The notes: generated from the sequence alone by a model not told the origin. Positions 1 through 64,000 are shown, numbered from the stretch's first letter. The stretch: DNA of 64,000 nucleotides from Neisseria zalophi (GCF_008807015.1 NZ_CP031700.1:1947014-2011013); one strand, 5' to 3'. Made by a program: numbers and translations.

Positions 1-54
1 AGGTATTACTTGCCTTTATATTTTTGGTTGATGTGGCAATTCATTTTTTATACG

Positions 55-135
55 GCCTAATGAGTGCCAAGGAAAGCGTATATACCCAAAAGATATGATA
101 CCCTACGCATTGAATAAATATTTTTATGTAGACTA
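55..135. repeat. Degenerate copy of a dispersed GTGCGT/ACCC element
   Basis: A stretch following GGCCTAATGAGTGCCAAGG resembles the stretches at 5461-5520 and 9147-9230, which also follow a DUS and read AAAGCG..., CCCAAA..., ACACC... . All three look like worn copies of the palindromic GTAGGGTGTGTG element found intact at 52440-52856. Here they sit at the 5' edge (minus strand) of Rhs fragments, so they mark the same recombination boundary three times. Confidence 0.4.
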
Positions 136-402
136 CAGCTTGCTAAGTATATATTCTTTAAAAAAGATATATATCTCAGCTAAAATTAACAACCAAAAAG
201 AAAATCTTAATGAATATAAGATAAAATCTTTTTCTGGTTTATATTTTGTTGGTAAGCAAAATAAAACACTAATAGAATAAATAATAAATTCATAATTTAT
301 TTTAATAAAATTACCAGATACTTTATTTTTATCATAGAAAAAATAAAGTAATATCAAATATGCAATTACTGCTTCAAATAATCTGATTGTTTTCTCATCC
401 AT
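133..402 (-). CDS. Small hypothetical membrane protein (module copy A, gene 2)
   Basis: The product is an 89-residue, strongly hydrophobic protein with three likely membrane segments (about residues 9-24, 38-52 and 67-84) and no motif I recognise. It starts one base after the stop of the gene at 404-682, so the two form a translationally coupled pair. A degraded homologue lies at 11789-12034 beside a homologue of the same partner. Position in an Rhs toxin array suggests an immunity or accessory membrane protein, but this is inference. Very AT-rich. Confidence 0.5.
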   Translation of the reverse strand: MDEKTIRLFEAVIAYLILLYFFYDKNKVSGNFIKINYEFIIYSISVLFCLPTKYKPEKDFILYSLRFSFWLLILAEIYIFFKEYILSKL

Positions 403-403
403 A

Positions 404-682
404 TTAATATTTCTTGTTATGCTTTTTATTTTGCCTTCTGTGAGTATTATTCTTTTTATTTAAGTCAAGTTGAATATGTAAAATAAAAGAGGCCAATAGT
501 AAAGATTCAAAGATGATATTGAAAATTAAGTACATAAATCTACCAATACCAAACTCTTCAATAAAAATATCTCTTTTCCAACCACAATTACCATTAATTA
601 AGCAATCGTAAGAATCATAGAAATTCCATAAAGTCCCTACAATGAATATGATAGTTTCTTTAGTTAATAAAAATTTAAGCAT
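404..682 (-). CDS. Small hypothetical membrane protein (module copy A, gene 1)
   Basis: The product has 92 residues. I start it at the methionine of MLKFLLTKETI because the homologue at 12043-12339 begins to match exactly there. There are two likely membrane segments (about 8-24 and 51-72) separated by a loop with two cysteines (DCLINGNCGW) that is conserved in both copies; the tail is rich in Lys, Asn and His. The next gene (133-402) starts one base after its stop. Family unknown; a membrane-located immunity protein is a reasonable guess. Confidence 0.55.
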   Translation of the reverse strand: MLKFLLTKETIIFIVGTLWNFYDSYDCLINGNCGWKRDIFIEEFGIGRFMYLIFNIIFESLLLASFILHIQLDLNKKNNTHRRQNKKHNKKY

Positions 683-710
683 ATATATCTCTTTATTTGA
701 TCCCAATAAA

Positions 711-869
711 CTAGTTTGCTTCATGGAGCATATAATCGATTGCTTTATCTCTGACCTTACCTTTGGTAAGATTTTTAGTTTCTTGGGATATAACTTTCTT
801 AAGATTAGCTTTTGATTTTTTAACCCTTTGAGCCCTTGTCTTCTTAGTTGTTTTTGATAATTTTTTCAT
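711..869 (-). CDS. Possible 52-residue lysine-rich ORF or toxin-tip tail
   Basis: An ATG-initiated frame of 52 codons begins MKKLSKTTKKT, is very rich in lysine and ends in HEAN. It stops 28 bp before the start of the membrane protein at 404-682. In this array the sequence just upstream of an immunity-like gene is normally the end of a toxin tip, so this may be the C-terminal scrap of a lost toxin rather than a free-standing gene. No convincing ribosome-binding site was seen. Confidence 0.3.
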   Translation of the reverse strand: MKKLSKTTKKTRAQRVKKSKANLKKVISQETKNLTKGKVRDKAIDYMLHEAN

Positions 870-1167
870 CTTAAATTTCAAATATTTAGCTTTTTATACA
901 CATTTATAAGCAGTAGAAACTTTTTTGCGAGGATTATTAATTAAGTCGGACATTTCTTCTAATTAGTGCCGACGTCATAAGCAGTGGACTTAGTCACACC
1001 TCCATCAATATGAAAAAAGAATGTGTTTTTTTAGTCATCTCCAGTGAAATATTGTTACTAAATCCAGCGGCATCATCTACTAGCCATTATGGTAAAGAAT
1101 TTTTCTGATACTTTATTCGATAATATTGAGTTCGCTCTTTTTTAGATTACTTATAAAAAATAGTGGT
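870..1167. other. Decayed AT-rich stretch without an intact gene
   Basis: All frames on both strands are interrupted. On the minus strand short readable pieces (for example VDDAAGFSNNISLEMTKK) look like remnants of a larger protein, probably an eroded toxin tip ahead of the ORF at 711-869. No promoter, RNA or repeat was recognised. Confidence 0.4.
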
Positions 1168-1542
1168 TTAATGTATACATATTTTATATGAAATATATAA
1201 AAATATATTAAGAATCCAAAAACCTAATAAAAAATAATTTACAAATATGTATGTAAATATAAGTTTAAATTCCAAACCATTAAAACCGTTGATTAAAAAA
1301 ACTATTAAATAAGAAACAAGAAATAAAGCAAAAGGATATATATATAAATATATTTTTTTATTTCCTATAAAAACTACCCTCGTTAACCAAAATAATATGG
1401 TGAATAATCCATAAAGCATATAAAAACTTGAGTGAGATACTGTTTTAGAATATAAATTAAACCAACCGGGATATGCGTATAGTATAATAAAAATAATATA
1501 AAAAATTAAATCATACTTAGTTTGTTTGTTAAAAAATCTCAT
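1168..1542 (-). CDS. Hypothetical four-helix membrane protein, possible Rhs immunity
   Basis: The product has 124 residues with four hydrophobic segments (about 12-28, 40-58, 66-84 and 93-117) and aromatic-rich loops. It matches no family I can name. It lies directly downstream (minus strand) of the decayed Rhs tip at 1582-1745, the position occupied by immunity genes in Rhs loci. A purely membrane-embedded immunity protein would fit a tip that acts on the cytoplasmic membrane. This assignment rests on context only. Confidence 0.5.
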   Translation of the reverse strand: MRFFNKQTKYDLIFYIIFIILYAYPGWFNLYSKTVSHSSFYMLYGLFTILFWLTRVVFIGNKKIYLYIYPFALFLVSYLIVFLINGFNGLEFKLIFTYIFVNYFLLGFWILNIFLYISYKICIH

Positions 1543-1581
1543 TATTTTTTTCTTAACTTTATCAAGGAATTTCCTAAAGAT

Positions 1582-2400
1582 TTAGGATTGTAATAAGTAT
1601 AAATATTTAAATATACCAGTTAATCTTCTTAATACATTACTTGCACTAATAATACATAAATTTCCCATGGTACCTCCTATATTTATCATTATTCTTCCTG
1701 CTTCACTATCAGACAGAGGAAATCGATGTAAAATACCTTAGAACCAATCCAAGAGGATCAATAAACTTCATTGGTTGGGTTGTATAGTTATATAAAGCAA
1801 TCCCTCCCTGCCAACCCAATCGGATCCTGATGCACAAACTGCCCACAATCCAGCTCATAATACCTAAAAAAGTTGTAATATAACTCCGTTTCAGTATCAC
1901 AATACTGATTCTGTAGTCTAAACGGTTGATGGATATTAATGATATTGGTTTCGCTCTTCAACTTACCCAAACCGTAATAATCACCAAATCAAAGCAATCT
2001 GCCGTCTTTATCTGTCATCTCTCGCGAAATACTGATTTGGTCTCAATGGAACCAGTTGATTTCTTGGTTTGGTAGCTTTTCCCCTTTTTCATTTGTCCAA
2101 TTGCAGATTTGTGCCAAGGACCCATAGCTGTCCATATCAGTAAGATATAAGTATAGGTATAGGCCTTCCCTTTGCATAAACTTTCTGTATCAGTCAGCTG
2201 CAGTCCCAAATAAAGTCGGTTTTATCTTCGAAGCCGTCTGAAAGAATATTGTGGTACTACTTCGTTGGTCACTGCTGTAAATGAGATTACCGGTTTTGTC
2301 TTAGCCGTAGCTGCGTTTAACAGCAGTATAACCCGCATCAGTTTTGTTTTTACCTTTAGGTTGGGTAACAGCATCTAATTCGGTGATTTGTTTTTTTCAG
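1582..2400 (-). pseudogene. Decayed Rhs core fragment with C-terminal tip
   Basis: Read on the minus strand, pieces in different frames reconstruct an RHS core: SSDQRS at about 2250, a deletion junction into the DKTDFIWD segment at about 2225, then [36 protein letters not shown] (about 1825-1875) and FIDPLGL (about 1755). The DPxGL box marks the boundary to the toxin tip, of which about 50 residues remain (HRFPLSDSEAGRIM..., ending at 1582). At least four frameshifts are needed to read through, so no functional product is possible. A DUS core lies at 2233-2242, and another ends the fragment near 2393. Confidence 0.85.
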
Positions 2401-2540
2401 ACGGCCTAGGAGCCAAGTTCATAAAGCCTGATGAGCTTGCCCTATTTGATATTAGTTTGAAAGATGGCAGATAAAATTTTCTTAAATCATCATAACTTAC
2501 CATTATTTTTTCATGACTAGCAATAAATGATTTTAGTTAA

Positions 2541-3011
2541 TTAGATATTATGGCGCATTATAGTTTCTGTACATTCTACTCCAGAATCTATAGAACTTCT
2601 TATGAATATATATTTTATGGTATTTTTGTTATATGTTTTATAAACCAAATAGTGATTACCTTCTTTATCAAAAAAACAAAATATCTTTATATTCTTATCA
2701 TTTACCTTAATTTTTAATGGTATTTTGTATTTAAAAAAATTATTTCTTCCCAATTCTGTTGTATTGAATAATGGATATATATTTTTATTGGTCTCAAATA
2801 TTAATATCATCTCATTAGTTTCCACATTGGTTATTAATTTTATATTATGACTATCAATTGGCAATTCATCAAAAAACCATGAGAATGCTTCTGAGTTCTC
2901 AAAATCATGAAATGATGAAAATTGATAATCTTTAGTTGATGAAAAATTTAAAAATAAAATGGAACCAAACAAAATAAATATAAACAATAAAATAATTTTT
3001 GAATATTTCAC
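2541..3011 (-). CDS. Hypothetical membrane-anchored protein, possible immunity
   Basis: The product has 156 residues and begins with a GTG codon that overlaps the TGA of the preceding fragment (GTGA), the coupling typical of toxin-immunity pairs. An N-terminal hydrophobic segment (about 5-24) is followed by a soluble domain rich in Asn, Lys and Phe; it reads like a signal anchor plus a periplasmic domain. A single late cysteine pair region (CFF, VEC) is present. I recognise no family. Its place behind a toxin tail suggests periplasmic immunity. Confidence 0.5.
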   Translation of the reverse strand: MKYSKIILLFIFILFGSILFLNFSSTKDYQFSSFHDFENSEAFSWFFDELPIDSHNIKLITNVETNEMILIFETNKNIYPLFNTTELGRNNFFKYKIPLKIKVNDKNIKIFCFFDKEGNHYLVYKTYNKNTIKYIFIRSSIDSGVECTETIMRHNI

Positions 3012-3199
3012 AGATATCCTTTTTTCTTAAGAAACTTTTTTATTTCAATATGTTTTGGACTTAAAAATCTTTCACATCTCCGTGCATATGTCTGATTACT
3101 AAGATATTTAAAGCCATACTCATTAACAGCTAAATATTTTTCTGAATCAGCTTTCATATCTGATATTGATAATTTTTTTACTCTATATAATCCAATAAT
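3008..3199 (-). pseudogene. C-terminal tail of a lost toxin tip
   Basis: A 63-codon open frame without a plausible start encodes a basic segment containing SDMKADSEKYLAV, NQTYARRCERFLS and the end KKFLKKKGYL. Its stop overlaps the GTG of the gene at 2541-3011. Just upstream the frame is closed and a different frame continues, so this is the frameshifted end of a larger toxin whose main domain is missing. Confidence 0.45.
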
Positions 3200-3258
3200 T
3201 CAAATATATTTTTTTGAAGTATCTCCATACTCTTTTCTTTTTCCCGAATCTATAATTT

Positions 3259-3612
3259 TTATTTAGTTAGTCTTATTTTATTAATTAGCAATGCAATTAA
3301 TTCATCTAGATTATTATTATTTTTATCTACATTTAAACCTGAATTAATACAAAAATTCATAAGCAATTTAGAAATATAATCTTTTTTATTGACAATAGGG
3401 AAATGCAACGATATTTCTACTGTTTCTTGTATGTATGGAAAATAGAAAAAAAACTTTTTTATTTTTTTTCTATTTAATTTTAATAACCTCCCACTAGCAT
3501 CAAATGCCTCATATGAATCAATATCGTCTGGTTCCAAATATGATTCCGCATCAGAAACATTCGCAAAAAAACTAATATCACCATTATCATTTATAATAAT
3601 TGGTACTTTCAT
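3259..3612 (-). CDS. Immunity-like protein of the GDI.F..V.DAE.YLEP type
   Basis: The product has 117 residues. I choose the ATG at 3612 because it overlaps the TGA of the toxin tail upstream (TGATG). The N-terminus (MKVPIIINDNGDISFF, then VSDAESYLEPDDI and YEAFDASGRLLKL) is the hallmark of a small protein family that, as I recall, commonly sits downstream of Rhs and other polymorphic toxins. The C-terminal half is helical and contains a run of Asn. Cytosolic; probably neutralises the toxin whose tail survives at 3612-3720. The toxin body itself is absent. Confidence 0.65.
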   Translation of the reverse strand: MKVPIIINDNGDISFFANVSDAESYLEPDDIDSYEAFDASGRLLKLNRKKIKKFFFYFPYIQETVEISLHFPIVNKKDYISKLLMNFCINSGLNVDKNNNNLDELIALLINKIRLTK

Positions 3613-4420
3613 CAAAACCTATCCCTCCAAGTTTTATCTGTTATTTTTTCTCCCAAAGACGGGCGCGATCTATTCTTTGCCTCAGACGTGCCTGGCCATT
3701 AGATTGAATACCACCCCTATGATAATGAGGAAATTTTCCTATCGGATGTTTCTTCATTACAATACTGGTTTTGCAATCTAAACGGCTGATGTACTCCGGC
3801 AATATTGGTTTCACTCTTTAGCTTACCCCAACCGTAATAATCCCCAAACCAAAGCAGCTTGCCGCCTTTATCTGTCATCTCATGAGGAATGCCGATTTGG
3901 TCGCAGTGGAAATAGTTGGTTTCTTGGTGGCTTTCCCCTTCTTCGTTTGTCCAATTACGGATTTGAGCCAAAGGTTCATAAGCATCTTTGTCGGTATAGA
4001 TATAGGTGTACAGGCCGTCTGAACGGGTTTCCTGTATTAGATGACTGCCGTCCCAAGTGAAGTCGGTTTTATCTTCTAAGCCGTCTGAAACTTCGCCTTT
4101 GTTTTTCAGACGGCCTTTGCCAACTCTTCTGCCTAGTGCGTCGTAGTTATAAGCCCAAGTCTTTTTTTCCTGTTCGGGTTTAAAGATTTCCACTTTAACC
4201 AGTTGGTCGTGCAAATCATAGAAATAGTTCGGCACTTCGCCGTCGGTCAGTTCCCTATGAATCAGATTGCCTAAGTCGTCGTAATAGCTGATGCCGTTAT
4301 AGGTTTTAAGGCGGTTGTCGGTTACAGGGGTGAAGCCATCTGAAACGGTTTGGCCATTGGTGGACAGGATATTGTTCGCAGGGTCGAAAGCGAACAGTTC
4401 GTTGCCCTTGTCAGATTTTC
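3612..4420 (-). pseudogene. RHS core fragment joined to a toxin tail
   Basis: From 4420 to about 3790 (minus strand) an open frame encodes RHS-repeat core: FDPANNIL, YYDDLGNLIHREL, YDLHDQLVKVEIF, YDALGRRVGKGRLKN, DKTDFTWDGSHLIQETRSDG, NYFHCDQIGIPHEMTDKGG and [11 protein letters not shown]. It then breaks off before the DPxGL box and joins the last 40 or so residues of a tip (FPHYHRGGIQSNG..., ending ITDKTWRDRF). The tail is in another frame and needs one more shift at an A-run (about 3651-3656). DUS copies lie at 4012-4023, 4080-4089 and 4105-4116 within the core. Confidence 0.85.
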
Positions 4421-4549
4421 CTCTTTTATTTATTTTGCTTAAAATATTTTTGGTTTAAAATTTTCATATATTTTTCTCCATAAATACACTTTATAGATTT
4501 GTTGGGGTTTAATTTTATTTATACTTTATATATTTTAAAATATATTATT
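4421..4549. other. AT-rich intergenic stretch
   Basis: This stretch has extreme A+T content, no open frame and no recognisable signal. It lies between the 5' edge of the RHS fragment at 3612-4420 and the end of the immunity pseudogene at 4550-4913. Confidence 0.4.
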
Positions 4550-4913
4550 TTATTTCTTTATTTTTTCTAGTTCATTTTCTAAAAACTTTTTACTATTGGG
4601 AGATAAGTCATAATATTCTAAAGCCAATTTAATCATTTTTTCTTTTTCAATATTATTGAAACTATTTAAATATGAATATGCTTTTCAGGAGAATCTATAT
4701 TAAATTTTTATCTAAATATATTTCAAATAACATTTTTTTTGATTTAGGGAAAATGCCTTTATATTTTCTAATTTATTAATTGAATTTTCAATGTTTCCAT
4801 ATTTTAACTCAACGATAGCCTGTTCATATTTATTATTTAAACAAATTAAAAGCCGGTTAAAATATAAAACATATAATCAAAAGAAAAGAAATGATTAATA
4901 AAATCTTTTTCAT
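4550..4913 (-). pseudogene. Broken exported protein, probable immunity to the Tlde1-like tip
   Basis: The start ATG (4913) overlaps the TAA of the toxin upstream (TAATG). It encodes a signal-like N-terminus (MKKILLIISFLLIICFIF) followed at once by a stop. In shifted frames the rest of a helical protein is readable (NNKYEQAIVELKYGNIEN, then IEKEKMIKLALEYYD and the end ENELEKIKK). At least three lesions. A periplasmic immunity protein is what a cell-wall-acting L,D-transpeptidase toxin would need. Confidence 0.55.
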
Positions 4914-5279
4914 TATTCTATAACCTTTAAAATATTATCATAACCTGAAGCGATTTCTTGATTCAAAAAATTTATCATATTATTAAATTGATTTTGGCAC
5001 TTTCCTTCATCTTTAGCTACTGTTATACAGCCATGAGAAACCGTTCTTAAATGCAAATTTGCCCACGCTCTTTTAATACCTAAATAATGAGCCAAAGAAT
5101 CTAATTTACTCCAATTAAGTTCTTGAAATGCATACCATCCAGGTCTATTATCATTAGGTTTCATGGTAAATATTCCCGGCCAAATAGGTCCGTAATCTTG
5201 GACATCGGCTGAAGCGGGGTTATTCTTATGTTCATTGCGCCCAGAATGAATACAATCGGCATCAATAAAATTACTAAGA
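4913..5279 (-). pseudogene. Orphan toxin tip, DUF2778/Tlde1-like L,D-transpeptidase
   Basis: An open frame of about 121 codons without its own start contains SADVQDYGPIWPGIFTM, DNRPGWYAF and RTVSHGCITVAKDEG. The PG-I/Y, RPGW and SHGCI order is the signature of DUF2778 (Tlde1-type) toxins, which use the cysteine of HGC and an upstream His to alter peptidoglycan tetrapeptides in the target periplasm; the family assignment is from memory. It is joined out of frame to RHS core at about 5277, so it cannot be made as an Rhs fusion. A short internal ATG at 5164 would yield only an 83-residue piece. The adjacent immunity gene is also broken. Confidence 0.6.
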
Positions 5280-5462
5280 TTGGGTGTATTCGAACTTTGT
5301 TACGCCGCTTCTTTGATCGCTGCTGTGAATCAGATTGCGGGTTTTATCATAGCCGTAGCTGCGTTGGACGGCGATTTGGACAGATGTATAACCCACCCCT
5401 ACTTTTTTACCTTTGGGCTGAGTAACAGCATCTAATTCGGCGATTTGATTTTTCAGACGGCC
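5277..5462 (-). pseudogene. RHS core fragment (upstream part)
   Basis: Minus-strand sequence encodes the upstream portion of the same RHS core seen elsewhere: GRLKNQIAELDAVTQPKGKK, RSYGYDKTRNLIHSSDQRSG and VTKFEY. It stops at TAG where the toxin tip at 4913-5279 begins in another frame. An inverted-orientation DUS (TTCAGACGGCCT) at its 5' end, near 5452-5463, encodes part of the GRLKN segment. Confidence 0.8.
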
Positions 5463-5520
5463 TGATGAGTGCAAAAAAAGCGTGCGTGCCCAAAAGGCAC
5501 ACACCTCACGCTTTGAATAG
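5461..5520. repeat. Degenerate GTGCGT/CACACACC palindromic element
   Basis: Contains GCGTGCGTGCCC and GGCACACACC in opposed orientation after a DUS. This is a worn copy of the element intact at 52440-52856, and a sister of the stretches at 55-135 and 9147-9230. Confidence 0.45.
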
Positions 5521-5543
5521 AAATTCCATCAAAATACAATTAT

Positions 5544-6080
5544 TTAATTTTCGTTATATAAAAAGAAAAATCTTTTAATTTTAGAGCCAAATTGGTCAGT
5601 CCAACTTTCAAGGTAAACATCCATAATTTGAATGAGATTTAAATCCGTTAGCGTTTTTTTTATGATAGGATAGTTTTCCAAATTAATAATAGCTTTCTTT
5701 TTAATTTTATTTTTAATGTCAAATTGCTTCTCTTTTCTTGTAACCCAAAAAGATGGCATATAAAAACCAAACTCACTTACACCTGAATATACCTCATCAT
5801 TTTCATCGTCAGTATAAGTTAAACAAATAAAAAAATTAGCAAACTCTTCCGGGGTTAGTTTATTTTTTGCATATAACACCACACTGTTTAAATGTGCCAA
5901 AGCCAAATTAAATAAAAAAGTATTTAAATCTTCTCTATTTATATTATTTTTTAATATTTTTTTTACTGTAGGGTATCCGTGTATCAAAGGTGGTTCTTCA
6001 AATGTCTCATAATCAAAAAGAAGTTCTTCAAACTGAATGGATGAATCTTTAAAAATTTTCGCAATTTTTTTGGTTAACAT
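5544..6080 (-). CDS. Hypothetical cytosolic protein, possible immunity
   Basis: The product has 178 residues, is acidic in the centre (TDDENDEVYSGVSEF) and has no signal or membrane segment. The ATG follows GAAAGTGAAATAA, a weak ribosome-binding site. I recognise no family. It stands alone between the tip unit at 6220-8140 and the RHS fragment at 5277-5462, the place of an immunity gene separated from its toxin. An intact reading frame in an otherwise decayed region suggests selection for its product. Confidence 0.5.
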   Translation of the reverse strand: MLTKKIAKIFKDSSIQFEELLFDYETFEEPPLIHGYPTVKKILKNNINREDLNTFLFNLALAHLNSVVLYAKNKLTPEEFANFFICLTYTDDENDEVYSGVSEFGFYMPSFWVTRKEKQFDIKNKIKKKAIINLENYPIIKKTLTDLNLIQIMDVYLESWTDQFGSKIKRFFFLYNEN

Positions 6081-6219
6081 TTATTTCACTTTCTATATAT
6101 TTCAATTACTTACCATCTATGTATTCCAGCCATGACAAAATAAAAAATCTTTTAGCCTAACTTGTTTGCTAATCTACGTCAGCCCCTAAAAGATAAATAC
6201 TAATATTTACTAATCTACA

Positions 6220-6522
6220 TCACTCCCAAATAATTTTAGCTATCAAACCAAATACAAACATATGTAATATAAAATAATGTAATCCATATTTTACTACATA
6301 AAATCGAAAATCTTTTTCTATATTTATAGTAGATTTATTACTTATAATCCCCCAAAGAAACTTGTTTACTTCTTTCTTTTTAAAAATGAAAAAATCTGTA
6401 ATAGAATTAATAATTTTATACTTTTTACAAAGATAAAAAGCACAATACCAATTAAAAAATACATAGGGCATATAAGACCAATATATTATGTTATCTATTA
6501 ACGTAAAATCTTTTATATTCAT
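6220..6522 (-). CDS. Small membrane protein, probable immunity to the 6558-7080 tip
   Basis: The product is about 100 residues from ATG at 6522 (MNIKDFTLIDNIIYW). A TTG 30 bp upstream would add ten residues and is less likely. Hydrophobic segments lie at about 9-28 and 78-97, with a Lys-rich middle. It begins within about 35 bp of the end of the Gly-rich Rhs tip, so it is the best candidate for that tip's immunity protein. Family unknown. Confidence 0.5.
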   Translation of the reverse strand: MNIKDFTLIDNIIYWSYMPYVFFNWYCAFYLCKKYKIINSITDFFIFKKKEVNKFLWGIISNKSTINIEKDFRFYVVKYGLHYFILHMFVFGLIAKIIWE

Positions 6523-6557
6523 ATAATTATTCTGTAAATTAAACTTATGCAATTTGA

Positions 6558-7834
6558 TTATTGGTGTTTTTCTGTATGTTGTAAAGCAGAACCCATAAGA
6601 TCAAAAGTTTTTTGATATCCAATATTGGCAGTTACCCCTCCGCCCAAACCGCCTCCTATTTTTGTCGTAGTATAAGGTTTTTGATTTTTCTTTAAAGTGG
6701 AGCCAAAACATGCTCCACCCGATCCAAAGAACTTGGCTGTCCCACATACTTCGCTGTAGAAACCGTCATCTTTTTTACCCGCTAAAGGTACAGATTTACT
6801 AACTCCAATTTCAGCTCCCGCTCCTGCTGTTAGCGCAATACTACAGCTTAATTTTCCTTCCCCTGCATATTCTAAACTACCATTAAAACCAAATCCCAGA
6901 GCTATAGTTCCTTCTACATTTATTCCTGCAAATTTTTCATCCAATTTTTGGAGGAAAATTTTACCCTCTAAGCCTAATGGGTCTGTCCAAGTTTGTATTG
7001 CATACCCTAGTCTGTATACATTATTTCCACCCCATAACCCAATCGGATCCTGATTCACAAACCGACCACAGTCCGGCTCTTAATACCTAAAGAAGTTATA
7101 ATGCAACCCCGTTTCGGTATCGCAATACTGGTTTTGCAACCTAAACGGCTGATGCGTTCCGGTAATATTGGTTTCACTCTTTAGCTTACCCCAACCAAAG
7201 TAATCACCAAACCACAATAAATTCCCGTCTTTATCGGTCATCTCACGTGGAATGCCGATTTGGTCGCAGTGGAAATAATTGGTTTCTTGGTGGCTTTCCC
7301 CTTCTTCGTTTGTCCAATTACGAATCTGTGCCAAAGGTTCGTAAGAATCTTTATCGGTATAGATATAAGTGTACAGGCCGTCTGAACGGGTTTCCTGTAT
7401 CAGGTGGCTGCCGTCCCAAATAAAGTCGGTTTTATCTTCTAAGCCGTCTGAAACTTCTTGGCCGTTTTTCAGACGGCCTTTGCCGGTTCTTCTGCCTAGT
7501 GCGTCATAGCTATAAACCCAAGTCTCTTTTTCCGGTTCGCGGTGAATCAGGTTGCCTAAGTCGTCGTAGTAATAGCTGATGCCGTTGTAGGTTTTGAGGC
7601 GGTTGCCGGCAACCTTATCTGTTTGGCCGTCCGAAAGAATATTGTGAACGGGGGTCGAAGGCAAAGGTTTCTTTGTCGGCTGGGGTGATTCGACCGAGTC
7701 GATCGTATTCGAATTGTGTTACGCCGCTTCTTTGGTCGCTGCTGTGAATCAGATTACTGGTTTTGTCATAGCCGTAACTGCGTTTGACGGCGGTATAACC
7801 AGCAGCGGTTTTGTTTTTGCCTTACAGAAAATAC
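6558..7834 (-). pseudogene. Rhs core and complete glycine-rich tip, interrupted
   Basis: This is the longest Rhs piece here. On the minus strand it reads GYTAVKRSYGYDKT, HSSDQRSGVTQFEYD, then a frameshift near 7645, HNILSDGQ, YYYDDLGNLIHR, DKTDFIWDGSHLIQETRSDG, NYFHCDQIGIPREMTD and [24 protein letters not shown] at 7080-7082 replaces one codon of the RYYEPDCG motif, and the frame then continues unchanged through EPDCGRFVNQDPIGLWGG and WTDPLGL into a 140-residue tip. The tip is rich in glycine (GFGFNGSLEYAG, AGAGAEIGV, GGGLGGG) with no recognised catalytic motif. Only two lesions separate core from tip. DUS at 7375-7386, 7443-7452 and 7468-7479. Confidence 0.85.
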
Positions 7835-8140
7835 AGAGTTTGGGCGGTAACCGCTTTTTAAACTTGCCGTTCATATGGAACATATCGCCAGTACGGATAA
7901 TATAGCGCTTGCGGATTTTAACCGAAGAAGAATGTATCATCGGCCAGGCTGTTTTGCGGACGGTGCGGGAAACAACACCTTTACGGATACCGGGCCGGTC
8001 GCCGTAGGTATTAGGAGGCTTTGCTAGTATTGAAAACAAAAGTGGGTTTACGGTTGATTTTAACGTCTTTAGTAATGGTTTTATCTCAGCCCAAATCGGC
8101 AATATCGGCAGCCAAACGTGCTGTTACTTCCAGTACAAAA
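7835..8140 (-). pseudogene. PAAR-like (DUF4150) domain remnant
   Basis: Minus-strand pieces in two frames read KDVKINRKPTFVFNTSKAS and then NTYGDRPGIRKGVVSRTVRK and SVKIRKRYIIRTGDMFHMNG. DUF4150 PAAR-like domains have the same order: DV.ING.P, a GD.PG..KGVVSGTV stretch, then ..VKINGK..VR..D...HN. This domain forms the spike tip that attaches T6SS Rhs effectors to VgrG. It precedes the RHS core in the usual orientation but is joined to it by a deletion and a frame change. Confidence 0.6.
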
Positions 8141-8302
8141 TATTCAAGCAGTTTTCTTTGGATACTCTTTATCTAATTTACAGCAGATTATCTTCATTTT
8201 AGAAGTCTATTATGACTGCTAACTCTATATTATTTTCTAAATTTGTATTTAAGATGTTGTGGAACTCACTTTGCAACTAGGGTTTCTTACTAGGTTATTG
8301 TG

Positions 8303-8695
8303 TTATTTATGTTTTTTTCTTTTAAAATTATTTAGTAGTTTTACTATCATATCTTTATTTTCACTTGATGAGTTAATTGCAATTTTAATGGCATTTTCTC
8401 CAAATTCATTTTGGATATTTTTGTTAGCGCCATTATCAAGGAGTAATCTCACCATTTCTATATTTCCAAACATGCATGCATAATGTAGTGGCGTATATCC
8501 TAAATCACCCTTAATATCAATCAATGCTCCATTTTGAAGAAATATAAGAGCATCGTTTAAATAATTATTTCTGGCTGCAATATGTAAGACTGTGTCATCC
8601 ATGCCTCCTACTTGATTGATATCTTCAATAGATACACCCAAAAAATCAGGATGTATTTCATATCTTTTTAAAATATTTGATAGTTCTTTTTCCAT
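8303..8695 (-). CDS. Ankyrin-repeat protein, probable immunity
   Basis: The product has 130 residues with two clear ankyrin repeats (DTVLHIAARNNYLNDALIFL and YTPLHYACMFGNIEMVRLLL) and a third weaker one ending in a Lys-rich tail. The start is supported by AGGTG eight bases before the ATG. Ankyrin proteins of this size are frequent toxin antagonists in polymorphic toxin loci, acting by direct binding. It follows the toxin tail at 8742-8930 in the standard order. Confidence 0.7.
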   Translation of the reverse strand: MEKELSNILKRYEIHPDFLGVSIEDINQVGGMDDTVLHIAARNNYLNDALIFLQNGALIDIKGDLGYTPLHYACMFGNIEMVRLLLDNGANKNIQNEFGENAIKIAINSSSENKDMIVKLLNNFKRKKHK

Positions 8696-8741
8696 TTATA
8701 GCACCTATAACTGTAAATTTATAAATTGAATATTTTAGATT

Positions 8742-9160
8742 TTATTTCTTACTAGTGGCGCAATTTTTCTTATGCTCATTTTTTAGATTATTTAATCTGT
8801 TTTTATATTCTTGTATTTTTTGAGTATGCCTACCAGGTAGCCATTTTTTATCCCATTCTTCATAAAGATTAATACATTTTTTCGCATGTTCAATTTGATT
8901 GTGCAAAAAGGATATTGTGAGCGGAGTCAAAGGTTTCTTTGTCGGCTTTGGTGATTCGGCCGAGTTTGTCGTATTCGAATTGTGTTATGTCGCTTCTTTA
9001 GTCTCTGCTGTGAATGAGGTTACCGGTTTTATCGTAGCCGTAGCTGCGTTTGACGGCGGTTTGGGCGGATGTATAACCCGTCCAAACTGTTTTGCCTTTG
9101 GGTTGGGCAACGGCATTTAATGCAGCGATTTGTTTTTTCAGACGGCCGGATGAATGCTAA
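8742..9160 (-). pseudogene. RHS core fragment joined to a toxin tail
   Basis: At the 5' end RHS core is readable (GRLKKQIAALNAVAQPKGK, RSYGYDKTGNLIHS, QFEYDKLGRITKADKETF) with an in-frame TAG near 9000. It then jumps to a charged helical tail with HAKKCINLYEEWDKKW, PGRHTQKIQEYKNRL and the end KKNCATSKK, which resembles the EDWDKK..PGRHA extension seen at the C-terminus of many Rhs proteins. The core 3' half, DPxGL box and toxin domain are deleted. Confidence 0.75.
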
Positions 9161-9230
9161 GAAAAGCATGCGTACCCAAAGGGCACAACACCCTACACTT
9201 GAATAGATATATTTATGCAGGTTACGGCTT
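9147..9230. repeat. Degenerate dispersed element next to a DUS
   Basis: Follows TTCAGACGGCC at 9138-9148 and reads GAATGCTAAGAAAAGCATGC..., CCCAAAGGGCACAACACCC. It aligns by eye with 55-135 and, more weakly, with 5461-5520. Confidence 0.4.
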
Positions 9231-9233
9231 GCT

Positions 9234-9803
9234 TTAAAGTTTATTGAAAAATAATTTAATATTCTCTTGTATTGAACTTGGTAATCTTTTAAATTCATTA
9301 CTATTTTGATAACTTAATAGGGCAAAATATATCATATCCATACATTTATCATTTGATATATTTTTTGTAAGTATATTTTTTTCTAAACTTTCTATAAAAT
9401 GTAAACGTTCATCTTTATTTATTAATAAATGATTAATAATAAATCTTCCTACTTCACAAGCTGGAGAAATATGGTAATCATTAATACTTGAGAGAATAAT
9501 ATTTACTAATTCATTTCTTTTAGTTTTATGTATATTTGAAAAATCTAGTTCTGATACTTCTAGATTTAGTATGAAATCAAAAAATCCTTTATTTTTTATA
9601 AAAAATTTATTATTAAACATATTTCTTATAAAGGAAAAAGATTTACTATTCACTAAATAAGGAAGTTTTTCTGTAGTTAAATTAACTGCAACATATTCAA
9701 GTAAACTTTCTAAGTCATCTAAATGTTGCTCTAAATATTCAATAATAACATCATCACTTAGTTTATTGAATGATATAACATCAAGTTTTTTAATATCTTG
9801 CAT
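9234..9803 (-). CDS. Hypothetical helical protein, possible immunity
   Basis: The product has 189 residues, mostly helical with alternating Leu/Ile and acidic residues, without signal peptide or membrane span. The ATG is preceded by ACGGAGAA at a good distance. It lies directly after the tip at 9879-10340, so immunity to that tip is likely on position. Family not recognised; the frame is intact. Confidence 0.55.
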   Translation of the reverse strand: MQDIKKLDVISFNKLSDDVIIEYLEQHLDDLESLLEYVAVNLTTEKLPYLVNSKSFSFIRNMFNNKFFIKNKGFFDFILNLEVSELDFSNIHKTKRNELVNIILSSINDYHISPACEVGRFIINHLLINKDERLHFIESLEKNILTKNISNDKCMDMIYFALLSYQNSNEFKRLPSSIQENIKLFFNKL

Positions 9804-9878
9804 TATATTCTCCGTAACAAAATAATATTTTCTAATTTACTAGCATTAATTTTTTAATTTTACATATAAGTCATATAA

Positions 9879-10695
9879 TTACATTGCAGCTGCTCCAGCC
9901 AAGCCTCCGCCACCAAGCTCAACACTACACAACCCTGCAGTTGCATATATGCAGACCCCCAACTAATGCAGCGGTACCAACTACTCCTATAACCATTAGT
10001 GTATTAAATGAATTTGAATTATTTGAACACTTTGTATTAGGCAAAGGTGGGGGTGGCGGTTGATCTTCACAATTATCTTGAAGCCACTTTTGATGCTTCT
10101 GTAATGCTAGTTTAATATCTTCAATTGCTTTCAAGTGCCCTTCTACTGATTCTCTGTGAGCCATTCCAGGCTCATGCTTAAAAGGCAAATTCTGTCTATT
10201 AATTCTAACCTCATCTAGTTTTCCTTTTAATTCTCTTTTTACCGAATTAAATTTTCTTCTTTTTTGAACACACACTTGATGATTATAAGGTAATTTCTTT
10301 TTTGCTAATCCGAATAAATCAACCCATCTCATAACATTCAAAGCAAATTGATAGAAATTATTTCTCCCACTTAATTTAATCGGATCCTAATTCAAAAGTC
10401 GCCCAAAATTCGGTTCATAATAATGGAAGAAATTTTAATGCAAGTCCCTTTCAGTAGCACAATACTGGTTTTGCAACCTAAACGGCTGATGAGCATTAGT
10501 GATATTGGTCTCTTCCTCATATGTATAAACCCAAGTCTCTTTTTCCTGTTCGGGTTTAAAGATTTCCACTTTAACCAATTGATCATACAGATCATAGAAA
10601 TAGTTCTGTATTTCGCTGTCGGTCAGTTTGCGCTGGATCAGGTTGCCTAAGTCGTCGTAGTAATAGCTGATACTGTTGTTGGCAGGTATTACCAA
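9879..10695 (-). pseudogene. Rhs fragment with core deletion and proline-rich tip
   Basis: The 5' part reads YYYDDLGNLIQRKL, YDLYDQLVKVEIFKPEQEK and TWVYTY, then jumps in frame to [19 protein letters not shown], so about 100 residues of core are deleted at about 10520. Two TAA codons follow, around YYEPNFGRLLN (10380-10440). The tip reads VDLFGLAKKKLPYNHQVCV, EPGMAHRESVEGHLKAI, a PPPPPLP run and a hydrophobic VIGVVGTAALVGG end. A shift in a five-G run near 9956 would extend it through a Gly/Ala-rich end (LGGGGLAGAAAM) to 9879. Tips of this proline-plus-hydrophobic type may insert in membranes. Confidence 0.75.
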
Positions 10696-10917
10696 AGAGA
10701 CAACCGTTTATGCGGATAAAGGTTACGACAGTGCGGAAAACAGAAAACATTTGGAAGAACATGAGTAGAACAGAGTTTCGGTACGCTGCACCGTAAATTC
10801 CGCTATGCCCGGACAGCTTACTTCGGGCTGGATAAAGTAGCGCAAAGCCATCTGAAAGCGATATGTCTGAACTTATTGAAAGCGGCCAACAGGCTACGTG
10901 CGCCTATTGCTGCCTAA
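10686..10917 (+). pseudogene. IS5-family transposase remnant
   Basis: Plus-strand frames read TTVYADKGYDSAENRKHLEE, then after a deletion EQSFGTLHRKFRYARTAYFG and HLKAICLNLLKAANRL, ending at TAA 10915-10917. YADKGYDS and the FGTLHRKFRYARAAYFG..K.. QSHLKA block are diagnostic of IS1106-like IS5 transposases common in Neisseria. Only the last third is left. It abuts the truncated RHS core at 10690, so insertion or excision of this element probably caused that truncation. A hairpin (GATGCCTA/TAGGCATC, 10928-10948) follows. Confidence 0.8.
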
Positions 10918-11017
10918 AAGGCGGCCGGATGCCTATTAATTAGGCATCTGAGGAGTAATAAAGGGGATATTGCGGTTTAAAACAGTCGAAATCTTGTGTT
11001 TGGAGTTCGGCTTTCTG

Positions 11018-11206
11018 TTAAAGGACTATTTCACAAAGGCCTCTTACTGTTTTGCCTTTAATACGGTTTAACTCTACCCAAGCATCTCTAGGACAATCGT
11101 TATACATATGTTTTAAATTTTCCCATTGTTCTACATTGCACCTTCCTGTTTCAAAATATTTGCTTGCTTCTATATGAAATGCCATATTGGTGCGAATGGA
11201 TACCAA
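11018..11206 (-). CDS. Hypothetical 62-residue protein or toxin-tip fragment
   Basis: The product contains FHIEASKYFETGRCNVEQW and MYNDCPRDAWVELNRIKGK. Aromatic and charged residues alternate as in the C-terminal part of an enzymatic toxin domain, and there is no convincing ribosome-binding site. It is likely the surviving end of an Rhs tip rather than a gene. It lies between the IS5 remnant and the membrane protein at 11261-11680. Confidence 0.35.
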   Translation of the reverse strand: MVSIRTNMAFHIEASKYFETGRCNVEQWENLKHMYNDCPRDAWVELNRIKGKTVRGLCEIVL

Positions 11207-11260
11207 AAACGAACAAGATGGGCGGATATCTAATCCACCCCTACACTTTAAATCATTATG

Positions 11261-11680
11261 CTATACAGATTCCGGTTTGATTTTACTAAAACGATAAATA
11301 ATTTTGATGAATAACCATGCCAATAAGAACTCTCCTACCTGAATTATCCAATAAGGCCATTCGGGGTAGACATGAGCTAAGCATACTTCAACAAAAAAAT
11401 GATAAAATATCACTATCAATATAGATAATATTGAGAAGAATTTAATAAAGAAACCTTTTTGCTCATAAAAAATACTATTGACCTTATATGTATAAATAAG
11501 TGGTACCAATCCGGGGGATAAAATAAGAAAAATAATGAGTTGTAAAATCAAGGGTACTTTTTGATTAGATAAGTTAGTATCGAAATAAGCTGATGCAGAC
11601 ATTATTAAAAAAAAAGTATAAACAATCAATGCCGATAAAAATGGCATCCATCTGATAGAATATTTTATTTTGATATGCAT
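11261..11680 (-). CDS. Hypothetical membrane protein, probable immunity
   Basis: The product has 139 residues with four hydrophobic segments (about 13-31, 44-63, 76-95 and 108-128). The ATG lies 3 bp after the stop of the toxin tail at 11684-11758. Family unknown. The coupling to a toxin tail and the membrane location support an immunity role against a membrane-active tip. Confidence 0.55.
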   Translation of the reverse strand: MHIKIKYSIRWMPFLSALIVYTFFLIMSASAYFDTNLSNQKVPLILQLIIFLILSPGLVPLIYTYKVNSIFYEQKGFFIKFFSILSILIVIFYHFFVEVCLAHVYPEWPYWIIQVGEFLLAWLFIKIIYRFSKIKPESV

Positions 11681-11683
11681 TGT

Positions 11684-11758
11684 CTAAAAAAACTCTTTGG
11701 AAACATTTATCGGTGTATAATCTTTAGGAACGGGGTTAGGCAATTTTTCTTGAGGCCG
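11684..11758 (-). pseudogene. C-terminal tail of a lost toxin tip
   Basis: A short open frame without start reads RPQEKLPNPVPKDYTPINVS and ends KEFF, three bases before the immunity-like gene at 11680. The coding feel and spacing are those of a toxin end; nothing upstream remains in frame. Confidence 0.35.
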
Positions 11759-11788
11759 TAAATTACCCTAGGTCGGGCAAAGGTCTCA

Positions 11789-12034
11789 TTCTTTGAAAAA
11801 GATATATCTCTCAGCTAAAATTAATAACCAAAAAGAAAATCTTAATGAATATAAAATAAATTTTTTCATATGGATATTTTGTTGGGAGGCCAAGTAATAC
11901 TTTAATAGAATAAATAATAAATTCATAATTTATTTTAACAAAACTACCAAGTAATTTATTTGTATCATAGAAAAAAATAAAGTTATATTGGATATAATAT
12001 AATTACTCCAAATAGTTCAGTTATTTTTTGTATT
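11789..12034 (-). pseudogene. Decayed second copy of the 133-402 membrane gene
   Basis: Nucleotide similarity to 157-402 is high and continuous (for example TCTCAGCTAAAATTAA and AATAAATAATAAATTCAT are shared), but the frame from ATG at about 12034 meets a stop after six codons and later shifts. Together with 12043-12339 it makes a direct, diverged duplication of the two-gene module at 133-682. Confidence 0.7.
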
Positions 12035-12042
12035 TATCCATA

Positions 12043-12339
12043 TTAATTTTTCATATTTTTGTTTTCATATTTTTGTTTTCTTATATTTATTTTTTTATGA
12101 ATATTTTTGTTTTCCTCTAAGTCATATTTTATATGAATAATAAAAAAAGTTAAAAGCATAGCTTGAAAAATAATATTAAAAATAAAATACATTAATCTTA
12201 AAATATTAAATTCTTCAATATAAATCTCTCTCCTCCAACCACAGTTACCATTAATCAAGCAATCATAAGAATCATATAAATTCCATAAAGTCCCTAAAAT
12301 AAACATGATTGTTTCTTTGGTTAGTAAAAATTTAAGCAT
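12043..12339 (-). CDS. Small membrane protein (module copy B, gene 1)
   Basis: The product has 98 residues and is clearly homologous to 404-682: both start MLKFLLTKETI and share GTLWN.YDSYDCLINGNCGW. The C-terminal tail differs and is rich in Lys and Asn. The ATG at 12339 is chosen because similarity begins there. Its former partner (11789-12034) is broken, so this gene may be on the way to loss. Confidence 0.55.
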   Translation of the reverse strand: MLKFLLTKETIMFILGTLWNLYDSYDCLINGNCGWRREIYIEEFNILRLMYFIFNIIFQAMLLTFFIIHIKYDLEENKNIHKKINIRKQKYENKNMKN

Positions 12340-12353
12340 ATATACCTTATTAG

Positions 12354-12470
12354 GTGGCTGCCGTCCCAAATAAAGTCGGTTTTATTCTCTAGGCCGTCTG
12401 AAACTTCTTGGCTATCTGAAAATTCGCCATTGTTTTTCAGGCGGCCTTTGCCGATTCTTTTTTTGTATAT
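12354..12470 (-). pseudogene. RHS core scrap
   Basis: Reads RIGKGRLKNNGEFSDS and VSDGLENKTDFIWDGSHL, then ends at the start of the membrane gene at 12043-12339. One DUS (AGGCCGTCTGAA, about 12391) is included. It is the outermost Rhs fragment, next to the conserved gene ldhA. Confidence 0.75.
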
Positions 12471-12478
12471 GAAGCCTG

Positions 12479-13483
12479 TTAATCCAATATTAATTCTTCT
12501 TCGACTTCTTCACCCAATAAAATACGTCTGACACCATCAATCGCTATATGAACGAGGTTTTCTAATGCCGTATTGGTATGAAAAGCCACATGCGGAGAAT
12601 AAAGAATCCGATTATGTTTCAGCAGTCTCAAAAACACCTTATCAGTAATATCTTCAAGTGCTACTTTTTTATTGATATACGGACCTTCAAACTCGTAAGT
12701 GTCAATCGCTGCTGCCCTGATTTGATTGTTATCAAGGGCATCTAATAAGGCTTCCGTATCTACCAAACTTCCTCTCGCTGTATTGATTAAAATAAGATTA
12801 TTTTTAGCCCGTTCAAATAATGCTTTGTTAAACAAATGATAATTTTCTTCTGTTGCCGGAGCATGAAGGGAAATAATATCTGATTGTTCCACTAATTCTT
12901 CAACGCTTGAAACGTAAGTTAAAATATTTTCTGCTTCCTTATTGGGGTATAAATCATAACCGATCACGTTAGCGCCCGTATTTTTGAATAACTGGGCGGT
13001 TTGACGGCCTATATGGCCTGTCCCGATAATACCGACTGTTTTATCTCTAATTTCTGTACTGGTAATAGATTTTTTTAGAACAAAGTCTCCTTCTTTAACA
13101 TTGTTTTGAATAATATCGATATCTCTTGAAAAATACATACTGCTGGCAAAAGCAAATTCCGAAATAGCAAACGGGGAATAAACGGGCACTCTGACAAAGC
13201 GAATGCCTAATTCTTTTAACAACTTCAAGTTATACATATCAAAACCGGCCGAGCGTGTGGCAAAAACTTTAATGCCCTCCTCTTTCATTAAACGATAAGC
13301 TGCTTCGGGAATCTCTGCCACTTGGACAACGATAATACCGTCATAGCCCTCTTTGATATAGGACATGGTTTCTTCCGTTATATCATCATTATAGATATCC
13401 AATTCGATTTCCGGATGTTGCTTTTGATAGGAGGCAATCGCTTCTTTTTCATCTTCTCTTGCATTAAATAAAATAAATTTCAT
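12479..13483 (-). CDS. ldhA: D-lactate dehydrogenase / D-2-hydroxyacid dehydrogenase
   Basis: The 334-residue cytosolic enzyme reduces pyruvate to D-lactate with NADH, or acts on a similar 2-keto acid. The nucleotide-binding site is seen as VGIIGTGHIGRQTAQLF followed by an acidic VIGYDLYP. The catalytic set of the family is present: Arg in NTARGSLVDTEAL, Glu in YEFEGPY and His in YSPHVAFHT. Length is typical. GGAG lies upstream of the ATG. It follows the MerR gene by 26 bp on the same strand and probably shares its transcript. Substrate within the family cannot be proven from sequence. Confidence 0.88.
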   Translation of the reverse strand: MKFILFNAREDEKEAIASYQKQHPEIELDIYNDDITEETMSYIKEGYDGIIVVQVAEIPEAAYRLMKEEGIKVFATRSAGFDMYNLKLLKELGIRFVRVPVYSPFAISEFAFASSMYFSRDIDIIQNNVKEGDFVLKKSITSTEIRDKTVGIIGTGHIGRQTAQLFKNTGANVIGYDLYPNKEAENILTYVSSVEELVEQSDIISLHAPATEENYHLFNKALFERAKNNLILINTARGSLVDTEALLDALDNNQIRAAAIDTYEFEGPYINKKVALEDITDKVFLRLLKHNRILYSPHVAFHTNTALENLVHIAIDGVRRILLGEEVEEELILD

Positions 13484-13509
13484 TTCATTACTCCTTTTTA
13501 TTATTTACA

Positions 13510-13917
13510 TTAGGAAACTTTCTGATTGCTACCAACCAAGCCCTCTAAAATCGGGCATTCGGGGCAGCCGTCGCCCTTGCAGGCATCGTGCCAGCGTTGT
13601 AGTTCGAGTACCATATTCTGTAAACTCTGAATCTGTGTATTCAAGGCTTCGATATGCTTGGCGGTGAGGGCTTTCACTTCACTGCTGTTACGGTGCGGAT
13701 TGTCTTGCAGTTTTAATAATTCCGCCGTTTGTTGCAGTGAAAAACCGACTTCGCGGGCATGGCGGATAAACTTTAACCGTATCAGATCATTTTCGTTATA
13801 GTGGCGGTAGCCGTTGTTGTGGCGTTGGGCGGGGGCAAGTAATCCGTGTTTTTCATAATCGCGGATTTGTTTGGCGGAAAGCCCGGTTTGGCGGGCGGCT
13901 TCACTGATATTCATCAC
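13510..13917 (-). CDS. cueR: MerR-family regulator, CueR-like copper sensor
   Basis: The 135-residue protein has an N-terminal winged-helix HTH (MNISEAARQTGLSAKQIRDYEKHG begins it), a long dimerisation helix (about 70-112) and a metal loop CKGDGCPECPI. CueR-type sensors bind Cu(I) with two cysteines in this loop; here three cysteines occur close together, as in several CueR relatives. It is divergent from copZ and copA, which it most likely activates by twisting the promoter at 13921-13951. That promoter begins four bases from its own start codon, so autoregulation is likely. Confidence 0.85.
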   Translation of the reverse strand: MMNISEAARQTGLSAKQIRDYEKHGLLAPAQRHNNGYRHYNENDLIRLKFIRHAREVGFSLQQTAELLKLQDNPHRNSSEVKALTAKHIEALNTQIQSLQNMVLELQRWHDACKGDGCPECPILEGLVGSNQKVS

Positions 13918-13920
13918 GGC

Positions 13921-13951
13921 TTGACCTTAACCTATGGTAAAGGTTTATAGT
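13921..13951 (+). promoter_or_regulatory. MerR/CueR-type promoter of the copZ-copA operon
   Basis: TTGACC (13921-13926) and TATAGT (13946-13951) are separated by 19 bp, the abnormally long spacer typical of MerR-activated promoters. The spacer carries the dyad ACCTTAACC/GGTAAAGGT (13924-13944, one mismatch), the expected CueR operator. Transcription would run right into copZ. Confidence 0.8.
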
Positions 13952-14086
13952 AATGTTTAATAGGCCAAACCGGCAAGCAGCCGATCGTTTTTATGCCTCA
14001 TTCGAAATCGTATTTGTATTTATATTTAAGGGGATAGCCCCCATTTAAACCGATAGAAAGCAGCAAACAATAGAAAGGAAAATATT

Positions 14087-14296
14087 ATGGAAACCGTTAA
14101 AATCAATGTCGGCGGTATGACTTGCGGCGGCTGCGTGAAAAGCGTCACCACTGTTTTGGAACAATTAGAAGGCGTGAATAAAGCCGATGTCGATTTAGAC
14201 TCTGCCTCTGCCAAAGTCACTTTCGACCCGGCAAAAGTACAAACGGCTGCTTTATTGGAAGCAGTTGAAGATGCCGGTTTTGATGCTTCTTTGTGA
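14087..14296 (+). CDS. copZ: Copper chaperone (heavy-metal-associated domain)
   Basis: The 69-residue protein consists of a single HMA fold with GGMTCGGCVKSV; the MxCxxC cysteines (near residues 11 and 14) bind Cu(I). It hands copper to CopA, encoded 760 bp downstream, or to CueR. Preceded by AGAAAGGAAA as ribosome-binding site. First gene after the CueR-type promoter, followed 12 bp later by the membrane protein gene at 14309. Confidence 0.9.
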   Translation: METVKINVGGMTCGGCVKSVTTVLEQLEGVNKADVDLDSASAKVTFDPAKVQTAALLEAVEDAGFDASL

Positions 14297-14308
14297 TGGC
14301 ATCAAAAT

Positions 14309-14971
14309 ATGGATGAGCTAAAAAAACTAAAACGTATTCTGCCGTTAACGCCGTGGTCTGCTCGTTCATTTTGGTCGTTTGAAACCAAACCGATATTGGT
14401 GCTGTGTATTTCCCTGATGTTTTTCGGCATTGGTGACGGCATGTTGGTTACGGCGGGTCTCGGCTCGGCACCGTGGACGGTTTTGGCGCAAGGTATTTCC
14501 CTACAAAGCGGCCTGAATATCGGCATGGTTACTTTTCTGATTAGTGCGGTGTTGTTGGTATTGTGGATACCTTTGCGGCAGCGGTTCGGATTGGGTACGG
14601 TGCTGAATATGCTGGTGATTGCCGTTGTATTGGGGCTGTATGTACGCTATATGCCGCATCCTACCCACATTGCCATACGGATATTGCTGTGTATCGGCGG
14701 TATTCTCGTTATCGGTACGGCTTCAGCATTTTATCTGACCTGCCATTTGGGTGCCGGTGCCCGTGATGGTTTGATGGTGGGTTTGTGCAGCCTGAGCGGT
14801 TGGCGTATTGGTTGGGTTCGCACCGCCCTTGAAGGCAGCGTCTGCCTTGCCGGTTGGTTATTAGGGGGAACGGTCGGTATCGGCACTTTATTGTTTGCGT
14901 TCGGTGTCGGCTGGGTGGTTCAAACTGCCTTAGGACTAATAGAAAAACTACCGGTTCGGCAGGCCGTCTGA
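14309..14971 (+). CDS. YczE/YyaS/YitT-type integral membrane protein
   Basis: The 220-residue protein has five or six membrane segments and the family features GDGMLVTAGLGSAPWTVLAQG near the N-terminus and a second LGAGARDGLMVG repeat near residue 150. Function of the family is not established. It lies between copZ and copA on the same strand, so it is presumably co-transcribed, but a role in copper handling is only suggested by position. The stop codon TGA is part of a DUS (GGCCGTCTGAA) at about 14961-14973. Confidence 0.7.
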   Translation: MDELKKLKRILPLTPWSARSFWSFETKPILVLCISLMFFGIGDGMLVTAGLGSAPWTVLAQGISLQSGLNIGMVTFLISAVLLVLWIPLRQRFGLGTVLNMLVIAVVLGLYVRYMPHPTHIAIRILLCIGGILVIGTASAFYLTCHLGAGARDGLMVGLCSLSGWRIGWVRTALEGSVCLAGWLLGGTVGIGTLLFAFGVGWVVQTALGLIEKLPVRQAV

Positions 14972-15054
14972 AATCTTGGCAACATGGCAGCAATGCCAAG
15001 CTTGCTTCACTGATATTTTCTCTGCCGCCCACATGCTTTGGAGGAATAAAGATT

Positions 15055-17217
15055 ATGCAACAAAAAGCCCGTTTCCAAATCGAAGGCATGACTTGCCAAG
15101 CTTGTGCCAGCCGTATTGAAAAAGTGTTGAACAAAAAAGACTTTGTTGCTGAAGCCGGGGTTAACTTTGCCGGCGAAGAGGCGCAAGTGGTATTTGACGA
15201 CAGCCAAACCGATATAGAAAGCCTGATTCGAATTATTGAAAAAGCAGGTTTTAAAGCAGCATTAAAAACCGACGATTTTTCCATGCCCGACAGCGAAGTG
15301 CACATTGGTTGGCGGCTGTGGCTGCTGTTGGTTTTGAATATCCCGTTTATTATCGGCATGGCCGGCATGATGGTGGGGCGGCATAATTGGATGATGCCGC
15401 CGATATGGCAGTTTGTCTTGGCCAGCATTGTGCAACTGTGGCTCGCCATACCTTTTTATAAAAGCGCGTGGGCGAGCATTAAAGGCGGGCTGGCGAATAT
15501 GGATGTATTGGTGACTATCGGTACGGTATCCATTTATCTTTATTCGGTTTTTATGCTGTTTTTCCACCAACATACCGCGCATGACGGCATGGTACATGTG
15601 TATTTTGAAGCGGGCGTGATGGTGATCGGCTTTGTGAGCTTGGGCAAATTTCTCGAACACCGTACCAAACGCAGCAGCCTCAACAGTCTCGGCTTGCTGC
15701 TCAAACTCACCCCGCAGCAAGTCAATGTACAGCGCGACGGACAATGGCAGCGCCTCCCGCTGGATCAAATCCGAATCGGTGATATCATCCGCGCCAGCCA
15801 TGGCGAACGCATCGCGGCAGACGGCACAGTAGAAAGTGGCGACGGTTGGGCAGATGAAAGCCACCTTACCGGCGAATCCAATCCAGAAACCAAAACGGCG
15901 GGCAGTAAAGTATTGGCCGGTGCGTTAATGACCGACGGCAGCATCGTTTATCGTGCCGAACAGCTCGGCAGCCATACCCTATTGGGCGACATGATGGCAG
16001 CCTTATCGGAAGCTCAGGGCAGCAAAGCACCGATTGCGCGGATTGCCGACAAAGCGGCAAGTATTTTTGTGCCGGTAGTCGTCAGCATCGCCCTGCTTAC
16101 ATTCTTCATTACTTGGTATGTAAAAGCCGACTGGGTTTCCGCACTCATTAATGCCGTTGCCGTATTGGTGATTGCCTGCCCTTGTGCGCTCGGCTTGGCG
16201 ACACCGGCCGCGATTATGGTCGGCATGGGCAAAGCGGTTAAACACGGCATTTGGTTTAAAGATGCCGCCGCAATGGAAGAAGCCGCCCATGTGGATGCGG
16301 TGGTGCTTGATAAAACCGGCACCCTCACCGAAGGCAGGCCGCAAGTTGCCGCCGCGCATATTGCCGCCGAGAGCGGTTTTAGCGAAGACGATTTATACCG
16401 TATCACCGCCGCCGTCGAACAACATGCCACCCACCCGCTGGCCACCGCCATTGTTCAGACGGCCTCAGCACGCGGCCTGACCATTCCCGAAGCCGCCGAC
16501 GTACAATCGGAAGTCGGTGCCGGGGTTGCAGCTGAAATCGACGGTATCGGCACAGTAAAAGTCGGCAAACCCGATTATGCCGGCTGGACCATGCCCGAAC
16601 AGATGGCGAAAGTATGGCGCATTGCCAGCATTGTTGCCGTGGCGGTTAACGGCAAAGCCATCGGTGCGTTTGCACTGGCCGACACCCTGAAAACCGATAC
16701 TCAGGAAGCCATAGGCCGTCTGAAAGCGCACGGTATCGATGTTTATATTATGAGCGGCGACAATCAGAATGTGGTCGGTTATATTGCCGATAAGCTCGGC
16801 ATCACCCATGCATACGGCAATATGAACCCGCGCGATAAAGCCGCCGAAGTGCAAAAACTGAAAGACAGCGGTAAAGTGGTTGCCATGGTGGGCGACGGCG
16901 TGAACGATGCCCCCGCCCTTGCCGCCGCCAATATGAGTTTTGCCATGAAAGGCGGGGCGGATGTGGCGGAACACACCGCTTCGGCCACCCTGATGCAGCA
17001 CTCCGTCAATCAAATGGTTGATGCGCTGTTGGTATCCCGCGCCACGCTGAAAAATATCAAGCAAAACCTATTCTTTGCGCTGATTTATAATACTTTGGGT
17101 ATCCCGTTGGCCGCATTGGGTTTTCTAAGCCCCGTACTCGCCGGTGCGGCCATGGCGTTAAGCTCGATTTCGGTATTGAGTAACGCTTTGCGGTTAAAAC
17201 GGGTGAGCATCCAATAA
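15055..17217 (+). CDS. copA: Cu(I)-exporting P1B-type ATPase
   Basis: The 720-residue inner-membrane pump removes Cu(I) from the cytoplasm. Start ATG at 15055 follows GGAGGAATAAAG. In order: one N-terminal metal domain (GMTCQACASRIE, near residue 15), transmembrane helices, actuator TGES, the ion-site helix with CPC in VIACPCALGLATP, phosphorylation site DKTGTLTEG, HP motif (HATHPLATAI) and the hinge GDGVNDAPAL. All key residues are present and length is usual for a one-HMA CopA. It completes a copZ-membrane protein-copA operon under CueR. Confidence 0.95.
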   Translation: MQQKARFQIEGMTCQACASRIEKVLNKKDFVAEAGVNFAGEEAQVVFDDSQTDIESLIRIIEKAGFKAALKTDDFSMPDSEVHIGWRLWLLLVLNIPFIIGMAGMMVGRHNWMMPPIWQFVLASIVQLWLAIPFYKSAWASIKGGLANMDVLVTIGTVSIYLYSVFMLFFHQHTAHDGMVHVYFEAGVMVIGFVSLGKFLEHRTKRSSLNSLGLLLKLTPQQVNVQRDGQWQRLPLDQIRIGDIIRASHGERIAADGTVESGDGWADESHLTGESNPETKTAGSKVLAGALMTDGSIVYRAEQLGSHTLLGDMMAALSEAQGSKAPIARIADKAASIFVPVVVSIALLTFFITWYVKADWVSALINAVAVLVIACPCALGLATPAAIMVGMGKAVKHGIWFKDAAAMEEAAHVDAVVLDKTGTLTEGRPQVAAAHIAAESGFSEDDLYRITAAVEQHATHPLATAIVQTASARGLTIPEAADVQSEVGAGVAAEIDGIGTVKVGKPDYAGWTMPEQMAKVWRIASIVAVAVNGKAIGAFALADTLKTDTQEAIGRLKAHGIDVYIMSGDNQNVVGYIADKLGITHAYGNMNPRDKAAEVQKLKDSGKVVAMVGDGVNDAPALAAANMSFAMKGGADVAEHTASATLMQHSVNQMVDALLVSRATLKNIKQNLFFALIYNTLGIPLAALGFLSPVLAGAAMALSSISVLSNALRLKRVSIQ

Positions 17218-17246
17218 AACTTTTCCGCGTGATAATGCATGATAAA

Positions 17247-17284
17247 CAAAGCCGTCTGAACAAATCTTTTCAGACGGCCTTTTA
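17247..17284 (+). terminator. Inverted DUS terminator after copA
   Basis: GCCGTCTGAA (17251-17260) and its complement (17269-17278) form a hairpin followed by CTTTTAC, about 30 bp after copA. DUS pairs are the standard terminators of Neisseria. Confidence 0.8.
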
Positions 17285-17367
17285 CTATTCACCTTTAAAT
17301 CTGGGCTTTACCCACCATATTAAAACAACATTCTTTTAAAACAAACTGATTAAACAGCAAACCTACT

Positions 17368-17883
17368 TCACCACCAATATGTAGGATAGCGCCTATCTTT
17401 TCCGATATTATTGTGAATAAGTGCTATAAGAACGACGACAATTGATCCCAATAATGTTGGCGTAATAAGGAAATCCCAATGAGCTCCCGCCATCATAACT
17501 ATAAATGGATTAGACCCCGCAGGAGCATGAGGAACACGAAGAATCAGCATTAGAGCAATGGCAGTTGCTACAGCTGCCGCCATACTCCACCAATAAACGC
17601 CTATAAAATTTAGGAATACCAATCCGGTTAAGCTTGCAACAAAATGTCCGCCTATAACATTTCTTGGCTGTGATAGTGGGCTATTAGGGTACGCAAAAAT
17701 CAATAAACAACTTGCTCCAAAGGATCCAACTATCATCGGAAATCCCGATAAGTCCTGAGTGATACCAAGCATTGCAGCCGCGAAAAATCCACCTAACCAT
17801 GCCCAATAAATATTTTTCCAAGGGAGGCGAGGAGGGAGGGAGTCCGTTGGCTTAGGCCATTTGCTTCTTGTCTCTGTATTCAT
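17368..17883 (-). CDS. HPP-family membrane protein
   Basis: The 171-residue protein has four or more membrane segments. The segment WAWLGGFFAAAMLGITQDL, the GSFGASCLLIFAYPNSPLSQPRNVIGG region and PHAPAGSNPF match the HPP family, whose name comes from a conserved motif in a membrane protein linked to nitrite or other solute transport in some organisms. Start at 17883 (MNTETRSKW) is chosen over upstream codons because the longer frame would run into the divergent operator; GAAGGAAAG-like sequence precedes it. It is divergent from a TetR gene that probably represses it. Confidence 0.75.
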   Translation of the reverse strand: MNTETRSKWPKPTDSLPPRLPWKNIYWAWLGGFFAAAMLGITQDLSGFPMIVGSFGASCLLIFAYPNSPLSQPRNVIGGHFVASLTGLVFLNFIGVYWWSMAAAVATAIALMLILRVPHAPAGSNPFIVMMAGAHWDFLITPTLLGSIVVVLIALIHNNIGKDRRYPTYWW

Positions 17884-17964
17884 TGAAACTTCCTTTCTGA
17901 TATAATTTGGATCACTTTGATTAGAAAGGTAAACATGTCCAGCCCGATCCAAGCTGATTACAAT

Positions 17965-18007
17965 AGTATACCGTTCATGAACACAATAGTATACCGACCG
18001 GTATACT
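17965..18007. promoter_or_regulatory. TetR operator between the HPP and TetR genes
   Basis: The 20-bp sequence AGTATACCGACCGGTATACT (17988-18007) is a palindrome except for the central two bases. A second half-site AGTATACCG begins at 17965, 23 bp earlier. GTATACCG-N-CGGTATAC operators are typical of AcrR/TetR repressors. Position covers the promoters of both divergent genes, so joint repression relieved by a ligand is likely. Confidence 0.8.
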
Positions 18008-18027
18008 TTTTCAAGAGAAAATAATTT

Positions 18028-18579
18028 ATGTCTATCAAGCAAGATATTTTGGTTTCGGCATATACAGATTTCTACAAATACGGTTTTAACGCGTGTGGCG
18101 TAGAATTTTTGGCAAAACAAGCAGGAGTTACTAAGAGAACGTTATATGCACATTTTGGTAATAAGGAAGAATTGATCAAATCGGTTCTTGAATATAGGGA
18201 TCAGCAATTCATTCAAAAATTAGAAGCTTTTTTTCTAGAAAACAAAGATCTACCCGTTATCCATTCTTATTTGATGTTTATCTCAAATTGGATTACCGAA
18301 GAAGATTTCCACGGATGCTTATTTATTAATGCAAGTGCCGAATTTCACAATGAATTAAAAAGTCTGGAAAAACAAATTACCGACCATAAAACTAAAATTA
18401 GGCTTATTCTCCTTGAAAAAATGAAACAAGAAGGTATAGAAAACGCTGAATTTTTATCCAACTTCCTATTTCTGGTTGGTGAAGGAATGATAGTTTCACA
18501 ACAAACAGGACAAAGCGATATCAGCAAAATCTGGAATAAAATTTCTGACTATATAAGCCTTTTTGAAACGAAAGCATGA
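18028..18579 (+). CDS. TetR-family transcriptional regulator
   Basis: The 183-residue protein has an N-terminal HTH (residues about 6-55: DILVSAYTDFYKYGF, GVEFLAKQAGVTKRTLYAHF, GNKEELIKSVL) and a helical ligand domain with two cysteines (CGVEF and GCLFINASAEF). Binds the palindrome just upstream and probably represses itself and the HPP gene. The ligand is unknown. AT-richer than the copper genes before it. Confidence 0.85.
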   Translation: MSIKQDILVSAYTDFYKYGFNACGVEFLAKQAGVTKRTLYAHFGNKEELIKSVLEYRDQQFIQKLEAFFLENKDLPVIHSYLMFISNWITEEDFHGCLFINASAEFHNELKSLEKQITDHKTKIRLILLEKMKQEGIENAEFLSNFLFLVGEGMIVSQQTGQSDISKIWNKISDYISLFETKA

Positions 18580-18822
18580 AAACCAAAATAAACGAAATGG
18601 ATTAGACATATTACTGAACATCGAGCAGTAATACCCAATAATACAAACGGCCGTCGCCTGATTTTTTTAGGCCGTCTGAAAAAATATCTGCTATAAATAT
18701 AAAATAGAACCATACGACACATACACAACAAAGGCACAAGCATTATCAAGGTTTGCAAGGCCGAAAGGCAGCCCAAACTTCCGCTACCTGCCCGACCGGA
18801 CTTTTAACCCGATACCGAACTT

Positions 18823-19368
18823 ATGAATCTTTTTAAACGCACTTCTTTCCGTAAAAAACTGCCCAAACGCGAACAGATTTTTGCATCCCGTTTTACCAAA
18901 CCGTTTGCACCGATGTTCGACAAGCATTATTTTTGGACACTCAACCGCCGCCAAGCAGCCGTTTCCGCTTCTGTCGGCTTATTCTGCGGCCTCATGCCCG
19001 GCCCGACCCAAATGCTCAGCGCGCTGATTGTCGCCTATTTCCTGCGCACCAACCTACCGGTCGCCCTGTTTACCACGCTCTACACCAACCCGCTCACCTA
19101 CATGCCGCTTTATTACCTCGCCTATAAAATCGGCGCCTTAATACTCGGCCTTGATCAAAATGCCGCTTTGGTTTTTCCATCGTGGGACGGCGGTCATTTC
19201 TTATCCGAATCATGGACATGGCTGGTCGGTGCGGGCAAACCCCTGCTGGTCGGCGTGCCCGTTTTAGGCACGATACTCGCCGTTGCCGGCTATTTTGCCG
19301 TACTCGGTTTATGGCGCCTGCGGACAACCCGTTTATGGCATAAACGCAAGGCCGACCGTGCGCAATAG
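18823..19368 (+). CDS. DUF2062 domain membrane protein
   Basis: The 181-residue protein shows the family's HYFWTLNRRQAAVSASVGLF and GLMPGPTQMLSALIVAYFLR motifs, followed by TNPLTYMPLYYLAYKIG and a C-terminal membrane helix pair. DUF2062 proteins are small inner-membrane proteins of unknown function. The next gene begins inside its last codons, so the two are translationally coupled. Confidence 0.8.
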   Translation: MNLFKRTSFRKKLPKREQIFASRFTKPFAPMFDKHYFWTLNRRQAAVSASVGLFCGLMPGPTQMLSALIVAYFLRTNLPVALFTTLYTNPLTYMPLYYLAYKIGALILGLDQNAALVFPSWDGGHFLSESWTWLVGAGKPLLVGVPVLGTILAVAGYFAVLGLWRLRTTRLWHKRKADRAQ

Positions 19369-19933
19369 CCCCACATACCGCCGCTTAAGCACGGCAGAAA
19401 CCGCCATCGCCCGTCGGATATTTTCAGACGGCCTCGACTATACCCGCATTAAAATTTACCGCGGCATCCCCTACCTGCCCACCCTCAAAGCCGCCGTTTC
19501 GCCCAACGGCCATATTTACTTTCCCCGCAACAACTGCCCGCACGACTTCACCGAATGCCCGCAACACTACCAAATATGGCTGATACACGAACTCACACAC
19601 GTTTGGCAATATCAACACGGCTATCAAACATGGTACGGCGGCCTACTGCTCGGCGCCTGCGGCGGCTATATCGGCCGTAGTGCCTATGCCTATCCGCCGC
19701 TAGCCGAAATTGCCCACTTCGGCAGCTTGAATATGGAACAACAGGCCGACTTATTGGCACACTACTACGCCGCCCGTTATTTAAACCACTCTGCCTATAA
19801 AAACGATTTGCCCTTGTTTGAAAAAATCCTCCAACCCTTTTTCAACAACCCGCACGATAAATCGCTACTGCCCAAATACCGCAACCATCTCAAAGCGTTT
19901 TACCCAATCGGCAACAAACAACCAAGCAGGTAA
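19358..19933 (+). CDS. Zinc-metallopeptidase-like protein (HELTH motif), vgr-related
   Basis: The 191-residue product starts at GTG 19358, which overlaps the end of the DUF2062 gene; an ATG at 19283 would overlap by 86 bp and is less likely. The motif IHELTHVWQYQHG holds the HExxH zinc site, with a possible third ligand in NMEQQADLLAHYYAARY. Proteins of this kind are annotated in Neisseria as vgr-related, as I recall, but I see no VgrG fold. No signal peptide. Substrate unknown. The C-terminal end is followed by a strong inverted DUS terminator. Confidence 0.65.
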   Translation: MRNSPTYRRLSTAETAIARRIFSDGLDYTRIKIYRGIPYLPTLKAAVSPNGHIYFPRNNCPHDFTECPQHYQIWLIHELTHVWQYQHGYQTWYGGLLLGACGGYIGRSAYAYPPLAEIAHFGSLNMEQQADLLAHYYAARYLNHSAYKNDLPLFEKILQPFFNNPHDKSLLPKYRNHLKAFYPIGNKQPSR

Positions 19934-19944
19934 AAGCATTTGAA

Positions 19945-19978
19945 AAGGCCGTCTGAAAGCAATATTTCAGACGGCCTT
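19945..19978. terminator. Bidirectional inverted DUS terminator
   Basis: AAGGCCGTCTGAAA and its complement with a six-base loop stand between convergent genes (19933 on plus, 20017 on minus). Confidence 0.8.
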
Positions 19979-20016
19979 AAGTTTGAATAGCCGGCTTTAG
20001 ATAATAAATACCTGTT

Positions 20017-20949
20017 TTATTTATGAGCAAACGCCAATTTTTTGGTTTTCAATGTGTAATAGTCTATCCAGTCTTGCAAATATTCATACGGATACGACAA
20101 ATCATATTGCTTCATAAAATCAAACATATCCTGATATTCGCTTTCCGGCAGCGGGTCGTACACAATCAAATCACGCGGGGCGATTTCATGATCGATACCC
20201 AAATCAAAACCGTGCATAGAAGCAATCTTGGCATACATCACTATTTGCGGCTGAAGAAAGAAATCGAAATAAGTTATAGTTTCCTTAGCTGCCGCACGGG
20301 CATTTTTTTTAATAAATAATGGTGCTAATGCCTGTTTCATGGCTTCGATATCCTGCTCGGCAAAAGCAAGGAAAAAGTGGTAGTCATCCACCCGCTTTTG
20401 CATCCATTTGGTAGGCGTAGAATACTCTAATACTTTTAAGCTACGCTCTTTTAATCTTGCCAATTGTTTGCCTTCTATCATCAGCAAGGTGTTGTAAATC
20501 ATATGTCGGTTGAGGTCATAGCTATCAATAAATTGCTCGGTATCATTAGCAATAGTGTCCATATTGCGTACCAAAAACTCCCGTAATTGGGGGCTGTCGC
20601 TCATAATCATCGGGAATAACAACCTACTAACATTCAACATATTAGCTGGCAAAAAGAATGGGGGCGGATCTTCGTAATAACCCATACTGCCAATAATAAC
20701 CAACTTGCCGTGTACATAAGCATATTGTTTGAATTTTTTTAGATTGTGTTCAAACAAATAGGCATGAGCGGTTGCAGCATAAACATCTCTTATAATATTA
20801 CCTATCGCCCCAAAGGGGGAGCCTTTCCTTTTATTAATATATTCTAGGTCATCACGACCTTTTTCCCTGTTAAATCGTTCAGTGGTTCCAATGATTACAT
20901 TGGTAATATGTTCATACCATTTCGGCGTTGTCATCATATTGGCAGCCAT
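20017..20949 (-). CDS. Imm49-like immunity protein, paralogue 1
   Basis: The 310-residue helical cytosolic protein is the third of a tandem triplet. The C-terminal part (HGFDLGIDHEIAPRDLIVYD) resembles the Imm49 consensus, in which a G..V.VD...PR.L pattern closes the domain. Residues 1-29 and about 110-310 are nearly the same in the three copies; residues 30-108 vary. ATG follows GGAGAATAAAA. No toxin gene lies beside the cluster. Here the tail is KKLAFAHK, unlike IDKLPFAK in the other two. Confidence 0.6.
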   Translation of the reverse strand: MAANMMTTPKWYEHITNVIIGTTERFNREKGRDDLEYINKRKGSPFGAIGNIIRDVYAATAHAYLFEHNLKKFKQYAYVHGKLVIIGSMGYYEDPPPFFLPANMLNVSRLLFPMIMSDSPQLREFLVRNMDTIANDTEQFIDSYDLNRHMIYNTLLMIEGKQLARLKERSLKVLEYSTPTKWMQKRVDDYHFFLAFAEQDIEAMKQALAPLFIKKNARAAAKETITYFDFFLQPQIVMYAKIASMHGFDLGIDHEIAPRDLIVYDPLPESEYQDMFDFMKQYDLSYPYEYLQDWIDYYTLKTKKLAFAHK

Positions 20950-20972
20950 TTTTATTCTCCAAGCATCAATTT

Positions 20973-21899
20973 TTATTTGGCAAACGGTAATTTATCGATT
21001 TTCAATGTGTAATAGTCTACCCAGTCTTGCAAATATTCATACGGATACGACAAATCATATTGCTTCATAAAATCAAATATATCCTGATATTCGCTTTCCG
21101 GCAGTGGGTCGTACACAATCAAATCACGCGGGGCGATTTCGTGGTCGATACCCAAATCAAAACCGTGCATAGAAGCAATTTTGGCATACATCACTATTTG
21201 CGGCTGAAGAAAGAAATCGAAATAAGGCACAGTTTCCTTAGCTGCCGCACGGGCATTTTTCTTAATAAACAACGGTGCTAATGCCTGTTTCATTGCTTCG
21301 ATATCCTGCTCGGCAAAAGCAAGGAAAAAGCGGTAATCATCCACCCGCTTTTTTATCCATTTGGTAGGCGTGGGATATTCCAATACTTTTAAGCTACGCT
21401 CTTTTAATCTTGCCAATTGTTTGCCTTCTATCATCAATAGAGTGTTGTAAATCATATGGCGTTGAAGGTCATAGCAGTCAACAAATTGCTCCGTGTCGTT
21501 AGCAATATTATCAATATTGCGTATTAAAAAATCCCGTAATTGAGGACTGTCGCTCATAATCATATGAAACATAGGATCTTGTATATTCAACATCTCACAC
21601 GAGAAAAAAAATGGTTGGGGCGCAGACCATCCCATACTCTCTAGTATGGCAAGTTTGCCTTGTATATAAGCATATTGCTTAAATTTCTTAAGATTATGTT
21701 CAAAAAAATAAGCATGAGCAGAAACTGCATTAATAGAAATAGCAATACTAACCATCGCTCCGAAAGGAGACCCCTCTCTTGTATTAATATACTTTAATGC
21801 ATAAGAAGCTTTTTCCCTGTTAAATCGTTCAGTGGTTCCAATAATTACATTGGTAATATGTTCATACCATTTCGGCGTTGTCATCATATTGGCAGCCAT
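20973..21899 (-). CDS. Imm49-like immunity protein, paralogue 2
   Basis: The 308-residue product is the middle copy, and the most divergent in the variable block (KASYALKYINTREG, SIAISINAVSAHAYFF, ESMGWSAPQPFFF). Its spacing to the neighbouring copies is 23 bp on both sides and the GGAGAATAAAA leader is identical, as expected from tandem duplication. The variable block probably holds the toxin-binding surface, so each copy may neutralise a different toxin allele. Confidence 0.6.
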   Translation of the reverse strand: MAANMMTTPKWYEHITNVIIGTTERFNREKASYALKYINTREGSPFGAMVSIAISINAVSAHAYFFEHNLKKFKQYAYIQGKLAILESMGWSAPQPFFFSCEMLNIQDPMFHMIMSDSPQLRDFLIRNIDNIANDTEQFVDCYDLQRHMIYNTLLMIEGKQLARLKERSLKVLEYPTPTKWIKKRVDDYRFFLAFAEQDIEAMKQALAPLFIKKNARAAAKETVPYFDFFLQPQIVMYAKIASMHGFDLGIDHEIAPRDLIVYDPLPESEYQDIFDFMKQYDLSYPYEYLQDWVDYYTLKIDKLPFAK

Positions 21900-21922
21900 T
21901 TTTATTCTCCAAGCATCAATTT

Positions 21923-22852
21923 TTATTTGGCAAACGGTAATTTATCGATTTTCAATGTGTAATAGTCTATCCAGTCTTGTAAATATTCATACGGATACGA
22001 CAAATCATATTGCTTCATAAAATCAAACATATCCTGATATTCGCTTTCCGGCAGTGGGTCGTACACAATCAAATCACGCGGGGCGATTTCGTGGTCGATA
22101 CCCAAATCAAAACCGTGCATAGAAGCAATTTTGGCATACATCACTATTTGCGGTTGAAGAAAGGAATCATAATAGTCAACCGTTTGCTTAGCCGCCGCGC
22201 GGGCATTCTTTTTAATAAATAATGGCGCTAATGCCTGTTTCATGGCTTCGATATCCTGTTCGGCAAAGGCAAGGAAGAAGTGGTAGTCATCCACCCGCTT
22301 TTGCATCCATTTGGTAGGCGTAGGATATTCCAATACTTTTAAGCTACGCTCTTTTAATCTTGCCAATTGTTTGCCTTCTATCATCAACAAGGTGTTGTAA
22401 ACCATATGGCGATTAAGGTCATAGCGGTCAACAAATTGCTCAGTATCGTTAGCAATAGTATCCATATTGCGTACTAAAAACTCCCGTAGTTGAGAGCTGT
22501 CACTCATAAGTATCGGAAATAACAACCAACTAACATTCAGTTCAGTGCTCGGCAAAAAGAAAGGCAGTGGCTTACTAGAAAGACCCATACAGCCAATAAT
22601 AACCAATTTACCGTGTACATAAGCATATTGTTTGAATTTTTTTATATTATGTTCAAATAGATAGGCATGAGCGGTTGCAGCGTAAACATCCATTATAATA
22701 TTACTCATCGCCCCAAAGGGAGAGCCTTTCCTTTCATCAATATATTCTAGGTCATCACGACCTTTTTCCCTGTTAAATCGTTCAGTGGTTCCAATGATTA
22801 CATTGGTAATATGTTCATACCATTTCGGCGTTGTCATCATATTGGCAGCCAT
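21923..22852 (-). CDS. Imm49-like immunity protein, paralogue 3
   Basis: The 309-residue product is the promoter-proximal copy. Start at 22852 (MAANMMTTPKWYEH) is chosen because the other copies start there and AAGGAG stands seven bases upstream; a frame beginning seven codons earlier exists. The variable block resembles copy 1 with local differences (IDERKGSPFGAMSN, GCMGLSSKPLPFF), while the following segment has its own substitutions (AKQTVDYYDSF). The pattern suggests gene conversion among the copies. Confidence 0.6.
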   Translation of the reverse strand: MAANMMTTPKWYEHITNVIIGTTERFNREKGRDDLEYIDERKGSPFGAMSNIIMDVYAATAHAYLFEHNIKKFKQYAYVHGKLVIIGCMGLSSKPLPFFLPSTELNVSWLLFPILMSDSSQLREFLVRNMDTIANDTEQFVDRYDLNRHMVYNTLLMIEGKQLARLKERSLKVLEYPTPTKWMQKRVDDYHFFLAFAEQDIEAMKQALAPLFIKKNARAAAKQTVDYYDSFLQPQIVMYAKIASMHGFDLGIDHEIAPRDLIVYDPLPESEYQDMFDFMKQYDLSYPYEYLQDWIDYYTLKIDKLPFAK

Positions 22853-22959
22853 TTTTATCTCCTTATTCGTCATAGCTCATGCCCAATTGTTGCTATTAAG
22901 CCAATCCGTGAATCAGCTCCAACGGATTGGCTTAAAGGCCGTCTGAAACAGCAACCTGC

Positions 22960-23964
22960 TTAAAATGTATAACCGGTTTCCAATTCTTCATCACCCACCA
23001 AGTCCACCAATAAGGCATAAAGCGGTGCCAAATCAATGTAGCGGCGGCTGGCGCGGCGCAGGTAGTTTAAAAAGCGCGGAATTTCTGGGCGGTATTTGTC
23101 TTTGCCGTCGCGGTAGTAGAGCCGTGCAAAAATACCGGCCACTTTCAGATGGCGCTGAACGCCCATCCATTCAAACCAGCGGTAAAAGTCATCAAACTGC
23201 TCCGGCACGGGCAATCCGGCGGCGCGGGCTTTTTCCCAATAACGAACCACCAAATCCAAGACAAATTCTTCTTCCCACTCGATAAAGGCATCGCGCAACA
23301 GGGAAACCAAATCGTAAGAAATCGGGCCGTATAGTGCGTCTTGGAAATCCAACACGCCGGGGCGGCCTTCGGCCAACATCAAATTGCGTACAATAAAATC
23401 ACGGTGCACATACACTTGCGGCTGTGCCAGCAGCGGCGGCAATAAGGTGGCAACGGTTTGATCCCATAGCTGGCGTTGTTTGAAATTTAGCGGCTTGCCC
23501 AATTCTTTGGCGACAAACCATTCGGGAAACAGGTTGATTTCTCGTAACATTACTTCGCGGTTATATTCGGGCAACACATCTGGGCGGCTGTTTTGCTGCA
23601 AAATAATCAGTTCGTCAATCGCTTCCAGCAAGAGCACTTTATGGGCGGCTTCGGTTTGCTCGTGCTGCATGGCGGTTAAAAATGTGGTATTACCCAAATC
23701 GTTTAAAACGATAAAACCCTGTTCGCGATTAACGTGCAATACTTGCGGCACGTTGACCATATTGAATATTTGCTGAACCTTCAGATAAGGTTCGATACTC
23801 ATTTTTTCAGGCGGCGCATCCATACAGATAACGGTGTGGCCGTCTGAAAAAATCGCGCGGAAATAACGGCGGAAATCCGCATCGGCAGCGGCGAAAGCCA
23901 GTTCGAAAGATGCTTGGGGATAAACTTTTTGAAGCCAATTTTTGAGTTCTATTTGTCGTTGCAT
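22960..23964 (-). CDS. amgK: Sugar kinase of the aminoglycoside-phosphotransferase fold, AmgK-like
   Basis: The 334-residue cytosolic kinase has the Brenner-type catalytic loop YVHRDFIVRNLML (HxDxxxxN) and the metal-binding LDFQDALYGPISYDL (near residue 210). The N-lobe contains DFRRYFRAIF and VICMDAPPEK. AmgK phosphorylates the anomeric carbon of N-acetylmuramate/N-acetylglucosamine in cell-wall recycling; in Pseudomonas its gene also lies next to lptD. The partner murU is not adjacent here. Divergent from lptD with about 70 bp between. Confidence 0.75.
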   Translation of the reverse strand: MQRQIELKNWLQKVYPQASFELAFAAADADFRRYFRAIFSDGHTVICMDAPPEKMSIEPYLKVQQIFNMVNVPQVLHVNREQGFIVLNDLGNTTFLTAMQHEQTEAAHKVLLLEAIDELIILQQNSRPDVLPEYNREVMLREINLFPEWFVAKELGKPLNFKQRQLWDQTVATLLPPLLAQPQVYVHRDFIVRNLMLAEGRPGVLDFQDALYGPISYDLVSLLRDAFIEWEEEFVLDLVVRYWEKARAAGLPVPEQFDDFYRWFEWMGVQRHLKVAGIFARLYYRDGKDKYRPEIPRFLNYLRRASRRYIDLAPLYALLVDLVGDEELETGYTF

Positions 23965-24034
23965 AGTCGTTTGGTGTTTTTTCAGGTTAAAATAACCGCT
24001 ATTCTAACTGGCAAACCCGATTTAAGGTGAGACT

Positions 24035-26359
24035 TTGGCTCGTTTATTTTCATACAAACCGCTGGTGCTGGCATTAAGTGTCGGCTTTAGCGCAGCAACG
24101 GCACATGCCGAAGAACTGTCTTTAGGCGATACCAGCCTGACCTGTTCGCCCGCAAAACTGAAAACTTATGCGGAATTAGCCGCCATGCCTGAAGTGAAAC
24201 GCAGTGGCGGCAGCCCTCTGCCCACCGACTACACCCGCATCACAGCCGATAAAGTGGAAGGGCAAACCGGGGTAAAGGTTCGGGCGGAAGGTGATGTGAT
24301 TATCGAGCGCAACAGCGACGTACTCAATGCGCAGTGGGTCGATTATGATCAAACGCGCGATGTGGTTACTGCAGGCGACAAGTTTACTCTGTATCAAAAC
24401 GGCGCAACTGTAAACGGTGAAAATGTCGAATACAATCTTTCAGACGGCACTGGTATTTCCCACAACGCCCGCGTGGAAGCCGAGCATGAAGGCCGCCGCC
24501 TGCAAAGTGTCAGCGAAACTGCAGAAATGCAGGGCGACGGCCGCTACCGCTTAACCAATACCCAATTCAACACTTGCCAACCGGGTGATGCCAGCTGGTT
24601 TATTAAAGCGAAAAGTATTGAAACCGATGAGAATACCGGTATCGGCGTAGCCAAAGGCGCTTCCCTTGTATTCGGCGGTGTACCCGTTCTTTATCTGCCG
24701 TGGGTAGATTTCCCCATCAACGGCAACCGTAAAAGCGGCCTGCTGGTACCGACATTATCCGGCGGTTCCGACGGTTTGGAACTTGATATCCCCTATTATC
24801 TGAACCTTGCCCCCAACTATGATGCCACCATTGCACCGGGGATTATCAGCAGCCGCGGGGTGCGTGTAGGCGGCCAATTCCGTTACCTTAACGAGAAATT
24901 TGGCGGACAGGTAGAGGGCAACTGGATGCCGCACGACCGCAAAAGCGAACATAACAACCGTTATCAAATCAAGCTTGATCACCGCCAACAGCTTTCCGAA
25001 AAACTCAAAGGCGGTATCGAATACAATCAAGTTTCCGACGATGACTACTACCGCGATTTCTACGACCGCGAAGACATCGCCCGTAACGTCAACTTAAACC
25101 GACAGGCTTGGTTGAATTATAACGACCGCCTATGGGGCGGCTCGTTCAGCGGTTATTTAAGCGCACAAAAATACCAAACACTGGCCAATGCCGACGGCTA
25201 TAAAGACGAGCCTTATGCCATTCTGCCGCGCCTCTCCGCCCAGTGGGAGAAAAATGCCGGTAACGCCCAGATTAATGTATTCGGCCAATTCACCCGTTTC
25301 GAACACGATGAAAAACAAGATGGCAGCCGCCTTGTGCTCTACCCCAGCATTAAATGGGATTTCCATAACCAATGGGGTTATATACGGCCGAAAGTCGGCG
25401 TACATGCCACTTATTACGACTTAAACCGTTTTGATGCGACACCTTCGCGTAAAGTGTCTCGTACACTGCCGATTATCAATATCGACAGCGGCATGACATT
25501 CGAACGTAAAACGTCGTTCTTCAACAACGATTACGTCCAAACCATTGAGCCGCGCTTATTCTACAACTATATTCCGACCAAATCGCAAAACGACCTACCC
25601 AACTTCGATACCTCTGAAAACAGTTTCACCTATGCGCAGCTTTTCAGGGAAAACCTCTACTCGGGTAACGACCGTATCAACTCGGCCAACAGCATCTCCG
25701 CTGCTGTACAAACCCGACTGCTCAACCCGAATAACGGCTCAGAGCTATTCCGTGCCGGTATCGGACAAAAATTCTATCTGACCAATGATAACGTTTTGGC
25801 CGACGGCACCATCAGCAGCTATCCGCGCCACCGTTCTGATATCGTAGCCTTTGCCAATGGCAATGTCAGCGACAGCGTGCGTGTTGATTTTGACATCCAC
25901 TATAATGAAAACGAAAAAAGAGCCGAGAGTTATTCGGCCGGCATCCGCTACAACCCAGAGCCCGGTAAAACATTAAGCGCACGTTATAAATACGGCCGTA
26001 ATGAAAAAATTTATCTGCAAAAAAACGGTGAGTATTTTTATGACCAGCTCAGCCAGATCGACTTAGCCGCCCAATGGCCGATTAAGAAAAACTGGTATGC
26101 CGTTGCCCGTTATAACTACGAAATTAAGGCAAAAAAACCACTTGAAATGCTTGCCGGTATTGAATATAAAAATGATTGCGGCTGCTGGAGTGCCAGTGTG
26201 GTCGGCCAACGTTATGTAACCGGCCTAAACACTAAGAAAAATGCCGTATTCTTTAATCTCCAACTCAAGGATTTAAGCAATCTGGGCAAAAATCCTTTTG
26301 AAAAACTCCGCTTAGCCATCCCCGGTTACAGCAAAACAAATGAGGTAGTCAGACCATGA
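24035..26359 (+). CDS. lptD: LPS-assembly outer-membrane protein
   Basis: The 774-residue protein inserts lipopolysaccharide into the outer leaflet together with LptE. The start is TTG at 24035 (product begins MARLFSYKPLVLAL), with AAGGTGAG just before it; no ATG fits. Signal peptide to about residue 25, then the N-terminal jellyroll domain (ITADKVEGQTGVKVRAEGDV...) and the C-terminal beta barrel. Cysteines occur in the early TCSP, NTCQPG and late NDCGCWS segments, as needed for the inter-domain disulfides. Overlaps surA by 4 bp (ATGA). Confidence 0.93.
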   Translation: MARLFSYKPLVLALSVGFSAATAHAEELSLGDTSLTCSPAKLKTYAELAAMPEVKRSGGSPLPTDYTRITADKVEGQTGVKVRAEGDVIIERNSDVLNAQWVDYDQTRDVVTAGDKFTLYQNGATVNGENVEYNLSDGTGISHNARVEAEHEGRRLQSVSETAEMQGDGRYRLTNTQFNTCQPGDASWFIKAKSIETDENTGIGVAKGASLVFGGVPVLYLPWVDFPINGNRKSGLLVPTLSGGSDGLELDIPYYLNLAPNYDATIAPGIISSRGVRVGGQFRYLNEKFGGQVEGNWMPHDRKSEHNNRYQIKLDHRQQLSEKLKGGIEYNQVSDDDYYRDFYDREDIARNVNLNRQAWLNYNDRLWGGSFSGYLSAQKYQTLANADGYKDEPYAILPRLSAQWEKNAGNAQINVFGQFTRFEHDEKQDGSRLVLYPSIKWDFHNQWGYIRPKVGVHATYYDLNRFDATPSRKVSRTLPIINIDSGMTFERKTSFFNNDYVQTIEPRLFYNYIPTKSQNDLPNFDTSENSFTYAQLFRENLYSGNDRINSANSISAAVQTRLLNPNNGSELFRAGIGQKFYLTNDNVLADGTISSYPRHRSDIVAFANGNVSDSVRVDFDIHYNENEKRAESYSAGIRYNPEPGKTLSARYKYGRNEKIYLQKNGEYFYDQLSQIDLAAQWPIKKNWYAVARYNYEIKAKKPLEMLAGIEYKNDCGCWSASVVGQRYVTGLNTKKNAVFFNLQLKDLSNLGKNPFEKLRLAIPGYSKTNEVVRP

Positions 26360-27312
26360 AATTTAAACCCTTAATACTTGCCGCAACCTTAGGCCTTGCT
26401 TTTCAGAGCATACACGCTGCTGAAGTCAAACAAGTAGACGGCATTGCAGCCATCGCCGGTAATGAAGTTATTACTCAACGCGATGTACGTCAGGCTATGG
26501 CCGAAGCCCGAAGACAGCTAGGCAAAACCAATATCAATGAAGAAGAATTACGCGCCCAAGTTATGCGGCAGTTAATCGACCAAGCCATTGTTTTGCAAGC
26601 CGGCAAACGCCGTAATATCACTGCAACCGAAATAGAAATAGATGATGCATTGGCCAATATCGCCCGTGCACAAAAAACCACGGTCGACAATCTCTATGCC
26701 CAAGGTGCTAAAAACGGAGCCAGCAAAGCCGCTATCCGCCGCAGTATTGCCGATAGCATCATTATCAATAAAGTACAGCAACAGGCCATTCTGCAATATA
26801 GCCGTGTCAGCGATGCTGAAATTAACGAAACCATTGCCAGAGCACGTGAACAAGGCATAACCCTCCCTGCAGGCGAACCGTTGCGTCAATACCATGCCCA
26901 ACATATTTTGTTGAAAGCGGAAAGCGACAATGCCTTTAAAGCCGCCGAAAGCAGCATCCGTAAAATTCACAAACAAGCCGCCGACGGTGCCGATTTCTCT
27001 GCATTGGCACGTCAATACTCACAAGACGGCAGCGCCCAAAACGGTGGTGATTTAGGCTGGTTTTCAGACGGCCAAATGGTGCCTGAGTTTGAAACCGCCG
27101 TACACGGCCTGCAACCGGGACAAGTCAGCCGCCCAATCCGTACACAATATGGTTGGCACATTATCAAACTAAACGATATCCGCGACAGCGGCACACCCGA
27201 AGAACGCCAGCGTGAAGCCGTCCGCCAATATATTGCCCAGCAAAAAGCTGCCCAAGCAGCAGATAATCTGATGAAAGAGTTATACGAAAGCACTCATGTT
27301 GAAATCCGTTAA
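26356..27312 (+). CDS. surA: Periplasmic peptidyl-prolyl isomerase / chaperone
   Basis: The 318-residue protein has a signal peptide to about residue 21 (QSIHA/AE), a SurA N-terminal domain (VDGIAAIAGNEVITQRDV) and one parvulin domain (YHAQHILLKAE ... GGDLGWFSDGQMVPEFE ... YGWHIIKLND). It helps fold outer-membrane proteins, including LptD, with which it is translationally coupled. It is shorter than E. coli SurA because it has one rotamase domain rather than two. Terminates at the inverted DUS at 27366-27399. Confidence 0.88.
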   Translation: MKFKPLILAATLGLAFQSIHAAEVKQVDGIAAIAGNEVITQRDVRQAMAEARRQLGKTNINEEELRAQVMRQLIDQAIVLQAGKRRNITATEIEIDDALANIARAQKTTVDNLYAQGAKNGASKAAIRRSIADSIIINKVQQQAILQYSRVSDAEINETIARAREQGITLPAGEPLRQYHAQHILLKAESDNAFKAAESSIRKIHKQAADGADFSALARQYSQDGSAQNGGDLGWFSDGQMVPEFETAVHGLQPGQVSRPIRTQYGWHIIKLNDIRDSGTPEERQREAVRQYIAQQKAAQAADNLMKELYESTHVEIR

Positions 27313-27365
27313 ATCAGGTTGAATATAAATCACTACCTGATAACAATATGGCATGATTAATCAAT

Positions 27366-27399
27366 AAAGGCCGTCTGAAATATTTTCAGACGGCCTTTT
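27366..27399 (+). terminator. Inverted DUS terminator after lptD-surA
   Basis: AAAGGCCGTCTGAAA and its complement with a TAT loop, followed by TTTTATAA, 54 bp after surA. Between here and the gap promoter (27400-27533) there is only one more lone DUS near 27455. Confidence 0.85.
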
Positions 27400-27533
27400 A
27401 TAATGAATTACCAAACCGCATAACTTTACTTTTCATATAGCATATCCCCCGCTTTTCAGACGGCCTTCGGGAACATATTCAAATAATTATCATCATAATA
27501 CGGCGGAGTCGGCCGGTCTGCTGCAATTACACC

Positions 27534-27564
27534 TTGACTACATCTCGCTACACCGCGTTATAAT
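27534..27564 (+). promoter_or_regulatory. Sigma70 promoter of gap
   Basis: TTGACT (27534-27539) and a perfect TATAAT (27559-27564) with a 19-bp spacer lie 78 bp ahead of the gap start codon. The spacer is longer than ideal; no operator was recognised. Confidence 0.55.
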
Positions 27565-27641
27565 TCGTTTTTGTCAGCAGATGCCGTGATTCGGACGGCC
27601 TGCATATTGTCTAATCTCAAACCACAAAAAGGAACGAAAAA

Positions 27642-28670
27642 ATGGGCATTAAGATTGCCATCAACGGTTATGGCCGTATCGGACGTCAGGTATTAAGAGC
27701 AATCTACGATTACAAACTAGACAACCAACTTGAAGTTGTCGCCATCAATGCCAGCGGCAGCTTAGAAACCAATGCCCATATCACCAAATTCGACACTGTT
27801 CACGGCCAATTTGCCGCCGATATTTCCCACGATGAAAACCATTTGATTATCAACGGTAAAAAAATCCCGTTTTTCTCTACCCGCAATCCCGCCGAGCTGC
27901 CTTGGGAAATGTTGGGCGTTGATTTGGTGATGGAATGTACCGGCGCATTTACCAGTAAGGCCGCGGCTAAAGTCCACTTGGAAGCAGGCGCCAAAAAAGT
28001 ATTGATTTCTTCACCCGGCGGCGACGATGTCGATGCCACCATTGTTTACGGCGTGAACCACGATGTTTTAACCCCTGAAATGACTGTTGTTTCCAATGCA
28101 TCCTGCACCACCAACTGCTTAGCTCCCGTTGCCAAAGCTCTGCATGAAGGTATCGGTATCAATAAAGGCCTGATGACTACTATCCACGCCTTAACCAACG
28201 ACCAAAACATTACCGACGTACGCCACAAAGATTTGCGCCGTGCCCGCAGTGGTATGGAAAACATGATTCCCACTAAAACAGGTGCCGCCAAAGCCGTCGG
28301 CTTGGTATTGCCCGAGCTCAAAGGCCGCTTAGACGGTTTAGCCATCCGCGTACCGACCATCAATGTTTCTTTGGTTGACCTGAGCTTCGAAGCTGCCCGC
28401 GATACTACCGTGGAAGAAATTAACGGCATTCTGAAAGCCGCTTCCGAAAACGGAATGAAAAATATCCTCAAATACAATACCTTGCCACTGGTGTCTATGG
28501 ACTTCAACCACACCACCCAAGCCAGCACCTTCGACAGTACACTCACCAAAGTGACTGACGGCAATATGGTGAAAGTATTCTCTTGGTATGACAACGAATG
28601 GGGCTTTAGCTGCCAAATGCTGAACACGGCACGCGCTATGTTCGGTCTTGAAGTTACCCCGTTTAAATAA
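27642..28670 (+). CDS. gapA: Glyceraldehyde-3-phosphate dehydrogenase, type I
   Basis: The 342-residue cytosolic glycolytic/gluconeogenic enzyme has the NAD site [18 protein letters not shown] at the N-terminus and the catalytic cysteine in [12 protein letters not shown] (near residue 155), followed by [11 protein letters not shown] and the C-terminal WYDNEWGFS. The segment [21 protein letters not shown] is typical of beta-proteobacterial Gap proteins. AAAAAGGAACG precedes the ATG. Neisseria carry more than one gap paralogue; which one this is cannot be settled here. Confidence 0.93.
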
Positions 28671-28686
28671 GCGTTTCCGCTTTATC

Positions 28687-28724
28687 AAAAAAAGCCGTCT
28701 GAAAACATTTCAGACGGCTTTTTT
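28687..28724 (+). terminator. Inverted DUS terminator after gap
   Basis: AAAAAAGCCGTCTGAAA and TTTCAGACGGCTTTTTT form a long stem with an ACAT loop and U-run. A further lone DUS follows at 28732-28743. Confidence 0.88.
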
Positions 28725-28867
28725 ATAGGCCTTTCAGACGGCCTTTTAGCCAATTATCCAATAAAACCGTTAAATTTTCATTTTGCTTTCATAATGCCCT
28801 GCTCTTTAAGCTATTTGATAAATTTGGTAAACTGTTTTTTCCTATGCCTTATAGAAACGAATTCCCC

Positions 28868-29947
28868 ATGAAAAAAAACGCCATTATCGCCCTTTCTGCC
28901 GCTGCGTTAGCTTTGGTTGCATGCAGTACTCAGGAAAATAAAGCCTCCGAACCGAAAGAAACACCGATTAAGCCTACCGTGCAACGCCCTGCTTTCGACC
29001 CTAATGCCGAATCGGTTGCTATCAGTGGTTTTAACGGCAATACCAATGTACAGCGTTTTATCAGCCACGAAGCGGCCAACGGGCAATTCAGCCGCACGGA
29101 ACTACAAAGCTTTTTCGACGGTGTGATCTATAAAGGCAATATTATTAATATTATGAACCGCCCCGGCACCTCACGCCCGTGGTATGAGTTCCGCAACGGC
29201 AATGCTAGTGCCAGCAAAATCAATAAAGGCAAAAGCTTCTACGCACAACATAAAAACACCATCGACTCAGCCGCCCGCAGCTACGGCGTCCCCCCTGAAA
29301 TCATTGTGGCCATTCTCGGCATCGAAACCAACTACGGCACCAACACCGGCAGCTTCCGTGTGGCCGACTCTTTAAGCACACTGGCTTTCGACTACCCCCG
29401 CCGTGCCGATTTTTTCCAAAAAGAATTACACGAATTTTTGCTAATGGCCAAAGAAGAAAAAAAAGACATATACAGCTTTAAAGGCAGCTATGCCGGCGCC
29501 ATGGGTATGCCGCAGTTTATGCCCTCCAGCTTCCGCAAATATGCGGTCGATTTCGATGGCGACGGCTACCACGATATCTGGAATAATATCGGCGATGTGG
29601 CCGCATCGGTGGCCAATTATATGAAAGCACACGGTTGGAAACCTAACGGTAAAATGATTGTACCGGTCAGCCTGAATATCACCCAAGAACTGCAAAATAT
29701 TATCGACGAAAAAACCGCCCTCACCCGCACCGTCGGCGAACTCAAACGCTTAGGTGTACGACCGCAGGAAGTGGTCGACGACAATGAAAAAGCCATTCTC
29801 TACCGTTTGGAAACCGCACCGGGCGTTTATGAATACTTTATCGGCCTCCATAATTTCTATACGGTTTGGCAATACAACCACAGCCGCATGTATGTAACTG
29901 CCGTGCGCGATATTGCCAACGGCGTCGGCGGCGGCTACCGTTTATAA
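28868..29947 (+). CDS. mltB: Lytic murein transglycosylase B, lipoprotein
   Basis: The 359-residue protein starts at ATG 28868 (MKKNAIIALSAAALALVACS), which gives a lipobox LVAC with the lipidated cysteine at residue 20; an in-frame ATG eight codons earlier would disturb the signal peptide. The catalytic glutamate is in ILGIETNYGTNTGSF, and GAMGMPQFMPSSFRKYAVD plus DIWNNIGDVAASVANY are MltB-family blocks. Cleaves glycan strands with 1,6-anhydro product formation at the inner face of the outer membrane. Confidence 0.88.
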   Translation: MKKNAIIALSAAALALVACSTQENKASEPKETPIKPTVQRPAFDPNAESVAISGFNGNTNVQRFISHEAANGQFSRTELQSFFDGVIYKGNIINIMNRPGTSRPWYEFRNGNASASKINKGKSFYAQHKNTIDSAARSYGVPPEIIVAILGIETNYGTNTGSFRVADSLSTLAFDYPRRADFFQKELHEFLLMAKEEKKDIYSFKGSYAGAMGMPQFMPSSFRKYAVDFDGDGYHDIWNNIGDVAASVANYMKAHGWKPNGKMIVPVSLNITQELQNIIDEKTALTRTVGELKRLGVRPQEVVDDNEKAILYRLETAPGVYEYFIGLHNFYTVWQYNHSRMYVTAVRDIANGVGGGYRL

Positions 29948-29974
29948 ACGCAGCCCGATGTCTAGCCCAAGCAC

Positions 29975-30001
29975 AGCCGCTGTCTGACCGCAGCGGCTTT
30001 C
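29975..30001 (+). terminator. Weak hairpin after mltB
   Basis: AGCCGCTG and CAGCGGCT form an 8-bp stem with an eight-base loop followed by TTTCATCTG. It is not DUS based; the U-run is poor. Confidence 0.45.
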
Positions 30002-30104
30002 ATCTGTTCGGCAAGCGCACTGACAACGGCAAAAAATGTTAGAATAAGCTGCCGTAAAAAGCACCAACCGCCGTCTCCCTATTTCACGGAAATAAAACGA
30101 ATCT

Positions 30105-32228
30105 ATGGCTTATCAAGTTCTCGCCCGCAAGTGGCGGCCTAAAACCTTTGCCGATTTGGTCGGACAGGAACACGTTGTCAAAGCATTGCGCAATGCCTTA
30201 GACAAAGGCCGTCTGCATCATGCCTATCTGCTCACCGGTACACGCGGCGTGGGCAAAACCACCATCGCCCGTATTCTGGCCAAAAGCTTAAACTGCGAAA
30301 ACGCAAGCCATGGCGAACCCTGCGGCGTATGCCAGAGTTGCACCCAAATCGATGCCGGCCGTTATGTTGATCTGCTTGAAATCGATGCGGCTTCCAATAC
30401 CGGTATCGACAATATCCGCGAAGTATTGGAAAACGCCCAATACGCCCCCACCGCCGGCAAATACAAAGTCTATATTATCGATGAAGTGCACATGCTTTCC
30501 AAAAGCGCGTTTAACGCCATGCTAAAAACATTGGAAGAGCCGCCCGAGCATGTGAAATTTATCTTAGCCACCACCGACCCGCACAAGGTTCCGATTACCG
30601 TTTTAAGCCGTTGCCTACAATTCGTATTACGCAATATGACTTCGCAACAGGTTGCCGACCATCTCGCCCATGTGCTGACCGTAGAAAACATTCCGTTCGA
30701 ACAGCCCGCGCTGCAACTGCTCGGGCGCGCCGCCATGGGTTCGATGCGCGATGCCTTAAGCCTGCTCGACCAAGCGATTGCTATGGGCTCCGGCAGCGTA
30801 ACCGAACAAGACATCCGCCAAATGATAGGTGCGGTTGACAAACATTATCTCTACGAACTGCTGCAAGGCATTGTCAATCAAGATGGCGAAGCCCTGTTGC
30901 GCACCGCACAAGATATGGCCGCCCGCGCCATCGGTTTCGACAGCGCCTTGAGCGAATTGGCCATGCTGTTGCAACGGCTGGCACTCATCAAAACCGTTCC
31001 CGCCGCGCTAGCCGACGACCCCGAACGCGATGCCCTGCTGCGCTTTGCCCAATATCTCGGCGACGAACAAATCCAGCTTTACTATCAATGTGCCATTCAC
31101 GGCAAACAAGATTTAAGCTTGGCGCCCGACGAATATGCCGGTTTTGTGATGACGTTGCTGCGTATGCTGGCTTTCGCCCCCATCGCCGCCAAAGCCCATG
31201 CCCCCGACGGCGTTATCGAAGGCACCCAACTGCATGCTCCGGTTTACCAACAACCTGCCACCCCAATGCCAGTAGTATCCGAAGCTCAGCCTGAAGAACC
31301 CCATACCGCGCCGCACAACCAGCCAATCGACGGCGACGAAGACGATACCCCGCCATGGCAAGACGAGCCGGAAACCGCCGTTGCCGACAACCATACGCTT
31401 GAAAATATTCAGACGGCCGAATCACAACCGGCACCGCAATCAGACAATATAGAACCTGTAACGCCCGATAATGCTGTTGAAGCAACAACTGCGGAACCCT
31501 TGCTGACCGAGCCGTCGCAACCGGAAACACAATCCGTTTCCGAAATCGTCAGCCATAATACAGCAACACCTATTCAGACGGCCTCGATACAAGAAACACG
31601 CACGCCAGAACCAGAAAATAACCTTATAGAAGCCGATAACGAGCCGCCTTATATTGCTGAAACCGAGCCAGAGCCTGACAACTATTCCGATGCCGATGAT
31701 AGCGATGAATACGCTCCGCAACAGCCGTCTGAAATACCATTACCCGCTGCCCTAACAAACAGCGAAGAAAGCGAAGAGCCCGAAGACACGGAAGAACATG
31801 CTTTTATTCCGTTACCTGAATTCGCCCCCGAAAACTGGGCGGGCATCAGCAAACGGCTTGCCCCGAAACTCGGTGCCGCCCAAATGCTGACCCAACACGC
31901 CGCATGGACGCGCTATGATGCCGAAAACCATCTGATGATATTGGCACTCACCGACGAAGCACGCGCCACCACCAATAAAGACCGCTTGGAAAAAGTCCGC
32001 AGCACGTTGGCCGATGCCTACGGCATCACTCTGAAATTGCAAACCGAACCATGGCGCGACGATGCCGGCTGGGAAACCCCGACAATGCGCCATAAACGCT
32101 TGCAGCAGGAAGGCCGCCGACAAGCGCAGGATTTACTCGAAGCAGACCCTGCCGCACAGCAGATTCTCAGCTTATTTGAAGCAGAATGGCTGCCCGAAAC
32201 ATTAGAATTAACCGACTCGCAGGAATAA
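30105..32228 (+). CDS. dnaX: DNA polymerase III subunits gamma and tau
   Basis: The 707-residue clamp-loader ATPase has Walker A GTRGVGKTT (near residue 45), a zinc module (CENASHGEPCGVCQSC) and IIDEVHMLSKSAFNAMLKTLEEPP with the Walker B and sensor region. An acidic, Pro/Glu-rich linker (about 400-560) leads to the tau C-terminal domain. Two short IQTA segments of the linker (near 31410 and 31570) are encoded by DUS. ybaB follows, as in most Proteobacteria. Confidence 0.94.
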   Translation: MAYQVLARKWRPKTFADLVGQEHVVKALRNALDKGRLHHAYLLTGTRGVGKTTIARILAKSLNCENASHGEPCGVCQSCTQIDAGRYVDLLEIDAASNTGIDNIREVLENAQYAPTAGKYKVYIIDEVHMLSKSAFNAMLKTLEEPPEHVKFILATTDPHKVPITVLSRCLQFVLRNMTSQQVADHLAHVLTVENIPFEQPALQLLGRAAMGSMRDALSLLDQAIAMGSGSVTEQDIRQMIGAVDKHYLYELLQGIVNQDGEALLRTAQDMAARAIGFDSALSELAMLLQRLALIKTVPAALADDPERDALLRFAQYLGDEQIQLYYQCAIHGKQDLSLAPDEYAGFVMTLLRMLAFAPIAAKAHAPDGVIEGTQLHAPVYQQPATPMPVVSEAQPEEPHTAPHNQPIDGDEDDTPPWQDEPETAVADNHTLENIQTAESQPAPQSDNIEPVTPDNAVEATTAEPLLTEPSQPETQSVSEIVSHNTATPIQTASIQETRTPEPENNLIEADNEPPYIAETEPEPDNYSDADDSDEYAPQQPSEIPLPAALTNSEESEEPEDTEEHAFIPLPEFAPENWAGISKRLAPKLGAAQMLTQHAAWTRYDAENHLMILALTDEARATTNKDRLEKVRSTLADAYGITLKLQTEPWRDDAGWETPTMRHKRLQQEGRRQAQDLLEADPAAQQILSLFEAEWLPETLELTDSQE

Positions 32229-32234
32229 AGACTT

Positions 32235-32272
32235 AGGCCGTCTGAAAGCCATTCGATTATTTCAGACGGCCT
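32235..32272 (+). terminator. Inverted DUS after dnaX
   Basis: AGGCCGTCTGAAA and TTTCAGACGGCCT with a 12-base loop lie between dnaX and ybaB. There is no U-run, so it may attenuate rather than end transcription. Confidence 0.55.
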
Positions 32273-32362
32273 GCACAAAAAACACGGAAACAGCGGCAGC
32301 TTGTGATGCCGCCTTTCCAACTGTATCATCCAACCTTTTATTGAAAACAGGAGTATCAAACC

Positions 32363-32698
32363 ATGTTCGGAAAAGCCGGATTAGGCGGCCTGATGAAGCA
32401 GGCGCAACAAATGCAGGAAAACATGAAAAAAGCCCAAGCCAAACTGGCGGAAACCGAAGTGAACGGTGAAGCAGGCAACGGCTTGGTGAAAGTCACCATG
32501 ACATGCAATCATGTACTCCGCAAAATCGACATTAACGAAGAGCTAATTCAGGAAGCCGCCGACGATAAAGAAATGCTGGAAGATTTAATTCTGGCCGCCA
32601 TCAATGATGCCAGCGCACAGGCCGAAGAAACCACCAATAAAACCATGGGCGCCTTCACGCAAGGCCTACCCGCCGGTATGGGCGACTTTTTCCGTTAA
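32363..32698 (+). CDS. ybaB: YbaB/EbfC nucleoid-associated protein
   Basis: The 111-residue protein begins [23 protein letters not shown], with the long N-terminal helix and the central beta element ([20 protein letters not shown]) of the family. It binds DNA as a dimer. The gene is conserved after dnaX. AACAGGAGTATC gives the ribosome-binding site. Confidence 0.9.
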
Positions 32699-32773
32699 TA
32701 CACCCCGCACATCATATAAACAATCAACCGGTTTACCAATATCGGTTTTCACACCATATAAGAAAGGACACTT

Positions 32774-33184
32774 ATGGGTTTAATGGATTCTCTCATCGGC
32801 GCCGCCACTTCAGCAATCGGTGGCAACAGCCAACAAAGCACCGCTATTCAAATGGTTTTGGACTTAGTACAGCGCAGCGGCGGCGTAGGCAGCCTGATCA
32901 GCAAATTGCAACAAGGCGGTTTGGGCGATGCCTTACAAAGCTGGATTTCTACCGGCAGCAACCAAAGCGTATCAGGTAGCGAAGTCCAATCCGCACTCGG
33001 CAGCGGTATGGTTCAGGAAGTGGCTTCTAAATTCGGCATGGATGGCAATCAGGCCGGTGATTTGCTGGCACAATATCTGCCCAATCTGGTCGACAGTACC
33101 ACGCCGAACGGCTCCGCCCAAGATGCCGATGGTTTCGGCTTGGATGATATCGCTTCGTTATTGATGAAAAACTTTATCAAATAA
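32774..33184 (+). CDS. YidB-like DUF937 protein
   Basis: The 136-residue cytosolic protein is rich in Gly, Ser and Gln (GLMDSLIGAATSAIGGNSQQ, GGLGDALQSWISTGSN, then VASKFGMDGNQAGDLLAQYLP). This is the DUF937/YidB family, whose function is not established. AAGAAAGGACAC precedes the ATG. It ends 56 bp before a bidirectional terminator. Confidence 0.85.
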   Translation: MGLMDSLIGAATSAIGGNSQQSTAIQMVLDLVQRSGGVGSLISKLQQGGLGDALQSWISTGSNQSVSGSEVQSALGSGMVQEVASKFGMDGNQAGDLLAQYLPNLVDSTTPNGSAQDADGFGLDDIASLLMKNFIK

Positions 33185-33240
33185 TTTTTTATCATATTTG
33201 TAAAGCATTCGTATACTTCATCAATATTAAACCAAATATA

Positions 33241-33278
33241 AAACGAGGCCGTCTGAAACTTTTCAGACGGCCTCGTTT
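33241..33278. terminator. Bidirectional inverted DUS terminator
   Basis: A perfect 18-bp stem (AAACGAGGCCGTCTGAAA and its complement) with a two-base loop between the convergent yidB-like gene and infB. It serves both strands. Confidence 0.9.
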
Positions 33279-33292
33279 ATTCAAAACGCCAA

Positions 33293-36151
33293 TTATAAAG
33301 AACGGGCTACTTCTACAATTTCAAACACTTCAAGCTGGTCGCCTTCCATGATTTCATTATAGTTTTTCAACATCAAGCCGCACTCGTAACCCATGCGTAC
33401 TTCTTTCACATCGTCTTTAAAGCGTTTCAATGATGACAACTCACCGGTATGAATCACTACATTATTACGGATCAGGCGGATATGCGCATCACGTTTCACC
33501 ACACCGTCGGTAACCATACAGCCGGCAATATTGCCCACTTTAGAAACACTGATTACCTGACGAATTTCCACCATGCCGATTACCTGTTCTTTTTCTTCAG
33601 GTGCCAACATACCGCTCATGGCTGCTTTCACATCATCAATGGCATCATAAATAATGTTGTAGTAACGGATTTCGACGTCTTCGGCTTCAGCCAGTTTACG
33701 CGCCGATCCGTCTGCACGCACATTAAAGCCGATAATAAAGGCACCGGATGCAATCGCAAGGTTTACATCGGATTCGGTAATACCGCCGACACCGCTATGT
33801 AATACATTCACTTTCACTTCATCGGTAGACAGTTTTCTCAAGCTGCCTGCCAAGGCTTCGTAAGAACCTTGAACGTCTGCCTTGATAATCACCGACAATG
33901 ATTGGGCTTGGTTTTCGCCCATATTGTTGAACATATTTTCCAGTTTGGCCGCTTGTTGTTTAGCCAAGCGTACATCACGATATTTACCCTGACGGAACAA
34001 GGCAATCTCACGCGCTTTTTTCTCATCGGCCAATACCATAGCATCTTCACCGGCATTCGGTACATCAGACAAGCCCAGAATTTCGACCGGAATCGACGGG
34101 CCAGCTTCTTCGATAGGTTTGCCGTTTTCATCTGCCATCGCACGAACTTTACCAAAAGCCGTACCGGCCAGCAGCATATCACCTTTTTTCAAGGTACCGC
34201 TTTGTACCAATAAGGTAGCAACCGCACCGCGGCCTTTATCCAAACGGGCTTCGACAATAATACCTTTGGCGGGTGCATCAACTGGCGCTTTCAGTTCTAA
34301 TACTTCCGCCTCAAGCGATACGGCTTCCAATAAAGCATCAATATTTAAGCCCTGTTTGGCAGACACATCGACAAATTGCACATCGCCGCCCCACTCATCC
34401 GGCACCACTTCATGTGCCGTCAATTCTTGACGGATACGCTCCGGGTTAGCGGCTTCTTTATCAATTTTATTCACAGCCACCACAATCGGTACATTGGCCG
34501 CTTTCGCATGAGCAATCGCTTCAATGGTTTGCGGCATTACACCATCATCGGCAGCCACCACCAAAATTACAATATCGGTTGCTTTCGCACCACGTGCACG
34601 CATAGCAGTAAACGCTTCATGACCCGGCGTATCCAGGAAAGTAATTACACCTCTAGGTGTTTGCACATGATAAGCACCGATATGCTGGGTAATACCACCG
34701 GCCTCACCCTGCACTACTTTGGCTCGTCGGATATAGTCGAGCAATGAAGTTTTACCGTGGTCAACGTGCCCCATCACCGTTACCACAGGTGGGCGTGGTA
34801 ACTCTTCGGCAGTAACAACTTGCTCTTCATCGCCCAAAAATGCTTCGGGATCATCGGCTGCCGCCGGTTTGCCGATATGGCCTAATTCCTCAACCACAAT
34901 CAAGGCTGTATCTTGGTCGATAGATTGGTTAATCGTGACCATCATGCCCATTTTCATCAGGGCTTTAACCACTTCTACGCCCTTAATCGCCATTTTATGT
35001 GCTAAATCAGCAACGGTAATGGTTTCAGGCACCAAAACTTCATGAATTACCGGTTCGGTCGGCGCTTGGAAAGCATGTTGGTTAGGCTCAAGTTTCAGCT
35101 TCTTACCTTTTTTACCACCACGAACACGATCTTCGGCATTGGCATTCTGACGACCTCTGCCTTTATCTTTGCCACCGCGTCTGCGGCTCTCCATATCTTC
35201 CCTACTATAACGATCTTCTTTTTTCGAACGGGAAGGAGTAGCTTCTTTAGCAGGAGCGGCCGAGGTTAAAGGCGCTTTATCAGAAGGCTTGGCTGTACGT
35301 TGTGCTGCACCTTCTTTGGCGGCCTTAGCTTCCTGTTGTGCTTGAAGCTTCATGGCCTCACGACGCGCCTGACGTTCTTGTTTTTCACGTAACAAAGCTT
35401 CCTGGTGAGCACGCATTGCTGCAGCACGACGCGCTTCTTCATCTCGCTGCGCCTGTTCTTCCGCACTAACAATAGGCTTCACTTCAGCCGGTGCTACTGG
35501 TTTTTTAGGCTCTTTATTTTTAGGGGCTTTTGCTGCTTTTTCTACTTTTGCCGGTTTTTCTTTTTTAGCATCAGTTGCCGGTTTTTCTTTAGCATTTGTT
35601 TTGTTTTCAGTTTGTGTAGGTTTTTTCTCAACCTTTTCTTCCGATGTGGAATCTACTGTTTTTTGCTCGTCGGCTTTTACTTTTTCCGCTTCAGCAGCTA
35701 AACGTTCGCTTTCCGCTTTTTCTGCTGCTTCACGTTCGGCTTGTGCAGCCGCCTCGGCAGCTTTTTGTGCTTCCAATTTTTCAGCTTCGGCTTTTGCCTG
35801 CGCTTCAGCGGCTTTTTCTGCTTCTGCTTTTGCCTGTGCCTCAGCTTTGGCGCGGGCTTCTGCTGCTAATTCATCAGCCTGCGGAACAATCACTTTGCGG
35901 GTGCGGCGACGCGTTTCTACCTGCACACCACCCACCGTGCTGACTTCAGCTTTTTTGCGGCTGATACTGATGGTGCCGTTTTCACTACCATGTGCCTTTT
36001 TCAAGTATGCTAATAGTAATTGTTTGTCATCAGATGTAATACTATCCCCGGCACTGCTTTTCTCCACACCGGCACTTTTTAATTGTTGCAATAAAACATC
36101 CACGGGTTTTTTCAGCTCGGCAGCAAATTTTTCTACTGTTTCATTACTCAT
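33293..36151 (-). CDS. infB: Translation initiation factor IF-2
   Basis: The 952-residue GTPase brings fMet-tRNA to the 30S subunit. The N-terminal IF2N domain ([20 protein letters not shown]) is followed by a long Ala/Lys/Glu-rich linker (about 60-360). The G domain has [25 protein letters not shown] and NKIDK, then domains II-IV. Its ATG overlaps the TGA of nusA (ATGA). The usual downstream rbfA is not next to it; the operon ends at the inverted DUS. Confidence 0.96.
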
Positions 36152-37662
36152 GCTTCACCCCCTTCATTTTCTTCTTCGGTAAACCAATGTTCACGGGCAG
36201 CCAAAATCACTTTCTTAGCGGTTTCTTCATTCACACCGGTAATTTCAATCAACTCATCTACTGCCAGCTCTGCCAAATCATCACGCGTGGTAATACCTAT
36301 TTGCGCCAAATCACGCAACATATCCTGATCGACACCCTCCAGATTACGCATGCTTTCTTCCACATCGCCAAACTTCTCTTCGGAAGCAATCGCCAAAGTC
36401 AACATGGCATCACGGGCACGGGCACGAAGAAGCTCCACAGTCTCTTCATCAAAACCTTCAATTTCTAAAAGCTCTGCCGCAGGTACATAGCCTACTTCTT
36501 CTAATGTAGAAAAACCTTCTTGTACTAAAATATCAGCAGTCTCTTCATCAAGGTTCATATGCTTCATAAATAAATCACGGATAGCCGCATCTTCAGCCTG
36601 ATGGCGTTCATCTGCTTCTTCTACCGTCATAATATTTAGCTGCCAGCCGGTTAAATCGGCAGCCAGTCGAACATTTTGGCCGCCACGTCCGATAGCCAGA
36701 GCAAGTTGATCTTCTGCCACAATCACATCAACGGAATGACTGTCTTCATCAATCAGAATACGTGTCACTTCGGCGGGAGAAAGTGCATTAATGACAAACT
36801 GAGCCGTTTCTGGCGACCATAAAACCACATCGATACGCTCGCCGGAAAGCTCATTGGTTACCGCATTAACACGGGAACCGCGAACACCGATGCAGGTACC
36901 TTGCGGATCAATACGTTGGTCGTTGGCTTTTACGGCAATTTTGGCTCGGTGGCCGGGATCACGGGCTGCTTCTTTGATTTCCAACAAGCCGTCTTCAATT
37001 TCGGGCACTTCCATAGCAAACAGCTTCACCAAGAAATCACGGGATGTACGGCTCAAAATCACCTGTTTGCGGCCTGAAGCACCGATTTCGTCCACGCGCA
37101 AAAACAAAGCGCGTACACGGTCGCCGGTGCGGAAATTTTCGCGCGGAATCATTTGATCACGCGGTAATAAAGCATCCAGCTTACCAATTTCGATAATGAC
37201 ACCGTGACGCTCGACACGTTTAACCGTGCCCATCACAATATCTTCTTTACGTCCTAAAAAGGCTTCTAAAATCTGTTCGCGCTCGGCATCGCGGATACGT
37301 TGCAAAATAATTTGCTTGGCCGTTTGTGCGGCCTGACGGCCAAAGCCTTCATTTTCAAGCGGCTCTTCATAATACTCACCGATTTGTATGGTTGTACCCG
37401 GAATCTCTTCTTGAATTTCTTCGATGGTTTTTTCCACATCCGGATAGGTATAATCTTCATCAGCCACAATCAACCAACGGCGGAACGTTTTATATTCGCC
37501 GTTATCTCGGTTGATTTCCACACGAACATCCATATGCTCGCGGTTTGCTTTTTTCTTGGCAGCCGTACTCAAGGCAAACTCCAAGGCACTAAATACTACT
37601 TCGGGGTCTACGTTTTTTTCACTGGCTAATGCTTCGGCCAGTTGTAACATTTCGCGACTCAT
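36148..37662 (-). CDS. nusA: Transcription termination/antitermination factor NusA
   Basis: The 504-residue protein has the N-terminal RNA-polymerase domain, S1 domain ([20 protein letters not shown]), two KH domains ([20 protein letters not shown] and [19 protein letters not shown]) and two C-terminal acidic repeats (about 365-500). Lies in the conserved order rimP-nusA-infB. It may act on the leader hairpin at 38149-38172. Confidence 0.96.
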
Positions 37663-37700
37663 TCTTTACATTCTCCGTTCGATATCACTGTTTTTTCATT

Positions 37701-38132
37701 TTAAAAATTAAATTCCGGGCGCAAGCGTGCTTTATCGATGTTACTGATTTCGATATCAACCGTTTTGCCGTCGAAAGTTATGCGTACGCAATCGTTTTCA
37801 AAACCTTCAATGCGCCCTATAAAATTTTTCTGGCCATCTATCGGCAGGCGTGTTTTTATTTTGGCCTGCTGACCGGAAAAACGTATAAAATCCGCTGCTT
37901 TTTTCAGCGGACGGTCCAAACCGGGGCTGGAAATTTCCAAGCGTTTGTAGTCAATATCTTCAACTAAAAACAAGCGGCTCAAATGATTGCTTACTGTTGC
38001 GCAATCTTCTACGGTAATCCCACCTTCTTTATCAATAAAGACGCGCAGGTCTCCCTGAGCGGTTAATTCAAAATCAACCAACTCATAGCCCAATCCGGGC
38101 AAGGTCTTATCAAGAATATTCTGAATATCCAT
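37701..38132 (-). CDS. rimP: Ribosome maturation factor RimP
   Basis: The 143-residue protein needed for 30S assembly starts at ATG 38132 ([20 protein letters not shown]); codons upstream belong to the leader hairpin. Contains [31 protein letters not shown] and [14 protein letters not shown], the RimP signatures. TTTTTGGAGCAAC supplies the ribosome-binding site. First gene of the rimP-nusA-infB operon. Confidence 0.93.
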
Positions 38133-38148
38133 GTTGCTCCAAAAACAA

Positions 38149-38172
38149 AAAAATGGCCCTGTGGCCATTTTT
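38149..38172 (-). promoter_or_regulatory. Terminator-like hairpin in the rimP leader
   Basis: AAAAATGGCC and GGCCATTTTT form a perfect 10-bp stem with a four-base loop. On the minus strand it is followed by more T, giving an intrinsic-terminator shape only 17 bp before the rimP start codon. A likely promoter lies about 25 bp further upstream, so this looks like an attenuator or terminator within the operon leader. Confidence 0.65.
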
Positions 38173-38195
38173 CGTAAAAACTGAAAAATTTATTG

Positions 38196-38225
38196 ATTAT
38201 AACACAAATTTCCTATATTTGAGAA
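38196..38225 (-). promoter_or_regulatory. Probable promoter of rimP-nusA-infB
   Basis: On the minus strand TATAAT (38196-38201) is perfect; a weak -35 TTCTCA (38220-38225) stands 18 bp upstream. Transcription from here would include the hairpin at 38149-38172 in a leader of about 55 nt. Confidence 0.5.
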
Positions 38226-38431
38226 GATAAATATAGGTTTAGCTTAGGTTATTCAAGGCTTTTTTCAAGATTTGTTCATTTTTTCTTTAAATGAGTCTTT
38301 AAAAATAGAAACGACAACCGATTAACGGCCGATTAGTACCATTTCCTCTAACAGCCAACAATCCAAATTTATCTGATGCTTTCAGCCTCTTTCAGACGGC
38401 CTCATATTATCCCGCAAATACCGCCACCGTA

Positions 38432-38962
38432 TTACATCCTACCCAGTTCACGTTGCAAAGCTTGAATATTTTGCTGCCTATCCAATACGTTGCCTTGCAA
38501 CTGTGTAATCTGTTGCTGATTAATACTGCCGTTTTTTGCCGTACGTGCCAAGTTTAATGACTGCTGTGCTTCTGAAAGTGCTTTACGCTCATTCGCCAAT
38601 TCTTGTTCGAGAATATTGCGGCGGCTGTTGGCAGATGATGTTTTGGGCACGGCAGAGCCGGAAGGTGGTGAAAATTTTACCGGCGCGGCAGCGGCACGTT
38701 TTACTTTCGGAGTATGCGCTTTGGCTGTCTGATGCTCCTTCGGCTCTTGTACTGTCTTACGGCTATAGTTTCGAGGCTCATCATAACGGCTGCTGCTGTA
38801 ATTACCGATAGGCGGGAGATCTGCCGTAGTACAATTACCGGCATTACGCGAAGTATAGATAACCTCCCCATTGACTACACAGGTATAAATTTTGGCTGAT
38901 GCTACTTGAATGCCTTGTAAATTCAACAACACCAGCACACCGATTGTCATTAGTTTTTTCAT
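38432..38962 (-). CDS. Exported DUF4124-like protein
   Basis: The 176-residue product starts at ATG 38962, chosen because AAAGAA stands six bases before it. The signal peptide MKKLMTIGVLVLLNLQGIQVASA is followed by a short DUF4124-like domain (KIYTCVVNGEVIYTSRNAGNC) with two cysteines, a basic Pro/Lys linker and a C-terminal coiled coil (LEQELANERKALSEAQQSLN). Periplasmic. Function unknown. Confidence 0.72.
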   Translation of the reverse strand: MKKLMTIGVLVLLNLQGIQVASAKIYTCVVNGEVIYTSRNAGNCTTADLPPIGNYSSSRYDEPRNYSRKTVQEPKEHQTAKAHTPKVKRAAAAPVKFSPPSGSAVPKTSSANSRRNILEQELANERKALSEAQQSLNLARTAKNGSINQQQITQLQGNVLDRQQNIQALQRELGRM

Positions 38963-39344
38963 ACGCATTTCTTTAAAGCCGCACGGCCTCATGCATCCAC
39001 ACCCTGCTGTTTGTTTTTCAGCAATTATCTTAGCCAAATAAAATTGAGTGTTTATACCCTGCCGTCTTGCTTTAATAAGTATCTGTAATAATGACATTGT
39101 AAGATTTTATTACTTTCAAATAAAGTCTTAGCTACTTAAAAACACGACTACATTGTCATTATTCGTTAAAAGAGTAATTTATAAAACCAAACTTAATGAA
39201 GGTAGTGCAACCAACCATATTTCACACAAAACCATCGGGCCGACCTATCATCTAAAACCTGAATAAACAGGCATGACGAATACATCTTCCCGAGTGATTA
39301 TGTTTGACAGTAATTAAATTTACTTACTATTTATTAGAGATATT
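38963..39344. other. Intergenic region with a spaced inverted repeat
   Basis: There is no gene on either strand. It contains the inverted repeat AATAATGACATTGTA (39087-39101) and TACATTGTCATTATT (39149-39163), 15-bp arms with one mismatch and a 47-bp spacer. The arms could be operator half-sites for the gene at 38432-38962 or the ends of a small lost element. No DUS. Confidence 0.45.
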
Positions 39345-39500
39345 TTAAATACCGGTTTGTGAAGCTTCGATATCGGCTACTTTATCCGATTCATAATCGG
39401 CTTGGGTATCCATATAATCCTGTAAGCCTTTAAGATCAGAGAGATTGGCACCGCTTGCTGCGAGCAATAGAATAGCTTGTTTGAATGATGTATAAGACAT
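39345..39500 (-). CDS. Unannotated 51-residue small protein
   Basis: The frame starts at ATG 39500 and stops at 39345. It encodes MSYTSFKQAILLLAASGANL followed by SDLKGLQDYMDTQADYES and ends EASQTGI. The sequence is amphipathic at the start and acidic at the end, has normal chromosomal codon usage, and its frame is free of rare codons. A weak GGGG stands upstream. Function unknown. A stand-alone small protein, possibly regulatory; a chance frame cannot be excluded. Confidence 0.5.
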   Translation of the reverse strand: MSYTSFKQAILLLAASGANLSDLKGLQDYMDTQADYESDKVADIEASQTGI

Positions 39501-39567
39501 AATAGAACCCCGTAGTAGTTTGAATAATAGTTTTTTAATTTAAATTGCCTATCCGATATTACAAATA

Positions 39568-41490
39568 TTACAAATCGGCAAAATACACTTTAAGATCGCT
39601 TTCAATCTGCTCCAACTCCTCTTGCCAAAGCAACCAACTCTCTTCAAGTTTACTTAATTTTAACTTAACTTCAGATAATTTAGCGAGTGTTTTCTGTAAC
39701 TTTACTTTATTTTCTTCCGAATAGGCTTCTTCTTGTGCCAAAAATGATTCACACTCTGCCTGAATTTCATTTAATTCAGCCATTTCTTTTTCCGCCTGAT
39801 TAATCTTCTGCTGTATGGGTTTGGTGCGTTTTGCACGCTCTTGGCGCATTTGTGCTTCCATACGTTTCACATCTTTACGGTTTTGTGTAGACGCAGATGC
39901 CGGCGGCGCATCGGTTTCGTTTTCTTGCGCCAGCCGCCATAAGCGGTAATCGTTCAAATCGCCTTCAAATGTTTTCAGACGGCCTTTATCTATTAACAAG
40001 AAGTTATCGGTTGTAGCCTCCAATAAACTTCTATCGTGCGACACCACAATCAATGCACCTTGGAAACTTTGTAAAGCAACCGTTAACGCATGGCGCATAT
40101 CCAAATCCAAGTGGTTGGTCGGCTCGTCAAGTAATAATAAATTAGGTTTTTGCCAAACAATCATCGCCAATGCCAAGCGTGCTTTTTCACCGCCTGAAAA
40201 CGGTTCGATTTTTTGCAACGCCATATCGCCGACAAAATTAAATCCACCCAAAAAGTTTCTGATTTCCTGTTCGCGTACATCAGGTGAAAGCTGCTGGATA
40301 TGCCATACCGGGCTTTGATCCGAGCGCAGCGTATCCAATTGGTGTTGGGCAAAATAACCGATATTCAGCTTCTCCGATTTCACCACCTGCCCGGCAAGCA
40401 CATCCAATTCGCCTGCCAACAACTTAATAAACGTTGATTTACCACTACCGTTCACCCCCAGCAAGCCATAGCGCGCACCACTTTCCAACGACAATGAAAT
40501 ATCGTGCAACACCGCCTTGCCACCATAGCCTAGATCCACTTTATCCAGTTTTAGCAAAGGATTCGGCAAATGTGCCGGGCTTTCAAATTCGAAACTGAAT
40601 TCGCTATCCAAATGAGCAGGCGCGATGCGTTCCAGTTTGGCCAATGCTTTCATCCGGCTTTGCGCCTGTACGGCTTTGGTGGCTTTGGCTTTAAAGCGGT
40701 CGATAAAAGATTGCAGATGTTTGATATGCGCCTGTTGCTTCACATACGCCGCCTGCTGTTGCGCCAAGCGCATGGCGCGTTCATTTTGATAGAAGTCGTA
40801 ATTACCGCCATATTGTGTGAGCTTTTGATTAGATAATTCAACAGTTTGGTTGGTGGCAGCATTTAAGAAATCGCGGTCATGCGAAATAATGATTTGAGTA
40901 CACTGAAGCTGGGCAAGATGATTTTCCAACCACAACACGGTTTCCAAATCCAGATGGTTGGTCGGCTCATCGAGCAGCAGCAAATCGGCACGGCACATTA
41001 AAGCCTGCGCCAGATTCAGACGCATCCGCCAGCCGCCGGAAAAATCTTTCACCGGTTTCGCCGATTCTTCTTGTGAAAAGCCCAAACCATGCAATAATTT
41101 TGCCGCCCGCGCCGGCGCGGTATAAGCTTCGATTTCTTCTAACTTGGCATGATATTCGGCCATTTTCATACCGTCGTTTTCCTTCTCAGCCTGAGCCAAG
41201 GCCGTCTGAAGCTGTTGCAGTTCGGCATCGCCCTGCAAAACATACTCCGAAGCAGAAACCGCCAATGCCGGTGTTTCCTGTGCCACTGCCGCTATTTTCC
41301 AGTGTTTCGGAATCAGCACATCCCCGCCATCCTGCATGATTTCGCCTTTGATTAAGGCAAACAAGCTGGATTTTCCCGTGCCGTTTTTTCCGATTAAACC
41401 GACGCGCTGATTAGGGTTAATCGTTAGATTGGCTTGGTCAAGCAGCACTTTCATACCGCGTTGCAGAGTAAGATTTTTGAATTCGATCAT
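39568..41490 (-). CDS. ABC-F family ATPase, YheS-like
   Basis: The 640-residue soluble protein has two ATP-binding domains: Walker A VGLIGKNGTGKSSLFAL and LLGVNGSGKSTFIKL, signatures FSGGWRMRLNLAQAL and FSGGEKARLALAM, and two LLLDEPTNHLDL Walker B blocks. The P-site interaction linker (about 235-300) is rich in Gln/Lys. A C-terminal coiled coil (about 540-640) completes the YheS pattern. It probably acts on ribosomes rather than in transport. Confidence 0.88.
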   Translation of the reverse strand: MIEFKNLTLQRGMKVLLDQANLTINPNQRVGLIGKNGTGKSSLFALIKGEIMQDGGDVLIPKHWKIAAVAQETPALAVSASEYVLQGDAELQQLQTALAQAEKENDGMKMAEYHAKLEEIEAYTAPARAAKLLHGLGFSQEESAKPVKDFSGGWRMRLNLAQALMCRADLLLLDEPTNHLDLETVLWLENHLAQLQCTQIIISHDRDFLNAATNQTVELSNQKLTQYGGNYDFYQNERAMRLAQQQAAYVKQQAHIKHLQSFIDRFKAKATKAVQAQSRMKALAKLERIAPAHLDSEFSFEFESPAHLPNPLLKLDKVDLGYGGKAVLHDISLSLESGARYGLLGVNGSGKSTFIKLLAGELDVLAGQVVKSEKLNIGYFAQHQLDTLRSDQSPVWHIQQLSPDVREQEIRNFLGGFNFVGDMALQKIEPFSGGEKARLALAMIVWQKPNLLLLDEPTNHLDLDMRHALTVALQSFQGALIVVSHDRSLLEATTDNFLLIDKGRLKTFEGDLNDYRLWRLAQENETDAPPASASTQNRKDVKRMEAQMRQERAKRTKPIQQKINQAEKEMAELNEIQAECESFLAQEEAYSEENKVKLQKTLAKLSEVKLKLSKLEESWLLWQEELEQIESDLKVYFADL

Positions 41491-41559
41491 GGAAAACAGC
41501 CGATAAATAGAAAAGGCGGCTATTTTATATCTTTTTATCTCACCACACCAAAACCCAAT

Positions 41560-41600
41560 AATAAAAAGCCGTCTGAAAACTTTTCAGACGGCTTTTTATT
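41560..41600 (-). terminator. Inverted DUS terminator after the polyamine-binding gene
   Basis: A perfect 20-bp stem (AATAAAAAGCCGTCTGAAAA and complement) with a single-base loop lies downstream of 41637-42800 and upstream of the ABC-F gene. U-runs stand on both strands. Confidence 0.9.
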
Positions 41601-41636
41601 AAGAAATACGAACTTATCGGTTTTAGTTAAAACAAT

Positions 41637-42800
41637 CTACCCGCCTACCTTTAACTGTTGCCATTCCCGCACCATTTCTTTTAAAGCATCCGGCGCCAGC
41701 GGTACCATAATAAAGCTGTTGGCTAAATCTTCATCACTAGGAAAAATCGAATGGTCACTGCTGAATTGTTTGTCCATCAGCGCTTTTGCCGGCAATGAAG
41801 AAGGTGCATAAGTGACAAAATCACCATTCTTCGCCGCCACTTCGGGCGTAAGAAAATAATTAATATAACGATGGGCATTTAATACATTATTCGCATCTTT
41901 CGGAATGGCAAACGAATCCACCCAAATACCCACACCTTCTTTCGGCATCATCACCTCGATTTTTTCTTTACCGCCTGCCTCTTCCGCCCGCCGCTTGGCA
42001 ATATTCAAATCACCACCGAAACCGATAGCCGCACACACATCCCCACGCGCCAACGCATTAATAAATCCCGAAGAAGTAAAACGTTTGATATTGGGACGGT
42101 TGGCCTTTAACACTTCTGTTGCCGCACGAATATCTTCAGGCTTATCGCTATGAGGATTTTTACCAAGATAATTCAAAACCATAGGATAAACCTCTACCGC
42201 ACTATCCAAATAGCTGATACCGCACTGTTTCAATTTGGCGGTATAGGCAGGGTTAAAAATCAAATCCCATTGATTATCAGGCAGTTTATCGCTACCCAAT
42301 GCTTTTTTTACCCGTTCCGTATTGATGGCAAATGTATTGGTTCCCCAGAAAAACGGCACCGCATATTCATTGCCCGGGTCAACCTCACGCATCAATTCGA
42401 GCAATTTAGGATTAATATATTGATAATTCGGAATCAGGCTTTTATCAATGCGCTGATAAGCCCCCGTTTGAATCTGCCGCCCGACAAAAGTATTCGAAGG
42501 GCCGACCACATCATAGCCCGATTGCCCCGTGAGCACTTTTGCTTCAAGTGTTTCATCGCTGTCATACACATCATAAGTCACATCAATACCAAACTTTTTT
42601 TCAAAATCGCGTACGGTTTGCGGATCAACATAATCAGACCAATTATAAATTTTCAATCCATTGGTTTGCGGTAGCGGTCCGGTATAGGGCAAATCTTGTT
42701 CGGCGGTATTTTGTGCCGGAGCAGGCGTTTCCGTGGTGGAGCCGCCGCAAGCAGCCAAAACAAACGAAGCAAACGCAATAAGAAAATATTTATTAGTCAT
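41637..42800 (-). CDS. Periplasmic polyamine-binding lipoprotein, PotD/PotF type
   Basis: The 387-residue protein has a lipobox LAAC (cysteine at residue 18) and then a type-2 periplasmic binding fold with GLKIYNWSDYVDPQTVRDFE, DVVGPSNTFVGRQI, AVPFFWGTNTFAIN and WVDSFAIPKDANN. It captures spermidine or putrescine for an ABC importer; the permease and ATPase genes are not in this window. Monocistronic, bounded by a strong terminator. Confidence 0.88.
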   Translation of the reverse strand: MTNKYFLIAFASFVLAACGGSTTETPAPAQNTAEQDLPYTGPLPQTNGLKIYNWSDYVDPQTVRDFEKKFGIDVTYDVYDSDETLEAKVLTGQSGYDVVGPSNTFVGRQIQTGAYQRIDKSLIPNYQYINPKLLELMREVDPGNEYAVPFFWGTNTFAINTERVKKALGSDKLPDNQWDLIFNPAYTAKLKQCGISYLDSAVEVYPMVLNYLGKNPHSDKPEDIRAATEVLKANRPNIKRFTSSGFINALARGDVCAAIGFGGDLNIAKRRAEEAGGKEKIEVMMPKEGVGIWVDSFAIPKDANNVLNAHRYINYFLTPEVAAKNGDFVTYAPSSLPAKALMDKQFSSDHSIFPSDEDLANSFIMVPLAPDALKEMVREWQQLKVGG

Positions 42801-43199
42801 TATTCATCCTCTATAAAAATAGTTTGTACCACCCGACTCACAAGCCGAAACACCGACAAAACAACCAAACCCGGCCAATCACCCCCATGCTTTCAAACAC
42901 TTGTGTACAAAATACCATAAAATCCGACTATGCCGTTTATAGCCGGCCCGTCACCCTAGCCGCCTATACAAACAAACCAAACCGCAGCAATCCCCGCCAA
43001 ACAAGGCACAAACACATTTAGCCGACATACTCAAACCACGCCACCGCCTTATCCAGTATAGAACAGCCCGCTTCCTTTGAGTAGGCGGATGATGAAATCT
43101 ACGGTAAGATACACCACTATTTTATTGCATTTTTTCAGACGGCCTGCTCAATCGTTCAGAAGGCCGTCTGAACCCGTTTAATATATTAAAGAAAACATT
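42801..43199. other. Intergenic region ahead of alaS
   Basis: Between divergent 41637-42800 and alaS. It holds two DUS copies near 43135-43175 facing each other with a CTGCTCAATCGTTCAGA spacer. Promoters for both genes must lie here, but no strong -35/-10 pair stood out. No RNA gene seen. Confidence 0.4.
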
Positions 43200-45824
43200 A
43201 TGAAAACTTCCGAACTACGCCAAAAATTTCTCAAGTTCTTTGAAAGCAAAGGACATCAGATTGTGCCATCATCATCGCTGGTACCGCACGACGACCCCAC
43301 CCTGCTGTTTACCAACGCCGGCATGAACCAATTTAAAGACGTTTTTCTCGGCTTCGACAAGCGCGCCTACACCCGCGCCACCACCGCACAAAAATGTGTG
43401 CGCGCCGGCGGCAAACACAACGACCTTGAAAACGTCGGCTACACCGCCCGCCACCATACCTTTTTCGAAATGATGGGTAATTTCTCATTCGGCGACTATT
43501 TCAAACAAGACGCGATTAAATTCGCATGGGAATTTCTCACCTCCCCTCAATGGCTGAACATACCCGCCGAAAAACTATTGGCCACCGTTTATGCCGATGA
43601 CGACGAAGCCTACAATATCTGGCTCAACGAAATCGGCCTGCCGCCTGAAAAAATTATCCGTATCGGCGACAACAAAGGCAGCCGCTATGCATCCGACAAC
43701 TTCTGGCAAATGGGCGACACCGGCCCCTGCGGCCCCTGCTCCGAAATCTTCTACGATCACGGCGACCACATCTGGGGCGGCCCTCCGGGAAGCCCCGAAG
43801 AAGACGGCGACCGCTTTATCGAAATCTGGAACTGCGTATTTATGCAGTTCAACCGCGACGAATCCGGCACCATGAACCCGCTGCCCAAGCCTTCGGTCGA
43901 TACCGGCATGGGCTTGGAGCGCATGGCCGCCGTGATGCAACACGTTCACGCCAACTATGAAATCGACCTCTTCCAAAACCTGCTGAAAGCCGCCGCCCGC
44001 GAAACCGGCACCGAATTCAGCATGGAAGTGCCCAGCCTGAAAGTGATTGCCGACCACATCCGCGCCTGCGCCTTCCTTGTTGCCGACGGCGTATTGCCGA
44101 GCAATGAAGGCCGCGGCTATGTATTGCGCCGCATTATCCGCCGCGCCGTACGTCACGGCTACAAACTCGGCCAAAAACAAGCCTTTTTCTACAAACTCGT
44201 GCCCGATTTAGTCAAAGAAATGGGCGACGCCTACCCCGAATTAAAAGAGCGTCAAAGCCAAATCGAAGAAGCCTTGAAAAACGAAGAAACCCGTTTTGCC
44301 CAAACCCTTGAAACCGGCATGGCCTTATTGGAAAACGCCCTTTCAGACGGCCGCAAAGTATTAGACGGCGAAATCATCTTCAAACTCTACGACACCTACG
44401 GCTTCCCCTACGACCTCACCGCCGACATCTGCCGCGAGCGCGGTATCGACATGGACGAAGCAGGCTTTAACCGCGAAATGGAAGCCCAACGCGCCCGCGC
44501 CCGTGCCGCCCAAAGCTTTAAGGCCGACACCCAACTGGCATACGATGGCCAAGACACCCAATTCAAAGGCTATACCGAGCGCCAAACCCAAGCCAAAATC
44601 CTCGCCCTCTATAAAGACAGCGAGCCGGTAAATGAATTAAACGAAGGCGACAACGGCGCCATCGTATTAGACAATACCCCGTTTTATGCCGAAAGCGGCG
44701 GCCAAGTCGGCGACGTCGGCTATATTTCCGCCGATGGCAACCGCTTTGAAGTGCGCGATACCCAAAAAATCAAAGCCGCCGTATTCGGCCAATTCGGCGT
44801 ATTGGTTGCAGGCCGTCTGAAAGTGGGCGACAGCGTTACCGCCGCCATCGACAACGACATCCGCGATGCCAATATGCGCAATCACAGCGCCACCCACCTC
44901 ATGCACCGCGCCCTACGCGAAGTGCTCGGTACCCACGTCGAACAAAAAGGCTCGTTGGTAACCGCCGAAGTGACCCGTTTCGACATTTCCCACCCGCAGC
45001 CGATTACCGCCGAAGAAATCGCCGAAGTCGAGCGCCGCGTTAACCGTGCCATTCTCGCCAACGTCGAAGTCAGCGCCGAAATCATGAGCATGGAAGATGC
45101 CCAAAAAGCCGGCGCCATGATGCTGTTTGGCGAAAAATACGGCGACGAAGTGCGCGTACTCAAAATGGGCGACTTTTCAACCGAATTATGCGGCGGCACC
45201 CACGTTCACCGCACCGGCGACATCGGCCTGTTTAAAATCATCTCCGAAAGCGGCATTGCCGCCGGCATCCGCCGCGTAGAAGCCATCACCGGCATGAACG
45301 CCCTGCAATGGGCGCAAAACCAAGAACGCTTGGTGAAAGACATTATCGCCGAAGTCAAAGCCCAAACCGAGCGCGACGTATTAGCCAAAATCCAAGCCAA
45401 CGCCGCCCACAGCAAACAGCTTGAAAAAGCCCTCAGCCAAGCCAAAGGCGAACTGGCCAAACACGCAGGCGCACAACTTCTAGACAACGCCAAAGACTTA
45501 GGCCAAGCCAAGCTCGTGGTTGCCCAAATCGAAGCCGAAGCCGGCGCCCTACGCGACATAGTCACCGACCTCACCGGCAAATCCGATCAAGCCGTTGTAT
45601 TGCTCGCGGCCGTAAACGACGGCAAAATCGCCCTTTGCGCCGGCGTATCCAAACCTTTAACCGCCAAAGTAAAAGCCGGCGACTTAGTGAAATTTGTGGC
45701 CGAACAAGTCGGCGGCAAAGGCGGCGGCCGCCCGGACTTAGCACAGGCAGGCGGTAGCGACACCGACAAACTACCGCAAGCATTAAACAGCGTAGAAGAT
45801 TGGCTCGGCAGCAAATTGGCCTAA
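43200..45824 (+). CDS. alaS: Alanyl-tRNA synthetase
   Basis: The 874-residue enzyme has the class II catalytic core with motif 1-3 blocks ([37 protein letters not shown]), the editing domain with zinc ligands ([14 protein letters not shown] and [15 protein letters not shown]) and the C-terminal C-Ala domain with [15 protein letters not shown]. Length as in other bacteria. Two DUS copies are embedded in the coding sequence (about 44342 and 44813). Confidence 0.97.
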
Positions 45825-45839
45825 TATCCAAATCAACAG

Positions 45840-45873
45840 CAGGCTGCCACCTCTTAGGCAGCCTGTTTTTTAT
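45840..45873 (+). terminator. Intrinsic terminator after alaS
   Basis: CAGGCTGCC and GGCAGCCTG form a 9-bp stem with an eight-base loop followed by TTTTTTATT. It is not built on the local DUS. Confidence 0.88.
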
Positions 45874-45900
45874 TACCCAACCCTAATCAGAAAATAAATA

Positions 45901-47424
45901 ATGATGAAAAAATACTTTTGGTTAACCACATTATATTTAACGGCCACTTTTGCCCAAGCCGCCACACCCTCTGCCGATGAAAACCAAGCGGCTAATCAAA
46001 CCCAACGTTTTCAAATGGAAACCAAGACTGATCCGGAACAACAAAATCAGTTACTGGGACAAAATGATCGGCGTGAAAATATGGCTTTATATGCCCAAAG
46101 TTTAAATGACAAAGGCAAAATTTTATTTAAACAAAAACAATATAAAGAAGCCATGAATACTTTCAACCAAATAATAAAAGAATTCGGCTCTAACACCGAA
46201 CCGGCTATACAAAGCCAAGTAGCTAGGGCTTTGCTTAATAAAGGAGTAGTTTTAGAAGCACTCGATCGTCGTGAAGAAGCAATAGAAAACTTTAACCAAA
46301 TAATAGATAAATTCGGTTCCAATACCGAACCGGCTATACAAGAACACGTGACTAGTGCTTTCCTTTATAAAGGAATAACTTTAGGAAAACTGAATCATAG
46401 TAAACAAGAAATAGAAATCTATGACAAAATAATAGATAAATTTGGTTCCAGCACCGAACCGGCCATACAAGAAATAGTGGCGAACGCTCTCGTTAATAAA
46501 GGGATGACTTTAGGAGATCTGAATCGTCGCGAAGAAGCAATAGAAATCTATAACCAAACAATAGATAAATTCGGTTCCAGTACCGAACTGGCTATACAAG
46601 AACACGTGACTAGTGCCCTAATTAATAAAGGAATAACTTTAGGAGAACTGAATCGTCATGAACAAGAAATAGAATCCTATGACAAAATAATAGATAAATT
46701 TGGTTCCAGTACCGAGCCGGTCATACAAGAAGCAGTGGCTAGCGCTCTCGTTAATAAAGGGGTAACTTTAAAGCAACTAAATCGTATTGAAGAAGCAATA
46801 AAAATATATGACAAAGTAATAAATAAATTTAGTTCCAGTACTGAGCCATTCATACAAGAACAAGTGGCTAAAGCTCTAGTTTATACAGGGATAGCTTTAG
46901 AAAAACGAAATCGTAGTGAAGAGGAAGTAGAAATCTATAACAAAATGCTAGACAAATTCGATTCCAGTACCGAACCGGCCATACAAGAACAAGTGGCTAG
47001 TGCTTTAATTAATAAAGGGGTCGCTTTAAACAGACTGAATCGTAAAAAAGAAGCAATAATAACCTTTGACAAAATAATAAAAAAATTTAGTTCTAATTCA
47101 GAACCAGCCATACAAGAAACAGTGGCTAAAGCTATGGTTAATAAAGGGTTAGCCTTAGGAATAATGAATCGTAGAGAAGAAGCAATGGAATCCTTTGACA
47201 AAGCAATAGATACATTCAGTTCCAGCACCCAATCATCAATACAATATGAGGTAGCCAAGGCCTTACTAGGAAAAACAGTAATGTTAACAGAATTAAAACG
47301 CTATAATGAGGCAATCATTATTTATGATGAAATCATAAATCGCTTTGAAAATCATACAGATCCTGATATTCAATATATTGTTTCTAATACAAGGGAACTC
47401 AAAGAAAGCTTCTCTAACCCCTAA
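45901..47424 (+). CDS. Exported protein of 43-residue TPR-like repeats
   Basis: The 507-residue product has a signal peptide MMKKYFWLTTLYLTATFAQA and then about ten tandem copies of a 43-residue unit whose consensus is IYDKIIDKFGSSTEPAIQEQ followed by VASALVNKGVTLGELNRREE and AIE. Each unit is a helical hairpin related to TPR/Sel1. Repeats 2-6 are also alike at DNA level (129-bp period), which would allow copy number change by recombination. Likely a periplasmic protein-binding scaffold. Related to the cytosolic protein at 47753. AT-richer than alaS, suggesting transfer. Confidence 0.7.
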   Translation: MMKKYFWLTTLYLTATFAQAATPSADENQAANQTQRFQMETKTDPEQQNQLLGQNDRRENMALYAQSLNDKGKILFKQKQYKEAMNTFNQIIKEFGSNTEPAIQSQVARALLNKGVVLEALDRREEAIENFNQIIDKFGSNTEPAIQEHVTSAFLYKGITLGKLNHSKQEIEIYDKIIDKFGSSTEPAIQEIVANALVNKGMTLGDLNRREEAIEIYNQTIDKFGSSTELAIQEHVTSALINKGITLGELNRHEQEIESYDKIIDKFGSSTEPVIQEAVASALVNKGVTLKQLNRIEEAIKIYDKVINKFSSSTEPFIQEQVAKALVYTGIALEKRNRSEEEVEIYNKMLDKFDSSTEPAIQEQVASALINKGVALNRLNRKKEAIITFDKIIKKFSSNSEPAIQETVAKAMVNKGLALGIMNRREEAMESFDKAIDTFSSSTQSSIQYEVAKALLGKTVMLTELKRYNEAIIIYDEIINRFENHTDPDIQYIVSNTRELKESFSNP

Positions 47425-47429
47425 CCCTT

Positions 47430-47470
47430 TTTCAGACGGCCATCCAATATTTTCAGATGGCCGTCTGAAA
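47430..47470 (+). terminator. Inverted DUS terminator
   Basis: TTTCAGACGGCCATC and GATGGCCGTCTGAAA, 15-bp stem with a short A/T loop, directly after the TPR gene. The remaining stretch to 47752 is AT-rich, contains TATAAT at 47689-47694 (possible -10 for the next gene) and a lone DUS near 47714. Confidence 0.75.
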
Positions 47471-47752
47471 TAAAATATTATCCTTCAAAAGGTCTCAACT
47501 TCCCTTATCCCAATAAAATAAACACCACCATCTATTGCCAAATATACAACATTTCAAAGACATAAAATTTAAACCAAAACCATTTAAATAATTAAAAAAA
47601 TCAGAAAACTATCAATATTAAAATCAAAAAATATACTCCTGCTATCTACCGATAAAATCGCTTTATTCAAAGCCCGATTATTAAACACTATAATCTCCTC
47701 TTTTATCTTTTCTCAGACGGCCTTGCAGCCGTTTTAGCGACAGGAAACCTCT

Positions 47753-49654
47753 ATGAACCCATACGCCAAACTCATACAAAGATTTTCAACCGTAACCCTG
47801 CCCACCTCCCCCAACCCCGATCAGGCCGAAGCGGAAAAACTGGCTGATTTCGAACAAGCCAAAGAAATGATGATTGCTGCTATGAAACTAGGGGAAGCGC
47901 AGCAATATGACGAAGCGTTAGCTGACTATTACATAATAGAGGAATTGCTAGGCCGCAGCATCGAGCCGATTTCTTATGAGCTTTATTTATGGGCAGAAAT
48001 AGGCTGCGGTATGCTGTTGAGGGATAAGGGCGACTTTAATCTAACCCGCGAAGTTCTCGAAAACGAGCAGATGAATATCAAGCTTAACTATAGAGATGAA
48101 ACCAAAGCCGCCATACAAGTGCCGTGGGCTTATCTAATAATGGAAATAGGCAATACTCTATATCGAATTGAGTGGTATCCGGATGCTTTAGATGCTTATG
48201 GCGAAACCATAGACCGCTTTGGCAGCAGCGACAACCCCGAAATTCAAGAAGTTATCGCAAAAGTGTTGCTTAACAAAGCATACACCTTGAAAGAAATGGA
48301 AAAGTTCGAAGAAGAAATCGACGCATACAGCCAATTAATCGAACGATTCGGCACCGACACCAACCCCGAAATTCAAGAACAAGTAGCCACTGCTTTAATA
48401 AATAAAGCGGCACGGCTTTCGCAACTTAAACGCAATGAAGAAGCGATTGCCGTGAATAATCAGGCCATAGAACAATTCGGCAACCATACCAACCCGGATA
48501 TTCAAGCCATTATTGCCCACGCCTTTAATAATAAAGAAGCTTTCTTAAATCAACTTGCTCAAAATAAAGAAGAATCAACCGCTGATCAGCAAGTCGTTGA
48601 AAAAGTTGATTCCAGCCCCGATGCCCAAGTTCAAGAAGATGCAGCTATTGCCTTAAACGATCAGGCCAGAGACTTGGAAAAGCTCGGACATGAAGCAGAA
48701 GCCATTCAAATTTATGACCAAGTTATCAATAAATTCGGCACTTCTATTAATATTGATGTGCAGCGACAAGTTAGCAATGCCTTATCCAATAAAGCCGTTA
48801 TATTAGAACAGCTTCGTTGCTGGGAAGAAGTCATTCCCGTTTATGATCAAATAGTCGAACGCCTCAACTTAAGCGTGGATGATGAAGCCCAAGAAAAAAT
48901 GGCAACCATGCTGTTCAATAAAGGCTTAGCCTTAGCAGAACTCGAACGCAACGAAGAGGCCGTAGCCACATACGACCAACTAATCGAAAAATTTGCCACC
49001 TACACCAACCCCAATATACAAGAGCTAGTCGGCGGTGCTTTTATCAACAAAGCCAACGCACTCCTCGAACTCGAATGCTATGAAGAACACATTACCACTT
49101 ATACCCAATTGGTAGAAACATTCAGCGGCCACTCCAGCCCCTATATGCAAGAGCGGGTTGCCTATGCCGAATCAGTTGTGGTAACCGAATGGCTTGATGA
49201 AGCATTCTATTTAAAAGAGCAGCAGCACCATGAAGAAGCCATCGCCATTTATAATCAAGTGATAGAACGCTTCGGCAACAGCACCAACCTTGCCACGCAA
49301 GAGCGTATAGCAGCCTCTTTAACCAGCAAATCCCTATCATTAACAGCACTCAAGCGTGGCGAAGAAGCCATGGCTGCTGCCGAGCAAACAATCGAACAAT
49401 TCGGAAACCACCCCAACCCACAAATACAAACATGGGTAGCCGCAAGCTTGATAAATAAAGGCGTTATTTTAGGAGAACTCTATAACCGCCGCAGCGATAC
49501 CATTGCCCTTTATGAACAATTTATCAAACAATTCGGCGAAAACCCCGACCCCTCTATTCAAGCGCTGGTTAATCAGGCGAAAAACTATATTCACCCGCCA
49601 AAGTTCGGCTGGTTAAAAAACATACTACACGCCATTCTGAGCAAGCCGTTTTAA
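47753..49654 (+). CDS. Cytosolic TPR-like repeat protein
   Basis: The 633-residue product has no signal peptide. After a Pro-rich start and a helical domain (about 30-150) it carries about ten divergent 43-44 residue units of the type DAYGETIDRFGSSDNPEIQE plus VIAKVLLNKAYTLKEM, matching the unit in 45901-47424. The units are much more diverged here, so this is the older copy. AGGAAACC precedes the ATG. A paralogous pair of exported and cytosolic forms is unusual. Binding partner unknown. Confidence 0.7.
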   Translation: MNPYAKLIQRFSTVTLPTSPNPDQAEAEKLADFEQAKEMMIAAMKLGEAQQYDEALADYYIIEELLGRSIEPISYELYLWAEIGCGMLLRDKGDFNLTREVLENEQMNIKLNYRDETKAAIQVPWAYLIMEIGNTLYRIEWYPDALDAYGETIDRFGSSDNPEIQEVIAKVLLNKAYTLKEMEKFEEEIDAYSQLIERFGTDTNPEIQEQVATALINKAARLSQLKRNEEAIAVNNQAIEQFGNHTNPDIQAIIAHAFNNKEAFLNQLAQNKEESTADQQVVEKVDSSPDAQVQEDAAIALNDQARDLEKLGHEAEAIQIYDQVINKFGTSINIDVQRQVSNALSNKAVILEQLRCWEEVIPVYDQIVERLNLSVDDEAQEKMATMLFNKGLALAELERNEEAVATYDQLIEKFATYTNPNIQELVGGAFINKANALLELECYEEHITTYTQLVETFSGHSSPYMQERVAYAESVVVTEWLDEAFYLKEQQHHEEAIAIYNQVIERFGNSTNLATQERIAASLTSKSLSLTALKRGEEAMAAAEQTIEQFGNHPNPQIQTWVAASLINKGVILGELYNRRSDTIALYEQFIKQFGENPDPSIQALVNQAKNYIHPPKFGWLKNILHAILSKPF

Positions 49655-49692
49655 CATTCTAAAATATTAAATCGCAATGTCATGCCTTATAT

Positions 49693-49731
49693 CAAAGGCC
49701 GTCTGAAAACTTTTTTCAGACGGCCTTTTAT
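49693..49731. terminator. Inverted DUS terminator
   Basis: AAAGGCCGTCTGAAAA and TTTTCAGACGGCCTTT between the convergent genes 47753-49654 and 49763-50194. Confidence 0.85.
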
Positions 49732-49762
49732 CAAACCCAATCATCAAACCCCAAGCGCCGGA

Positions 49763-50194
49763 TTAATCCCAATCTTGCGCCACAAAACGGGCTTCTTTGC
49801 CTGCCTCATTACGCAATATCAGCGTATGCCCCTCGATACGATAATTTTTCGTACCCGCAATATAGTTCATAAACGTTTGCTCCAGCCGCATCGTTTCCTC
49901 GCAATACATACGGGTAGACGCGCCGCCGCCAAAGACTATCCGGTCGCCACCCTCCTGCTTCGCCTCCATCATCAACTGATTGCAACCCATATAAGCATAA
50001 ACACGCGGCAGCCGAGTCCAATCCATTCTCGCCTCCGCCGCTACCAATTGCTCACGGCTGAAGCCCTCAAAATCTGCCAACATCCACACCCGTTTAAGAT
50101 TCGGCTGCGGCGTATTCTCAGCCGAAGGCAACGCCCCCGCCGAACAAGCCGCCAGCCCTGCCGCCGCAAACACCCAAGCAAACCGTTTTATCAT
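49763..50194 (-). CDS. META/HslJ-like domain lipoprotein
   Basis: The 143-residue product starts at the second of two adjacent ATG codons, with GGGAGG at proper distance. Lipobox LAAC places the lipidated cysteine near residue 17. The mature part has the META pattern: YAYMGCNQLMMEA, GGGASTRMYCEETMRLEQTF and GHTLILRNEAG. META-domain lipoproteins are envelope proteins, some linked to heat shock or motility; the exact role is not known. Confidence 0.78.
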   Translation of the reverse strand: MIKRFAWVFAAAGLAACSAGALPSAENTPQPNLKRVWMLADFEGFSREQLVAAEARMDWTRLPRVYAYMGCNQLMMEAKQEGGDRIVFGGGASTRMYCEETMRLEQTFMNYIAGTKNYRIEGHTLILRNEAGKEARFVAQDWD

Positions 50195-50409
50195 CATATC
50201 CTCCCTAATTCGTTTTGAAATTCAAACCATTGTACACACCCCACCGCCCCACACCAAGCCCAAACCCTTTTCAGACGGCCTGATTGATGATTTAGCCAGC
50301 CGCCAGCCAAACGCATTTAAAGTAGATTTTCCGTTATAATTTTGGGATGGATTTTTTATAAGATGATTGAAATATTGTTAGGTGATGAGTTTTTTAGAGG
50401 GATAGGGTT

Positions 50410-52338
50410 ATGGAAGAGCAGATTAGAGAATTAGCTTTAGAAGGTATAAATCTATTTGAGAGTAAAGAATATCAGGAAGCCATAAAAAAATTCAATGAGG
50501 CTTTAAATCTGATTAAAGATAAAGAAACCTTTATTCGAGAACAAGTTTGCATCCAATATTATTTGGGAAATTGTTATTTTGAACAAGCTTTCAAAGAACA
50601 TACAACAAAGCAACGACAAAAAAAATATCTTAACAATGCAAAGGAAAACTTTCAGAACTACTTAATTCTACCTAAACAAACAATGTCAGAAGATAATTCA
50701 ATAAAAGATTTACTAATTCTTAGTTATATGCAACTGGCTTTAATTACCTATAATGAACAAACTTGTCATAATATTCATGAAGCTAAAAAATATATAAAAG
50801 AATTATTAGCTTCTTGGCAAAAATCACAAAAAGAGCAAGATGAGGAAAATAAAGAGCAAAAGTGTTATGCCTACTTTTGGCTAGCGCTATGCTACATACT
50901 TCTAACTTCCAAAACCAATCATCCACAATATAAATATCTATATTTCAAGCAATCTAGAAAATATTTAAAAAATTGCTTAGCCTTAACTAAACAACTTAAT
51001 AGATTGCAACATAAAATTCGGATACAAATTTACTGCTTGAATCTTTTAGGCGACTATTATCTTCGATACTCTTTTAAAAATAATCAAAAAGCATATTTTA
51101 AAGCTGCTAGAAAAATATTCCAAAAATCATTAGACTTATCTCAGGATATTGAAAACAAAAAAGAAAAAATTCAACAACAAATTGATACTCAATATTATAA
51201 ATCTTTTTGTGATTTTAAATTAAACAACCTTGATATGTATTTCCAATGGAAAACAAAAATTATCAAAAAAAACCTTAATCATATTAAAAATAAGACACTA
51301 AAAGAATATATTACAGATATTCAAGCTGCACTCAGTGTAACTGTTATAGAAATAGAAAATATGTGTTTTGCACATTATACGAACCCAAAAGTCTGTGATT
51401 TGCTATTTGGTACGAATCCATCAAAAGGTAAAGATCAACTTTTAAGTACAATGCGTATGAATAGCTGTACCTATATGAATGACCCAACCGAAGGCAAAAG
51501 CCTACTCGACTTTTTAGGCTATCAGGAATTATCTTTAGAAAATAAAACTAGCTTTAAAAGCCATAATGCTTTTGCCACTTGTTTTTCAGCAAGAGTTAAC
51601 GATTTAAACCAATTCCGCCTATACGGTAAAGTAGACAATATTGAAGCCTCTGGCTGCTGTTTGGTGTTTAATAAAAATGGTGACTGGGTAAAGCTGCCTG
51701 ATATGGGTTCTGCATTCCGCTTAGCCAATAATGAAAAGAAAAAGTTTACTGATATAAATGATTTTAAACTATTTAATATTGAATCTAATCTAAATGATCT
51801 GCCATTATTCCAAGTAGCTTATATCTATAAAAAAGATGAATATATTCAGAATGATGAAGATAATACTCTTGATAATACTAATAAATTTGGCATCCGCTTA
51901 AAGTCTATCGGTAAAAATGCAAATTGGAACAAGCTAAGGAAAGAAAAATTAAGTAAAGCATTAATGGGATTACAAGATCTATTAAATAAAAGAGATTTAA
52001 AAGATAACGACTCAAAAGAACCATTGGAAGAATCCGATATCCAAAACGCCTTGGAATATGTCCGCTATCTTTTTAAAGACTATGCTTTTAGAGATGAAGA
52101 AGAATTCCGCCGGTTACGGATTGAATCTATTGATAGTGAAAATATTCAATTCTGCGAAGATACCAATAACATTTATTTAGAATATGATGATATTACCAGT
52201 ATGGTAAATGAAGTGATTTTAGGTACCAATTATGAGCACACGGAAGAAAAACGGAAAACCGAAACCTTCCGATATTTATTAAAACAGCAAGATATAGATA
52301 TTAAAGTTAGCCATAGTACGCTGCCGATTAATCATTAA
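50410..52338 (+). CDS. Helical-repeat protein with DUF2971-like C-terminus
   Basis: The 642-residue product has residues 1-300 forming TPR-like helices (AIKKFNEALNLIKDKETFIR, CYFWLALCYILL-type segments, KAARKIFQKSLDLSQ). From about 318 the sequence reads FAHYTNPKVCDLL, STMRMNSCTYMNDPTEGKSL, FATCFSARVNDLNQFRLYGK and GCCLVFN, the order of conserved blocks in DUF2971 (short tract of Y.s...F.D..E, then CFS...D...W..Y). DUF2971 function is unknown. Strong ribosome-binding region GAGGGATAGGG. Low G+C compared with its neighbours points to horizontal transfer. Confidence 0.65.
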   Translation: MEEQIRELALEGINLFESKEYQEAIKKFNEALNLIKDKETFIREQVCIQYYLGNCYFEQAFKEHTTKQRQKKYLNNAKENFQNYLILPKQTMSEDNSIKDLLILSYMQLALITYNEQTCHNIHEAKKYIKELLASWQKSQKEQDEENKEQKCYAYFWLALCYILLTSKTNHPQYKYLYFKQSRKYLKNCLALTKQLNRLQHKIRIQIYCLNLLGDYYLRYSFKNNQKAYFKAARKIFQKSLDLSQDIENKKEKIQQQIDTQYYKSFCDFKLNNLDMYFQWKTKIIKKNLNHIKNKTLKEYITDIQAALSVTVIEIENMCFAHYTNPKVCDLLFGTNPSKGKDQLLSTMRMNSCTYMNDPTEGKSLLDFLGYQELSLENKTSFKSHNAFATCFSARVNDLNQFRLYGKVDNIEASGCCLVFNKNGDWVKLPDMGSAFRLANNEKKKFTDINDFKLFNIESNLNDLPLFQVAYIYKKDEYIQNDEDNTLDNTNKFGIRLKSIGKNANWNKLRKEKLSKALMGLQDLLNKRDLKDNDSKEPLEESDIQNALEYVRYLFKDYAFRDEEEFRRLRIESIDSENIQFCEDTNNIYLEYDDITSMVNEVILGTNYEHTEEKRKTETFRYLLKQQDIDIKVSHSTLPINH

Positions 52339-52383
52339 GCGTTAGTGAATGCCCTATTCGGTTCAAAGCCAATATCAAATTAT

Positions 52384-52923
52384 TAGGCCGTCTGAAATAT
52401 TTTCAGACGGCTTATTTATTACCTTTTGTTTCCCTTGCGGTAGGGTGTGTGGCATAGCCACGCACGCGGTTTTTATTCCTCCAACCAATGCGTGCGTGCC
52501 GGCGGCACACACCCTACCTATGCCGATTACTTTATATGGTTTTGATTGTTTAAGGCCGTCTGAAACACAATATTTTATTTTCAGACGGCCTAATTTATTA
52601 CCTTTCGTTTCCCTTGCCGTAGGGTGTGTGGCATAGCCACGCACGCGGTTTTATCCCCCCAACCAACGCGTGCGTGCCGGCGGCACACACCCTACTCATG
52701 CCGATTACTTTATATGGTTTAATTATTTAAGGCCGTCTGAAACACAATATTTTTTCAGACGGCCTAATGATTATCTTTGTTTCTCTTGCGGTAGGGTGTA
52801 TGCACGCGGTTTTATTCCTCCAACCAATGCGTGCGTGCCGGTGGCACACACCCTACCCGTGCCGATTACTTTATATGGTTTTGATTATTTAAGGCCGTCT
52901 GAAACATTCTCTTTCAGACGGCC
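52384..52923. repeat. Array of inverted DUS pairs alternating with a 75-bp palindrome
   Basis: Three units of about 175 bp. Each begins with a head-to-head DUS pair (52384-52412, 52553-52591, 52730-52765) and then carries a palindrome bounded by GTAGGGTGTGTG and CACACACCCTAC (52440-52517, 52619-52695, 52791-52856; the third has lost 13 bp). A fourth DUS pair (52892-52923) closes the array. Inner parts GCACGCACG/CGTGCGTGC also pair. The short stretches between units are conserved (TGCCGATTACTTTATATGG). No coding potential. Resembles a non-autonomous mobile or REP-like element that spread by duplication. Confidence 0.8.
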
Positions 52924-52962
52924 TTTATATGGTGTTTAAACCGTTAATCCAATCTTTAATAC

Positions 52963-54537
52963 TTAGCGCACTTTGCTAATCAAATCGCCATAACCTTCGG
53001 CTTCCATTTGTTCCAGCGGAATAAAGCGCAGGCTGGCGCCGTTGATGCAGTAGCGCAATCCGCCTTTGTCTGCCGGGCCGTCGGGGAACACATGGCCTAA
53101 GTGTGAATCGGCGGCATGGCTGCGTACTTCTACGCGCTGCATATTGTAGCTGTAATCGTTGCGGCGGGTAATGGCGGAATCTTGAATCGGTTTGGTAAAG
53201 CTCGGCCAGCCGCATTGCGAATCGTATTTGTCGGCCGAACTAAACAGGGGCTCGCCGCTCACCACGTCTACATAAATACCGGGCGCAAACAGATGATCGT
53301 AATCATGGCTGAATGCGTATTCGGTGCCGCTTTGTTGGGTTACGCGGTATTGCTCTTCGGTGAGGATGCGTTTTAATTCGGCATCGTCGGGCTTTTTGTA
53401 TGTGGCGGCATCGAAGCCTTTGGCTTTCGGTTTTTCTTTGCCGGGCAGCGGTTCGTCGGCTTTGCGGATGTCGATATGGCAATAGCCGTTCGGGTTTTTA
53501 ATCAGATAATCCTGATGATATTCTTCGGCTTCGGCAAATTGTTTCAGGGGCTGGTTTTCCACCACAATCGGCAGTTTGTATTTGGCCTGCTCTCTTTTGA
53601 GGGCGGCGGCAATCACGGGCTGCTCGGCGGCATCGGTAAAGTAAATGCCGGTGCGGTATTGTGTGCCGCGGTCGTTGCCTTGTTTGTTGAGGCTGGTCGG
53701 GTCTACCACGCGGAAATAGTATTGGAGGATGTCGTCGAGGCTGAGTTTGTCGGCATCGTAGGTTACGCGCACGGTTTCGGCGTGGCCGGTGTCGCGGTAA
53801 ACCACGTCTTCATAAGAGGGATGCTCGGTTTTGCCGTTGGCATAGCCGGAAACGGCATCAACCACGCCGTCGATACGTTGGAAATAGGCTTCCAAACCCC
53901 AGAAGCAACCGCCGGCCAAATAGATGGTTTTGGTATTCATCACAGCAGATTCCTTTTTCTGTTTGTCTACTTTATAAAATGTGTGTTGCAAGCGGCTGAT
54001 TTCGGCTTCGGGATTATCGATCAACGCCTGCGCCTGCGCTTCGTTAATGCTGCCTTTGACCACCCGCGCCAAATCGCCTCTTTTGTCTAACACGGCCCAA
54101 GAGGGATAAACCGCTATATTGAGGCTTTTGGCAATATTGCCACCCTTATCGACAATCACGGGCAGCTTCGGATAGTTTAATCCGGCATACCATTGCTGAA
54201 ATTCGCCGTCTTTTTTCTCGCCGAGAAAGCCGGGGGAGGCCACGGTAATCAAATTGGCTTTTTGTTGAAAACGTTGGTCTTTCGCCCAGCCTTCGGTGTG
54301 TTCAAGCTCGGATAAACACAGCGGGCACCAGCTCGCCCAGAATTTAATCAGGGTCGGCTTGCCCTCTTGCAAATAAGAGGCTGCCGGCTTGCCCTGTGTA
54401 TCTTTCAGCTTGCTCAAAGCCGTAGGAATGGGCGCCGCCGATACTTTCTGCATCTGCGGCAGCAATAATGCCGCGCCTACAATCACACCGCCCACCAGCA
54501 AGGCCGCTTTCAGGCCAAAGTTTGTTTTCTTAGTCAT
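52963..54537 (-). CDS. msrAB: Fused thioredoxin-MsrA-MsrB methionine sulfoxide reductase
   Basis: The 524-residue product is known in Neisseria as PilB/MsrAB. Start ATG 54537 has GGAAAAG before it; a TTG four codons upstream is less likely. N-terminal membrane anchor ([17 protein letters not shown]), then a thioredoxin-like domain with [12 protein letters not shown] (CxxC), MsrA with [12 protein letters not shown], and MsrB with CGWPSF and the catalytic region [13 protein letters not shown]. Reduces both epimers of methionine sulfoxide in envelope proteins. Confidence 0.95.
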
Positions 54538-54994
54538 TATCTTTTCCAAAGTTTGGGTTGGTATGGTTTAGACGAAGCAGTGAAACAATTCTTACAGCCT
54601 TCACCGTAAAGATTCAGGTGGTTATCGTAAAGGCAACACCATCTTTTCTTTTCAGACGGCCTTTATTCAATATTTAAGGCAATATAAACATATAGTAATA
54701 TTAACTATATTAAGTAATAATTAGGCTTTTTAAAACGGGCATTAATAAACGTTTTATTCCACTACATTACAGGATATTGCCGCTCAGGAAAAATTAAAAC
54801 AGTTTTATGCTTCGGTTTCTTTTCTATCATTTATAATAAAACATACTCAACCACAAAACAGTAAAAACCGAGTTTGTTATCACATTTGGGATAACGGTTG
54901 TATTGAATATCGCCGCTGCGATTTATTTTACCACCCATCCGCAATTATTAACCGATACCTTACCTTTTCTGAAAAACCTACTGAAAACCCTATT
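54538..54994. other. Intergenic region between msrAB and tex
   Basis: There is no gene. It contains one DUS (about 54653), an AT-rich dyad ATATAGT/ACTATAT with a seven-base centre (54690-54710), and GTTATC/GATAAC (54876-54895) 100 bp before tex. Either dyad could bind a regulator; neither matches a box I know. Confidence 0.4.
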
Positions 54995-57283
54995 ATGAAT
55001 ATTACCCAACTGATTGCCAAAGAACTTTCCGTTTCCGCTTCGCAAATCCAAGCCGCGGTCGACCTGCTCGACGACGGCGCCACCGTGCCTTTTGTCGCGC
55101 GCTACCGCAAAGAAGCCACCGGCGGATTGGACGACACCCAATTAAGAACCTTATCCGAACGCCTGCAATATCTGCGCGAGCTTGAAGACCGCAAACAAAC
55201 CGTGCTCAAAAGCATTGAAGAACAAGGCAAGCTCACCCCCGAACTGGCCGCAGCCATTGCCGAAACCGACAATAAAACCGCACTCGAAGACCTTTACCTG
55301 CCCTACAAACCCAAACGCCGCACCAAGGCCCAAATCGCGCGCGAAAACGGTTTGCAGCCCTTAGCCGATTTACTGCTGAACACACCATCCGACCAGCCCG
55401 AAAAAGAAGCCGAAGCCTATCTCGGCGACAATGTGCCCGACACCAAAGCCGCACTCGACGGCGCACGCGCCATTTTGATGGAACAATTCGCCGAAGAAGC
55501 CGAACTCATCGGCCGCCTGCGCGAAAAACTATGGGCAGAAGCCGAAGTACACGCGCAAGTTGTTGCCGGAAAAGAAAGCGAAGGCGAAAAATTCAAAGAT
55601 TATTTCGACCACCGCGAAGCCATCCGCACCATGCCCAGCCACCGCGCCCTTGCCGTTTTGCGCGGCCGCAATGAAGGCATTTTGCACGTTGCCCTCAAAT
55701 ACCAGCCCGACGAAACCCCGATTACCGAGCAAAGCGATTATGAAAAAATCATTGCCGCCCATTTCCATATCGGCGACAACAAATGGCTGAAAGACACCGT
55801 GCGCCTCACATGGCGCGCCAAAATCTTCCTCTCGCTGGAGCTCGACGCCTTTAACCGCCTCAAAGAAGCCGCCGACACCGACGCCATCACCGTATTCGCA
55901 CGCAACCTCAAAGATTTATTACTCGCCGCTCCCGCCGGCCGCTTAGCGACAATGGGCTTAGACCCCGGTTTCCGCACCGGCATTAAAGTGGCCGTGGTCG
56001 ACGATACCGGCAAATTAATCGACACCGCCGTCGCCTATCTGCACCAAGAAAGCAACGCCTTAGCCACCCTTGCCCGCCTGATTAAACAGCACGGCGTTAA
56101 ACTGATTGCCATCGGCAACGGCACCGCCAGCCGCGAAACCGACAAACTGGCGGGCGAATTGGTGAAAGGCCTGCCCGAAGCCAAGCTGCACAAAATCGTA
56201 GTCAGCGAAGCGGGTGCATCGGTATATTCCGCTTCCGAATTGGCGGCCAAAGAGTTTCCCGAGCTTGATGTTTCCCTGCGCGGCGCGGTATCCATTGCCC
56301 GCCGCCTGCAAGACCCATTGGCCGAACTGGTGAAAATCGACCCCAAATCGATCGGTGTCGGCCAATATCAGCACGATGTTAACCAAAGCCAATTGGCCAA
56401 GTCGCTCGATGCCGTGGTCGAAGATTGCGTAAACGCCGTCGGCGTAGATGTGAACATCGCTTCCGCGCCCCTACTCGCGCGCATTTCCGGCCTCAATCAA
56501 ACACTGGCGCAAAATATCGTCGCATGGCGCGATGAAAACGGCGCTTTCGACAGCCGCCGTAAACTCTTGAAAGTACCGCGCTTGGGCGAAAAAACCTACG
56601 AACAAGCCGCCGGATTCCTGCGCATTAACGGCGGCAAAGAACCGCTCGACGCTTCCGCCGTACACCCCGAAGCCTACCCCATTGTCGCCAAAATGCTCGA
56701 CGACCTGCACATCAAAGCCGCCGACCTTATCGGCAACCGCGAAAAAATCAAACAAATCAAACCCACCGCCTACACCACCGAACAATTCGGCCTGCCCACC
56801 ATTATGGATATCCTCGCCGAACTGGAAAAGCCCAGCCGCGACCCGCGCGGCGAGTTTCAGACGGCCACATTTGCCGAAGGTGTAAACGAAATCAGCGATT
56901 TAGAAATCGGCATGATTCTCGAAGGCGTAGTCAGCAACGTCGCCAACTTCGGCGCATTCGTCGATATCGGCGTCCACCAAGACGGCCTCGTGCATATTTC
57001 CGCCCTATCCGACAAATTCGTCCAAGACCCGCGCGAAGTCGTCAAAGCCGGCGACGTGGTAAAAGTAAAAGTGCTCGAAGTAGACCCCGCCCGCAAACGC
57101 ATCGCCCTCACCATGCGCCTAGACGACGAACCCGGCAGCAGTTCCGCCAGAAACAGGCCGTCTGAACGCAAAAATCGCCCGGGCAATCCACGCGGGAATG
57201 GCAATAAAACCAATAGCAAACCACGCGATAAACAGCCGGGCAATACCGCAATGGCGGATGCATTTGCGAAGTTAAAGCGGTAG
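54995..57283 (+). CDS. tex: RNA-binding transcription accessory protein Tex
   Basis: The 762-residue protein has the order of Tex: N-terminal helical domain ([20 protein letters not shown]), YqgF-like domain ([16 protein letters not shown]), HhH segments ([19 protein letters not shown]) and a C-terminal S1 domain ([20 protein letters not shown] ... [13 protein letters not shown]). A basic tail follows; a DUS encodes part of it (near 57157). Involved in transcription fidelity and stress survival in several bacteria. Confidence 0.94.
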
Positions 57284-57328
57284 AAAGCTAAAAACCCATC
57301 TATAAACTGAATAATTTGAAAAGAGCTT

Positions 57329-60300
57329 ATGATTAAAAAAGATACCTTTGCTGATTTACTAAATGCCCTTGATTTTATCCAAGATGGAGAAATCTATACT
57401 AAAAATATCAATGGCCACGAGATGAAAGTTGACTTTGCTAATCAAAAATTGATTTATCCGCAAGGTGTAACCACTATCCGCAAAACTACTTTAAATTTTA
57501 GCCAAAATGAAAACTTTGTAGTTTTCGAATGCATTCATAATCTACTACAAAGCGGTTATAAACCGGAACATATCACCTTAGAGCCTGAAATGACAGGTGG
57601 TCGCGAAAGCACCAGCTTCTATTGTGATATCTTGTTGAAAGACAACAATGGTGCAGAATATCTTTTGATCGAATGTAAAACGACCGACAACAAAGACAGT
57701 GAATTCGAAAAAGCATGGAAAAGAATGCAGAAAGATGGCGGACAGTTATTCAATTATTTCAACAGTTATCGTAAGGCTCAATATCTGTGTCTTTATACTG
57801 CCGATTTTTCAGAAGGAAAAATAGAGCAAAGCTATCATCTCGTTTCCATGAAAGATAATGAAAAATATCTAGAAAGCGATGATAAACTTAGAAGTTATCA
57901 AAGTGTACGTGATGAAAGTGGTAGCAAAAGCGATTTCTTCCAAGTGTGGAAACAAACCTATCAACTTGACTCTACTGAACACAATTTATTTGAGTCCGCC
58001 CCATTCGATATAGGTACTCGTCCTTTTTCTATCAATGATTTAAAGGAGTTGGATAATAATGGTATACAGAAAAAATATCACCAATTTGCCACTATCATGC
58101 GTCAGCATAATGTATCCGGACGTGAAAATGCCTTTGATAAATTGGTAAATTTATTTTTAGCAAAAATTAAAGACGAAAGCGAAAATCCAAATGCATTAAA
58201 AGTTTATTGGAGAGGTGCTGCGCAAGATAATTATTTCGATCTACAAGATCGCTTACAAGAGCTCTATAAAAAAGGAATGGATGAGTTTCTAGATGAAGAA
58301 ATTACTCATATAACTAATGATGAAATAGAAGATGCTTTTGTCTTATTTAAAAATAAAACAGATGAAACCAAAAAAACTATTTTAGAGAAATTCAAGCAAA
58401 TTAAATATTACACCAGTAATGATTTTGCTTTTCTAGATGTACACAATCACACACTCTTTTTCAAAAATGGTGCGATTTTGAAAGAAGTCGTACAAATGCT
58501 ACAAGACATTCGCCTTAAAACCGATAATAGTGGTGAAAACCAATTTTTAGGTGATTTATTTGAAGGCTTTCTAGATCAGGGTGTCAAGCAGTCCGAAGGG
58601 CAATTTTTCACACCGCTGCCTATTGTGCGCTTTCTCGTTTCCTCTCTACCCTTAGAGCACATCATTTCAAATAGCGAAAGTGTCCCTCAAATGATTGATT
58701 ACGCCTGTGGTGCAGGACATTTCTTAAATGAATACGCTAAACAAATTCGTCCTTTCATACAAAAATATAAAAATACCGATACAGCTCCGTATTACCAAGC
58801 GATTTACGGTATAGAGAAAGAGTATCGTTTATCCAAGGTAGCTAAGGTTTCTGCCTTTATGTATGGGCAAGACGGTATCAATATTATTTATGGTGACGGA
58901 TTAACTGAACACGACGATATCAAGAAAGGTACATTTTCTGTATTAGTTGCTAACCCTCCGTATAGCGTAAAGGGTTTCTTAGAAACACTTTCCGAAGAAG
59001 AACGCAACGCTTTTGCTTTATATCAAAGCGTAGATAAAACCGACACATTCAATTCAATAGAAACCTTTTTTATTGAACGTGCTGCACAATTACTCACACC
59101 AGGTGGAGTTGCTGCCATTATTCTGCCATCATCAGTACTCAGTAATGGCGGTATTTACATCAAAACCCGTGAAATTCTTTTGCAGCACTTTGATATTGTT
59201 GCCATTGCTGAATTTGGTTCAGGTACATTCGGTAAAACCAATACCAATACGGCTACATTGTTCCTACGTCGAAAAGCAGATACTCCAAACCTTTCCATCC
59301 ACTATAAAAACCGTGTAAATTATTGGTTCAATAATGATCACAGTACAGACAGTTTATTCGAAGATGGCCATCTACTTGCTCAATACTGTCAGGATTGCGA
59401 TATAGACGAAACGGATTATCATGCTTTTATTTTCAATAAAAGATTGCCTGAGAATGGTATTTTTGCTGATTATCGAGCCGAATATCAAAAAAGTAATGAC
59501 TGGAAAGCACATCAAAAGATGAGAGCTTTTCAAAGAAAAAGTGCTGATGAACAACAACAGGAGTTTGAAATCGCAGCCTTTAAATTTGCCTCTGATATAG
59601 AGCGTGACAAATTACACTATTATCTACTTGCTTCTGCCAACCCCCAACCTGTACTACTGATTAAAAGCCCTGCCAACAATAAAGCAGCCAAAACCTTTCT
59701 TGGCTATGAATGGAGTACACGTAAAGGAAACGAAGGTATTAAATATATTGGCAGTACTGAAATAGGGGATGAAGATAACCCCAATCGTAATCAGGGTATT
59801 TTTAAAATAAATACTCCTTTATTTAATCCTAATGATTTATCAGATACAGGCAAAATTAACCACCTTATCTGTCAGAATTTTCAGACGGCCTCAAATAATT
59901 TTCCAACAACTATTCCTGAAAAATTACGCCCTTATGCTAGTCTGAACTTATTAAATAAAATGCTAGATTTTTCACGAATCAGCTTTGACAAAGCTATTCA
60001 GACTAGTTTAACGGAGAAAGTAGAAATTATTAGTAAGTATCCTCTAATCAGACTAAAAGATTTAGCAAGCATTATTCGTGGTGTAACCTATTCAAAAAAT
60101 GAACAAGCACAAAAAATAACAAATAAAATTATTTTACCAGCCGACAATATTACACTTGATGGCCATTTAAATATTAGTAAAGAAATTTATTTAGATGAAA
60201 ATAAAGAACTTGATGACGAAAAAAGATTAAAAAAAGATGATATTTTTATCTGTTTCTCAAGTGGTAGTGAAAAGCATGTGGGTAAACTATGCTTAATTAC

Positions 60301-60655
60301 TCAGGATACAAATTATTTTGCTGGTGGATTCATGGGAATTTTACGTTCTAATAAAGAAGTATTAGCATCTTATTTATTTAATGTTTTAAATTTAGATAAT
60401 ATGAGAAACAAAGTTCGACAATTAAGTAATGGAAATAATATCAAAAATTTATCTAGTTCTATCGGTGAGTTAAAAGTCCCGCTCCCCCCCAAAAATATTC
60501 AAGAACAAATTGTCATTGAATGTCAAAAAATAGACCAAGAATACGAAACCAGTCGTATGGAAATTGAAACCTACCGTACTAAAATTGCTAAAATATTTAG
60601 TGATTTAGAAGTTTTAGCAGAAACTCAATCTGACAAGACACGGGGGGGGGGGTAA
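57329..60655 (+). CDS. Single-chain restriction-modification enzyme (nuclease-methylase-TRD)
   Basis: The 1108-residue product has an N-terminal nuclease domain with D100 (FYCDILL) and E115-x-K117 (IECKT) forming a PD-(D/E)xK site. The N6-adenine methylase has motif I at 457-465 (DYACGAGHF) and motif IV NPPY at 542-545. A target-recognition domain of HsdS type follows (about 905-1095, ending in the coiled coil SRMEIETYRTKIAKIFSDLE). Cleavage, methylation and recognition in one chain is the type IIG/BcgI-like design. The frame ends RGGG-stop inside an 11-G tract, so the second TRD is missing from this form. AT-rich; a DUS lies at 59880-59891 just before the TRD. Confidence 0.85.
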   Translation: MIKKDTFADLLNALDFIQDGEIYTKNINGHEMKVDFANQKLIYPQGVTTIRKTTLNFSQNENFVVFECIHNLLQSGYKPEHITLEPEMTGGRESTSFYCDILLKDNNGAEYLLIECKTTDNKDSEFEKAWKRMQKDGGQLFNYFNSYRKAQYLCLYTADFSEGKIEQSYHLVSMKDNEKYLESDDKLRSYQSVRDESGSKSDFFQVWKQTYQLDSTEHNLFESAPFDIGTRPFSINDLKELDNNGIQKKYHQFATIMRQHNVSGRENAFDKLVNLFLAKIKDESENPNALKVYWRGAAQDNYFDLQDRLQELYKKGMDEFLDEEITHITNDEIEDAFVLFKNKTDETKKTILEKFKQIKYYTSNDFAFLDVHNHTLFFKNGAILKEVVQMLQDIRLKTDNSGENQFLGDLFEGFLDQGVKQSEGQFFTPLPIVRFLVSSLPLEHIISNSESVPQMIDYACGAGHFLNEYAKQIRPFIQKYKNTDTAPYYQAIYGIEKEYRLSKVAKVSAFMYGQDGINIIYGDGLTEHDDIKKGTFSVLVANPPYSVKGFLETLSEEERNAFALYQSVDKTDTFNSIETFFIERAAQLLTPGGVAAIILPSSVLSNGGIYIKTREILLQHFDIVAIAEFGSGTFGKTNTNTATLFLRRKADTPNLSIHYKNRVNYWFNNDHSTDSLFEDGHLLAQYCQDCDIDETDYHAFIFNKRLPENGIFADYRAEYQKSNDWKAHQKMRAFQRKSADEQQQEFEIAAFKFASDIERDKLHYYLLASANPQPVLLIKSPANNKAAKTFLGYEWSTRKGNEGIKYIGSTEIGDEDNPNRNQGIFKINTPLFNPNDLSDTGKINHLICQNFQTASNNFPTTIPEKLRPYASLNLLNKMLDFSRISFDKAIQTSLTEKVEIISKYPLIRLKDLASIIRGVTYSKNEQAQKITNKIILPADNITLDGHLNISKEIYLDENKELDDEKRLKKDDIFICFSSGSEKHVGKLCLITQDTNYFAGGFMGILRSNKEVLASYLFNVLNLDNMRNKVRQLSNGNNIKNLSSSIGELKVPLPPKNIQEQIVIECQKIDQEYETSRMEIETYRTKIAKIFSDLEVLAETQSDKTRGGG
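60642..60652 (+). repeat. Poly-G tract (11 G), phase-variation switch
   Basis: Eleven consecutive G between the first and second target-recognition domains. With 11 G the frame meets TAA at 60653-60655. With 12 or 9 G the frame continues as VKSFKIKDLIDINKI into the second domain without any stop to 61227. With 10 G a third frame would be used. Confidence 0.85.
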
Positions 60656-61227
60656 AATCATTTAAAATCAAAGACTTGATAGATATAAATAAAATTAATA
60701 TCAATCCTACAGACGCTCCTGATAAAGAGTTTATATATATTGATATTGATGCAGTTGAAAATGGAACAGGTAAATATAGTATAGAAAAAACTTTTTTAGG
60801 CAAACGGGCTCCGTCTAGAGCTAGACGAATTGCTAATAAAGGCTCTACTATTATTTCAACTGTTCGCCCCAACCTAAAAGGATTCGCCTATATAGCAGAA
60901 ACTATTGAAAATAGTGTTTTTTCAACAGGCTTTGCCGTTTTAAATAGTAAAGACGAAAAAATTCTAATTAATTTAATGATTTATTATCTATTTATGTATT
61001 CAGAAGGATTAATGAAACAAATGATTGCCGCGATGCCTAAAGGCCAATATCCAAGTATTAACAAAGGAGATATTGATAACTTTATTTTAGTAATTCCGCC
61101 ACGAACAGAGCAAGAAAAGATTCTTTCTGACATAGCCGAATACGAGGCTAAAATTGCTATTTGCGAACAAAAAATCCAATCTTTACCTACTCAAAAACAA
61201 GCTATCTTAGAAAAATATTTACATTAA
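60653..61227 (+). CDS. Second target-recognition domain, out of frame (phase OFF)
   Basis: This is the downstream half of the specificity region of the enzyme at 57329. Read in the +1-G frame it begins SFKIKDLIDINKI, has PRTEQEKILSDIAEYEAKIA at the end and closes with LPTQKQAILEKYLH, typical of an HsdS C-terminal half with its coiled coil. It has no ribosome-binding site or ATG of its own (a TTG at 60676 is possible), so it is probably made only when the G tract restores the frame. Intact reading frame indicates that it is still used. Confidence 0.8.
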
Positions 61228-61423
61228 TTTTTTTCAGATGGCCTAAAACTTATCTACGAATTTAAATCATAGTAAGAGATGTGTATAAAGCAGTAGTTAA
61301 AACACTATTCCTTGTCTCAATCTTAGATTTAAGTTGTAGGATTATTAAGGAAAATTTTAATAATTAGGTCATTTAGGCATCTGAAACTTAACCATATTCC
61401 AATTAATCCTCTATCTTTTCACC
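61228..61423. other. Intergenic region
   Basis: Contains a degenerate DUS (TTTCAGATGGCC, about 61233-61244). No gene, terminator stem or repeat was recognised. Confidence 0.35.
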
Positions 61424-62014
61424 ATGAATCACAACACTATCGAAACCCACCCCCTACCCCCATTCGCGCCGCCAAACGCCAAGCTGCTGATGCTCGGTTC
61501 TTTTCCGCCGCCGCGTGCGCGTTGGAAAATGGATTTTTATTATCCGAATTTCCAAAACGATATGTGGCGGATTTTCGGCTTGGTGTTTTTCGGTGATAAA
61601 GATTATTTTGTCGAAGCGGGCGGTAAGGCGTTTAAAGAAGAGTTAATCCGTGCTTTTCTGGCGGAAAAAGGGATTGCCATCAGTGATACAGCCTATCAGG
61701 TGCAGCGCTTGCAGGGGAATGCGGCGGATAAGTTTTTGCAGATTGTAAAGCCGTTGGATTTAGCGGCTTTATTAGCCACCATGCCGCATTGCCAAACGGT
61801 AATGACAACGGGCGAACTGGCTACCGATACCCTGCTTTCGCTAATGCCGTCTGAAACGGCGAAACCGAAAATCGGCCATTATGCGCAAGCCGAGTTTGGC
61901 GGGCGCTTGTTGTATCTTTACCGTATGCCCTCTTCATCCCGCGCCTATCCGCTGGCCTTGGATAAAAAAGCCGCGATATATGAACGGTTTTTTAAGGAAA
62001 TCGGTTTATTGTAA
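61424..62014 (+). CDS. Uracil-DNA glycosylase-family protein
   Basis: The 196-residue product has LLMLGSFPPPRARWKMDFYYPNFQND near the N-terminus, matching the G-x-x-P motif A region of MUG/UDG-fold proteins in which GSFP replaces GxDPG. The C-terminal motif reads YRMPSSSRAYPL, close to the HPSP/LPSTSP motif B. This subgroup is annotated as uracil-DNA glycosylase family; the exact lesion is not proven. No operon partners. Confidence 0.72.
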   Translation: MNHNTIETHPLPPFAPPNAKLLMLGSFPPPRARWKMDFYYPNFQNDMWRIFGLVFFGDKDYFVEAGGKAFKEELIRAFLAEKGIAISDTAYQVQRLQGNAADKFLQIVKPLDLAALLATMPHCQTVMTTGELATDTLLSLMPSETAKPKIGHYAQAEFGGRLLYLYRMPSSSRAYPLALDKKAAIYERFFKEIGLL

Positions 62015-62052
62015 TCCGAATAGGATTGAATCTAATCATATTAATCATATCA

Positions 62053-62195
62053 AGCAACGCGTGCGTGCTACGGGCACGCACCCTACCGCAAAACTAACCA
62101 TCCCATGCGTAGGGTGTATGGCATAGCCACGCACACGGCTTTGTGAAAACCAACCATCGCGGGCATTCCGTCAGCACGCACGCTACACATGGTTT
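62053..62195. repeat. Partial copies of the GTAGGGTGTGTG palindromic element
   Basis: AACGCGTGCGTGCTACGGGCACGCACCCTAC (read in two parts: ACGCGTGCGTGC and GCACGCACCCTAC, 62058-62092) and GTAGGGTGTATGGCATAGCC with ACGCACGCTAC (62108-62187) are degraded versions of the unit at 52440-52856. They end at a DUS (62205-62216) next to the IS. Confidence 0.7.
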
Positions 62196-62276
62196 ACACA
62201 ATAAAAGGCCGTCTGAAAGATGAACTGCACCCCAAAAGTTGGACACTTCTCCAATCCATTAAGGTGCAGTTTTCTT

Positions 62277-62624
62277 ATGAGCAAATATACATTAGACTTT
62301 AAATACCAAGCCGTACAATATTACCGGCACGTACGCAGCCAACAGCGTACCGCCGATCATTTTAATATTTCCCGTACCCATTTACGCCGTTGGATAGCCG
62401 CATACAACCAAGGCGGCATCCGCGCACTTGAGCATCCGCAGGCCATTATGACCATCAAACGTAAAAACCCCTTTATCGTCGATAAACCCGACCACGAAAA
62501 AACACAGGCGGAACTAATCGAAGAGTTGCGCTATATGCGGGCGGAGAACGACTATCTAAAGGAATTAAAAGCCCTCAGGCAGAAAGAAGCGGTCGCCAAA
62601 AAAGCGAAGCCGTCCAAGCACTGA
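62277..62624 (+). CDS. IS3-family transposase OrfA
   Basis: The 115-residue product has an N-terminal HTH (YTLDFKYQAVQYYRHVRSQQ, TADHFNISRTHLRRWIAAY), a basic region (IKRKNPFIV) and a leucine-zipper coiled coil (EELRYMRAENDYLKELKALR). AAGGTG serves as ribosome-binding site and is part of the hairpin AACTGCACC/GGTGCAGTT (62223-62271), which would hide it in transcripts entering from outside. The frame passes through AAAAAAG at 62598-62604, the site of probable -1 frameshifting. Confidence 0.88.
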   Translation: MSKYTLDFKYQAVQYYRHVRSQQRTADHFNISRTHLRRWIAAYNQGGIRALEHPQAIMTIKRKNPFIVDKPDHEKTQAELIEELRYMRAENDYLKELKALRQKEAVAKKAKPSKH

Positions 62625-63424
62625 GGGCAAAACATCCGCTTAAATACCTGCTGCACAGTGCTGCACTGCCCAAAAGCAGCTTTTATTACCACCACGGCCG
62701 TCCCGACCCGGACGAACAGGACAAAGCCGCCGTTGCCGAAGTTTATGCCCGCCATCAAGGGCGTTACGGATACAGGCGGATTGCCGCCACTTTGTCATGG
62801 AATAAGAAAAAGGTTGCCCGTTTGATGAAACTGTTGCAATTGAAAGCCAAAGTGCGTCCGAAAAAAGCCTACCGCCATCCGGCAATGGGGGAACCGTCGG
62901 ATAATATTCTGAACCGCCGCTTTGAGGCGCAAAAACCTAATGAGAAATGGCTGACGGATGCCACCGAATTCAAGTGCAGCAATGGTAAACTGTATCTGTC
63001 ACCGATATTGGATGTATTTAACCGCGAAATCGTCGCTTATGCGATGAGCCGTCGCCCGAACAGCGAGATGGTGGAAAGAATGCTGAATGATGCGGTCTGC
63101 AAACTGACAAAGGCAGATAAAGTGCTGCTGCATTCCGATCAAGGTGTGCTGTACCGTACGGAAGCCTACCGCCGCACGTTGGCGGAACACGGCATAGTGA
63201 AGAGTATGTCGCGTAAAGGCAATTGTTGGGACAATGCACCGATGGAAAGCTTCTTTGCGATACTGAAGACGGAATGCTTTTATCAAGAAGGCAAACTTTC
63301 GACAACAGAGCTGATGCAGACAATAGATGACTATATACGATACTACAATCATAACAGATGTAGTTTGAAATTGAAAAAGCTGAGTCCTGTGGCATACAGA
63401 ACCCAGCTCGAAAAGGCAGCCTGA
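62600..63424 (+). CDS. IS3-family transposase OrfB (DDE integrase domain)
   Basis: The product is about 274 residues when read in the -1 frame from the A6G tract. There is no ATG or GTG near its beginning (first codons read SEAVQALRAKHPLKYLLHSA), so expression by programmed frameshift from orfA is likely. HTH_21 region (RHQGRYGYRRIAATL) and catalytic residues in WLTDATEF (D), LHSDQGVLYRT (D) and NAPMESFFAILKTE (E) are all there. The stop codon lies in AGGCAGCCTGAA (63414-63425), which equals the Kingella-type DUS. Confidence 0.88.
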   Translation, partial: KSEAVQALRAKHPLKYLLHSAALPKSSFYYHHGRPDPDEQDKAAVAEVYARHQGRYGYRRIAATLSWNKKKVARLMKLLQLKAKVRPKKAYRHPAMGEPSDNILNRRFEAQKPNEKWLTDATEFKCSNGKLYLSPILDVFNREIVAYAMSRRPNSEMVERMLNDAVCKLTKADKVLLHSDQGVLYRTEAYRRTLAEHGIVKSMSRKGNCWDNAPMESFFAILKTECFYQEGKLSTTELMQTIDDYIRYYNHNRCSLKLKKLSPVAYRTQLEKAA

Positions 63425-63472
63425 AAAGGCTTTTATGTTTGTCCAAGATTTGGGGGGCAGATCAAGATAATG

Positions 63473-63484
63473 TTTCAGACGGCC
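63473..63484 (-). terminator. Half of the split aspS terminator (DUS arm)
   Basis: TTTCAGACGGCC followed by TTTTAT is one arm of the DUS hairpin whose partner is at 62205-62217, now 1.2 kb away across the IS. Intrinsic termination of aspS at this place is presumably lost or taken over by IS sequences. Confidence 0.65.
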
Positions 63485-63510
63485 TTTTATAACTCAAAAG
63501 CAATATATGA

Positions 63511-64000
63511 TTAGGCTTCTTTGTTTTCAGTTTTCACACGCAAACGCAAGCCTAATTCGCGCAATTGTTTGTCGTCTACCGCATTAGGTGCGTTGGTGAG
63601 CAAGCATTGTGCCCGTTGTGTTTTCGGGAATGCAATCACATCGCGGATAGATTCCGCACCGGCCATCAGAGTAACCAAGCGGTCTAAACCGAATGCCAAA
63701 CCACCATGCGGTGGCGCGCCGAATTTCAGGTTATCCAGCAGGAAGCCGAATTTGTTTTGTTGCTCTTCCGGTGTGATTTTCAGGGCGGCAAATACTTTTT
63801 CCTGAATATCGGCACGGTGGATACGGATAGAGCCGCCGCCGATTTCCCAACCGTTGAGCACCATATCGTAAGCGCGTGCCAAGCAGTTTTCCGGATCAGA
63901 TTCCATTAAGTCTTCATGGCCGGGTTTCGGTGAAGTAAACGGATGGTGCATAGCGGCATAGCGGTTATTTTCCTCGTCGTATTCAAACATCGGAAAATCA
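63511..64000 (-). CDS. aspS: Aspartyl-tRNA synthetase, C-terminal part
   Basis: The frame runs off the window at its 5' end (the visible product continues [20 protein letters not shown] upstream). Class II motif 2-3 surroundings are present: [20 protein letters not shown] and the motif 3 [20 protein letters not shown], then the conserved [21 protein letters not shown]. About 163 residues are visible of a protein of about 600. The end of the gene is close to the IS-disrupted terminator. Confidence 0.95.

Follow-up and report, generated by a model that had tools for sequence, protein, structure and literature searches.

The question raised by this locus is whether the run of eleven guanines that interrupts a restriction-modification (R-M) gene of Neisseria zalophi acts as a switch, such that one gene could yield an enzyme with either one or two recognition domains (TRDs). 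The gene lies within the window, i.e. the whole 64,000-nucleotide stretch of DNA analysed here, and its features are collected in Table 1. Uptake sequences (GCCGTCTGAA), as found in Neisseria, are dense here.

Table 1. Features of the R-M locus and its flank, with positions counted along the window.
Feature	Position	Strand	Support
tex gene, conserved upstream neighbour (flank, outside the system)	54995..57283	+	Pfam Tex domains
Long ORF: nuclease, adenine methylase, TRD1 and CR1 helix, 1108 aa	57329..60655	+	
PD-(D/E)XK nuclease motif, D100...E115-x-K117	57626..57679	+	
N6-adenine methyltransferase domain	58541..59311	+	Pfam N6_Mtase, E 3e-27
Motif IV, NPPY	58952-58963	+	NPPY/NPPF in 85/85 mapped family rows
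TRD1 (Methylase_S), residues 907-1073	60047..60547	+	Pfam, E 9e-10; fold model
CR1, long conserved helix ending TRD1	60491..60628	+	Helix 163-208, model of P0001
G11 tract, proposed switch; part of the low-confidence CR1-TRD2 loop	60642..60652	+	
TAA stop directly 3' of the tract in the present phase	60653..60655	+	
TRD2 and CR2 frame, 190 codons, out of frame at G11	60655..61227	+	Methylase_S, E 5.5e-11

The domain content identifies the locus as a single-chain Type IIB (Type IIC/IIG; AloI/TstI/HaeIV-like) R-M gene. Its long open reading frame (ORF; 3327 bases) ends ...DKTRGGG before the TAA, and its product is, at the present G11, the one-TRD form. The best PDB match of this frame is RM.BsaXI, both by sequence search and by fold comparison; the Pfam HSDR_N_2 match at the N-terminus falls below threshold. 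Two features of the AloI/TstI class are thus present, namely an N-terminal PD-(D/E)XK domain (D100/E115/K117, with the fold match to RM.BsaXI) and a gamma-class N6-adenine methylase with NPPY. A further one, two HsdS-type TRDs in a chain of about 1250 aa, is seen in an orthologue from a second Neisseria species (L007; 1288 aa), whereas the window gene would show it only when its tract is in the other phase. Enzymes of the class also cut both strands on either side of a bipartite site, as homotetramers, properties that the window gene would share by analogy only. In the present phase the 1108-residue product instead has the HaeIV-type arrangement of a single chain with one TRD. The separate HsdR, HsdM and HsdS that would mark a Type I system such as NgoAV are not found, since nuclease, methylase and TRD1 share one ORF, nor is the separate S gene of a BcgI-type Type IIB system, the TRDs being fused to the RM chain. 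The D/E/K residues of the nuclease motif are conserved in 82 of 85 mapped family rows.

The tract was re-examined in both frames. The first-pass annotation had placed an 11-G tract between a nuclease-methylase-TRD1 frame, closed by TAA directly after it, and a TRD2 frame open for 190 codons, and had stated that gain of one G or loss of two would join them; coordinates, frames, joining and open length are all borne out. The second frame, read from 60652 (GTA AAA TCA TTT...), remains open up to the stop at 61225-61227, and the minus-2 reading runs through as ...DKTRGGVKSFKIKDLIDINKI... An open stretch of 190 codons would arise by chance with a probability of about 9e-8 (8.2% stops per codon at this composition). 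The further claim that the TRD2 frame lacks a start was upheld only for ATG and GTG, neither of which occurs near the joint; a possible TTG start is present at 60676. Residues 2-177 of the short ORF and residues 907-1073 of the long ORF both match Pfam Methylase_S above the gathering score, and in phmmer searches the TRD2 frame matches the solved HsdS structures 5ybb_D (E 6e-28) and 3okg_A (E about 6e-28). Pattern searches of both strands of the 2,423,693-bp genome returned the G11 tract as the only run of at least eight G, and its length is far beyond chance. Several long G tracts are usual in other Neisseria (PMC5953494), and G029, the genome that carries L007, contains dozens of G 8-mers. 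An unusual candidate promoter across the tract (CTGACA-17-TAAAAT) was weighed but rejected, since promoter-like sites are fewer in the region than in shuffled sequences.

In the modelled specificity region (mean pLDDT 76) TRD1 is followed by the long helix CR1 (163-208), from which a loop leads into TRD2 and then another long helix, CR2; the fold matches HsdS subunits, the S subunit of EcoR124I and S.BsaXI. The loop (209-214; pLDDT below 50) adjoins and includes the glycines encoded by the tract. Because the model places the tract in the loop after CR1, the stop that follows it is predicted to leave a complete TRD1-CR1 half. The possibility that the tract merely encodes a conserved Gly-Gly linker was also dropped, as the tract-free relatives L047, L054 and L057 have no Gly-Gly at the joint in the alignment.

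Related alleles differ in tract length. Within the genus sample the gene is present in three genomes only. The orthologue L007 occupies the same locus, again adjoining tex, and its DNA is 74% identical over 4.9 kb; it is uninterrupted through TRD2, with a joint that reads TCG GGG GGG GTA AAA (G8). Homology to the window DNA ends 38 bp past the tract and near the 3' end only a part matches again, indicating that TRD2 has been replaced between the two. Similarly, 13 substitutions over about 3.2 kb upstream of the tract distinguish the alleles of Haemophilus haemolyticus and H. aegyptius, yet these have G6 versus G9 and different TRD2s. Two expectations of control by a simple sequence repeat (SSR) are therefore met: a long homopolymer sets the reading frame (G11, with intact frames on both sides), and its length differs between related alleles (G8 vs G11 in Neisseria, G6 vs G9 in Haemophilus).

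A scan of 84,980 species genomes, one per species, yielded 80 loci, in Haemophilus, Histophilus, Helicobacter, Treponema, streptococci, Lactococcus, Gemella, Porphyromonas, gut and environmental Bacteroidota, and others. With each locus mapped to L007 as reference, G tracts of at least six were found at the TRD1/TRD2 joint of 17 loci including the window and L007, one of them as C19. Among 82 relatives (313 kb), 15 of the 19 G/C runs of at least seven lie inside the 96-bp joint, which makes up 2.5% of the bases (binomial p 4e-21); this value ignores relatedness, and only a version by lineage (10 of 13 runs in the joint, p 3e-14), for which the grouping is our own, allows for kinship. The joint tracts span at least five phyla and one temperate-phage contig and occur in all three frames: nine carriers are in frame (L007, L046, L048, L050, L086, L095, L112, L118, L125), six are out of frame by +2 with TRD2 intact (the window, L052, L091, L097, L056, L127) and two by +1, likewise with TRD2 intact (L077, L089). 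On a tree of the RM part the tract states require at least 11 gains or losses (L049, which ends before the joint, was scored as tract-free), and joint tracts are absent from a well-supported clade of 36 sequences that are mostly environmental, tract carriers belonging to host-associated lineages or being unnamed. None of the 17 carriers has lost the nuclease residues, motif I or NPPY/F.

Several limits attach to this survey. With each species represented by a single genome, it showed no length variation within a clone or species. Homopolymer lengths in drafts and metagenome-assembled genomes are possibly wrong, and the G6 tracts (L046, L048) may be too short for frequent slipping. Further breaks occur in L050 (a frameshift in TRD1), in L077 and L086 (an in-frame stop) and elsewhere in L091, L097, L112 and L127, indicating that part of the set has suffered decay or assembly error; no other break was seen in the stretches read for the window, L007, L046, L048, L052, L089, L095, L118 and L125. 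In L095 and L054 there is also a G tract upstream of TRD1, an arrangement reminiscent of the two tracts of the Helicobacter pylori enzyme JHP1272.

Additional samples gave a mixed return. Relatives are present in 37 of 121 Helicobacteraceae genomes; in two of these relatives (L150, L157) the joint tract is G15 and TRD2 lies in a different frame, that of L150 being a full Methylase_S match. The temperate-phage contig (integrase, anti-repressor) bears a family gene with G8, out of frame, and IMG/VR holds two relatives, one with a tract; no relatives were found in phage records, plasmids gave three weak relatives only, and almost no new members came from Pasteurellaceae (140 genomes) or Streptococcaceae (337). 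At the cut-off used, H. aegyptius NCTC8502 has one family member, L050, whose joint carries G9 and which has a TRD2.

On this evidence we propose, with a probability of roughly 0.68, that slippage switches a single gene back and forth between a one-TRD enzyme like HaeIV and a two-TRD enzyme like AloI, with TRD2 swapped between species. The proposal is built on observed anatomy, on intact catalytic motifs and TRDs, on an in-frame orthologue with a shorter tract and on the recurrence of tracts at this joint in three frames and across phyla. Within the enzyme class, moreover, forms with one TRD (HaeIV) and with two (AloI, TstI) are both documented (PMC3874165, PMC4081073), and with the G8 orthologue and the tracts at exactly the same joint this lends support to the first-pass annotation, in which a poly-G tract between two TRDs acts as the switch of a single-chain R-M enzyme. 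TRD1 and TRD2 would be joined through a slippage-prone poly-G tract, the length of which slipped-strand mispairing would alter in growing cells, as is inferred from established R-M biology. At G11 or G10, translation is predicted to end within a few codons of the tract, giving a nuclease-methylase-TRD1 protein with a complete TRD1-CR1 half; at G9 or G12 the chain would run on through TRD2-CR2. The first protein would be HaeIV-like, pairing through CR1, probably as a homodimer, on a symmetric bipartite site, and the second AloI/TstI-like on an asymmetric one; the activity and specificity of both, and the oligomeric state of the former, are inferred. A slip would then alter the specificity of methylation and of cleavage together, and recombinational replacement of TRD2 could supply new second half-sites. 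Single cells are thus probably able to flip which DNA sites are marked and cut, although the differing specificities of the two proteins, and variation of the tract within a population, remain putative and are inference only. For a wider version of this proposal we consider the odds to be even. In it, one gene would alternate between what the literature regards as two distinct enzyme types, a HaeIV-like one-TRD homodimer with a symmetric site and an AloI-like two-TRD enzyme with an asymmetric one; the switch would have arisen repeatedly at one joint in host-associated members of a family that spans several phyla, and at least once on a temperate phage, and HaeIV itself would be one phase of such a gene.

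The most direct challenge to a change of specificity is that the one-TRD protein is inactive, and that only the joined two-TRD form methylates and cuts, so that the tract simply turns the enzyme on and off. Such is the mode of most SSR-controlled R-M genes, and it is as two-TRD enzymes that TstI and AloI have been studied (PMC4027205). However, the stop is located after a complete TRD1-CR1 unit, HaeIV is an active one-TRD single-chain enzyme (PMC4081073, PMC3874165), truncated HsdS subunits of EcoR124I, EcoDXXI and NgoAV are active as dimers and recognise symmetric sites (PMC3874165), and both forms of the H. pylori Type IIG pair are active (PMC3936762). Uninterrupted one-TRD relatives with intact motifs and without TRD2 nearby also exist (L074, L110, L121), which suggests, from sequence alone, that the one-TRD form is evolutionarily stable. 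Plain ON/OFF phase variation accordingly seems unlikely, but it retains enough weight to be kept in view.

Two further explanations were weighed. Transcription can slip on long G runs, and ribosomal or transcriptional slippage on the tract could deliver both proteins from one genotype without mutation; a -1 slip on G-GGG-GGG, right before the stop, would enter the TRD2 frame of the window. Nevertheless, the shifts needed differ between relatives (+2 in the window, L052 and L091; +1 in L077 and L089), many relatives are in frame and tract lengths range from 6 to 16, whereas a programmed site would keep a single frame and length; recoding is therefore disfavoured, and we regard it as improbable. 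A fixed -1 programmed frameshift in particular is disfavoured by the +1 relatives. Alternatively the gene may be decaying, the frameshift reflecting loss of function under weak selection and the tract being incidental. Decay is a frequent fate of R-M genes, some tract-bearing relatives are broken elsewhere, and TRD2 has decayed in L071. The window gene, in contrast, has no other break and its catalytic motifs are intact, G8 is kept at the joint of its in-frame orthologue, and tracts are concentrated at this joint across phyla. Furthermore, the nearest relative found for its TRD2 is the in-frame fused TRD2 of Helicobacter L095, to which all 190 codons align gap-free with dN 0.38 and dS 1.25 (NG86; dN/dS about 0.3), indicating that this half has remained coding despite being out of frame. 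Decay thus appears very improbable indeed.

Should slippage between one-TRD and two-TRD enzymes prove correct, cutting and marking specificity would change in one step, and a chromosome unmethylated at the new sites would be exposed to its own nuclease. How one catalytic module serves two TRDs in single-chain enzymes has been called a mystery (PMC3874165), on which natural one-TRD and two-TRD phases of one enzyme would offer a handle. For annotation, one-TRD family members labelled 'truncated' or 'frameshifted' should not be dismissed as pseudogenes, and a survey confined to the hsdS genes of Type I and the mod genes of Type III systems would overlook switch genes of the AloI/HaeIV class.

The principle of such a switch is already known; the literature examined does not describe it for this enzyme class, nor does it describe the predicted change of architecture or repeated gain at a single joint. 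In the open papers searched, nothing was found on tracts where the TRDs of AloI/HaeIV-class enzymes join, and an earlier account in subscription papers is not excluded. Amongst solved structures, BsaXI and BcgI provide the nearest or near relatives of both the RM part (8w0p_A, 8w2p_A) and the S fold (8w0p_C), although their specificity resides in a separate S subunit. AloI, PpiI, TstI and CjeI are single chains with two TRDs and asymmetric sites (PMC4081073, PMC3874165); the window gene shares with them the N-terminal PD-(D/E)XK domain, the gamma-class N6-adenine methylase, and, in its joined phase, two HsdS-like TRDs and a chain of about 1250 aa, but differs in the tract between its TRDs, none being described for those enzymes in the papers examined (PMC3874165, PMC4081073, PMC4027205). 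HaeIV, from H. aegyptius, is a single chain with one TRD, reported to be a homodimer, that recognises the symmetric site GAY N5 RTC (PMC4081073, PMC3874165), and the product of the G11 phase resembles it in this single-chain, one-TRD arrangement. The L050 gene may have HaeIV as one of its phases; this is a lead only, made without comparison to a HaeIV sequence.

The first-pass annotation had drawn parallels with NgoAV and with Campylobacter Type IIG enzymes, which are fair, but the closest precedent lies in H. pylori. In NgoAV, a Type I system of N. gonorrhoeae, a poly-G tract likewise follows the first TRD in hsdS, and truncated and full-length S have different motifs (PMC6789123, PMC3874165). 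Unlike NgoAV, with its separate HsdR, HsdM and HsdS, the window gene holds nuclease, methylase and specificity in one chain, and restriction would therefore switch together with methylation. The H. pylori Type IIG enzymes JHP1272 and HP1353-HP1354 have two homopolymer tracts, the second of which brings in a C-terminal recognition domain and alters the motif, as demonstrated from methylomes (PMC3936762). Here, too, a fused enzyme would gain a downstream recognition domain through a homopolymer. However, JHP1272 is MmeI/TaqII-like and its add-on CTRD is small (94 aa compared; PMC3936762), whereas the window gene would gain a full HsdS-type TRD2-CR2, and its switch, unlike that of JHP1272, is predicted to alter architecture, from a symmetric to an asymmetric site.

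Only one run of at least 8 G occurs in the Neisseria genome to which the window belongs, namely the tract of the restriction-modification (R-M) gene, and its count of long G runs lies far below both that of the second Neisseria genome, G029, and the species averages (PMC5953494); it is an unusually tract-poor genome that retains the R-M gene tract. The same gene carries a C7 run, in PLPP codons within the last part of the first target recognition domain (TRD1), which is a possible second, weaker slippage site, with no counterpart at that position among the mapped relatives. Elsewhere in the window, an insertion-sequence pair made up of helix-turn-helix and rve integrase ORFs lies a short distance downstream of the R-M gene, and a 642-aa ORF of repeat-like helical sequence gave no Pfam matches.

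Features of the window and of related loci
Feature	Source	Position
Helix-turn-helix and rve integrase ORFs	window	62220-63424
642-aa ORF	window	50410-52338
C7 run	window	60484-60490
G15 ahead of TRD1, in frame	L095	7586-7600
G13 ahead of TRD1, in frame	L054	7559-7571
TRD-like stretch	L150	5309-5686
Phage-borne family member	L127	5001-8763
Additional A	L050	~7710

Two Helicobacter relatives (L095 and L054) have G tracts preceding TRD1, where a change in length would lead to loss of all specificity; since L095 also has a tract at the TRD1/TRD2 joint, it possesses two switches. The Helicobacteraceae locus L150 contains, 3′ of TRD2 and in a different frame, an additional TRD-like stretch similar to TRD2 of the window, possibly a reserve of spare recognition domains. 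A further family member (L127), which has G8 at the joint and is out of frame, resides on a temperate-phage contig (integrase, anti-repressor). Haemophilus aegyptius NCTC8502, of the same species as the source of HaeIV, has one family gene (L050); compared with the Haemophilus locus L048, its reading frame is broken where TRD1 begins, by the additional A.
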